Below are positions 1 through 32,881 of a stretch of 32,881 bases of DNA, piece by piece. Numbering within the stretch: position 1 is the first letter of the stretch; each line of letters opens with the position of its first letter. Source of the DNA: a virus; the IMG/VR virus record IMGVR_UViG_3300009098_000019, positions 1-32,881 of that record; one strand, 5' to 3'. The notes under the pieces were generated by a model that saw nothing but the letters and a program-made list of their open reading frames with translations, did no database searches and had not been told where the DNA came from. The position numbers and the translations under genes were made by a program.

Positions 1-880
1 TCGCGGCCTGGATACTGAGCTCGCGCAGCCGCGCGTTGCTGCGCCGCGTCATGATGTTGACTTCGTTGACGGCCGCGATGTTGATGACGTCGCCCTTCTT
101 GAACGTGTCGCCGGTCGTGCACGCCACGACAATCGACGTGATGCCGGTGCCGGCGTCCGCGTTGACCGTCGGCGTGACGGAGACCGTGACGGCGCCGGCC
201 CAGGTGCCGGCCGTGTGCGAATAGAGCGACGGGCTGACGAAGGTGTCGAAGGTCTGCGCGCGCCCGAGCGAGCCTTCCTTGAAGGCCTGCGTGATCGCAT
301 CCGCCGGCTGGAAGAGCGCGAGCTCCGCGGCCGTCATGGTGCGCTGCACGCCGGTCGAGATCACCGCGCGCCGCGGCCCGGCCTGCGCGCCGTGGTCGAT
401 GAAGCGCTGCAGCGAGGCGCCGAACGCGGCATCGAAGGTCGTCGGATTGGTCCCGAGAATGCCGACGATGTTGCCCGTGTGCTGATACGCGTAGACGGCG
501 CAGCGGTCTTCGATGTCCTGCGCCATCGTGTTGACCGAGGGCGTGATGATGTCTTCGCGCAGCGCGCCCTCGTAGTCGTTCATGCGAAGCGCCTGCTCGA
601 TCACGTCGTACTCGAAATGCACTTTCGCGATCTGGTCGATGGTCACCGCGGTCGCGCGGTCGACAATCGGCTGGGGCTCATAGCCCAGATTGTTCTGGGT
701 GCCGGGGAGGAACTGCCGCGGGTACGGCACGCGCACCGTGTCGCCCATCGCCATCGGGCCGGTGAACACTTTGTTGTAGGCGGTGTTGAACGATTCGGAG
801 ATCACCAACTTGTTGGTGAGGACGCGCAACTGCTCGCGGGCGAGGAAGTCGCCGACGTCGAAACTATTGGGAGCGGCCAT
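1..880 (-). CDS. Major capsid (coat) protein, P22 gp5-like, partial
   Basis: The gene starts at ATG 880 and runs off the left edge, leaving 293 visible codons of a family whose P22 member has about 430. The N-terminus (MAAPNSFDVGDFLAREQL), a following stretch with TYNKVF-like and MAMGDTVRVPYPRQF motifs, then DYEGALREDIITPSVNTMAQDIE, match the pattern of P22-type coat proteins with the HK97 fold. It would form the procapsid shell around the scaffold. An AAAGG ribosome site lies just upstream of the ATG, inside the end of the scaffold gene, and only three bases separate the two genes. This scaffold-then-coat order is that of P22. Family assignment is by recognised sequence pattern only. Confidence 0.85.
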   Translation of the reverse strand, partial: MAAPNSFDVGDFLAREQLRVLTNKLVISESFNTAYNKVFTGPMAMGDTVRVPYPRQFLPGTQNNLGYEPQPIVDRATAVTIDQIAKVHFEYDVIEQALRMNDYEGALREDIITPSVNTMAQDIEDRCAVYAYQHTGNIVGILGTNPTTFDAAFGASLQRFIDHGAQAGPRRAVISTGVQRTMTAAELALFQPADAITQAFKEGSLGRAQTFDTFVSPSLYSHTAGTWAGAVTVSVTPTVNADAGTGITSIVVACTTGDTFKKGDVINIAAVNEVNIMTRRSNARLRELSIQAA

Positions 881-883
881 GAT

Positions 884-1891
884 TTACCTTTTCAGTCGCG
901 CCAGCTCGCGCTTGTTCGCAGCGTCGATGTAGGCGCGGGTGCCTTCGTCGCCGGACTGCGCGAGCGCGCGCTCCACGGCATCGCCGGGAGTCGCACGCGT
1001 CGCCAGCGTCGGCGGCGGCGGCGGGGCAGTGGTAGAGCGCGCGGCGGGCGCGGCGGCGAGCGTGTCGCCTAACCGGACCAGCGCTTTCAACTGGTCCAGG
1101 GGTTTCATCGCGAGGATCTGTCGCCGTTCCGCCGTGTGCTCCGGTTGCTGGAGGTGATAGAGGATCTCCGCGCCGTGTTCGTCCTCGAGGATCAGCAGGT
1201 CGACCGGGCTCCCCTGCGGGATCTCGGTCGGCGCGAGCATCGCGGTGGCATCGAAGTCGGGATGCTTCGCGCGCGCTTTGTCGGCCCGGGCGTTGAACGC
1301 GTCAATCGCCTGCCGCTGCTGGTCCTGCGCGCGCGCCTCACGGTCCGCGTGGGCGACGCGCGTGCGTTCCGTCTCCAGGGTCGCGGCGACCTTGTAGTCG
1401 GTGAGCGCTTCGAGATACCCCTCGTCGACGGTGCCGTAGGCGAAGTCGTCGGGGTTGGGGCGGACGAGGCCAGAGGCCGGGGCGGCGGACGGGGCCGCGG
1501 GGCGCGTCTCAGGGGGCGGCGTCTGGGCCGGCGCGCGCGCTTCGAGCGCCTGGGCACGCCGTTCGGCACGGTCGGCGCGCTCGAGGAGCTCGCTGATCCG
1601 TTTCGCGGTCTTTTCCTTGTAGGCCGGGTCCGACCCCGGCTCCGATGACGCACCCGTTGGTGCGGGTGAATCGGCATCCACCGTGGCGGCAGACGAGGCC
1701 GCGTCGACGTCAGGTGTGGGCGGGTCGGCCGGCGCGGCCGGCGGCGCGTTCGGGTCGGGCAACTTCCCCGTCATGCGCCAGTCGTGCAACTGCGGCGCGG
1801 TCAGCGTCTCGAGCGCATCGGGCGCCGAGGCGGACAGCGAGGCGAGCGGGGCCGCGGACGAGGCGGCAGGCGCGTCGGTCGGGTCGGGCAC
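884..1891 (-). CDS. Probable capsid scaffolding protein
   Basis: The 335-residue protein starts at GTG 1891, with GGAG seven bases upstream. It is Ala/Pro-rich at the N-terminus. It carries a short conserved-looking segment (LTAPQLHDWRMTGKLPDP, residues about 33-50), then a long charged, probably helical region (residues about 95-250) and a basic C-terminus (KRELARLKR). Basic ends that bind the inside of the coat shell are typical of P22-type scaffolds. The position directly before the coat gene and the low-complexity, helix-rich composition are the main evidence; no catalytic motif is visible. A fused protease is unlikely because no Ser/His/Asp signature was seen. The function is inferred mostly from context. 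Confidence 0.7.
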   Translation of the reverse strand: MPDPTDAPAASSAAPLASLSASAPDALETLTAPQLHDWRMTGKLPDPNAPPAAPADPPTPDVDAASSAATVDADSPAPTGASSEPGSDPAYKEKTAKRISELLERADRAERRAQALEARAPAQTPPPETRPAAPSAAPASGLVRPNPDDFAYGTVDEGYLEALTDYKVAATLETERTRVAHADREARAQDQQRQAIDAFNARADKARAKHPDFDATAMLAPTEIPQGSPVDLLILEDEHGAEILYHLQQPEHTAERRQILAMKPLDQLKALVRLGDTLAAAPAARSTTAPPPPPTLATRATPGDAVERALAQSGDEGTRAYIDAANKRELARLKR

Positions 1892-1955
1892 GCGAACACT
1901 CCGCGCACGCGTCGTCCGTCGCGCGTTCGTCGGGATCGGACGACTCAGACGACAA

Positions 1956-1998
1956 ACGGCGTGTACTCAGCGAGGGGGAGCTCGCGAGCACACGCCGT
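1956..1998 (-). other. Long RNA hairpin between head genes
   Basis: Two arms, 1956-1968 and 1986-1998, are inverted repeats of 13 bases that pair fully if one G-U wobble is allowed on the minus-strand RNA. The pairing continues inward through 1970-1974 with 1981-1985, leaving a six-base loop and one bulged base. Reading the minus strand, the stem is followed by a weak T-rich stretch (TTTGTCGTCT). It sits in a 249-base gap before the scaffold gene, where no other gene was seen. It could be a partial terminator or an mRNA processing/stability element that sets expression of scaffold and coat apart from upstream genes. Confidence 0.5.
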
Positions 1999-2140
1999 CT
2001 GCGTGTGAGTCCTGTAACGCGTCGCAGTCGTGGACGAGACGACCCTTCGGGCTCGAGACCCTAGCGACACGTTGCAAACGAGAGCGGCTATTTCATACGA
2101 CGCTTCATCCTACTGACTTATGCGCGCCGGCGTCGGGCCG

Positions 2141-2854
2141 TCACGCCGCCTCGAGCAAGAGCACCGCGAGCTCCGCGTCGGTCAGATGCCGCGTGCCGCG
2201 TGCGACGACCTGGCCGACGGCGCACGTCAGCTCGACCCCGGCGGGCGCGGCGACCGCACTCCCTTGCGCGACGACGCGACCGACCGCGAAGGTCGCGTGG
2301 ACGCCTCGCGGTCGCGCGACCGCATCGACGCGCTCGAGCGGCCAGATCCGCCCGTCCCACCAGGTCCGGCCCGCGGTCGACGGCGCCGGCACCTCCACGT
2401 CCGCGCTGGTGCCGGTCGCGACGGCGGTGCCGACGCTCCAGAGCGCCTCCACGCCGGACGGAAACGCCGTGGCATCGACGCCGCCACTGTCGCCGGTCGC
2501 GACCGCCGTGCCGACGGCCCAGTCGGCCTCGACGCCCGCCGGATTCGCGACCGCATCCCCCGTCGTCGTTGCGGTGCCGACGCTCCAGAGCGCCTGCACG
2601 CCCGCCGGCGCGGCCACGCCGGCGCCGGTCGTCGTGGGCGTGCCGACCGCCCAGGTGGCTTGGACGCCCCCGGGACTCGCCAGCGCGCCGCCCGTCGCAA
2701 CCGCGGTGCCGACCGCGAAGGTCGCCTGCACGCCGGCGGGCGTGGCCACCCCGTTGGCGGTCGGGTCACTCAGCCGGGTGTCGCGGAACGCGCGGACCGG
2801 GTTCGCGTCCTTCGCTGTCCGCGGCACGCCGGGGATGACGTTGAACGCCTGCAC
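2141..2854 (-). CDS. Repeat-rich putative virion decoration protein
   Basis: The 237-residue product starts at GTG 2854, four bases after the previous stop. Beyond a short N-terminal segment it consists of about seven copies of a roughly 22-residue unit of the form P-x-G-V-x-A-x-(W/F)-(A/S)-V-G-T-x-x-(A/T)-T-G. A longer insertion (PAPSTAGRTWWDGRIWPLER) interrupts units 5 and 6, and the protein ends in a short helix (LTDAELAVLLLEAA). Short Gly/Val/Thr repeats of this kind occur in phage surface or fibre-like structural proteins and suggest a beta-rich solenoid. The location between portal and scaffold supports a head or decoration role. No function is established. Confidence 0.65.
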   Translation of the reverse strand: MQAFNVIPGVPRTAKDANPVRAFRDTRLSDPTANGVATPAGVQATFAVGTAVATGGALASPGGVQATWAVGTPTTTGAGVAAPAGVQALWSVGTATTTGDAVANPAGVEADWAVGTAVATGDSGGVDATAFPSGVEALWSVGTAVATGTSADVEVPAPSTAGRTWWDGRIWPLERVDAVARPRGVHATFAVGRVVAQGSAVAAPAGVELTCAVGQVVARGTRHLTDAELAVLLLEAA

Positions 2855-2857
2855 GCG

Positions 2858-3397
2858 CTAGTTCCGGCTGAACACGTACGCGTAGATCGTGCCGAGCACC
2901 GGCGCGCCCGTCGTGCCGCCCAAGGTCGTATTGATCTCGAGGTTCGCCAGCGCGTCCGAGGTCACGGTCGTCAGGACGCCGCCGAACGGGATCACCGTGC
3001 CCGCGCCCGGCGTCGCAATCGTGCCCGGGCAGCAGAACTTGCCGACCAGATAACACTTCGACGCCGCGCCGACGCCGATGAAGGTGAAGACGAGGTCCGC
3101 TTCGAGCGTCCAGACGCCCGCCGCCATCACCGGCAGCGTCTGCGCCGTCGACGCGCCGAGCGCGGTGCCGCCGGTGCCGTATTTCGGCGTAATCGTCAGC
3201 GTGGCCGTGTTGACGCTCATGACGATCGTCCCGCCCGCGCGCAGGCAATAGATCTTGCCGACCTTGGGGTCGTTCGCGAAAATCGGCGTGAACGCGGCCG
3301 CCGGCCAGAGCGGCGCGATCGTGACCGTCGTGTAGGTCGCGGGCAGCGTGATCGGAATGTCGACAAACGGCCCGTCGTTGAAGAGCTGCCGCCCCAT
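2858..3397 (-). CDS. Putative minor head protein, unknown family
   Basis: The 179-residue protein begins at ATG 3397, directly abutting the TAA of the preceding gene. It is rich in Thr, Val, Gly and Ala in alternating patterns, suggesting beta-sheet structure, and has no signal peptide, membrane segment or catalytic motif. Four cysteines are present, two adjacent (KFCCPG). It belongs to a set of three small structural-type genes lying between portal and scaffold. A head-decoration or minor capsid role is inferred from location and composition only. Confidence 0.65.
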   Translation of the reverse strand: MGRQLFNDGPFVDIPITLPATYTTVTIAPLWPAAAFTPIFANDPKVGKIYCLRAGGTIVMSVNTATLTITPKYGTGGTALGASTAQTLPVMAAGVWTLEADLVFTFIGVGAASKCYLVGKFCCPGTIATPGAGTVIPFGGVLTTVTSDALANLEINTTLGGTTGAPVLGTIYAYVFSRN

Positions 3398-3823
3398 TTA
3401 CGTGTACCTCACCAGGCCCGTCGCGGCCACCGGCGCCGGGAAGGCGACCGTGAACGTGCCGGCGGTCGACACGATGTCGCCGCCGAAGTCCAAGACGGCG
3501 ACCGCCTTGTTCGACCGACTCGAGTTGTAGATCAGGCCGCCGCGGGCCGTGATCGTCGCGGTCGTCGCGGACGGGTCGGTCGTCCAGTCGAGAATCGCGG
3601 TGTCGGTGTCGAGTGTGACGGTGAACCCGGCGAGCGTGATCCCGCCAGCGGCGTAACTGCCCGAGTTGCCGACTTCGTTGGTGGCGGAATACGCCGTCGT
3701 CGCTTTCGAGAGCGTCGCGGTCGAGGTATAGAACGCGATCTTGTAGACGTCGGCCGCGGTGTGCGGCGTCATCGCGAGCAGCTCTTGCTTGAACGAATTA
3801 CAGATCGCCGCGGTGATCGCCAT
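3398..3823 (-). CDS. Conserved phage structural protein, MAITAAICNSFKQE type
   Basis: The 141-residue protein starts at ATG 3823, immediately after the portal TAG. The N-terminus (MAITAAICNSFKQELLAM) followed by a KIAFYTSTATL and TAYSATNEV pattern resembles a small protein found in many tailed phages near head or tail structural genes, whose function is not settled. The rest is Thr/Ala-rich and beta-like. The operon position just downstream of portal points to a capsid-associated protein. Confidence 0.7.
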   Translation of the reverse strand: MAITAAICNSFKQELLAMTPHTAADVYKIAFYTSTATLSKATTAYSATNEVGNSGSYAAGGITLAGFTVTLDTDTAILDWTTDPSATTATITARGGLIYNSSRSNKAVAVLDFGGDIVSTAGTFTVAFPAPVAATGLVRYT

Positions 3824-6154
3824 CTACTCCGCTCCCTCGGCGTCCCCGCCGGAAATCGTCGCGCCGGCGGTGTCGCCCTGCGCATCCTTATGGAACGCGA
3901 TCGTCTTCTGCGTCTTGCTCGCCCGCTCGGCCTGCGCGGCCTTCGCGGCGTTATTGGTGTGGGTGAGCGTCTCGGCGTGCGCGTGCTCGCGGTCCTGCAG
4001 GATCATCGCGTGCTCAAACTTCTGGTGCAGCGCCAGCGCCTCCTCTTGCGCTTCCTGCGCGGCGATGCCCATGTCCTTCTCGGCGGCAATGCGCGCGACG
4101 GTGAGGGCGGTCGCGTCCTTCATCGTCTGGAGCTCGACCTCGCGCCGGTGCTGCGCCTCGAGGGTGTTCGCCGTGGTGCGCTCCTTCGAGGCGCGCTCGG
4201 CCTCCGCGATCCGCTCTTTCGACTCGAGCTCGGCCTGCTTCCCCTGCAGCTCCTGCCCCGCCTGCTGCATGATTTGCTCGGCGTGGTCGAGTTGCTGCTT
4301 CAGCTTCGCGAGCTGTTGCTGCAACTGCTTCGGGTCGGGGGGCTGGCCGTCCTTCTGCTGCTGCGCCTGGCGCGCCTGCTGCATCGCGGGCGGCTGCAGG
4401 AACTCGAGGTCTTCCGCCATCTGGTCGCCAATCGGCCCGAGGTCCATCAGCTTGACGGCATCGGACGCGATGATCGGGAAGGCCTGCGGGTTGCCGAGGA
4501 GCGTCATCGCCGCCTCTTTGCTGGCCTCGCGCTGACTGTCGAAGGACGGCCCGGTCGAGAGCGTGATCGTGTGGCGCCCCAGGTCCATGCGCGCGTCGGT
4601 CGGCTTGTAGGCCGGCGCGCCGCCCTCGCCCGTGCCGGTCGGATGGTTGATGCGGGTCAGGTCCGGCGTCCCGTCGGGGAGGCGGATCGCGACCTCTTTG
4701 TCGGTGTCGTCGTAGTACGGCAGCAGGTCGTCTAACTGCTCGCCGAGGAACATGATCATGTCGTCGTAGTGGTCGATGAAGTGATAGCTCCCGAGGTCGC
4801 CTGACTTGTCGAGCTCCTTGAGCGCGACACCCGAGGTCACCTTCGTCGAGCCGAGCCGGTGGTCGCCGGTCGAGTAACGCCCGAGCGCGTTCTGCACGTC
4901 GCGGCGGAACGACTCGCGTGCGATCTCGTAGCCGGAAATATCCGGCGCGCGCATCCCGTATTGCGGGAGCGGCAGGATGGCGTCGCCGGTCGCTTCGGTC
5001 TTCGCCTTGAACTCGATCCAGGCGATCGGCTCGTGCGCGGCGCGTTCGATCAGGGTGAGCGCTTCAGGGTCGGCCTGCCCCTTGTAGCCCATGAGCGCGG
5101 CCTTGATCGGCATGGCGAGCGCTTCGAGCTCGGTCGAGGAGGTCCAGTTGTAGCCCTTGGCCGCATCGCGCGCGAGGCGGATGTAGGAGAGCATCAGCTT
5201 CTTCGACTCGCCGGTGAGCCCCGTCTGGTAGATGACCTTGCCGTAGCAGGACGCAAACGGAATGTAGCGCCCCTTCCAGACGGTCTTCTTCGGCGTGCCC
5301 GGCGCCGGCTTCGCGCTCCCGGGCGGGTCGAGGAGCTCGAGCCCGTTGGTCAGGTATTGGCAGACCTCGCGCTTCGGGCGCCCGGTGCCGGTGCGCGTCT
5401 CGTGCACTTCCCAGAACTCGGCGATCTGCACGCGCGTCGGCGTGAGCCACTTCGACCCGACCAGCGCGATCTGCTCGGGGAGGAAGTTGTGCACCTGGGC
5501 GTGCGGCCAGTCGCGCTTGAACTCCGAATGACTGACGGTGCGCACAAAAAAGCAGCGCATCCAGTCGCGGCCCGACGTCGACTCGGCGTCGCTATCGGGC
5601 AAGACCTGGTCGGGGTTCGGGACGGCCTTGACGCGCAGCACCTGGTTGTCGCTGTCGTCGTCTTCGTATTCGGCGATGATGCGCGCGAAGCCGTAGCTGC
5701 GCATGGCGCAGTTGGCGAAGGCCTGAATGTAGGCTTCCTGCGCGTGCGACTGGTATTCGATCTCGCGAATGCGGTTGCTGCGCAGGAGCGCGGTCTCGGC
5801 GGTCGCGCCTTGCCCGGCCGGCGACGCTTTGATCGCGCGCTTGTTCTGGCGCACGGTGTTCTCGAGCTGGTTGAGGTATTGACTGAGTTGGTCGAGGTTG
5901 ACCATCGGGCGCCCCGCGCGCAGCGCCGCGTCGTCGGGTTCCCAGGTGTTGCCGGCCGCGTATTCCACGTCCTTCGCGGCTTCGCGGCGAATGTCTTCCC
6001 AGTTCAGCGAGTCGTACTCAAAATATTCACGAATGCGGTCGAGCACCGCCTCGTCTTCGGGGCTCTGTTCGACCACGGGCGAGACGGTGTCGTCGCTGCC
6101 GCCGCCGGCGAGCGCGCGCAGCCGCGCGATCGTGTCGGTCACGTAGTTGCTCAT
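3824..6154 (-). CDS. Portal protein, P22 gp1-like
   Basis: The dodecameric portal forms the DNA entry channel at one capsid vertex and docks the terminase and tail. The start at ATG 6154 (776 residues) is chosen because it makes the ATGA overlap with the upstream gene; an in-frame ATG ten codons earlier would overlap that gene further. Size and pattern fit P22-type portals: an acidic N-terminus, WEDIRREAAKDVEYAAGNTW, DQLSQYLNQLENTVRQNKRAIKASP, then the body. From about residue 600 a long Gln/Ala/Glu-rich coiled coil replaces or mimics the P22 barrel helix. The C-terminal tail (AGATISGGDAEGAE) is acidic. Confidence 0.88.
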   Translation of the reverse strand: MSNYVTDTIARLRALAGGGSDDTVSPVVEQSPEDEAVLDRIREYFEYDSLNWEDIRREAAKDVEYAAGNTWEPDDAALRAGRPMVNLDQLSQYLNQLENTVRQNKRAIKASPAGQGATAETALLRSNRIREIEYQSHAQEAYIQAFANCAMRSYGFARIIAEYEDDDSDNQVLRVKAVPNPDQVLPDSDAESTSGRDWMRCFFVRTVSHSEFKRDWPHAQVHNFLPEQIALVGSKWLTPTRVQIAEFWEVHETRTGTGRPKREVCQYLTNGLELLDPPGSAKPAPGTPKKTVWKGRYIPFASCYGKVIYQTGLTGESKKLMLSYIRLARDAAKGYNWTSSTELEALAMPIKAALMGYKGQADPEALTLIERAAHEPIAWIEFKAKTEATGDAILPLPQYGMRAPDISGYEIARESFRRDVQNALGRYSTGDHRLGSTKVTSGVALKELDKSGDLGSYHFIDHYDDMIMFLGEQLDDLLPYYDDTDKEVAIRLPDGTPDLTRINHPTGTGEGGAPAYKPTDARMDLGRHTITLSTGPSFDSQREASKEAAMTLLGNPQAFPIIASDAVKLMDLGPIGDQMAEDLEFLQPPAMQQARQAQQQKDGQPPDPKQLQQQLAKLKQQLDHAEQIMQQAGQELQGKQAELESKERIAEAERASKERTTANTLEAQHRREVELQTMKDATALTVARIAAEKDMGIAAQEAQEEALALHQKFEHAMILQDREHAHAETLTHTNNAAKAAQAERASKTQKTIAFHKDAQGDTAGATISGGDAEGAE

Positions 6155-6378
6155 TCGGCGCCCGCCAGGGCGTGCTGCAGCCACGTCTGGGGCAGCAGGT
6201 GCCGCGTGTAGGTCAGCGCATCGGCGTCCGGCGTGCGGCCCGGGTAGCTATGCCGGCGCACCAGCAGGACCGCGACGTCGAGCTCGTCGCCATCGAAGAG
6301 GGCGTGCGGCCGGCGCCGCGGGATCACGAGATCACGTTGCGGGTCGAAGGCGTCCGACGGGTCGACCGCCTCGCTCAT
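6151..6378 (-). CDS. Small protein before portal, unknown
   Basis: A 75-residue protein (MSEAVDPSDAFDPQRD...) with ATGA overlaps at both ends, which fixes the start at 6378. It contains a DGDELDVAVLLVRRHSYPGRTPDADALTY segment and no recognisable domain, cysteines or membrane segment. Tight translational coupling to the portal suggests a head-assembly or packaging accessory, but nothing in the sequence gives a function. Confidence 0.65.
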   Translation of the reverse strand: MSEAVDPSDAFDPQRDLVIPRRRPHALFDGDELDVAVLLVRRHSYPGRTPDADALTYTRHLLPQTWLQHALAGAE

Positions 6379-6659
6379 ACGCGCCCCGTCAGGAGCCACC
6401 GCAGGCGCTGCCAGAGCGTCATGGTGACGTGACGCCGGAGGACGTCCATCTGGGCGTCACAGCGGAGGTCGGTGTAGGCGTGCTGCTCATACGCCCGCTT
6501 CGCATTGGCCGCCCGCTCGTCGTCAATCGCGGCCAGCGTCAGGCGGCCGATCTCGGCGATCCGTGTGTCGAAGGCCTCGAGGACGACGGCCTGGTCGTCG
6601 AGTTGGGTCTGGACGGCCGCCACCGCGGTGTGGCGCTGCTTCTGTTCGGTGCCATTCAT
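6375..6659 (-). CDS. Small helical protein, unknown
   Basis: A 94-residue protein starting MNGTEQKQRHTAVAAV. It is predicted mostly alpha-helical from its regular Gln/Ala/Leu spacing, and ends in a basic, aromatic, amphipathic segment (TLWQRLRWLLTGRV) that could associate with a membrane or bind a partner. It overlaps both neighbours by four bases. The role is unknown; location suggests packaging or head assembly. Confidence 0.65.
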   Translation of the reverse strand: MNGTEQKQRHTAVAAVQTQLDDQAVVLEAFDTRIAEIGRLTLAAIDDERAANAKRAYEQHAYTDLRCDAQMDVLRRHVTMTLWQRLRWLLTGRV

Positions 6660-6880
6660 CGGGCGTGCTCCGGTCGCAGGACGAGGCCGCGCGCCGTGCG
6701 CAGCACCTGGAGGTCGTGCGGGTCGAGCCCGCCGGTGTCGTCCCCATTGGCGCGCCGCACCGTGCCGTCAGGCGCGAGGACGAGCGTGGCGCCGCAGAGC
6801 GCGCAGACCACGACCGCGCCCACGACGACCGCCGGCTCGACCGGCGCACGCGAACAGACGGGACAGGCGACGGGGCTCAT
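6656..6880 (-). CDS. Small zinc-ribbon protein
   Basis: A 74-residue protein starting MSPVACPVCSRAP at ATG 6880. Two CxxC knuckles (CPVC near residue 6 and CALC near residue 25) are separated by a hydrophobic hairpin (VEPAVVVGAVVV), giving a compact zinc-ribbon-like fold followed by an LAPDGTVRRANG hairpin. The upstream in-frame extension is rejected because it overlaps the gene before and is Arg-rich shadow sequence. The ATGA overlaps on both sides support this start. The function is unknown. Confidence 0.65.
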   Translation of the reverse strand: MSPVACPVCSRAPVEPAVVVGAVVVCALCGATLVLAPDGTVRRANGDDTGGLDPHDLQVLRTARGLVLRPEHAR

Positions 6881-7050
6881 GATTCGGTGCAACTGAAGGA
6901 CTGCGCGACGGCCCGCAGTTGCGCCTGCGCGACGAGCAACGGGGTCGGCCAGACCGGCGCCGGCCGCACCTGTAGCGCGTCGCTGGCCGTCAGCCACTGG
7001 CCGGCGACGAAGTAGCGATCGGTCGCGGGGTCGTAGAGCTCGAGACGCAT
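6877..7050 (-). CDS. 57-residue protein downstream of large terminase, unknown
   Basis: A short gene starting MRLELYDPATDRYFVAGQW and ending QSFSCTES. Its TGA overlaps the next ATG by four bases and it starts 17 bases after the large terminase stop, with GGAAG just before the ATG. The DPATDRYFVAGQWL pattern looks like a small beta hairpin. It fills what would otherwise be a gap in a fully packed operon. No family recognised. Confidence 0.6.
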   Translation of the reverse strand: MRLELYDPATDRYFVAGQWLTASDALQVRPAPVWPTPLLVAQAQLRAVAQSFSCTES

Positions 7051-7067
7051 CGCTTCCGCATGGTGCG

Positions 7068-8624
7068 CTATCCCCAGGAACTGCGCGGTTTCGGCGGCGG
7101 CGGCGCCTGGACGCGTTGCACGGCGACGGCCTGGGCAAAGGTGAGCAGAAACGCGTCGCTGTCATCGGGCGAGGCCTCGCCGCGCGCCTGAATGTCGGCC
7201 TTCGATTCGATCACCAGCTTGCCGCTCGTGTTCAGGTGGTAGCCGGCGAGACAGAGCTGCTCACAGAGGAGGTCGTCGTCGGGCAGGCCGCCGAGTAGGA
7301 GCCACTCCTTCCCTTTCGCGTACATGAAGGCGCGCATGTTGAGCTGGTGGTGGTCGGGCGAGTCGCCGCCGAAGTTGATCTCGTGGACGTTGGTGTAGTC
7401 GAGCGCGTGCAGCCGCGTCACAATCGCCGCGCCGAAGGCCGCATCGACAAAGAGCGCCGCGAGCTGGTGCCCGGGCCGGCGGTCGTTCAGGAGCTCGGCG
7501 CAGAGCGCGATGCGGGCGCTGCGGTCGCGGTCCTTCTCCCCCGCCATGCGGATCGGGCCGAGCGGCTTGCCGTCGGCGCCCCGCGGGTTGCCGTCGAGGC
7601 CGCGCCGAAACCGGATCACGTTCCACGCGCGCCCGCCGCCTGCGACGTCGAAGCCGGCAACCAGCGGGTCATCGGGGAGCGGCGTCATGACGCGCTTGCG
7701 CGCCAGGTCGACGCGCGCGCGGTCGATGTATTGGAGCTCGCTCGCACTGGGCGGCAGGCCGAGGATGCGGACCTTGATGTAGTCGCTGTCGATCCCGTAG
7801 TCGCTGATCCACTGCGCGATCAGCTCTTTGTTCGTGAAGCGCGAGGTGCGCGAGTCGACGCGACGCCCGTTCCAGCGCGCGCGCAGGTTGCCGAAGCAGA
7901 CCTTGTAGAACTCGCCCGTATTGCGCACCGGCTGCCCCCAGACGAACATCATCGGTTCGCCATCGGTCAGCCCGCCATACGCGGTCTCCCAGATTTTGTC
8001 CGGCACCTCCGAGGCCTCGTCGAAAATGTAAAACGACGTCGAGCGTTTGGCGTGCTGGCCGGCGAAGGACTGCGCGTTCTGCTCCTTGCAGGTTTGCGCG
8101 ACGACCTTCCAGGTTTCGGGGTAGTCCTTCGAGTAGATGCCGCGCGACTGGAGGTCGAACCACGGCGCGGTGAGACAGAGCTTCGTCCAGTAGAGGATCG
8201 CGGCCCAGGTGCGCTCTTCGAGCTGCGTCGCGGTGCCGGCCGTCACGGTCCCGATGGCGTGGGCGCGCGTGGAGATCAGCCAGTCCACGATCCAGCCGCC
8301 CATCGCGGACTTCCCCGTCCCGTGGCCCGACGTCTCATTCATGAGGACCGGCATCACCGGTGTCTCGCCGTCGAAGGCGCGCGCCTTCACTTCTTTGCCG
8401 AGACTGACCAGGAACTCGCGCTGGTTGTCGTCGGGGCCGGGCTCGTGCTCGAGTGGGCCGCCCACTTCGCCCCAGGGATACGCGCCGAGGACGAAGCGCA
8501 GCGGGTCGTCGTAACAGGTCGCGACCCACTCTTCAATCGCGGCTTCGACGTCCTCGCGCGAGTCGGTGGTCTTCGCGGCCTGGGCGGCCGCGGTGAAGCC
8601 GGCGTGCGTCCAGGCCTCGCTCAT
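7068..8624 (-). CDS. terL: Terminase large subunit (TerL)
   Basis: This is the ATPase-nuclease motor that cuts concatemeric DNA and packages it through the portal. The 518-residue form starts at ATG 8624 in an ATGA overlap; the in-frame extension upstream is Arg-rich shadow. Visible motifs are a Walker A-like SGHGTGKS (about residues 99-106), a Walker B FYIFDEAS (198-205) with catalytic Glu, and three acidic RNase H-type nuclease positions: D326 in VAGFDVAGGG, D394 in ALFVDAAFGA, and D488/D490 near DDSDAFLL. The order small subunit, extra gene, large subunit, then portal matches a podoviral packaging module. The C-terminus is Pro-rich (PPPPKPRSSWG). Confidence 0.92.
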   Translation of the reverse strand: MSEAWTHAGFTAAAQAAKTTDSREDVEAAIEEWVATCYDDPLRFVLGAYPWGEVGGPLEHEPGPDDNQREFLVSLGKEVKARAFDGETPVMPVLMNETSGHGTGKSAMGGWIVDWLISTRAHAIGTVTAGTATQLEERTWAAILYWTKLCLTAPWFDLQSRGIYSKDYPETWKVVAQTCKEQNAQSFAGQHAKRSTSFYIFDEASEVPDKIWETAYGGLTDGEPMMFVWGQPVRNTGEFYKVCFGNLRARWNGRRVDSRTSRFTNKELIAQWISDYGIDSDYIKVRILGLPPSASELQYIDRARVDLARKRVMTPLPDDPLVAGFDVAGGGRAWNVIRFRRGLDGNPRGADGKPLGPIRMAGEKDRDRSARIALCAELLNDRRPGHQLAALFVDAAFGAAIVTRLHALDYTNVHEINFGGDSPDHHQLNMRAFMYAKGKEWLLLGGLPDDDLLCEQLCLAGYHLNTSGKLVIESKADIQARGEASPDDSDAFLLTFAQAVAVQRVQAPPPPKPRSSWG

Positions 8625-9013
8625 TCGGCCCAGCGCTGGCCGCGGATCCAGACCCGCACGGCGCCGATCGAGACGCAGCGCAGGGGCAGGACGTCGGCCG
8701 GGTCGACGCCGGCCTCGAGCGTCGACGCGACGCAGAGGCGCGCGTCGTCGTCCATGCCGAGCGGGATCGTCCACTGCACGACGACGTCGAGCGGCACCGG
8801 CACGACCAGCAGCGTGTGCACGCACGCGCTGACCAGGAACAGGCCGTACACGGCGCCGGCGGCGGCCAGCAGGGCGCCGGCCGGCGAATAGTAGAAACGC
8901 TGGAGATTCCGCAGGGCGGTCGTCTGCCCCAGAGGCAGATGGTTGGCCAGCGATTTATTGGGTAATTCGGCCGCTTTGGCGGCCCGTGTGCAACGGTTGT
9001 GCAACCGCGTCAT
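8621..9013 (-). CDS. Membrane protein between terminase genes
   Basis: A 130-residue protein that starts and ends in four-base overlaps with terS and terL. Residues about 42-72 (SPAGALLAAAGAVYGLFLVSACVHTLLVV) form one long or two short membrane segments. The rest is soluble-looking, ending in VRVWIRGQRWAE. A membrane protein inserted between the two terminase genes is unusual. A shorter start at an internal ATG (MDDDARLCV) would remove the membrane segment and cannot be excluded. No family recognised. Confidence 0.55.
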   Translation of the reverse strand: MTRLHNRCTRAAKAAELPNKSLANHLPLGQTTALRNLQRFYYSPAGALLAAAGAVYGLFLVSACVHTLLVVPVPLDVVVQWTIPLGMDDDARLCVASTLEAGVDPADVLPLRCVSIGAVRVWIRGQRWAE

Positions 9014-9669
9014 GACGTGCGCTTTCGCGCCGCGTTCAACCGCGCGACGCGCGCGGTGGCGGTCGACACGTTGACCTCGACCTTTTCGACGAGCATCTGG
9101 TAGTAGCGCATGTAGAGCTCAATGGCGCGCACCTTGTCCCAGAGCTTGAACTTATGAATGGTGTCGGTGATGCCGTCGCCGGCCTTTGCGTTCTTGATCA
9201 GGACCTCGAAGCCGGCGAGCGCGGCGCCCTGCGCCTCGGTGAGCGCGCTCGGGTGCCGCGCGTCATGTGTGACAGGGTCGAAGTAGTCGCGCACGTTGGC
9301 GAGCGCGACGCGGCCGAGCTCCTCGAGGAGACGCGCCTGGCTGACGCCGGCGGTCTCGAGCGCGCGCTGAGTGGCGGCGGCGACCAGCGTCGCGATGAGC
9401 GGATGCTCGAGGTTCTGATGGCCCTGTGACTCGGCCGACTTCGCGCTATAGCCGGCGCGGCGCGCGGCGCCCGTCGCGTTCAGGTCGATCAGGTATTCGG
9501 CGACGAAGCGCGCCTGCTTCGGGGTCAAGCCATCGGGCGCCGTCGGCGGCGGCTTTTTCGCAGCCGGCGTCGTCGGGGCGGGCGAGGATGCGCGCGAAGT
9601 AGTGGTGGAGGCACCAGCGGCGCGGCCGTGTGCGGCAGCAGCACGCGACGCGCGGTTGCGTTTCTTCAT
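9010..9669 (-). CDS. terS: Terminase small subunit (Terminase_2-like)
   Basis: It recognises the packaging site and hands DNA to TerL. The 219-residue protein has a disordered Ala/Thr/Pro/Lys-rich N-terminus (about residues 1-45), then the hallmark LTPKQARFVAEYLIDLNATGAARRAGYS and a KSAESQGHQNLEHPLIATLV segment, the helix-turn-helix region of the Terminase_2 family. A following segment (VALANVRDYFDPVTHD) is also typical. It starts at ATG 9669, immediately after the TGA of the upstream gene. Confidence 0.9.
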   Translation of the reverse strand: MKKRNRASRAAAAHGRAAGASTTTSRASSPAPTTPAAKKPPPTAPDGLTPKQARFVAEYLIDLNATGAARRAGYSAKSAESQGHQNLEHPLIATLVAAATQRALETAGVSQARLLEELGRVALANVRDYFDPVTHDARHPSALTEAQGAALAGFEVLIKNAKAGDGITDTIHKFKLWDKVRAIELYMRYYQMLVEKVEVNVSTATARVARLNAARKRTS

Positions 9670-10056
9670 TCATGTCGTCCAGACCCGGTGCAGGCGGCGC
9701 AGGCGGTAGAGCGTGCGCTGCGTGACGACGGCGCCGACGCGCAGCCGCGGCCACTGGCAGCCGAGCGCGGTCGCAATCGCCCCGCGCGTGTAGCCGTCCT
9801 CGACCAGCGCGGCGACCACCCGGTGCCCGTCCTGGCCGGCGACATGCGCGCCGAGGGGCGGACGACCCGCGTGGATCGCCTCACGGTAGTGTGCGCTGTA
9901 GGCCGCATTCGCGGCGCGGCACAAGGCGCAGCGGCAGCCCTGGTCCTGATAGGTGCGGCGCGTGCCGTGCGCCGCATGGCCGTTGCCTGCGCAGGCCTCA
10001 CAGACGGCGCGGTCGAGGTCGTCGAGCAACTGGGCGCAGACGCGACACGCGCTCAA
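9670..10056 (-). CDS. Small zinc-binding, probable DNA-binding protein
   Basis: The start is taken at TTG 10056, whose TTGA overlaps the stop of the upstream 34-codon gene and has GGAG nine bases before it; GTG 10089 in the same frame is the alternative. Motifs are CRVC and CEAC knuckles near the N-terminus, then HGTRRTYQDQGCRCALCRAANAAYS, a His/Cys pattern common in small phage proteins. A C-terminal helix-turn-helix-like stretch follows (YTRGAIATALGCQWPRLRVGAVVTQRTLYRLRRL). It may be a regulator of the packaging operon or an accessory to the small terminase. The function is inferred. Confidence 0.7.
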   Translation of the reverse strand: MSACRVCAQLLDDLDRAVCEACAGNGHAAHGTRRTYQDQGCRCALCRAANAAYSAHYREAIHAGRPPLGAHVAGQDGHRVVAALVEDGYTRGAIATALGCQWPRLRVGAVVTQRTLYRLRRLHRVWTT

Positions 10057-10157
10057 TAGATCCAGCTCCACGGGTCGGGCTTGATCCACTGCTCCTTGAG
10101 CTCGTAGCCGTCGACGACGAGACGACGTCGCGGGCGCCGGCGCACGACTGTCCGCAT
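10053..10157 (-). CDS. Possible 34-residue leader gene
   Basis: A short open frame (MRTVVRRRPRRRLV ... PDPWSWIY) whose TGA overlaps the TTG start of the next gene. The basic N-terminus and aromatic C-terminus (KPDPWSWIY) look non-random and the coupling fits the rest of the operon. If real it is the first gene of the late leftward operon. Its small size makes it uncertain. Confidence 0.4.
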   Translation of the reverse strand: MRTVVRRRPRRRLVVDGYELKEQWIKPDPWSWIY

Positions 10158-10240
10158 GGCGGGGTCCAGGGGATGGAGGGCGGGGCGCCGGCGGACGTGC
10201 CCGAGCGCCAGTCTGTAGCCTGCGCTTCCCTCGAGGCCGA

Positions 10241-10260
10241 GGGTTCTAGATGTAGAACCC
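10241..10260. promoter_or_regulatory. Palindromic operator-like site
   Basis: A perfect inverted repeat, GGGTTCTA-GATG-TAGAACCC, lies in the 108-base divergent region between the leftward packaging operon (first gene starts at 10157) and the rightward Acb2 operon. Such symmetry in a divergent gap suggests a dimeric repressor site controlling one or both promoters. No second copy was found by eye. As RNA it would also form an 8-bp hairpin, but no U-tract follows in either direction. Confidence 0.5.
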
Positions 10261-10265
10261 GGCGT

Positions 10266-10517
10266 GTGCCAGCCAGTGTAGATTCGTGCACGCCGGGACG
10301 AGGCGGCCTGCTGACGACGACCGACAAGTTTGCGTGCCCGCGCTGCAAGTCGTTCAAGTCGACCGTGGTCGACTCGCGTCCCGACACGCAGGGGCTCGCC
10401 TATCTGCGCTGGCGGCACTGCACGAGCTGCCATCAGCTCTTCGAGACCTCGGAAACCGTGACCGGGCGGATCGTGCCGCTGCACGAGACGCCGCCGGCGC
10501 ACGCGGAAGGGAACTGA
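10266..10517 (+). CDS. Small zinc-ribbon protein, first gene of rightward operon
   Basis: The frame encodes FACPRCKSFKSTVVDSRP followed by RWRHCTSCHQLFET, two CxxC knuckles about 28 residues apart, a zinc-ribbon like those in transcription-related or NrdR-type N-terminal domains. It ends two bases before the Acb2-like ATG. The start is uncertain: GTG 10266 (83 residues) is the only usual start codon upstream of the ribbon that I can see. A promoter lying closer would require a rarer start. A DNA- or RNA-binding role is likely from the fold only. Confidence 0.6.
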   Translation: MPASVDSCTPGRGGLLTTTDKFACPRCKSFKSTVVDSRPDTQGLAYLRWRHCTSCHQLFETSETVTGRIVPLHETPPAHAEGN

Positions 10518-10519
10518 CG

Positions 10520-10762
10520 ATGCCCCCGTTGAACCTGGACGAGATCTTCACCTACCACCCCCCGTTCGGCGACCAGGCCCAGCGCTACGTCGCGCTCCGC
10601 GACAAGGCCAAGGAGCTCGCGACGCTGATGGTGGCCTCGACGCCGGCCTCGGCCGAACAGACACTCGCGATCCGCCATGTGCAGCAAGCCGTGATGTTCG
10701 CGAACGCCGCCATCGCGATCAACGAGCTGGCGCCGCCGGTCCCTGAGAAGCAAGCCTTCTGA
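10520..10762 (+). CDS. acb2: Acb2/Tad1 hairpin-domain protein (anti-CBASS sponge)
   Basis: The 80-residue product reads MPPLNLDEIFTYHPPFGDQ, then RYVALRDKAKELATLM, a TPASAEQTLAIRHVQQAVMFANAAIA core and a Pro-rich tail. The EIFTYHPP-Q-ERY start, the R-x-KAK-LA helix and the P-S-EQT-A-I-x-AVM-x-ANAAIA helix are the signature of small phage proteins annotated as Acb2/Tad1 hairpin domains. Characterised members are small oligomers that bind cyclic di- and trinucleotides made by CBASS cyclases and so keep the effectors inactive. GGAAGGGAA precedes the ATG. Its TGA overlaps the next ATG by one base. Family membership is recognised from pattern; the ligand here is unknown. Confidence 0.78.
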   Translation: MPPLNLDEIFTYHPPFGDQAQRYVALRDKAKELATLMVASTPASAEQTLAIRHVQQAVMFANAAIAINELAPPVPEKQAF

Positions 10763-11142
10763 TGGCGGTCCCGACCGGCACGTATCTCGCCTTCCCTGCC
10801 CTGCGCACCGCGCTGTCGCCGCTGATGCGCAAAGAGCGCGGCTATGCGCGCCGCATCGCGGCCGTGCAGAGCACGGTCGAGAAACTGAAGAAGAACCACG
10901 CGGAGCTCGACGCGTTGCTCCTCCTCGCGGGCCTGAAGAAAAGCGAGCTCGTGACCTGGGGACCGTGGGACGTGCGCCACAACGAGCGCGCGGGCCAGGT
11001 CTCGCACGACATGGTCGGGCTCGCGGTCGACCTGGTGGCGGAAGGCGTGCCGCTCGAGCGGGTCAAGGCGATCTTCAAGGCGCGCGAAGAGACCGGGAAG
11101 CCCGCGCTGTTTGTGACCGTGACGCGGACGAAAGGGTTATGA
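10762..11142 (+). CDS. Unknown protein coupled to the Acb2 gene
   Basis: The 126-residue protein starts with TGATG overlap to the Acb2-like gene. A central helical region (RRIAAVQSTVEKLKKNHAELDALLLLAGL) suggests a coiled coil. It is followed by a mixed region with WGPWDVRHNERAGQVSHDMVGL and a C-terminus ending FVTVTRTKGL. There is no signal peptide or membrane segment. I do not recognise the family. Its tight linkage to an anti-defence gene makes a counter-defence or early host-takeover role plausible but unproven. Confidence 0.6.
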   Translation: MAVPTGTYLAFPALRTALSPLMRKERGYARRIAAVQSTVEKLKKNHAELDALLLLAGLKKSELVTWGPWDVRHNERAGQVSHDMVGLAVDLVAEGVPLERVKAIFKAREETGKPALFVTVTRTKGL

Positions 11143-11273
11143 CGGTCTGGCAGCGGCACTGGCGCGCGCTGCGGTGGCCGGCCGCGTGCTGGGCGTTCTA
11201 TCGCGCCGGGCTGCCGCTGCGCGACGCCTGGCGGGCGACGCATCTCTGGGTCTGGGGGTATCTCGACCGATGA
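11139..11273 (+). CDS. 44-residue Trp-rich basic protein
   Basis: It starts MTVWQRHWRALRWPAACWAF and ends WVWGYLDR, with seven Trp and several Arg residues in 44. Four-base overlaps link it to both neighbours. Composition suggests a nucleic-acid-binding or membrane-peripheral peptide. No family recognised. Confidence 0.55.
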   Translation: MTVWQRHWRALRWPAACWAFYRAGLPLRDAWRATHLWVWGYLDR

Positions 11274-11386
11274 GCCTCGAGGCGGACGGCCTGCCGTTCC
11301 GAGTGCGGTGGCGCACCTTCTGGCACCGGGTGCCCTGCTCCTGGCGCGACGTCGTCGACGACGTGCGGTATCTGCTGGGGTGCTGA
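11270..11386 (+). CDS. 38-residue protein, unknown
   Basis: A very short gene (MSLEADGLPFRVRWRTFWHR...DVRYLLGC) whose ATG overlaps the previous stop and whose TGA shares a base with the next ATG. Aromatic and basic residues dominate. The perfect coupling on both sides is the main support for it being translated. Confidence 0.5.
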   Translation: MSLEADGLPFRVRWRTFWHRVPCSWRDVVDDVRYLLGC

Positions 11387-11574
11387 TGGAGCCCGGGCCG
11401 CCGCCGGCGCCGCCGCTCACCATTGACCAGGCGGCCGCGCTCGCGCGCGTCAGCCGGCGCACGGTCTACACCTGGCTGCGCAGCGGCAAGCTGCCCTACG
11501 TGCGCACGCCGGGCGGGGCGGTGCGGATCACGCCGGCGGACCTGTTCCGGCGCGACGGGCCGCGGACCCCGTGA
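11386..11574 (+). CDS. Excisionase-like helix-turn-helix protein
   Basis: The 62-residue protein is almost entirely one HTH_17/MerR-type DNA-binding module: LTIDQAAALARVSRRTVYTWLRSGKLPYVRTPGGAVRITPADLF. A helix-turn-helix is followed by the beta wing with the R-TPGG-RI pattern. Such modules serve as excisionases or small repressors. The gene lies far from int and attP, so local regulation of this operon is at least as likely as excision. The Pro-rich N-terminus (MEPGPPPAPP) is probably disordered. Confidence 0.72.
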   Translation: MEPGPPPAPPLTIDQAAALARVSRRTVYTWLRSGKLPYVRTPGGAVRITPADLFRRDGPRTP

Positions 11575-11882
11575 CGGTCCCGCCCCAGGTCTCGCGCCGG
11601 CGCCGGCGCTGGGTGCATACTCCCCCGCAGGCGACGATGCGGTGCTTCACCGACGACGAGCTCCGACGCGGGATCGCCGAGGTCATCGACGCGAACCCGC
11701 TCGCGTTCAACGACAGCGTCGACTGGCTGCCGCTCTTCCTGCGGGCCGCACACCCGGGCACGCAGTCGCGGCGCTGCGAGACCTGTGGGCGCCAGCTCAC
11801 CGATGCCGGCGGCACCGCGCTGGTCGCGCTCTCGGTGTGCGAGGGGCACTGGCACTGCGCCGCCGACACGCCGCCGGGCTGA
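11571..11882 (+). CDS. Small Cys/His protein, last gene of rightward operon
   Basis: It starts at GTG 11571 in a GTGA overlap (103 residues); an internal ATG at codon 23 is an alternative. The middle (FTDDELRRGIAEVIDANPLAFNDSVDWLPLFLRAAH) is helical. The C-terminus has CETCGRQL and, about 25 residues on, CEGHWHC, a likely zinc site. The gene ends directly against the stop of the convergent minus-strand gene with no spacer, so the operons meet tail to tail. Confidence 0.6.
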   Translation: MTVPPQVSRRRRRWVHTPPQATMRCFTDDELRRGIAEVIDANPLAFNDSVDWLPLFLRAAHPGTQSRRCETCGRQLTDAGGTALVALSVCEGHWHCAADTPPG

Positions 11883-12188
11883 TCAGGCGTCGACGTCGGT
11901 CTCGGCGTCGGCCACCTGGCGCGCGCGCTCCTCGAGATACGCCGCAATCGCCTTCGCCTTCAGGTCGTCGAGCATCGGCATGAACCCGTCCGCACACCCG
12001 CGGCAGAAGTCGAACCGCCAGGCATTCGGGCGCGGGATGGGCAGGAAGGCAAAGACGCGCGGCTGCGCCGGCAGCGTCGCCTCGAGGCGCGCCACGTCCG
12101 CCTCGTCGAGCGGATAGGCCATCTGCACATGCCGGCCCGTGATCTCGACGCCGCAGAGGTCGCAACAGAGCTTGGCGGGAATCTTCAC
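11883..12188 (-). CDS. Small zinc-binding protein, end of early operon
   Basis: The 101-residue protein starts MKIPAKLCCDLCGVEITG and later has DFCRGCADGF, two CxxC knuckles about 55 residues apart that could form one zinc site. A C-terminal helix (LDDLKAKAIAAYLEERARQVADAE) follows. It is the last gene of the long leftward early operon and is coupled to its upstream neighbour by an ATGA overlap. The function is unknown. Confidence 0.65.
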   Translation of the reverse strand: MKIPAKLCCDLCGVEITGRHVQMAYPLDEADVARLEATLPAQPRVFAFLPIPRPNAWRFDFCRGCADGFMPMLDDLKAKAIAAYLEERARQVADAETDVDA

Positions 12189-12391
12189 GGGGTCTCAGGC
12201 ACTGGGTGCTCGCGCCGCTGGGTGAGCATCGCGTCCGCATACTCGTAGGCGCGTTGCACGGCAATCGGGACGCCCGCCGCGCCACCGACGACCAGGCGGC
12301 CCGAGAGCAACCCGCACAGCGCTTGCCCGGCAAAGTAGTCGCGCAGGTCGAAGAGGCGGTCGGTGACGAGGTGGGCGGTCGGGTCAGTCAT
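12185..12391 (-). CDS. Conserved small phage protein (RLFDLRDYFAGQAL type)
   Basis: The 68-residue protein contains LFDLRDYFAGQALCGLL and AYEYADAMLTQR, a pattern seen in many small phage and prophage proteins of unknown role, where a DYFAG-A stretch is followed by a short linker and a YADAML helix. Overlapping ATGA junctions on both sides fix the limits. No catalytic residues are visible. Confidence 0.68.
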   Translation of the reverse strand: MTDPTAHLVTDRLFDLRDYFAGQALCGLLSGRLVVGGAAGVPIAVQRAYEYADAMLTQRREHPVPETP

Positions 12392-12759
12392 CGGTCGGGA
12401 TCCTTCTGTTCGGCGCCCACGTCTTCCGGTGCGAGCGGTGGGGGATCGACGGACAGGGCGAGCGCGGCTTCATTGCGAAACGTCTCACGCAGGAACTCCC
12501 AGCACTGTGAGCAGAACGGCCCGACCGCGCCTTCGTTGATGTGCCCTTCCCAGCCCGACACATAACCGCCGTCGTGCGCCTCGCCGCAGTTGATGCAGCC
12601 ATACTCCTGCCGTGGGGGATCGACGGACAGGGCGAGGGCGGCTTCCAGTTGATCGGCCGCTGTTAGCCACGCCACGCCAGCATCGGTGTATTTCCGATGA
12701 ATGACTCGATTGTCCTCGCGCCACTGCTCTACGAGGCGGAGGACGGCGGGATCAGTCAT
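12388..12759 (-). CDS. Small protein with zinc knuckles and internal duplication
   Basis: The start at ATG 12759 (MTDPAVLRLVEQWRED, 123 residues) overlaps the upstream gene's stop. Two CxxC pairs (CINC and CSQC, about 33 residues apart) frame a segment with GEAHDGGYVSGWEGHINEGAVGPF, resembling a zinc-ribbon or treble-clef module. The segment AALALSVDPP occurs twice, before and after the zinc region, through a 34-bp DNA duplication. The function is unknown. Confidence 0.62.
   Translation of the reverse strand: MTDPAVLRLVEQWREDNRVIHRKYTDAGVAWLTAADQLEAALALSVDPPRQEYGCINCGEAHDGGYVSGWEGHINEGAVGPFCSQCWEFLRETFRNEAALALSVDPPPLAPEDVGAEQKDPDR
12438..12645 (-). repeat. 34-bp in-frame direct duplication
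   Basis: Copies at 12438-12471 and 12612-12645 differ by one base and are 174 bp apart, a multiple of three, so both encode the same AALALSVDPP segment in the zinc-knuckle gene. This looks like a recent internal duplication that flanks the zinc module; recombination between copies would remove the module in frame. Confidence 0.8.
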
Positions 12760-13372
12760 GGGGCTCACGTTCAGCGCTGCGCACGTCGCGCGCCAGCACC
12801 TTGACGATGCGCTTGTCGCCAACGCGGTCGACGACGTGCAGCAGGGTGCCGCGCCGGACCATCTTGCGCAGAAACGGGATGGACAGCCCGAGGTAGGCGG
12901 ACGCGGCCTCGAGCGTGACCCAGGTGGTCAGGAGCTCGGGCCGCGCCGGTGTCTGAGACGTCTGCGACGTCTGAGACAGCGCGTGCGCCATCGCGGTCCC
13001 GACCGCGGTCGCGAAGGCCTCGAGGTCGACGCCGGCCGCCGGCGCCGGCCGCGCGAGCGCGGTGGTGTCCATTCCAGGAGGAATAGTTTCCATTCCGGCG
13101 CCCGGCACCACAAAGGCCGGCGGCGGGCCTCCCGGGCGCTCTGTGACGAGCCGGGCGCAGTCGTCAGGGTGATAGACCACGCGCCACGGGTCGCGCGGTG
13201 AGGCTCGCCAGTGGGCGCGCTGGACCGTCCCGGCGCGGGCCAGCCGTTCGACCGTCTTCGGGTTGACGTCGAGTGCCTGGGCGAGGCGGTCCTTCGTCCA
13301 CCAGGTCGAGAGGTCGACGCCGGTGACGCGCGCGCTGCGCGCCGGCGCGCTGCGGATGTTGGTGACGCTCAT
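12752..13372 (-). CDS. Protein with two helix-turn-helix modules
   Basis: It starts at ATG 13372, overlapping the upstream TGA (206 residues). The N-terminal module (WWTKDRLAQALDVNPKTVERLARAGTVQ, about residues 24-52) and the C-terminal module (WVTLEAASAYLGLSIPFLRKMVRRGTL, about 151-177) both look like HTH_17/MerR-type DNA readers. The linker is Pro/Ala-rich and contains a SQT-SQT-SQT stretch encoded by three 9-bp tandem repeats. Two readers on a flexible linker suggest bridging of two DNA sites, as a regulator or a partitioning/origin-binding factor. The function is inferred only from the fold. Confidence 0.65.
   Translation of the reverse strand: MSVTNIRSAPARSARVTGVDLSTWWTKDRLAQALDVNPKTVERLARAGTVQRAHWRASPRDPWRVVYHPDDCARLVTERPGGPPPAFVVPGAGMETIPPGMDTTALARPAPAAGVDLEAFATAVGTAMAHALSQTSQTSQTPARPELLTTWVTLEAASAYLGLSIPFLRKMVRRGTLLHVVDRVGDKRIVKVLARDVRSAEREPHD
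12951..12977. repeat. Three tandem 9-bp GTCTGAGAC-type units
   Basis: GTCTGAGAC, GTCTGCGAC and GTCTGAGAC lie head to tail within the linker of the two-HTH gene, where they are read on the minus strand as Ser-Gln-Thr repeats. The same unit recurs at 17226-17265, 23927-23944 and 25242-25259. Confidence 0.85.
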
Positions 13373-13524
13373 GACCGCCCCCGGGCGGCCTTCAGCGCCG
13401 CGATCACGTTCGACAGCGCGCTGTATTTCAGCGCGTAGAGGTTCGGGAGGATCTGGTACTCGAGGATCCACAAGTCTTGCGCCGAGATGTGCGCCCGCGC
13501 CCGACGAACCTCGCGCGCTCTCAT
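13369..13524 (-). CDS. 51-residue protein, unknown
   Basis: It reads MRAREVRRARAHISAQDLWI, then LEYQILPNLYALKYSALSNV and IAALKAARGRS. It is a basic N-terminus followed by a helical, aromatic-containing segment. ATGA overlaps tie it to both neighbours. No family recognised; a small DNA- or protein-binding factor is possible. Confidence 0.55.
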   Translation of the reverse strand: MRAREVRRARAHISAQDLWILEYQILPNLYALKYSALSNVIAALKAARGRS

Positions 13525-13871
13525 GCCGGCACCGCCTTCGTCGTGCGCACGTAGCCCTTGGCGGTCTTGCGCAGGTAGCCGTGCCGCTCGAGCGCGCCGA
13601 GCCCGAGCTGCCGCATCTGCGGCGCCGGCACGACCTTCCGTAAATCCTCGAGCGAGACGGCGCTGCGCGGGTGGAAGAGCGCGAGCTTGCCGGCCAGGTC
13701 GAGCGGCGGCGCCGCGGCCGCCATCGACCGGACGGTGTCGACGTGATGCGTGACGAGCGTGCCGCCCCCGTTGCCGGTCGGGCGCGCCAGGACCATGATG
13801 GTGGCGCGCAGTTGCGCGGCGGTGCGCTCGTGCAGTAGGGCGAGCTCTTCGAGTTGTTCGATCAGGGTCAT
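13521..13871 (-). CDS. Putative winged-helix protein
   Basis: The 116-residue protein opens with a Leu-rich helix (MTLIEQLEELALLHERTAAQLRATIMVLA). It ends in a winged-helix-like segment: AVSLEDLRKVVPAPQMRQLGLGALERHGYLRKTAKGYVRT, with a recognition helix and a beta wing (GYLRKT-KGYVRT). A small transcriptional regulator or DNA-binding accessory is the best guess. The gene follows the radical SAM gene after four bases. Confidence 0.6.
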   Translation of the reverse strand: MTLIEQLEELALLHERTAAQLRATIMVLARPTGNGGGTLVTHHVDTVRSMAAAAPPLDLAGKLALFHPRSAVSLEDLRKVVPAPQMRQLGLGALERHGYLRKTAKGYVRTTKAVPA

Positions 13872-13875
13872 CAGG

Positions 13876-14733
13876 TCAGCCCTCCCCGGCTGGCAGATGG
13901 TGAATGAGCGCGGGACGCGCCCACTGTCGTTGAAAGCGCCGCCACTCGGGCGCCGGCCGGCGCCGCTCTTGTGACGGCACGTCGTCGGGGCGCCACAACA
14001 TCGCCATCGGTGTGAACCCGATCCGTAGCATGTCGGTGAGGCGCCGCTCGGCGGCCGCGAAGGTGTCCTGCGGATAGCCGATCAGCACGTAGCAGCGCAG
14101 GCGGTGCGAGCAGGCCGTGAAGCCGGCCGCGAGCAGACGCCGGGCGGCCGACTCGAGGGTCTCGAAGGCGTCGCCGGGGTCGTAGGCCCAGAACATCGCC
14201 GGCCGCGGCGACAAGCCGGCCAAGAGCTCGACCTGGTAGTCCTGTAGCGCGAGCGCTTCGAGCCCGCCGGTAAACTCCACACGCCGGCGCTGCCGCTGGA
14301 GCATCGCGAAGACGGCGCGGACGTGCGCCTCGGGACACGCGAGCAGGTTGTCGTCGAGGATGTTCCACCCGTCGAGGATCGGCAGCAGGCGCGGCACCGG
14401 GTCGCGCTTCCAGACGGAACAGAACCAGCAGCGGCGCGGGCAGCCGCGCGACGTGAACACGTAGCCCGGCTTGATGTATTTGCCGGGCACGAACTCGTCG
14501 CCACGGTCACCGTAGGCCACGCCGCCGACGGTTGTGGGCGCGACATGGCGCCACTCTTCGGCGAGTTGCTCGGCGCGTCGTTTGTCATCGGTGAAGGTGA
14601 CCGAGACGTGCACCTGGTCGGCCTCGTCGAGGAGGTCAGGCGGGCCGAAACGGGCGAGCGCATCGGTCGGGGTGGCCTTCGTGCGCCGCGGGAACACGCG
14701 GATCAGGCGCGGCGTCGCCATCGGGAGGATCAT
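13876..14733 (-). CDS. Radical SAM enzyme, phage-encoded
   Basis: The start at ATG 14733 is set by the ATGA overlap (285 residues). The motif SRGCPRRCWFCSV holds the three cysteines C98, C102 and C105 of the CxxxCxxC site that binds the [4Fe-4S] cluster for S-adenosylmethionine cleavage. Downstream are features of a partial TIM barrel: NILDDNLLACPEAHVRAVF (compare DDNF in related enzymes), a VEFTGGLEA strand, and CYVLIGYPQDT. There is no complete N-terminal cobalamin domain, and the C-terminus is short, so no class is assigned. The substrate is unknown; nucleotide or tRNA modification, or a defence-related role, are possibilities. It lies in the replication operon. Confidence 0.82.
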   Translation of the reverse strand: MILPMATPRLIRVFPRRTKATPTDALARFGPPDLLDEADQVHVSVTFTDDKRRAEQLAEEWRHVAPTTVGGVAYGDRGDEFVPGKYIKPGYVFTSRGCPRRCWFCSVWKRDPVPRLLPILDGWNILDDNLLACPEAHVRAVFAMLQRQRRRVEFTGGLEALALQDYQVELLAGLSPRPAMFWAYDPGDAFETLESAARRLLAAGFTACSHRLRCYVLIGYPQDTFAAAERRLTDMLRIGFTPMAMLWRPDDVPSQERRRPAPEWRRFQRQWARPALIHHLPAGEG

Positions 14734-14987
14734 CGTTGCGTCGTCGCATGCCGCTCGGCGGCGTGCATCGCGTCCTCGATCGCGCGGACCGGCGGCCCGA
14801 GCGGGTTCCAGGCCGCGTCGAGTAGCTGCCAGCCCTCGCCCTGGTGCACGACGTGGTAGGTCTCGCACGCCGTGCGCCGGCCGAACTCGGTGTGCTGCCA
14901 GGTCAACGTGCCGGTCTGCATCGGCGGGGCGTGGCGCCGCAGGCGCGGCCCCCCGTGTAGAAGCTCGGCGGCGGGCTTGCGCGGCAT
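14730..14987 (-). CDS. Small protein between initiator and radical SAM, unknown
   Basis: An 85-residue protein starting MPRKPAAELLHGGPRLRR at ATG 14987, which shares a base with the initiator's TGA. It contains GTLTWQHTEFGRRTACETYHVVHQGEGWQLLDAAWNPLG, which looks like a small beta-rich domain. It overlaps the radical SAM start by four bases, so the two may be made together. No family recognised. Confidence 0.6.
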   Translation of the reverse strand: MPRKPAAELLHGGPRLRRHAPPMQTGTLTWQHTEFGRRTACETYHVVHQGEGWQLLDAAWNPLGPPVRAIEDAMHAAERHATTQR

Positions 14988-15766
14988 CAGGCCTGCCTCC
15001 GCACCGGCTCGGTGCGCACCGCGAACGCGAACTCGACGCGCGCGCCGGGGCGGCCGGCGGCCGCGAGCGCGGCGTGCAGAAGCGCGGCATCCCGCCGGGT
15101 GATCCACGCCGCGGCCTGCTCGTGGTCGGTGCGCCCGTTCTTCATCCGCACGACGAGCGTGTCGCCGCGGTCCTCGACGAGCACGCTGTCGGCCCACCAC
15201 TGATGAAACAGCCAGCGCGAGAGTTGCGATTCGACTTGGCGTTTGACCGCGGCCCAAACGTCGGGCGCCGCGTCCATCGGGCCGAAGGCCAGTTGTTCGG
15301 GCGCGCCGCGCGCGCGCGCGCCGGTAGTACGTTGGGGATCAGAAGTACAGGGGTTCTGTCCGCCACTGGTGGCGGCTATTCCGGGGTCTTGACCGCCACC
15401 GGTGGCGGCTATCGCTGACGAATGACCGCCACCAGTGGCGGCTATTCCTGACGAGACAAGACGCGCGTTAACCCAGTTGGTCGCGAGCCGGTCGAGGGTG
15501 ATGTTCCAAACTGTGGCGTGCCGGCGGCGCCGCGTCACGGCAACGATCCATCCGTCGGCCTCGAGCCGATGGAGGCCGCGCTCGACGGTGCGCAGCGGGA
15601 GTTGCGCCCGACTCACCAGGGCGGGGAGGGACATGCGGGCACCACGCCCGGTCTTGAAGTCCGCGAAGGTCGAGAGCGCGCCGAGCACGAGTTTATCCGT
15701 CGCACACCGGAAGCCGGTGGTGAATGTGATCCGCTCGGGCACCGAGAGGTAACGGAGGTCGGTCAC
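14987..15766 (-). CDS. Replication initiator (lambda O-like, DnaA N-like C-terminus)
   Basis: The start is taken at GTG 15766, whose GTGA overlaps an upstream mini-gene (259 residues); ATG 15811 is an alternative with no clear ribosome site. Residues about 25-90 form a winged helix (KLVLGALSTFADFKTGRGARMSLPALVSRA, then RTVERGLHRLEADGWIV), as in phage replication O proteins. Residues about 106-138 are three 11-residue repeats (xGIAATGGG) encoded by iterons. Residues about 169-245 (VWAAVKRQVESQLSRWLFHQWWADSVLVEDRGDTLVV) resemble DnaA domain I, the helicase-contact domain. It would bind its own iterons and recruit host DnaB. Confidence 0.75.
   Translation of the reverse strand: MTDLRYLSVPERITFTTGFRCATDKLVLGALSTFADFKTGRGARMSLPALVSRAQLPLRTVERGLHRLEADGWIVAVTRRRRHATVWNITLDRLATNWVNARLVSSGIAATGGGHSSAIAATGGGQDPGIAATSGGQNPCTSDPQRTTGARARGAPEQLAFGPMDAAPDVWAAVKRQVESQLSRWLFHQWWADSVLVEDRGDTLVVRMKNGRTDHEQAAAWITRRDAALLHAALAAAGRPGARVEFAFAVRTEPVRRQA
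15360..15441. repeat. Three palindromic iterons, probable replication origin
   Basis: Near-identical 16-bp palindromes of form CCGCCACYRGTGGCGG occur at 15360-15375, 15393-15408 and 15426-15441, exactly 33 bp apart (about three helical turns, also 11 codons). They lie within the initiator gene, as the lambda origin lies within gene O. On the initiator's downstream side, 15323-15359 is about half A+T, low-GC for this genome, and next to it 15307-15321 is a pure alternating CG tract. Together these fit iteron binding sites beside a melting region. This is origin-like architecture, inferred. Confidence 0.72.
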
Positions 15767-15867
15767 GCGTCGAGCGCAGCAAAAGCCGACACTGAAAAAT
15801 AAGTGGCGCATGCGGCGCCGCGGGGCTTGTTCTCATCGGGACACTCACGATAAATTAAAAGCGCCAA
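15763..15867 (-). CDS. Possible 34-residue leader gene before initiator
   Basis: A TTG start at 15867 follows GGAGGG by a few bases, and the frame (LALLIYRECPDENKPRG...) ends in a TGA that overlaps the initiator's GTG. It may act as a translational leader for the initiator. The start region is unusually A+T rich (TTTTAATTTAT), which could also be a promoter. Real translation is uncertain. The remaining gap up to 15984 shows no gene or clear terminator. Confidence 0.35.
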   Translation of the reverse strand: MALLIYRECPDENKPRGAACATYFSVSAFAALDA

Positions 15868-15984
15868 CGGACCCTCCTGCACGTCGGGAGTGGTTCTTCT
15901 CGAGTGGTCTGGTTCCGCGTTCGTTCCGACGACGTTGCCGGCCAAAGCAAGAGGTCGGGCGAGCGCGGGATCAGGGATGCCTAC

Positions 15985-16251
15985 CTACACTCCGTCACCT
16001 TGATCCTCATCCGGTCCGGTGCCGGCCGGCGTGTCGTCGCCGGTGTCGGCGAGCTCGCGCTGCACCGCGGCCTCGACCGCGCCGGCCGGGTCGTCGAGCT
16101 CGTCGTCGGGGTCTTCTTCATCGACCGTGATCGTCTCGAGCGGCGGCGCGACTGTCTCGCCGCTGCGCGGGTCGGTCCACGGGATGCCGTAGCGGTGACA
16201 GACGGCGCGCGCGACGTCGTAGAGCCGCGGGTCGTCGTAGAGCCCAAACAT
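15985..16251 (-). CDS. Acidic small protein, unknown
   Basis: The 88-residue protein starts MFGLYDDPRLYDVARAVCHR at ATG 16251 behind a strong GGAGGTGA site. After an N-terminal segment (YGIPWTDPRSGETVAPPL) the second half is very acidic (TVDEEDPDDELDD ... DEDQGDGV). A strongly acidic tail could mimic DNA or bind a basic partner. No family recognised. Confidence 0.65.
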   Translation of the reverse strand: MFGLYDDPRLYDVARAVCHRYGIPWTDPRSGETVAPPLETITVDEEDPDDELDDPAGAVEAAVQRELADTGDDTPAGTGPDEDQGDGV

Positions 16252-16253
16252 GG

Positions 16254-16418
16254 TCACCTCCGCGTCCCGGGCGGCACGTCGCCGTCGCGATGATAGGTCT
16301 CGTTGTCGCGCCAGCGCGCGCTGATCGTGCGCTTCTCGCGTTGCGCGCGCCACACAAACCAGCAGACGGCGCCGAGCAGCGCGAGCCACGCCACACTGAA
16401 CGCGACCAGGAACGTCAT
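16254..16418 (-). CDS. Small single-pass membrane protein
   Basis: A 54-residue protein: MTFLVAFSVAWLALLGAVCW and FVW form a membrane helix (residues about 3-23), followed by a basic cytoplasmic-looking tail (RAQREKRTISARWRDNETYHRDGDVPPGTRR). Its TGA lies inside the ribosome site of the next gene, and it overlaps its upstream neighbour by four bases. The function is unknown; an early membrane-directed host-takeover or exclusion factor is possible. Confidence 0.6.
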   Translation of the reverse strand: MTFLVAFSVAWLALLGAVCWFVWRAQREKRTISARWRDNETYHRDGDVPPGTRR

Positions 16419-16693
16419 CGGCGCCTCGGACGCACGGCGGTCGGCGTGCGCAGGGCGCGCACGTCGCGCGGCTCGAGCTCGCGGACGTTGCGCATCACGC
16501 GAATGTCGGCGCGCGTGTAGATCGCGACCAGGTCGCCGTCGTTGGCGTCGAGCTCGCGCACATCGCTCTCGCCATGAAAGAACACCGAGCCGCTCGCGTC
16601 TTGGGTGCCGTCGCGCACGACGTAGAGTTGTTGCGGGAAGGCCTCGTTGTCGAAGGTCGCCTCGTCGTCGTGGCCCAGCGCGCGCTTCGCCAT
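16415..16693 (-). CDS. Small protein, unknown
   Basis: A 92-residue protein (MAKRALGHDDEATFDNEAFPQQLYVVRD...) with an acidic first half containing alternating strands (QLYVVRDG, SGSVFFHG, DLVAIYTRADIRV) and an Arg-rich end (ALRTPTAVRPRRR). It overlaps the next gene by four bases. It resembles a small beta-barrel in composition, but no family is recognised. Confidence 0.62.
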   Translation of the reverse strand: MAKRALGHDDEATFDNEAFPQQLYVVRDGTQDASGSVFFHGESDVRELDANDGDLVAIYTRADIRVMRNVRELEPRDVRALRTPTAVRPRRR

Positions 16694-16695
16694 CG

Positions 16696-16923
16696 TCAGA
16701 TCACCATGCGCGCCGTGTAGACCCCGTCGAGCACCGGGCTCGGCGGTCGGTGGGTCTGGAGCTCGCGCTCAAACTGCGACGCGTCGTCGTGCTTGTGCAC
16801 CGCGATGCGCGTGACGAAGCAGTGCACCGCGATGCCGCTCTCGGTCGTGCCTTCCCAGATGCGCGCCTGCACGCCGTTGTTCAAGTCGACAATCTGCGTC
16901 GTGCTCTCAATCGTGATCTTCAT
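16696..16923 (-). CDS. Conserved small phage protein (MKITIESTTQIV type)
   Basis: The 75-residue protein MKITIESTTQIVDLNNGVQ, then ARIWEGTTESGIAVHCFVTRIAV and SQFERELQTHRPP, matches a small conserved phage/prophage protein seen in early operons and of unknown function. Regular strands suggest a compact beta fold. An AGGTGAGG ribosome site precedes ATG 16923. Confidence 0.72.
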   Translation of the reverse strand: MKITIESTTQIVDLNNGVQARIWEGTTESGIAVHCFVTRIAVHKHDDASQFERELQTHRPPSPVLDGVYTARMVI

Positions 16924-16927
16924 CGCC

Positions 16928-17209
16928 TCACCTCACAAACGGGCGCGCCGTCTTGACCCAGGCCTCAATGTCGTGGCGCGTGCGCGACTCGGGCGCCTCG
17001 AAGTAGTCGTAGGCCTCGCGGACCAACTGCAGCAGCACCGCGTCGGCCGTGTGCTCGGCGAGCAGGGTCTCGAAGCGCTGGATGATCTGGAGCCGCAGCC
17101 CGACCCGCAGCGCGGCGAGCTCGTCGTCGAGCGCCCGCGCGAACTCACGCCGCGCCTCGAGCTCGCGCGCCCGCGCCTGCACCGGGTCCTCGAGCGCATG
17201 GTCAGCCAT
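16928..17209 (-). CDS. Helical small protein, unknown
   Basis: The start is taken at ATG 17209 (MADHALEDPVQARARELEARRE, 93 residues), overlapping the upstream gene by eight bases; an in-frame GTG 12 codons earlier would begin inside the GTCTGAGAC repeats. The protein is long-helical (ELEARREFARALDDELAALRVGLRLQIIQRFETLLAEHTADAVLLQLV) and ends YFEAPESRTRHDIEAWVKTARPFVR. No family recognised. Confidence 0.6.
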   Translation of the reverse strand: MADHALEDPVQARARELEARREFARALDDELAALRVGLRLQIIQRFETLLAEHTADAVLLQLVREAYDYFEAPESRTRHDIEAWVKTARPFVR

Positions 17210-17507
17210 CGCGCTCCCCTGGTGGGTCTGAGACGTCTGGGACACGCCGGCTAGACGTCTCAGACATGGCGCGCTCCCGCCGCTCGAGCTCGGCCGCCAC
17301 GAGCTCGGGCCAGGTGCGGCCGCACTCCACCGGCGCCGACGCCTCGAGCGCGAAGGCGCGCGCGAGTTGCAGGTGGCGCCGCCTCACCTGGACGTAGAGC
17401 GTCGTGCCGCAGCGCGGACAGGCGCCGTAGGCGCCGTCGGCCCGGTGCCCGCGCGAGGAGATCCAGTGGCACTGGCGACAGCGCACGCCGACGCGATGGG
17501 CGCCCAT
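17202..17507 (-). CDS. Zinc-ribbon protein
   Basis: The 101-residue protein starts MGAHRVGVRCRQCHWISS and carries CPRCGTTLYVQVRRRH, two CxxC knuckles about 20 residues apart: a classical short zinc ribbon. A helix follows (LQLARAFALEASAPVECG), then a TWPELVAAELERRERA segment. The last residues (MSETSSRRVPDVSDPP) are encoded by 9-bp GTCTGAGAC-type units. It begins six bases after the serine recombinase stop. Confidence 0.65.
   Translation of the reverse strand: MGAHRVGVRCRQCHWISSRGHRADGAYGACPRCGTTLYVQVRRRHLQLARAFALEASAPVECGRTWPELVAAELERRERAMSETSSRRVPDVSDPPGERDG
17226..17265. repeat. GTCTGAGAC-type units in both orientations
   Basis: GTCTGAGAC (17226-17234) and GTCTGGGAC (17235-17243) are tandem, then an inverted copy GTCTCAGAC (17257-17265) follows after 13 bases. 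The array lies at the end of the zinc-ribbon gene and just before the next gene's ATG, in a position that could act as an operator or as a low-complexity coding tail. Confidence 0.8.
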
Positions 17508-17513
17508 GCATCG

Positions 17514-18245
17514 TCAGCCTGCCACCTTGCGCAGGAAGCGCGCAATATACGCCGGCCGCCACGGCGTGCCCTTGCGCGTCGTGTAGCCCGACTCGTTGAT
17601 CGCGTCGCAGATCGCGCGCCGCGAGTGCAGCGTCTTCGCGAGCTCGAGGATGGTCGTGCGCAGCCGCTGTTCGATCGGCGCCTCGACCAGGTGCTTGCCG
17701 TCCGCGTCGAGCGCGAAGCCGAAGGGCAGCGTGCCGGTGCGCAACCCGTGCGCCTTCAGCACGCCCAGCGCGTTCTTGGTGCGCAGGCCGGTGGCGAGCC
17801 GCTCGTATTCGCCGAAGGCATCGAAGAGGCGCCGCGTCACGATGTGGTTGAGGTCGGCCGGGTCGTCGTCGAGCCCGCAGCCCTGCCCGGCCACCGAGAC
17901 GACGCGCGCCTTCTGCTTGTGCACCAGGCGGTCGACCATGCACAGTTCAAACGGGTCGCGGCCGAGGCGGTCGCGGCGCGCCACGAGCAACACCTCCCCT
18001 TTGCGAAGGGCCGCGATGGCCTCGAGCAGGATGGGGCGCCGCTCGAGCCGCAGCCCGCCCGAACTGTGGTCGACGAAGGTGTCGCGCTGGGTCATCGCGT
18101 GCTGCCGCACGAAGGCGTCGAGCGTGGCGGCCTGCGCGTCGATGCCGAGGTCTTGTTCGTCCTTCGAGACACGCAGGTAGCCTAGAGCCGTTAGGCGAAA
18201 GGGGTCGCGAACACAACCGGTCGGTTGAGATCCGGCGCTTTTCAT
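17514..18245 (-). CDS. Serine recombinase (resolvase/invertase family)
   Basis: A 243-residue site-specific recombinase. The catalytic domain starts LGYLRVSKDEQDLGIDAQ with nucleophile S27, and has RRDRLGRD (R90-D97) with the conserved arginines. After about residue 150 a RLATGLRTKNALGVLKAHGLRTGTLPFGFALDADG region and a GYTTRKGTPWRPAYIARFL end resemble the start of the Recombinase domain of large serine recombinases, but the zinc and coiled-coil parts are absent. GAGGGA precedes ATG 18245. It is a second recombinase besides the tyrosine integrase; its sites are unknown. Roles could be resolving multimers or inverting a segment. Confidence 0.85.
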   Translation of the reverse strand: MKSAGSQPTGCVRDPFRLTALGYLRVSKDEQDLGIDAQAATLDAFVRQHAMTQRDTFVDHSSGGLRLERRPILLEAIAALRKGEVLLVARRDRLGRDPFELCMVDRLVHKQKARVVSVAGQGCGLDDDPADLNHIVTRRLFDAFGEYERLATGLRTKNALGVLKAHGLRTGTLPFGFALDADGKHLVEAPIEQRLRTTILELAKTLHSRRAICDAINESGYTTRKGTPWRPAYIARFLRKVAG

Positions 18246-18309
18246 GGTTCCCTCTCGCGTACCCCACCCCTATGGTTGAGCCCGCTCGGCCGTCGCTTTC
18301 GCCCCCACA

Positions 18310-18534
18310 TCACGGGCTCTCCGCACCTTGGGTTTCCTTGGGTTGCTCGGACTGCGGGCGAATGACCGTGCGCACGATGGGCGCGAGGACGTGCTCCACC
18401 TCGCGCAGGTGCTGGTGCAGCGCGGCCTCGGTGTCGCCATACATGATGTAGAGCCGGGCGCTGCCGGCCGGCGTGCGGTGCGCCACCGTCAGCCGGTAGC
18501 GCGCCGCGGGGTCGCCGGCCTGGTTCGTGATCAC
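18310..18534 (-). CDS. Small protein, unknown
   Basis: It starts at GTG 18534 in a GTGA overlap (74 residues: VITNQAGDPAARYRLTVAHR...). The core YRLTVAHRTPAGSARLYIMYGDTEAALHQHLREVEHVLAPIVRTVI has a strand-helix pattern. The C-terminus (QSEQPKETQGAESP) is polar and disordered. No family recognised. The 64-base gap before the recombinase gene shows nothing clear. Confidence 0.6.
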   Translation of the reverse strand: MITNQAGDPAARYRLTVAHRTPAGSARLYIMYGDTEAALHQHLREVEHVLAPIVRTVIRPQSEQPKETQGAESP

Positions 18535-18968
18535 GCGGGCACCAGGGCGTCGGCGGGCATCAGCAGGGGCGGGCGCAGCGCGCCCGGCACGTCGACGTCG
18601 TCGGCCGGCGTCTCGTGGGTCGCGAGCCAGTCCGCGATCTGCTCGCGCGTCCAGCCGTGGTGGTCGTTCAGGTGCATGACCGTGGCGTCGATGCGCCCGG
18701 TGGGCATAATCGCCGACCCGGGCGCGTCGTAACAGGTGCACGGCTGCAGCACCCGACGCGTCAGCAGCGCGTCGAAGTGCTTCAAGGGGGTGTAGGACAG
18801 GCTCTGCGTGCCCCCGCCGAGCGCCTCGTGCGCCGCGCCCAGCGCGCAGGACGCGACGACGCGGCTCCACTCGCCGTCTTTGCTGACATGGATGGAGGAC
18901 TGGAACGGGCCGCCGCGCGCTTGCGGGCGCAGCATCGCGCCGAGTCGCATCGCTTCACTCAGTTGCAT
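18531..18968 (-). CDS. Conserved phage early protein (MQLSEAMRLGAMLRPQ type)
   Basis: The 145-residue protein opens MQLSEAMRLGAMLRPQARGG, has SCALGAAHEALGG in the middle and HLNDHHGWTREQIADWLATHE near residue 105. This layout (SEAIRLGA-, SCALGAA-E-, LND-H-WTRE-IA-W) is shared by uncharacterised proteins from many phages. A CTC/CYD cysteine pair lies at residues about 77-80. AGGAGAGG precedes the ATG. Confidence 0.72.
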   Translation of the reverse strand: MQLSEAMRLGAMLRPQARGGPFQSSIHVSKDGEWSRVVASCALGAAHEALGGGTQSLSYTPLKHFDALLTRRVLQPCTCYDAPGSAIMPTGRIDATVMHLNDHHGWTREQIADWLATHETPADDVDVPGALRPPLLMPADALVPA

Positions 18969-18984
18969 GGGGTGACCTCTCCTG

Positions 18985-19266
18985 TCATTTGCGCGCCCAC
19001 TCGGGATGGGTCTGGCCGTGCAGCTCGGAGACCAGGAGGCGCACGGCGGCGCGCACGCTGGCCTTGGTCGAGGTCGGGGCGAACAGCTTGAGATGCAGCA
19101 TGCGGCGCTGCGCTTCGTCGAGCGCGGCGCTGCCGTCGGGTGTGACGTCCTGGTTGTGTCGGGGGAGGCGGGCGAGGAGCGCGGCCTGCTGGGGGTCGTG
19201 CAGCCACTCGAGGCGGCGTTGATGCCGCATCCGGCGCTGGGTCGTGGACAGCGCGTTGCCTTTCAT
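18985..19266 (-). CDS. Small basic helical protein, unknown
   Basis: The 93-residue protein starts MKGNALSTTQRRMRHQRRLEWL, three bases after the preceding gene. Arg- and Gln-rich helices (DEAQRRMLHLKLFAPTSTKASVRAAVRLLVSELHGQ) suggest nucleic-acid or protein binding. No motif assigns a family. Confidence 0.6.
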   Translation of the reverse strand: MKGNALSTTQRRMRHQRRLEWLHDPQQAALLARLPRHNQDVTPDGSAALDEAQRRMLHLKLFAPTSTKASVRAAVRLLVSELHGQTHPEWARK

Positions 19267-19269
19267 GGG

Positions 19270-19488
19270 CTATGCAATCGCTCGTCGTTGGGCCCGCGCG
19301 TAGTCGATCGCGGACGTGTGCCCGTGCACCCAGGCGTCGAGCTCGCGCGTGTCGAACAGGTAGAGCCGGCCGCGGCGACAGCACGGCAGCCGGTGTTCGC
19401 GCACCAGGCGATAGAGCGCGGACTGCGAGCCGAGCCGCAAGTACGCGATCGCTTCGTGCGCGGTGAGATAGGGTGACTCACCTTTCAC
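19270..19488 (-). CDS. Excisionase-like helix-turn-helix protein
   Basis: It starts at GTG 19488 in a GTGA overlap with the repressor gene (72 residues). It is a single HTH_17-type module: YLTAHEAIAYLRLGSQSALYRLVREHRLPCCRRGRLYLFDTRELDAWVHG, with the helix-turn-helix, wing and terminal helix. As second gene of the early leftward operon of a phage with a tyrosine integrase, excisionase (Xis) is a good candidate. A regulator role is equally consistent with the sequence. Confidence 0.72.
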   Translation of the reverse strand: MKGESPYLTAHEAIAYLRLGSQSALYRLVREHRLPCCRRGRLYLFDTRELDAWVHGHTSAIDYARAQRRAIA

Positions 19489-19703
19489 GCCGGGATCTCC
19501 ACGTGGCTGAAGAGGTCCTCGATCGACACGCCGAAGACGCTGGCGATCGCCCGGGCCTTCTTCAGCGAGGGCTCGCGGGTGCCGCTTTCGATCTGGCTGA
19601 TCGTGGTGGTGTCGAGGCCGACGCGGTCGCCGAGGTCTTTCTGTGTCATCTCCCGCGCCCGGCGCAGTTGGCGGAGCCGGAGCACCTTGCGCTTTTTACG
19701 CAT
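19485..19703 (-). CDS. Cro-like XRE repressor, first gene of early operon
   Basis: The 72-residue protein is one HTH_3 domain: LRLRQLRRAREMTQKDLGDRVGLDTTTISQIESGTREPSLKKARAIASVFGVSIEDLF, preceded by a basic start (MRKKRKV). Small size and first position in the leftward replication operon suggest a Cro-type lytic repressor, opposed to the larger rightward XRE gene at 19776. No ribosome site is visible before ATG 19703, and the candidate promoter is only nine bases away, so the mRNA may be leaderless. Confidence 0.8.
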   Translation of the reverse strand: MRKKRKVLRLRQLRRAREMTQKDLGDRVGLDTTTISQIESGTREPSLKKARAIASVFGVSIEDLFSHVEIPA

Positions 19704-19775
19704 ATACGCGACAGACTACACCTAACATTTGTTGTCGTAAAGCGAAATAGGATGCGTATAATCGTCGTACGATAA
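19704..19775. promoter_or_regulatory. Divergent lysis/lysogeny promoter region
   Basis: Rightward: a perfect TATAAT at 19757-19762 with TTGTCG at 19732-19737 (19-bp spacer, longer than ideal). The ATG at 19776 is only 13 bases after the -10 box and lacks a ribosome site, so the transcript would be nearly leaderless, like lambda cI from PRM. Leftward: a weaker TTTACG (19736-19741) with 17-bp spacing to TAGTCT (19713-19718). The two -35 boxes overlap, so polymerase or repressor binding at one would affect the other. The A+T-rich sequence stands out from its surroundings. Confidence 0.6.
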
Positions 19776-20300
19776 ATGCTCGCCCTCCAGCCGTTTACGT
19801 CTGCCGTGGCGTCCAGCACACTGCTGGACGTGGACATCGACTGGCACATCGGGGATGTGATCACGAAGCTGCGCAAGCGCGCCCGAATGAATCAGACCAC
19901 GCTCGCCGCGAAGGTCGGCGTGAACAAAGCGACCATTGTGCGGGCCGAAGACGGCGACGGCAAAGTCTCGCGCGCGACGTATCTGAAGATCGCGCAGATG
20001 TTGAAGACCGACCTGGCCGCGCTCGAGCACGAAGCGGCGCGCTTGCAGGCGGAGCCGGTCGTGCACGAACCCGCGTCCACGCAGGCAGCCCACGATGCCC
20101 ACACCACTCCTGCCCTTCCCGGCGCGTCAAGTACGGGAGACCGCCATCCGGTTGCTCGCCGCGTCGCGCGGGACCTCCTTATCGAAGCCGCGGCCGTGGA
20201 TCAATCGGCCCGAACCCTCCGAAGCGATCGGCAACCTACTGCAGCGCCTCGTCGTCCTGCAGCCGGCAGCCGTGCTCCTGATCGAAAACGTCGTCGCTGA
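19776..20300 (+). CDS. XRE-family repressor, CI-like
   Basis: The frame gives 174 residues. Residues about 24-85 are an HTH_3 domain: IGDVITKLRKRARMNQTTLAAKVGVNKATIVRAEDGDGKVSRATYLKIAQMLKTDL. No LexA/CI-type peptidase domain follows. From about residue 107 on (TTPALPG...RAPDRKRRR) the frame is Arg/Pro/Ala-rich and lies under another convincing open frame (20095-20325), so the real protein may end earlier or be shifted in frame. Its position upstream of int and divergent from a Cro-like gene supports a lysogeny repressor. Confidence 0.72.
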   Translation: MLALQPFTSAVASSTLLDVDIDWHIGDVITKLRKRARMNQTTLAAKVGVNKATIVRAEDGDGKVSRATYLKIAQMLKTDLAALEHEAARLQAEPVVHEPASTQAAHDAHTTPALPGASSTGDRHPVARRVARDLLIEAAAVDQSARTLRSDRQPTAAPRRPAAGSRAPDRKRRR

Positions 20301-20325
20301 CATGGTCGAGATGCTCGAGTCGTAG
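20095..20325 (+). CDS. Small protein before integrase, overlapping repressor end
   Basis: A 76-residue frame, MPTPLLPFPARQVRETAIRL..., ending VLLIENVVADMVEMLES, with balanced composition and its TAG directly followed by the integrase GTG. It overlaps the repressor frame by about 206 bases in the +1 phase, which is unusual. Either it is an independent gene, or it is the true C-terminal part of the upstream coding sequence reached by a frameshift. Confidence 0.55.
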   Translation: MPTPLLPFPARQVRETAIRLLAASRGTSLSKPRPWINRPEPSEAIGNLLQRLVVLQPAAVLLIENVVADMVEMLES

Positions 20326-21420
20326 GTGGGGGTCTACACCCGGCCGGACTCGCCGTGGTACTGGCTCTATCTCGAGACCGCGGCGCCCGGCCAGCGCAAA
20401 GTCAAGACCGCCGTCCGCGTTGGCACGACGACGGCGCAACGCCACGACAGCCGGGCTCAGGCGCTCGAGGTCTATCACCAGCGGATGGCCGCGATCGCAG
20501 CGCGCGTGCATCGGCTGCGCCTCGAGACCCCGGCGATCCGCTTCAGTAAGTACGCCGAGATCTACCGGCGCGACGTCCTCCCCCATCACAAAGGCCACGA
20601 GCGCGAGGGCGAGCTCCTGACGGTGCTGGTCGCCGGCTTCGGCGACGAGCTCCTCCAGTCGACCGACCGTGACCGCGTGCGGCAATGGATGACCGTGCGC
20701 CGCGGCGACGTGTCGGCGCGGACCGTGAACCGCGAAGTCGATCTGCTGAAGGCGATGTTGCGCGACGCGGTGCCGAAGTATCTCGAGGCGTCCCCCCTGG
20801 TCGGAATGAAGCGCCTCGCTGTCGTGCCGCCGAAGCGCCGCCTGATGACGCCGGCGGAAGAGCGCAAGCTCCTGCGCGAGCTCCGGCCCGACGACAAAGC
20901 GATCGTCCTGATGGGGCTCGACACGCTGTGCCGACTCGGCGACATCCTCGACCTGCGTCGCGACGACGATGACGGGCGGTGGCTCTACATCCGTGACCCG
21001 AAAGATCCCTCGCAGGGTGCGCCGTACCGGGTGCCGGTGTCGAAGCGGCTGCGGAAAGCGCTCTGCCAGGTCGAGGAAAACGGCGAGTACTACTTCCCAC
21101 GCCGGCGGATCGCCCAGACCGAGCGCGACCGCCGCAACACCATCCGGCAGATGCTCGAATACGCGTGCGCCCGCGCCGGCGTCGACTACGGCCGGGCCAA
21201 GGGCGGCATCACCTTCCACTGGGCGACGCGGCGAACCGGCGCGACGCGGATGATCCGGCGCAAGGTGGACCTGAAGACGGTCCAGGCGATCGGCCACTGG
21301 AAAACGGCCGACGTGGTGCTCGACATCTACGCCGAGGCGCACCCGAAGGCGGCGCAGGCCGCCGTCGAGCTGGTCGGGGCATTCCCGTCCCGTTCCCGAC
21401 CGAAGCGAAAGCGCGCGTAA
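20326..21420 (+). CDS. int: Tyrosine integrase
   Basis: The 364-residue phage integrase starts at GTG 20326, immediately after a TAG. It has an N-terminal arm-binding-like region (VYTRPDSPWYWLYLE), a SAM-like core-binding domain (residues about 70-160) and a catalytic domain. Catalytic candidates are R203 (LCRLGDILDL), a lysine in the DPKDPSQGAPYRVPVS hairpin, R302 in FHWATRRTGATRM, W325 in GHWKTAD, and nucleophile Y335 (LDIYAE). In the HxxR box the usual His position holds Trp, with H298 one residue early. It would integrate the phage at the tRNA site that begins 31 bases after its stop. Confidence 0.92.
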   Translation: MGVYTRPDSPWYWLYLETAAPGQRKVKTAVRVGTTTAQRHDSRAQALEVYHQRMAAIAARVHRLRLETPAIRFSKYAEIYRRDVLPHHKGHEREGELLTVLVAGFGDELLQSTDRDRVRQWMTVRRGDVSARTVNREVDLLKAMLRDAVPKYLEASPLVGMKRLAVVPPKRRLMTPAEERKLLRELRPDDKAIVLMGLDTLCRLGDILDLRRDDDDGRWLYIRDPKDPSQGAPYRVPVSKRLRKALCQVEENGEYYFPRRRIAQTERDRRNTIRQMLEYACARAGVDYGRAKGGITFHWATRRTGATRMIRRKVDLKTVQAIGHWKTADVVLDIYAEAHPKAAQAAVELVGAFPSRSRPKRKRA

Positions 21421-21450
21421 TTATTAGGATTATTCGTAATCGTGGGCGGC

Positions 21451-21496
21451 GTTCGCAACGCGGAGGTCACGAGTTCGAGCCTCGTGTCGTCCACCA
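21451..21496 (+). other. attP: attP core: 3' part of a tRNA-Ala(CGC) gene
   Basis: Reading rightward the segment forms the anticodon loop TTCGCAA (21452-21458, anticodon CGC), the 3' anticodon stem CGCGG, variable loop AGGTC, T arm ACGAG-TTCGAGC-CTCGT, acceptor strand GTCGTCC, discriminator A and CCA (21494-21496). The U at position 70 and A73 fit the G3-U70/A73 identity of tRNA-Ala. The 5' half is absent: the preceding A+T-rich sequence cannot form acceptor or D arms. Tyrosine integrases commonly recombine within anticodon loops, and integration would rebuild the tRNA. An inverted repeat GATTA-TTCG-TAATC lies at 21428-21441. Confidence 0.85.
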
Positions 21497-21540
21497 CCGT
21501 TCCCCCTCTACAGCGGCGGGGGCCCACCGAGCGATCACGC

Positions 21541-21590
21541 CGTCACCCATCGCCGCGAATCGTCACCTTTCGCCACGCGTCATTCCCGCC
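21541..21590. promoter_or_regulatory. Candidate integrase arm-type sites
   Basis: CGTCACCCATCGCC (21541-21554) and CGTCACCTTTCGCC (21561-21574) are direct repeats 20 bp apart with two mismatches, followed by a degenerate third copy CGTCATTCCCGCC (21578-21590). They lie 45-95 bp from the attP core in an otherwise gene-free stretch, the place where arm-binding sites are expected. The stretch 21497-21672 otherwise shows only the ribosome site of the next gene. Confidence 0.45.
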
Positions 21591-21672
21591 TGGTTCCCGG
21601 TGTGGTCGACACCCGACAGGAGTAGACTCCCCGGCGACGCGCCCGCAGGACCGCGGGCCGACTGGAGGTTCT

Positions 21673-22035
21673 ATGTATCGACCAGGCAAGAGCGTGCCGA
21701 CGAGCGCGACGACGGCGAACGTCAATCCCTTCTTACGCGAGGGCACCGCGCTGCCCTTCCCGACCGAAATGATCGTCGACGCGACGGGCGAACCTTTCAC
21801 GGGCCTGATTGTCGGCGACTGGCCGGAACATTCACCGAGCGTGCTCGGCTGCAGCCCCAACGGCAAGCTCGGGATCGGCAGCTTCGAGGAGCTCACCGTG
21901 ACCGACGCGCGCGTGCTGCCGAACGACACCGGCTACGCCATCCGCGCGCGCCGGCAGAAGACCTCGGCGCCGGCCACGCCGCGCAGCCGCAGCCGCAGCC
22001 GCAGCCGCACGCCCACGTCGACGCCGGCGAAGTAG
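21673..22035 (+). CDS. Small protein downstream of attP, unknown
   Basis: The 120-residue protein starts MYRPGKSVPTSATTANVNPF behind TGGAGG. The body (REGTALPFPTEMIVDATGEPFTGLIVGDWPEHSPSVLGCSPNGKLGIGSFEELTV) looks like a small beta-rich domain. The tail is Arg-Ser-rich (PRSRSRSRSRTPTSTPAK), encoded by a tandem hexanucleotide (cgcagc-type) repeat near 21980-22010. No family recognised. A lysogeny-expressed accessory gene is possible since it shares the integrase strand. Confidence 0.6.
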   Translation: MYRPGKSVPTSATTANVNPFLREGTALPFPTEMIVDATGEPFTGLIVGDWPEHSPSVLGCSPNGKLGIGSFEELTVTDARVLPNDTGYAIRARRQKTSAPATPRSRSRSRSRTPTSTPAK

Positions 22036-22227
22036 GCGGCCGTCTCGGACGCGGCCTGCGCGGACTCGTCACGACCGGCCCTGGGACTGCCGCTCTCCCC
22101 GGCGGCAGCGACCGGTGCGTGACGATCCGTGCAGGCGCGTCACCGCAGCCCCTGCAGGACCTGCGCCGCGGCCCAGTCACGCCGACGACGGTCAAAACGA
22201 ACCCGAGCACCGCGAGCACGTCCCCCT

Positions 22228-22416
22228 TCATACGCCCTCGCCCGCCGTCGGCAACCCTTCGACCAGAGCGTCCTCGAGCGCCTCCAGCCGGGCCGCCACG
22301 ACAAGGAGCGCGGCCACGTAGTCGATGGTCGACGCGTCGGCCTCCGACGACGCCAAGCGCTTGCGCGCGACCTCGTAGTCCTTCGCCACGCGGTCGATCA
22401 TCTCGTGTCGATTCAT
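22228..22416 (-). CDS. Small helical protein, recombination operon
   Basis: The 62-residue protein MNRHEMIDRVAKDYEVARKRL... ends EDALVEGLPTAGEGV; it is almost wholly helical (ASTIDYVAALLVVAARLEALEDAL). AAGGGGG precedes ATG 22416, which overlaps the upstream TGA. It is the last convincing gene of the leftward recombination operon. The 192 bases between it and 22035 contain only a short hydrophobic frame (see findings). Confidence 0.6.
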   Translation of the reverse strand: MNRHEMIDRVAKDYEVARKRLASSEADASTIDYVAALLVVAARLEALEDALVEGLPTAGEGV

Positions 22417-22529
22417 CGGTCCCCCTTCGCGCGCTGCACGGCGGCCTGCAGCGCCTTCAGTTGTGCGATCTGCGCCGCGATGTCCGCGGCCGCCTGTTCC
22501 AGGCGCGCGATCTGCGCGCTGAGGGTCAT
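22413..22529 (-). CDS. 38-residue coiled-coil peptide
   Basis: It reads MTLSAQIARLEQAAADIAAQ then IAQLKALQAAVQRAKGDR, with hydrophobic residues every three to four positions: one continuous helix likely to form a coiled coil. ATGA overlaps join it to the exonuclease gene and to the next gene. It may bind or modulate one of the recombination proteins. Confidence 0.55.
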   Translation of the reverse strand: MTLSAQIARLEQAAADIAAQIAQLKALQAAVQRAKGDR

Positions 22530-23209
22530 GCGATCACCTGCAAGAGGCGCACGGCCTCGACCTCGGCGTCGACCTCGGCGAGGAAGCGCGCCACACACTC
22601 GGCGTAGCACGCGATGGCCGCCTCGTCGCGCGCGACGCGCACCAGCTTGGTCTGTAGCGCCTCGGGAAACTCAGGGTGGAACGACAACCAGTCGCACCAG
22701 GCGGCGCCCGTCAGCCACAAGAGATGCACGATCTGCTTCTGGTAGTCCATCGGCACGACGCCGGTCTTCAGATACTCGAGGTGCGTCGCGGCGAGCGGGC
22801 ATTTCAGTTCGACGATGCCCTCGAGGTCGCCGACGTGGCCGTCGAGCGACGCGCCGGCGCGCAGGGTCGGGTGCTGCACGAACCCGGTCTGCGTCACGAG
22901 GTGCCCCGTCAGGAGCTCGTAGGCCTCGCGCGCCTGGGGCTCGCGCGTGATGCCGTCCCGCATCGCGGCCGAGACGTAGCCGCCCTCCTGCGGGCGGCCG
23001 GTGATGCGCTCGAGCGCGAGCTGCACGCGCAGGTTGCGACGCCCCGCCGTCTCGTCCTGCCCACTGCGCGGCGTCGAGAGCATGTCGACGGCGCGGGAGC
23101 TCGTCAACTGGCCGCAGCGCGCCTGCAGCCACGCCGGCGTGCGCTGTAGCGCGTCGACGATCGTCACCCGGCGCGCGGCCGGCGCCCCGACGAGGGTCAG
23201 GGGGCTCAC
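22526..23209 (-). CDS. YqaJ/lambda-Exo-type exonuclease
   Basis: The 227-residue nuclease starts at GTG 23209 in a GTGA overlap with the annealing protein. Motifs are WLQARCGQLTSSRAVDML near the N-terminus, GITREPQAREAYE (about residues 86-98) with the conserved Glu, SLDGHVGD (D123) and GIVELKCPLA (E134, K136), the PD-(D/E)XK site of the lambda Exo family. It would resect double-strand ends 5' to 3', exposing single strands for the ERF partner. The pair forms a two-component recombinase like Red. Confidence 0.88.
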   Translation of the reverse strand: MSPLTLVGAPAARRVTIVDALQRTPAWLQARCGQLTSSRAVDMLSTPRSGQDETAGRRNLRVQLALERITGRPQEGGYVSAAMRDGITREPQAREAYELLTGHLVTQTGFVQHPTLRAGASLDGHVGDLEGIVELKCPLAATHLEYLKTGVVPMDYQKQIVHLLWLTGAAWCDWLSFHPEFPEALQTKLVRVARDEAAIACYAECVARFLAEVDAEVEAVRLLQVIA

Positions 23210-23976
23210 TGCGCCCCCCGAGTCGTCGCGGCCAGCTTGAGGGTCTGGAGCACGTCGGGGCCGACCGCCTTCAGGTGCAGGCGCAGCTCCTTGGTGGAGG
23301 CGAGGTAGGCCTGCTCGAGCGCCGGCAGGTCGACGCGCGCTGCCGCGTCGAGGCTCGCACGCCAGCGCAGGAACCCTGACGGGTGCTGCACGGGACCGCG
23401 GGGCGTCGTCGGCGCCGGCGGCACGGCGGTGCGCGCGTCGTCGTCGGCGCCCTTGGTCGTGATGTTCAGCAGGTCGTTGGTCGTGTAGCGGCGCCCGTAG
23501 CTGATGGTCGAGCCGAGCGCCTGCACCGCGTTCTTGCTGCCGCTCGTGTCGGCCGGCGAGACAAACGCGCTCTCGCGCTCGTGCCCGTCACGGTGCGTCA
23601 GGATACCGACGACGCGGATCGTTTTCGGGTCGGGCCACTCGGTGCGGAAGGACAGCCCGAACCCGTGCCGCACGAGGATGGGACGCACGGCAGTCTGGAT
23701 CTGCTCGAGCGGCGCGTAGGTCCACTTGCCGCCGTCGCCCGGCGTCGCGGCGACCAGCGTCGGGATCTCGGCCGCCATCAGCGCGAAGGCCTGATTGAAG
23801 GCCGTGCGCGCCTGCAGCGCGAGGACGTGTTCGTGCATCGCGATCAGCCGTTCCAGCTTCGCGACGTCGACGCTGGGGTTGGCGGCCAGCCGCTCGAAGT
23901 TGAGCACGGGGGCGAGCGCGACGGACGTCTCAGACGTCTCCGACACGACGTCGAGGATGGCGGGCGCGGGGGCCAT
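23206..23976 (-). CDS. erf: ERF-family single-strand annealing protein
   Basis: The start at ATG 23976 (256 residues) overlaps the upstream TAA (TAATG); the longer in-frame extension is shadow. The ERF pattern spans AFNQAFALMAAEIPTLVA, KWTYAPLEQIQTAVRPILVRHGFGLSFR, IRVVGILTHRDGHERESAFVSPADTSGSKNAVQALGSTISYGRRYTTNDLL (about residues 58-180). ERF proteins anneal complementary single strands and aid circularisation of phage DNA. The N-terminus contains SETSET, encoded by GTCTGAGAC-type units. The C-terminal tail (RGPVQHPSG onward) is variable. It acts with the YqaJ exonuclease next door. Confidence 0.88.
   Translation of the reverse strand: MAPAPAILDVVSETSETSVALAPVLNFERLAANPSVDVAKLERLIAMHEHVLALQARTAFNQAFALMAAEIPTLVAATPGDGGKWTYAPLEQIQTAVRPILVRHGFGLSFRTEWPDPKTIRVVGILTHRDGHERESAFVSPADTSGSKNAVQALGSTISYGRRYTTNDLLNITTKGADDDARTAVPPAPTTPRGPVQHPSGFLRWRASLDAAARVDLPALEQAYLASTKELRLHLKAVGPDVLQTLKLAATTRGAQ
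23927..23944. repeat. Two tandem GTCTGAGAC-type units
   Basis: GTCTCAGAC and GTCTCCGAC (plus-strand reading) lie head to tail at the N-terminal coding end of the ERF gene, read on the minus strand as Ser-Glu-Thr repeats. Confidence 0.8.
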
Positions 23977-24212
23977 TAGGAGCACCTCCCGCAGTGGCCG
24001 CACGCCGTGCCGCAGGCGCCGCCGGCGAGCTCGTCGTCGTCGGCGTGCTCTTCGCGCGCCGCGAGGATGGCCGCGTCGGTGGCGCGGTTGTCGGCGAGCA
24101 GCGCGTCCAGGTGCGCGCCCGTCGCGGGGTTGGTGATGAAGGCGTGGAAGGACTGCCGCGCGAACCACTGCGCGGCGTTGATGCCGGGGCGACGGGCGGA
24201 ACGACGAGCCAT
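23976..24212 (-). CDS. Small Cys-rich-tailed protein, first recombination-operon gene
   Basis: The 78-residue protein begins MARRSARRPGINAAQWFARQ, has a FITNPATGAHLDALLADNRATDAAILAAREEHADDDE helical region and ends in a cysteine cluster (GGACGTACGHCGRCS, CxxxCxxCxxC), a possible metal or iron-sulphur site. Its start codon sits one base from an RNA hairpin arm. The function is unknown. Confidence 0.65.
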   Translation of the reverse strand: MARRSARRPGINAAQWFARQSFHAFITNPATGAHLDALLADNRATDAAILAAREEHADDDELAGGACGTACGHCGRCS

Positions 24213-24213
24213 C

Positions 24214-24244
24214 GGGAGCCTCTTTTCCTGGTCGCGAGGCTCCC
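24214..24244 (-). promoter_or_regulatory. Hairpin over the ribosome site of the recombination operon
   Basis: Perfect 9-bp inverted repeats, GGGAGCCTC (24214-24222 on the plus strand) and GAGGCTCCC (24236-24244), flank 13 bases. On the minus-strand RNA the 3' arm ends one base before ATG 24212 and includes part of the GGAAAAGAGG ribosome region, the rest lying in the loop. Folding would restrict translation initiation; it could equally be a DNA operator. Beyond it, up to 24342, nothing else is clear. Confidence 0.55.
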
Positions 24245-24342
24245 GGTTTAGAATCCGCGGAGCCCGTTCGACCGTGCTAGCGGTTGACGGGTTAGGCGTC
24301 GGTTGGTGCTGGTAACACCGGCCGGCGCCGATTAGTGCACGA

Positions 24343-24531
24343 CTACTGCGTGTCGGCGAGATCTTCGAGGTCGTTGTCGGCTTGCATCAGCGCGACCATT
24401 TCATCGTGCGCCCGCCCGAGCGCCGTCAAGGCTTCGCGCATCGCGTTAATCTGGTCGCCTTGGAGGTCGAACAACTTCTGGTGCCCCTCACGGAGGCGGC
24501 GGCGCACCGTGCGTAATTGGTCATTGGTCAT
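24343..24531 (-). CDS. Small helical protein divergent from moron genes
   Basis: It starts at ATG 24531 (62 residues): MTNDQLRTVRRRLREGHQKL..., a helical protein containing DQINAMREALTALGRAHDEMVALMQADNDLEDLADTQ with an acidic end. It is preceded by a GGGGGGTAAG motif 17 bases upstream of the ATG. It may be a small regulator or an antitoxin-like partner; no family is recognised. Confidence 0.58.
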   Translation of the reverse strand: MTNDQLRTVRRRLREGHQKLFDLQGDQINAMREALTALGRAHDEMVALMQADNDLEDLADTQ

Positions 24532-24547
24532 GTCTCGAAGTCTACAG

Positions 24548-24601
24548 CTTACCCCCCCATAGTGCAAGATAAATCGACCGCCTGAATAAAAGGGGGGTAA
24601 G
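24548..24601. promoter_or_regulatory. Inverted GGGGGGTAAG motifs in divergent gap
   Basis: CTTACCCCCC (24548-24557) and GGGGGGTAAG (24592-24601) are perfect 10-bp inverted repeats separated by 34 A+T-richer bases. Each gene of the divergent pair thus has the same motif on its own strand; for the plus gene it abuts the ATG and can serve as ribosome site. Symmetry suggests shared control by one regulator or a duplicated 5' element. Confidence 0.55.
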
Positions 24602-24889
24602 ATGGCTGGCATGCGAAAGCGCCTCCCTGACGACGTGCTCGCCTACTTTCGATCAGAGGGGGTGCGCGGCGGCAAACTAGGCGGGCAGCGGGCAGCGGCG
24701 AATATGACGCCGGCTCAGCGGAAGGCACGCGCGCGGAAAGCCGGCCGGGCCTCCGCGATCGCCAGGACCGCCAAACGCAAAGCGGACCTCGACGCGGTCG
24801 ACGCGCAACTCAGTGATCTAGAGCACAAGCGGCGGGCGCACGCAGTGGCGCACACGAAAAAGAAACACGCCAAGAAAGAGAGCCTCTGA
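24602..24889 (+). CDS. Small basic protein, probable DNA/RNA binder (moron)
   Basis: The 95-residue protein starts MAGMRKRLPDDVLAYFRSEG, then VRGGKLGGQRAAANMTPAQRKARARKAGRASAIARTAKRK, a Lys/Arg/Ala-rich helix pattern seen in small uncharacterised proteins (FR-x-GS-GGK-x-A-x-NMTPxQR-x-RA-KA). A His/Lys-rich tail (HAVAHTKKKHAKKESL) follows. It is probably nucleic-acid binding. The TGA shares its A with the next ATG. It lies in a two-gene plus-strand island between minus-strand operons. Confidence 0.6.
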   Translation: MAGMRKRLPDDVLAYFRSEGVRGGKLGGQRAAANMTPAQRKARARKAGRASAIARTAKRKADLDAVDAQLSDLEHKRRAHAVAHTKKKHAKKESL

Positions 24890-25230
24890 TGGTCCGCCGA
24901 TCGCTGCTGATAGTCCTGCTCGTCGGCCTCTCGATCTCGGCATCGGCGCAAGCACCGCGGAAACAGATCTTCGATTCGTACGGGCCGTCGCGTATTTCGT
25001 GTGCCACCTGGGTCTCTCAGATCGGGATCGAGCGCACCGCCCTCCGATGGTGGGTGTTAGGGTTCGTCACCGGAACCAGCCGCGAGATGTCTCTCCACTA
25101 TGACGCGATGCTCACTAGCAGCGACGCGGAGGGCCTCGAAGGTTGGGTCACGAAATATTGTGTCGACCACCCCCTCGACGACATCGTCACCGCCGCGATG
25201 CGCCTCGTCGACGAACTCAAGCCGAAGTGA
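24889..25230 (+). CDS. Exported protein, likely lysogenic-conversion moron
   Basis: The 113-residue protein has a Sec signal peptide (MVRRSLLIVLLVGLSISASAQA, probable cleavage after AQA). The mature part has C-x-TW (SCATWVSQ), a WWVLGFVTGTSRE helix and a GLEGWVTKYCVDHPLDDIVTAAMRLVDELK end. This matches a widespread uncharacterised bacterial periplasmic family with two conserved cysteines and a DxxGLxxWVxxYCxxHPLxxIxxAA signature, distantly like Rap1a/Tai immunity proteins. In a phage it may modify the lysogen's envelope or block superinfection. Confidence 0.65.
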   Translation: MVRRSLLIVLLVGLSISASAQAPRKQIFDSYGPSRISCATWVSQIGIERTALRWWVLGFVTGTSREMSLHYDAMLTSSDAEGLEGWVTKYCVDHPLDDIVTAAMRLVDELKPK

Positions 25231-25241
25231 TGTCGCCGCAT

Positions 25242-25259
25242 GTCTCAGACGTCTGAGAC
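25242..25259. repeat. 18-bp palindrome made of two inverted GTCTGAGAC units
   Basis: GTCTCAGAC followed directly by GTCTGAGAC makes a perfect 18-bp palindrome in the short gap between convergent genes ending at 25230 and 25266. It is the only non-coding copy of the dispersed 9-bp unit. With no loop and no T-tracts it is a poor terminator but a good protein-binding palindrome. Confidence 0.75.
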
Positions 25260-25265
25260 GCCTAC

Positions 25266-25400
25266 CTAGCGCCGCCGCAGATACCGGCGCCGGGCGCGCG
25301 CGTTCTTCCGGAGGCGCGCACACCGCGCGCTGCACGTCTTCGCCGGCGGCCGCACCGTCAGCGCCGCGCACTCGCTGCAGGCGCGCAGGGGCGCCGTCAT
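25266..25400 (-). CDS. 44-residue Cys-rich basic protein
   Basis: It reads MTAPLRACSECAALTVRPPA, then KTCSARCARLRKNARARRRYLRRR. It has a CSEC and CSARC pair that could form a zinc knuckle, and a strongly basic C-terminus, suggesting nucleic-acid binding. It is the last gene of the long leftward late operon and overlaps its neighbour by four bases. Confidence 0.5.
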   Translation of the reverse strand: MTAPLRACSECAALTVRPPAKTCSARCARLRKNARARRRYLRRR

Positions 25401-25762
25401 TGCAGGAACGCCTCGACCCGATGCGTCACGTCGACCAGGGACTCAAACGGGAGGCAGATCGACCGCACCCGCGGCCAGCCGAGGCGGGCCTGGCCTTCCC
25501 AGTGCGTGGGGTTCGTCGTCAGCACGCGGACCTCGTCCCCGATCCATGTGTTGACCACGTTGTAGTGCTCGAGCTCCATCCCGCCTGCCTCATACTGCGC
25601 GGCCACGGCGCCGTGGAACTCGATCAGCGTCGTCATCAGGTCGGGCGGCTGCGACCGGGCGCGCGGCGTCGCCGTCGCGCAGCTCGCGAGGATCCAGCCG
25701 GCGAGGAGCAGCAGCGCGCACGCGCCGAGGACGTCGAGCCAATGCGGGACGCGGACCGTCAT
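25397..25762 (-). CDS. Putative lipoprotein/membrane-anchored protein, lysis region
   Basis: The start at ATG 25762 comes from the ATGA overlap (121 residues). MTVRVPHWLDVLGACALLLLAGWILASC gives a signal/anchor segment ending in a lipobox-like LASC, then ATATPRARSQPPD. The rest is soluble: LIEFHGAVAAQYEAGGMELEHYNVVNTWIGDEVRVLTT and a C-terminal helix. Location near a holin-like gene suggests a lysis-accessory or superinfection role. It lacks the Pro-rich brevity of Rz1, so spanin assignment is weak. Confidence 0.58.
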   Translation of the reverse strand: MTVRVPHWLDVLGACALLLLAGWILASCATATPRARSQPPDLMTTLIEFHGAVAAQYEAGGMELEHYNVVNTWIGDEVRVLTTNPTHWEGQARLGWPRVRSICLPFESLVDVTHRVEAFLQ

Positions 25763-26025
25763 ACCCTCTCCCCTGCCGCGGCGCGCAGGCGCCACGTTTC
25801 GGCCCCGCCGCTCGAGGGCGCCGCGCACGCACCGTTCTGGATGCGCCGGAAGCGGGTCAGCACCTCGAGCTCGGCGAGCAGTTGTTGCACCTTCTTCTCG
25901 TGCCGCGCCGCGATCATCGGAATGTTCGCCTCGGCGCGCGCCCGCACCGCGGCGAAGATCTGATCTTGCAACAGGCACACGCGCTGCCGCTCGGTCGGGG
26001 GCTCCTGGGTCAGCGCGAGCCTCAT
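25759..26025 (-). CDS. Helical small protein, lysis region
   Basis: It starts MRLALTQEPPTERQRVCLLQ at ATG 26025 (88 residues) and has a long helix (AAVRARAEANIPMIAARHEKKVQQLLAELEVLTRFRRIQ) with coiled-coil spacing, then a Gly/Ala tail. It has no membrane segment. Four-base overlaps join both neighbours. A partner of the lipoprotein next to it is possible. Confidence 0.58.
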   Translation of the reverse strand: MRLALTQEPPTERQRVCLLQDQIFAAVRARAEANIPMIAARHEKKVQQLLAELEVLTRFRRIQNGACAAPSSGGAETWRLRAAAGERV

Positions 26026-26156
26026 GCGCGCGGCGCGTCCTTCTGGACGAGCACGTAGTCGCCCGGCGCGCGCGCCTTCAGCGCGACCTCCCAGTCGGTG
26101 TAGACGGCCTTCCGGCCGCCGCAGGGACTGTAGAGCACGTAGGTCTCGTGGTTCAC
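26022..26156 (-). CDS. 44-residue protein, unknown
   Basis: It starts at GTG 26156 in a GTGA overlap: VNHETYVLYSPCGGRKAVYT then DWEVALKARAPGDYVLVQKDAPRA. The YVLYSPCGG-KAVYTDW pattern suggests a small two-strand, one-helix fold. No family recognised. Confidence 0.5.
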   Translation of the reverse strand: MNHETYVLYSPCGGRKAVYTDWEVALKARAPGDYVLVQKDAPRA

Positions 26157-26311
26157 AGGCGCCCCAGCAGCAGGAGCACGACCAGCACCAGCAGCACGAG
26201 GCCGACGCCGCTGCCGCCGTAATACGGGCCACGCTCGCCGCCCGCGAGCCAGGGCACGCCGCCGAAGAGGAGCAGGAGCACGACGACGATCAGGAGCGTC
26301 TGGTGCGACAT
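26153..26311 (-). CDS. DUF3309-like small membrane protein
   Basis: A 52-residue protein with two hydrophobic stretches (TLLIVVVLLLLFGGVPWL and GLVLLVLVVLLLLGRL) joined by a Gly/Tyr-rich loop (AGGERGPYYGGSGV). The LL-GG-PW-x-YGGSG-G-x-LLLLLGRL layout is that of the DUF3309 family of tiny bacterial membrane proteins. GGAGG precedes ATG 26311. The function of the family is unknown. In a lysis region it might assist the holin. Confidence 0.75.
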   Translation of the reverse strand: MSHQTLLIVVVLLLLFGGVPWLAGGERGPYYGGSGVGLVLLVLVVLLLLGRL

Positions 26312-26323
26312 CGGGAACCTCCG

Positions 26324-26767
26324 TCAGCGTGTCGTGTTGTCGCCCGCCGGCACGCCGCCGGTTTTGGTGTGATTGGTGCGCTGGAAGTAGGTGCCGACCA
26401 CGAGGAAAAACACGTTCGACAGCAGCGTGAATGCAAGCAGCGAGAGCTCGGTCGGGCCTTTGCCGATCAGGAAGGCGCAGACCGCCAGCGTCACGACGGA
26501 GACCGTGATCGCGATGATCTGTTGCGTGCGTTCCCACATCACGTTGATGTGGCGCTGCCCGGCAAACGTCAGGTCTTGCTGAAAGGTCGTTGTCGCCGGC
26601 AGCGACGGGTCGGTGCCCTGCGCCTGCACGGCCTGCGTCGGCTTGACGGGCGGCGGCGGCGCGAAGCTGACCGGCACCGGGTCTGGGCCCATGAGCACGA
26701 CGGGCACGGGTTCGTGCGGCGTGCGCCGCTCGGGGTCGTGCCCGGGGTCGAACGGCGCGTCGGTCAC
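26324..26767 (-). CDS. Putative holin, two membrane segments
   Basis: It starts at GTG 26767 in a GTGA overlap (147 residues). A Pro-rich soluble N-terminus (about 1-65) leads to FAGQRHINVMWERTQQIIA. Two membrane helices follow (residues about 84-104, IIAITVSVVTLAVCAFLIG; and 110-130, LSLLAFTLLSNVFFLVVGTYF), then a short tail (QRTNHTKTGGVPAGDNTTR). Two-helix topology with a YF-RTNH-GG ending is common in holin-like proteins of phage late operons. It would form pores that trigger lysis. No endolysin gene was recognised nearby. Confidence 0.62.
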   Translation of the reverse strand: MTDAPFDPGHDPERRTPHEPVPVVLMGPDPVPVSFAPPPPVKPTQAVQAQGTDPSLPATTTFQQDLTFAGQRHINVMWERTQQIIAITVSVVTLAVCAFLIGKGPTELSLLAFTLLSNVFFLVVGTYFQRTNHTKTGGVPAGDNTTR

Positions 26768-27111
26768 GGCAGCGCCTTCCAGAGCGCAATCGCGCGCGCC
26801 TGCATCTGCACCTTGGTCAGGAGCGGCGCCGGGATGCACTCCCAGAGCGCTTGCGCGATCGCCTTCACGACCTTGACGTTGACCTCCACGACCGCCTGGT
26901 CGACCTCGGGCGTCGTGTCGAGCGCGCTCTGCGCCGCGGCGACGTGCGCCGGGCTCCACGGGCCGGAGTCTTTCTTCCCGCGCCAGGCGCCCGTGCTCGC
27001 GGGCAGGAGGACCGCGGTCGGGTCGCCGGTCGCGGCTTTCACCGCGGCCAGCAGTGCGTCGAGGTCGGGACGCGTCGTGCGCGTCGTCGTCAGCGTCACA
27101 TAGCCAGCCAT
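26764..27111 (-). CDS. Small protein after tail fibre, unknown
   Basis: The 115-residue protein starts MAGYVTLTTTRTTRPDLDAL, sharing a base with the fibre gene's TGA. It is mostly helical (LLAAVKAATGDPTAVLLPAS; AHVAAAQSALDTTPEVDQAVVEVNVKVVKAIAQALWECIP). It has no membrane segment or lysozyme motif. It could be a fibre chaperone or a lysis-module protein; neither is supported by a motif. Confidence 0.58.
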   Translation of the reverse strand: MAGYVTLTTTRTTRPDLDALLAAVKAATGDPTAVLLPASTGAWRGKKDSGPWSPAHVAAAQSALDTTPEVDQAVVEVNVKVVKAIAQALWECIPAPLLTKVQMQARAIALWKALP

Positions 27112-28499
27112 CAGGCGAGCTCCAGTTCAATCTGGCCGTAGAGCGTCGCCGTGTTCACGGCCACCGTCCAGGCGGTCAAATCCTGTTTGAGGAGGCGCAG
27201 TCCGGCCGCGTTCGACTGGATGAAGGCCGGCACCACGCCCGCCCCGCCGGGGATGTTCGCATAGCAGAACGCGTTGAACTGCACCCCGGTCAGGGTGTAG
27301 CCGCCGAACGCGGCCGACAGAATATTGAGGTCGGTGCCAAACGGCGCGGTGATGCTCGTCAGGTCGAGCGAAAAGGCGACCGACAGGCGCCGCCCGCGCA
27401 ACCAGTAGCGGAGCGTCGTCATGTCGCCGGCGCCGACGCCCCAGGTCATCCCGCCGCTGCCGGTGAAGTTGGCGAGCGCGTAGGGGCTCGCCAGCCAGTC
27501 GCCCTGCTCATGCGCGTCCAGCACCCACCGCGCGTTGGCGGCGACGTAGATGTAGTCGAAGCGCCCGACCAGGGACGCACCGCTGGTCCCGGGGGTGGCC
27601 GAGGTCGTGAAGTTGAAGAGCCGGTTGGCGGCCACCGAGCCGAGCGATTCGTGGTAGGTGTTCACCACCGCCGCGCCCTGCACGAGCACCGCCAGACGCT
27701 GCCCGTCGGTGCCGGCCGTGAAGCCGGTGATGTCGAGTTGGGCGGCATTCGCGCAGCGCAGGACCGCACAATTCGGGGTCAGGGCGAAGTCGTTCTGCAC
27801 CCCGGTCAAGGTCGTCGTCTGGACGATGGCCGCGTTGGCGGCGAGGTTCGCCGGATTGGCGTCGAGGACCAGACTCGTCGTCGTATCCGCCACGCCGACC
27901 GTCCGCGCATTCCCCGGCGGCGCGACCGAGAGCGCGCCCGGCGTGCCGGCGTTGACGTAGTAGGTCGTGCCCGCGACGAGGCCCGCGAGGCCGGTGATCG
28001 TGCCGCTCAGGCGAATGACGCCGGTGCCCCCGTTGGCGATGGCGACCTGCGTCATGCCGATCATCGGCAGCGTCGAGCTGTAGCCGAAGAACGCATCGGC
28101 GAGATACCAGCGCCCGGCGACCTTCGCGCCCGAGCCGTCCGAGAGATACACGACCTTCCCGGCCGCGAGCGCTTCCCCGGCCGTCCCGACGATATCGGTG
28201 CCGTTGAAGAACGGCCCGGCCGTGACGTGGTCCTGCGTCCACACCGGCACGCCGGCCGCGGTCGTGAGCACGAACTTGTAGGCGGTGCCGGGCGAGAGGT
28301 AGATCACGGCCCGCCCGGCGGCGTCGAGGATGATCGGATTCGTGTTCTCGTGCCCGACCGCGAGGTCTTCGTTGAGCCAGGTCGTGACCGGCGTCGACGG
28401 TGTGCCGGCCGCGTAGGTGTAGAGTTTGCCGCCCGCGAGCGGGGCGCCCTGGTCGTCCCACCCGTGGAAGAGCGGGCCGGGGAAAATCGTGCCGGTCAT
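27111..28499 (-). CDS. Tail fibre/tailspike-like protein
   Basis: The 462-residue protein begins MTGTIFPGPLFHGWDDQG with GAPLAGGKLYTYAAGTPSTPVTTWLNEDLAVGHENTNPIILDAAGRAVIYLSPGTAYKFVL. This N-terminal layout (GGKLYTY-AGT-TP-T, NTNPIILDA-GRA-I-L) is common in phage fibre and spike proteins as a virion-binding module. The rest is Gly/Thr/Asn-rich with repeating beta character and a compact end (TLYGQIELELA). It would contact the host surface. The position downstream of ejection proteins matches the P22 tailspike gene 9. Confidence 0.78.
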   Translation of the reverse strand: MTGTIFPGPLFHGWDDQGAPLAGGKLYTYAAGTPSTPVTTWLNEDLAVGHENTNPIILDAAGRAVIYLSPGTAYKFVLTTAAGVPVWTQDHVTAGPFFNGTDIVGTAGEALAAGKVVYLSDGSGAKVAGRWYLADAFFGYSSTLPMIGMTQVAIANGGTGVIRLSGTITGLAGLVAGTTYYVNAGTPGALSVAPPGNARTVGVADTTTSLVLDANPANLAANAAIVQTTTLTGVQNDFALTPNCAVLRCANAAQLDITGFTAGTDGQRLAVLVQGAAVVNTYHESLGSVAANRLFNFTTSATPGTSGASLVGRFDYIYVAANARWVLDAHEQGDWLASPYALANFTGSGGMTWGVGAGDMTTLRYWLRGRRLSVAFSLDLTSITAPFGTDLNILSAAFGGYTLTGVQFNAFCYANIPGGAGVVPAFIQSNAAGLRLLKQDLTAWTVAVNTATLYGQIELELA

Positions 28500-28506
28500 T
28501 GGCGCC

Positions 28507-29616
28507 TCATGACTTGTAACCGCGCGCTTTGATCGCGGCCTTCGCCTGGGCGCCGGTCGGCAGCCCCGACATCTGCTCGAGGAACGCGCGCTGCTGCAGG
28601 ATCGCGGCGAGCGCGTCGGGGGCCGACATGCCGCGCTTCACGAGGTCGAGCGCGGCCTTCGTCTCTTCACCCGTCAGGCGCACCTTCGCGCCTTTCACGG
28701 CCGTCGTGACGGCCTGCACGGCTTGCGTCGGGGTCACGACGGGGGGTGTGGCGGCGGCCGGCGCCGGGGCGCGCGGGAGCGGGTCGCTCACCTTGAAGGC
28801 GGGCCCACGTTCGACGGGCGTCAGGAACTGCTGCCAGGACGCGGGCAAATCGGCAGGGGTGATCGGGGGACGCGCGGCGGCCGGTGCGACGACCGGGGGC
28901 GGACGCGGCACGACGGGCGCGGCGGCCGGCACGCTCGCGGGCGCGGCGATGGGCGGCGGACGCGGCACGACCGGAGGCGGGACGGTCGGGGGCGGCACAA
29001 CGGGCGCCGCCGCGGGCGCACTGACGCTCGGCGTGCGCTCGGACGCGAGCTCCTCCATGTACTTGACGAACTGCGCGGCGAGGAACTTCACGGTCTGCTG
29101 GCGGGGCGCAATGGCGAACTTCGCGACGCCGACCGCCGCGTCGCGCACCGCCGGACCAGACGGCAGTGACGACAGCGCGCTGCGCACGGCGCCCGCGGCA
29201 CTGCGCACCGCCTGGCCAACCGGTGCGGTGACGGGCCGCGCCGCGGCCAGCGCGAGCGCCATCCCCGCCGCGCGTCGCACTTCATCGACCGGCAGCGAGA
29301 GCAGGCGCGCGAAGTCCATGACGGTTTGCGGGTGCGCGAGCGGGCCGAGCTGCGCCAGGAGCGGCGACGCCTCGTCGGTCGTGTCGCTCGTGACCTGGGG
29401 CAGGCCGCGCGCGTCGCGCGGATAGTCGGCGGTCGCCGGCGGCAGGTCGACCAGCGCGCGGTAGTCGGGCGCGAGCGCCACCACTTTCTGCGTCAGCTCG
29501 AGGTCGTCCATGGTGCGATACGCCGGCACCTGCGCTTTGACCTTGGCCGCAAACTCGGCGACGGTCATCTTCGGCGCCGGCGCGTCGGGCGGGTCGTCCA
29601 TCGCAAGCTCTTGCAT
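28507..29616 (-). CDS. Putative virion/ejection protein with Pro-Ala linker
   Basis: The 369-residue protein starts at ATG 29616 (TAATG overlap, GGAG upstream). Residues about 17-57 (MTVAEFAAKVKAQVPAYRTMDDLELTQKVVALAPDYRALVD) form a short conserved-looking helical module seen at the ends of internal virion proteins. A second helical region precedes a long Pro/Ala/Val linker (about 198-265, repeats of PVVPRPPPxxAPA). The C-terminus (LTGEETKAALDLVKRGMSAPDALAAILQQRAFLEQM) is helical. An ejected or tail-associated protein is likely; the evidence is positional. Confidence 0.6.
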   Translation of the reverse strand: MQELAMDDPPDAPAPKMTVAEFAAKVKAQVPAYRTMDDLELTQKVVALAPDYRALVDLPPATADYPRDARGLPQVTSDTTDEASPLLAQLGPLAHPQTVMDFARLLSLPVDEVRRAAGMALALAAARPVTAPVGQAVRSAAGAVRSALSSLPSGPAVRDAAVGVAKFAIAPRQQTVKFLAAQFVKYMEELASERTPSVSAPAAAPVVPPPTVPPPVVPRPPPIAAPASVPAAAPVVPRPPPVVAPAAARPPITPADLPASWQQFLTPVERGPAFKVSDPLPRAPAPAAATPPVVTPTQAVQAVTTAVKGAKVRLTGEETKAALDLVKRGMSAPDALAAILQQRAFLEQMSGLPTGAQAKAAIKARGYKS

Positions 29617-29783
29617 TAGGCCACTCCGTAGAGGATCATGGGGACGTGCCGAACAGTCCGCGGCGCTCCGACGACCTCGAGGCGGCCATCGCCGCCCACT
29701 ACGCGCGTGAGCAGGCCGACCTCGCGCCGCCGCTGCCCCCGCATCAGGGCTTCGCCACGATTCAGGACGCGGTTATTGCGCAT
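29616..29783 (-). CDS. Small basic protein, unknown
   Basis: A 55-residue frame, MRNNRVLNRGEALMRGQRRR..., ending TVRHVPMILYGVA. It overlaps the upstream gene's end by 11 bases and its TAA overlaps the next ATG. It is Arg/Val-rich with beta tendency at the end. An opposite-strand frame from 29646 is also open, so this assignment rests on operon continuity. Confidence 0.48.
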   Translation of the reverse strand: MRNNRVLNRGEALMRGQRRREVGLLTRVVGGDGRLEVVGAPRTVRHVPMILYGVA

Positions 29784-32166
29784 CGTCGTTCGTGGTGGGC
29801 GCAGTTCCCGACGTTTTGGCCTGCAGCTCGGCCAACCCCGTCGCCAGCAGCGCCACCGGAATCGCAAACTTCTTCGCCAGCCGCTCCAGCCCCGCGAACC
29901 CGTCGGCGGCAATCGCTGCGCGCACCTCGTCGAGGACCGGGCTCAACGTAAAGCGCCCGCCCGTCTCCTTCGCGAAGCGTCGGTCAATGTCCCGCAGATG
30001 CGCCGCCATCTTCGGCGCGAACGCGTCGAACTTCTCGGTCCCCATCAACCGGATCGCCTCGAAGTAGTTCTGCCCCACCCGGTGCGTCTGCCAGTTGTTC
30101 TCGATCAGGTTCGACTGGAAGGTGCCCGCGGTCGTGACCTTCCCGCCCAGCGCTTTCGTGAGACGCGTCGCGGTCTTGTCGTCCATGAACGCGAGCCGGA
30201 TCCCGTCGGGCGTCGGGATCAACACCATGTCGCGCGCGGCGGGGCCGAGCTGCGTGAGCGCGGCCTGCATCTGTGTCGGGGTCACCGTGCCGCCCGGCAG
30301 CGTGACGTCCCAGGCATTGCGCGCCTGCCCGCTGCCGGCCGGGAGCACGCGCGAATACGCCGCCGCGTCCTGGCCGGTCAACAACCCGTAGGTCGACTCG
30401 GAGGCGTCGAGGATCCGGCGTGAGCCGGCGTCGAGGACGCGCGCGCCCTTTCCGCCCGGCAGGTCGACGGAGCCGGTCAAGACCTGCGTCTGCCGCCCCG
30501 GCGCCGGCTGGCCCTGGAAGACGCCCGGCCCGTCGAACGACTCGCCGACGAGGCCGCCGTAGCCGGCGGCGATCTGGTCGCGCAGCTTGGCGTCGTAGAT
30601 CCCGCTGCCACCGTTCACGAGGTCGTGGAGGATCATCCGCTCGAGGTCGGTGCCCGGCTGGTGGAGCTCGGGTAGGTGGCCCGTGCTGACGCCCGGCACG
30701 GTTTCGCGCGAGCCCTGCGCCGCCAGTTGGGCCAGGTAGTCCGCGTAAGACTTCGCGGCGTCCGCCGGCTTGAGGCGGCCCGCCTCGATCTGCTGCGCGG
30801 TCCACGTCGCGGCCTGCGACTTCAGTTCATCCCAGTCGGTAAAGCCGGCCACGCCGCGCTCGTTCGCCAGCGCCAAGATCTTGTCCTGCTGCGCGTCCAT
30901 CCAGCGGTGTTGGGCGGGGCCGAACCCGGCGCGCATCGGCGAGCCGTCGGCATTCATAAAGCCGTGCGCCTCGGCGTCCCAAATGTCGTGGACGGCGCGC
31001 GCCGGGTCGGTACTCAGGAGGTAGTCGCCGCCGCGCGCCAGGTTCTGCGCGAACGGCGTCCGCTTCTGGCCCGTGATGCCCTCGGGGCCGGCGGTATGGA
31101 TCGCGGCGATGGTCTTACCCATCGGCCCGGGAAAGCGGCCCGCCGCAATCGGCACATCCGCCGTCGCCTGGTTGTAAGCTTTCACCCCGAACCCGGTATT
31201 CGCCGACACGGTGGTCACCGGCGAGGTGGCCGCGAGGTCTTCCGAGAGTTGGGTCGCGCGCATCGGGTCGTCATTGGCATAGAACCGGATCCGCTCGCCG
31301 GCCTCGTTGTACCAGTCGCGCCCCGCTGCGCCGCGCTCCATGCGCTGCAGGTAGCGGTCGCGCAGCCCGCGCTCCTGTCGGCTGTTCGTCACGCCGTAGG
31401 GCGCCCCCTTGCGCTGCTTCGCGCCCTCGACGGGCGCGGCGACGCGGCGGATGATCCGGTCCGGCGTATACGTCTGCCCCTGCGCGAGCGCGTGCACCTC
31501 CTGCGCGGAGACGCGGCGGTCGCCGACCTGTTGCAGGACGTCCGCGACGACGGCTTGCGCCTCGGCCGACACGCCAGGCGCCGTCTCGAGGCGCCGCGTG
31601 ATCATCTTCGCGGTGAGGCGCCCTGACGGTTTCCCGTACTTGTCCATCTTCGGGAACAACTGCCGCACCTCGTCGAGCGCGGCCTTGCTGATGTTTTGGC
31701 CCTCGGGCGCGGCGGTGCCGGCCACTAGGCCAGGGAGGTCGCCGCCCTTTTCCCAGGCGAGGATCCCAAACGGGTCTTGTGCGGCGACACTCGGCGCGCG
31801 CTCGTGGCCGCCGATGATCGAGCGCAGCACGTCCATCGTCGTCAGGTGGTCAGGGTTCGGCACATAGTGCGCGCCGACCCCGGGCGCGCCAATCGTCGCC
31901 GCCTTCGCATAGGCGCGTTGCGGGTCGAGCGCGCGCGATGCCGGCGTGACGCCGGGCGCGCCGATGGTCGCCGCCTTCGCCCACGCAGCTTGCGGGTCAC
32001 GCGACGTCGGCGCCGGCACGACGTGCCCGGGTGCGAGTGGGCCGCCCGGCGCGCCGAACACCGCGCCCTGCGCGAGGCGCCGCGGGTCCGCGTAGGGGTC
32101 GGCGGGCGGCGGCGCCAGCAGGCCTGCCGACGGGTCGGTCGACAGCAACTGCTCAGGCATTGCCAT
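29773..32166 (-). CDS. Large internal virion/ejection-type protein
   Basis: The 797-residue protein starts MAMPEQLLSTDPSAG (ATG 32166, or ATG 32160). The N-terminal third is Pro/Ala-rich with two copies of AKAATIGAPGV. The middle has a ATSPVTTVSANTGFGVKAYNQATADVPIAAGRFPGPMGKTIAAI region, a pattern recurring in large phage virion proteins of uncharacterised families. The end is helical with one moderately hydrophobic stretch (KKFAIPVALLATGLAELQAK). Size and place fit a gp16-like protein that enters the host with the DNA. No lytic transglycosylase motif was seen. Confidence 0.65.
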   Translation of the reverse strand: MAMPEQLLSTDPSAGLLAPPPADPYADPRRLAQGAVFGAPGGPLAPGHVVPAPTSRDPQAAWAKAATIGAPGVTPASRALDPQRAYAKAATIGAPGVGAHYVPNPDHLTTMDVLRSIIGGHERAPSVAAQDPFGILAWEKGGDLPGLVAGTAAPEGQNISKAALDEVRQLFPKMDKYGKPSGRLTAKMITRRLETAPGVSAEAQAVVADVLQQVGDRRVSAQEVHALAQGQTYTPDRIIRRVAAPVEGAKQRKGAPYGVTNSRQERGLRDRYLQRMERGAAGRDWYNEAGERIRFYANDDPMRATQLSEDLAATSPVTTVSANTGFGVKAYNQATADVPIAAGRFPGPMGKTIAAIHTAGPEGITGQKRTPFAQNLARGGDYLLSTDPARAVHDIWDAEAHGFMNADGSPMRAGFGPAQHRWMDAQQDKILALANERGVAGFTDWDELKSQAATWTAQQIEAGRLKPADAAKSYADYLAQLAAQGSRETVPGVSTGHLPELHQPGTDLERMILHDLVNGGSGIYDAKLRDQIAAGYGGLVGESFDGPGVFQGQPAPGRQTQVLTGSVDLPGGKGARVLDAGSRRILDASESTYGLLTGQDAAAYSRVLPAGSGQARNAWDVTLPGGTVTPTQMQAALTQLGPAARDMVLIPTPDGIRLAFMDDKTATRLTKALGGKVTTAGTFQSNLIENNWQTHRVGQNYFEAIRLMGTEKFDAFAPKMAAHLRDIDRRFAKETGGRFTLSPVLDEVRAAIAADGFAGLERLAKKFAIPVALLATGLAELQAKTSGTAPTTNDDAQ

Positions 32167-32881
32167 ACCACCCAGTGACGCCGTTCACGGTCTTCCAGAC
32201 GGCCGCCACACCGTTGACACGGCCGCGCTGCCCGAGCGCGGGCGCCGCGCGCGCCTGCGGTTTCGGCGGCAGCAGGTGGAACGGGTCGTAGCCCGGTTGC
32301 CCTGGGCCTGGCTCTGCCGCGGGCGGGGGCGTGCCCGGCGTGCGCGGCGGCGTGCCGAGCGTGCCGCCACTGCCGAACGGTTTCATCGCGTCGCCGAGCC
32401 CGAGGTGCACGCCGGCCGCGACCGCATCGGGCGTGAGCAGGTTCGGGTCGTCGTAGCCCATCACCGAGCGGAAGTCAGAGTTGTGCGTCGACGCGCGCCG
32501 CAGGCCGACGTGGATGATCTGCTTCGCGAAGGCCTCGATCTGATTCGGCGTCACGTCGTCGTTGAGAATCTTCGACCAGGTGTCACCCTGCTCCTTGGTC
32601 GGCGCATAGCCGCCGGCGAAGTAGAGCCCGATCTCGTCCTTCAACACCGCGACCGTGGTCGCGTACTTCTCGTAGTCGGTCGAGTACTGTTTGCGGAGCT
32701 TGTTCAGCGGCGTGTTCACGAGCCGCAGGTTGACGCGCCGGTATTCCTGATTGACGTCGCTCAGGTCGGACGCGTGCATCAGGATGTTGTTCATCGACTG
32801 CCGGTTCATGGCCGGCTTGCCCTTCGGGTCTTCGTAGGCGTCGAGGAACTTGATCTGGCGGTCGATGTTGCCGACGTTGAA
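32153..32881 (-). CDS. Virion/ejection-type protein, partial
   Basis: The frame is open to the right edge (242 residues visible, starting ...FNVGNIDRQIKFLDAYEDPKG), so the true start lies beyond the window; the ATG at 32809 is internal. The helical region (MNRQSMNNILMHASDLSDVNQEYRRVNLRLVNTPLNKLRKQYSTDYEKYATTVAVLKDEIGLYFAGG) resembles conserved segments of phage proteins encoded next to ejection genes. The C-terminal part is Gly/Pro-rich (about residues 170-215) and ends NGVTGWYGNA. It overlaps the next gene by 14 bases. Confidence 0.62.
   Translation of the reverse strand, partial: FNVGNIDRQIKFLDAYEDPKGKPAMNRQSMNNILMHASDLSDVNQEYRRVNLRLVNTPLNKLRKQYSTDYEKYATTVAVLKDEIGLYFAGGYAPTKEQGDTWSKILNDDVTPNQIEAFAKQIIHVGLRRASTHNSDFRSVMGYDDPNLLTPDAVAAGVHLGLGDAMKPFGSGGTLGTPPRTPGTPPPAAEPGPGQPGYDPFHLLPPKPQARAAPALGQRGRVNGVAAVWKTVNGVTGWYGNA

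Follow-up and report, generated by a model that had tools for sequence, protein, structure and literature searches.

A tRNA-Ala(CGC) 3' half next to a tyrosine integrase as the probable attP core of an uncultured phage predicted to infect Vicinamibacteria

Class IA attachment sites, in which attP and attB of tyrosine integrases lie in the anticodon loop of a tRNA, were reportedly described by Williams in 2002, as relayed by papers citing that work. According to the accessible portions of three papers (PMC4383910; PMC8371274; PMC2647930), attP sites centred on the anticodon are established as a class and are common; one of the three gives an Islander count of 2083 islands with such a site (PMC4383910). 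Here we analysed the whole of a linear, 32,881-base IMG/VR virus record, hereafter the window, in which a tRNA-Ala(CGC) 3' half lies downstream of an integrase gene (int). In so far as these portions describe class IA sites, the locus would share with them the anticodon-loop crossover, the element-borne tRNA 3' half, the rebuilding of the tRNA and the displacement of a half to the far end. It differs in its predicted target, a tRNA-Ala(CGC) of Vicinamibacteria, and in its int, which reads toward the core on the same strand; since int and the tRNA half are read in the same direction, the rebuilt tRNA would stand at the int-distal end.

We put at roughly 93% the probability that this tRNA half forms the core of a complete attP used by a lambda-type tyrosine integrase. 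This reading is supported by the recurrence of the half near related integrases (45/51), by matching host genes (16/16), by paired arm-type repeats, by flanking phage genes and by integrated islands in hosts (7/7).

The tRNA half and its surroundings

The presence of a tRNA-Ala(CGC) half downstream of int was confirmed (Table 1). As the first-pass annotation had claimed, the fragment directly follows int, starting 31 nt past the stop codon (TAA, 21420), and its elements can be read from the anticodon loop through to CCA. TTCGCAA, the loop with anticodon CGC, is succeeded by the 3' anticodon strand CGCGG, the variable region AGGTC, a T arm (ACGAG-TTCGAGC-CTCGT) with 5/5 pairs formed, the acceptor 3' strand GTCGTCC, the discriminator A73 and CCA. 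U70, within the acceptor strand, and A73 had both been named beforehand and are both present, but the given length of 46 bases applies only with the preceding G, which is also common to the tRNA; the segment itself has 45 nt. The 5' half had been described as missing, and indeed the segment at 21452-21496 contains no D arm. ARAGORN, a scanner of the kind that had been proposed for challenging the fragment, calls no complete tRNA here or elsewhere in the 32,881-base window. A chance origin of the segment is excluded: an intact tRNA-Ala(CGC) gene of a host matches it at 44/45 nt, and it recurs after related integrases in 45 of 51 cases, both described below. The likeness of viral fragments to the host tRNA begins at about TTCGCAA in 7/7 viral matches, and the displaced fragments at seven host loci begin at the start of TTCGCAA or one base later; on these two sets of fragments the anticodon loop is predicted to be the 7-bp overlap region.

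The segment might also be a functional phage RNA, namely a truncated tRNA-like minihelix in which GGGCGGC (21444-21450) pairs with GTCGTCC. These 7 nt directly upstream are those of the host tRNA-Ala 5' acceptor strand and the predicted fold does pair the two strands, but the fold is no better than those of shuffled sequences (z -0.68), for which we rejected this candidate, and the Rfam tRNA model gives 15.9 bits on the segment, under its gathering score of 29 bits. Moreover, the upstream 7 nt are not conserved in most relatives, being found again in L087, and this 5' side resembles a core-type half-site. A minihelix is therefore considered very improbable.

Table 1. Features of the window around the predicted attP and two further genes to its left
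Feature	Position	Strand	Basis or remark
Possible radical SAM protein	13876-15090	-	Pfam E 5e-4, below curated cut-off
Second site-specific recombinase, serine (resolvase) family, 243 aa	17514-18245	-	
HTH repressor-like regulator, upstream of int	19485-19703	-	Pfam and PHROG
HTH regulator, upstream of int	19776-20300	+	Pfam and PHROG
Tyrosine integrase (int), 364 aa	20326-21420	+	Pfam Phage_integrase 4.8e-12; PHROG 1 integrase 2.9e-37
Putative left (P) arm-type repeat pair CATTCCCGtcccGTTCCCG, within int 3' end	21375-21398	+	Direct repeat of 21576-21599
Putative left core-type half-site CGGCG, imperfect mirror of the 3' anticodon strand	21447-21451	+	Sequence; role by analogy with lambda layout
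Predicted 7-bp overlap (crossover) region TTCGCAA	21452-21458	+	Viral fragments and displaced host fragments
Predicted attP core region, tRNA-Ala(CGC) 3' half TTCGCAACGCGGAGGTCACGAGTTCGAGCCTCGTGTCGTCCACCA, 45 nt	21452-21496	+	Read from sequence
Pair of accessory 17-nt repeats (CGTCACC..TCGCC.CG), 20-nt spacing	21541-21577	+	Repeat search
Putative right (P') arm-type repeat pair CATTCCCGcctgGTTCCCG	21576-21599	+	Direct repeat of 21375-21398
Small ORF after attP, 120 aa	21673-22035	+	No PHROG match
YqaJ/RecE-like exonuclease, far side of core	22526-23209	-	Pfam 4.8e-22; PHROG 149
Erf-like single-strand annealing protein, far side of core	23206-24168	-	Pfam ERF 9.4e-15; PHROG 155

The integrase has no match among 50,697 phage records. 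Its residues R203, H298, R302, W325 and Y335, which we take to be catalytic, are invariant in 9/9 aligned integrases, all of which also have the N-terminal region (putatively arm-binding). To the left of the core lie repressor-like regulators, a serine recombinase, the small and large terminase, a P22-like portal, a scaffold and a major head protein. The RecE-like exonuclease and Erf genes lie to its right, together with several genes lacking a Pfam or PHROG family match. The earlier conclusion that phage genes on both sides make the site attP rather than attL or attR is thus borne out by the terminase, portal and head genes on one side and the two recombination genes on the other.

Related integrases and paired arm-type repeats

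No exact 34-mer of the segment occurs in the viral contig collection. A relaxed pattern derived from the sequences of the window and its relative L003 matched seven viral contigs; no complete tRNA was seen in the stretch examined of any of them, and all seven have a homologous integrase just upstream of the tRNA half. With an integrase alignment of these seven contigs and L002 as the query, 51 viral loci were found, which include near-copies and the seven pattern-matched contigs. With a strict detector, 35 of the 51 showed a tRNA half no farther than 1.5 kb away on the strand of int (Ala(CGC) in 34, Val(CAC)-like in L116); its control, the opposite strand plus the region upstream of int, gave 10 matches in 448,722 bases, six of which are themselves tRNA-Ala(CGC) halves in opposite orientation. 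In a looser search the Ala(CGC) half was found in 45/51 relatives, on the int strand in 39 and on the other strand in six. Over 42 nt, 25 of these 45 halves are identical to a sampled intact host gene, but the window's own is not. The looser search found no Ala(CGC) half in L074 (=L002), L082, L116, L081, L096 and L100; one of these has the Val(CAC)-like half (1/51) and five have none (5/51), three of the five (L081, L096 and L100) being cut by contig ends 0 to 77 bases past int. In a tree of 49 integrases (48 relatives and the window, 46/49 different), neither the distance nor the orientation of the fragment was clearly clustered.

Two relatives appear to depart from this target. L002/L074, the nearest integrase relative (61-62% identity), keeps the window's ATTCCCG arms without a tRNA half, and at about 6110-6150 of L002 an inverted repeat, CTGTTTCCGCGCC-TTTTT-GGTGCGGGGAACAG, replaces it; this repeat between the arms has no match, at up to 3 mismatches, in 193 genomes of the predicted host class. 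In L116, a tRNA-Val(CAC)-like 3' half lies 348 nt past the int stop instead of tRNA-Ala(CGC). Judged by sequence, L002/L074 appears to have switched target, and L116 to have changed from one tRNA target to another.

In the window, two 24-nt direct repeats (with CATTCCCGtcccGTTCCCG and CATTCCCGcctgGTTCCCG), 79% alike and 201 nt apart, flank the core, and only 1/200 shuffles gave an equally good pair. We compared the arms in 22 loci with a near core, the window included and one duplicate dropped. The best left-right match within a phage averaged 14.2 vs 9.7 for cross pairs, a difference reached in 0/20,000 permutations (n=22, the kinship of the phages being ignored). In most loci the left repeat starts at about -70 to -72 from the core, irrespective of how far away the int stop lies (8 to 111 nt), and the right repeat stands at about +79 to +128 in most of the 22. 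The arm letters vary among the phages, with TTCCCG, TTCACG, ATCACG, GTGCACAC and TGCCCC types; six of the 22 loci (L079, L083, L104, L108, L121 and L122) have no convincing arm pair. Read after the lambda system, as the available parts of two papers present it (PMC4880445; PMC8138268), the paired repeats are predicted arm-type sites that would mark a whole attP, which is a new observation here. In addition, the accessory repeats at 21541-21577 may be an accessory-protein site, and CACCTTTCGCCAC, similar to the accessory 17-nt repeat, was found in L003, L028 and L109.

The recurrence also bears on another account, in which the segment would be a relic left by the decay of a tRNA gene of the phage and would play no part in integration. 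The absent 5' half and the frequency with which phages encode tRNAs would fit this; a relic hardly explains why the same half, beginning at the anticodon loop, lies near 45/51 integrase relatives with arm repeats at fixed offsets, and we regard it as extremely improbable.

In 7/51 relatives, int is followed by a free-standing copy of its N-terminal domain, putatively arm-binding, the ORF starting from the int stop at +262 (L108), +781 (L109), +263 (L110), +293 (L124), +800 (L094) and +367 (L090 and L092). In L094 and its near-copies L090 and L092, this copy is fused to a T5orf172/MUG113 domain, presumably GIY-YIG-like. In L108, L109 and L110, no more than about 35 nt separate the right arm-type repeat from the ATG of the copy, which suggests self-regulation or a role in directionality.

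We tentatively propose a joint reading that we think possible, though on balance doubtful. The host tRNA would impose a nearly fixed core common to many Vicinamibacteria phages, and identity would reside in private arms read by the N-terminal domain of each integrase; the left and right arms co-vary within a phage and differ from one phage to the next, and would form a lock-and-key arrangement against cross-excision by the integrases of co-resident prophages. The free N-terminal copies after attP in some members would then compete for the arms or steer direction.

Host tRNA genes and integrated elements

The exact 29-mer of the segment had no match in the species-genome collection, and the relaxed pattern matched 16 stretches, all 16 of which are complete tRNA-Ala(CGC) genes by ARAGORN. 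All 16 genomes belong to one class, that of G014, which includes Luteitalea; because NCBI places Luteitalea in Vicinamibacteria, we infer that the matched class is Vicinamibacteria. Fourteen of the 16 record titles name Acidobacteria, Acidobacterium, Acidobacteriota or Luteitalea, one Candidatus Sulfopaludibacter and one Bifidobacterium breve. The last is a MAG (L015, CALQBJ020000210.1) whose tRNA-Ala(CGC) is acidobacterial and whose genome is grouped with Acidobacteriota, and its title looks mislabelled.

The closest host gene (L016) matches the segment at 44/45 nt, with one difference at tRNA position 67. The acceptor GGGCGAC...GTCGTCC occurs in the class (L014), and position 3 is G in the 16 matching host genes, so that the G3:U70 pair is present in them. 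In the phylum sample, one of 396 genomes (G014) came within 2 mismatches of the segment, at 1 mismatch, and a looser pattern matched 86/193 class genomes. No host gene identical to the segment was found among the genomes searched (the collection with the 29-mer; 396 phylum genomes). The host is thus predicted to be a species of Vicinamibacteria (Acidobacteriota) with a tRNA-Ala(CGC) of matching 3' half, and its acceptor is probably GGGCGAC or has a G-U pair at 6:67. The prediction that the host attB is a tRNA-Ala(CGC) gene sharing this 3' sequence agrees with all 16 genomic matches being such genes, although the best has one mismatch, and the suggestion that such a search would point to the host holds at class level only.

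Seven class loci were picked for having two copies of the segment no more than 11 kb apart. At each of the seven, a single intact tRNA-Ala(CGC) is followed, 1.3 to 10.6 kb further downstream, by a second copy in the same orientation, which in every case starts at the anticodon loop, one differing at its first base. A distantly related integrase adjoins the displaced copy in 3/7 loci. As these loci read, integration at tRNA-Ala(CGC) happens in the hosts, and the elements seen differ from the window's phage. An int profile matched 56/193 class genomes at E 1e-10, mostly weakly, and the sole strong match was G529 (E 8.5e-87), in which no tRNA half follows int and no matching tRNA appears under the patterns used. 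In the phylum sample the int search gave 2/396 genomes at E 1e-35. Among the 30 loci listed, viewed over about 1.5 kb on each side, no prophage of the window's phage or its close int family stands at tRNA-Ala(CGC). A search for prophages flanked by the repeat had been proposed; islands so flanked were recovered as other elements (7/7 loci), but not as the window's phage or its close int family.

The segment could itself be an attR, that is, a host tRNA 3' half displaced by an integrated prophage, with host DNA on its right. A displaced half would adjoin int, as is seen in the window, and an integrase stands next to the displaced half in three of the host islands. The genes for the RecE-like exonuclease and Erf, located 1.0-2.7 kb rightward of the segment, the matched right arm repeat and the lack of an intact tRNA in the 32.9 kb record argue against host DNA there, making attR unlikely. 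The attP reading is further strengthened by the matched arm-type repeats on both sides, since an integrated end would retain just one arm.

Proposed integration and comparison with described systems

In the proposed route, phage DNA would circularise upon infection, the N-terminal domain of the integrase would hold the direct repeats as arm-type sites, and the catalytic domain would cut at the borders of TTCGCAA in both the phage and the host tRNA-Ala(CGC) gene. Strand exchange would join the phage 3' half to the host 5' half, rebuilding the tRNA gene at a prophage end that continues into 21497 onward, so that the host tRNA would stay intact, and the host's own 3' half would be displaced to the other prophage end, adjoining int.

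This assignment links uncultured phages with a class of hosts through a rule that works on sequence, from attP half to Vicinamibacteria. About 50 natural variants with a nearly constant core and changing arms form a data set for how integrases read arm sites, and the family might supply integrases for genetic work in Acidobacteriota. Judged from search entries alone, no literature on integration of Acidobacteria or Vicinamibacteria prophages at tRNA-Ala was found.

As far as the available text on lambda attP and its integrase goes (PMC4880445), the window shares with that system an integrase that combines a catalytic domain with an additional N-terminal region, a core between candidate arm-type repeats and a predicted overlap between inverted half-sites. 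The comparison covers core, arms and int. Unlike in lambda, each arm in the window consists of one tandem pair with a repeat period of about 11 bp, and in the window's family the arm letters change from phage to phage with the core nearly fixed. The tRNA-Lys island PFGI-1 of Pseudomonas fluorescens Pf-5, as portions of its description report, is likewise class IA and has 45 bp of tRNA 3' end in its att repeat, but it is a genomic island at another tRNA in another host (PMC2647930). Three aspects of the present locus are out of the ordinary: the class of its predicted host, the arms that vary around a nearly constant core, and a change of target that two relatives appear to have undergone.
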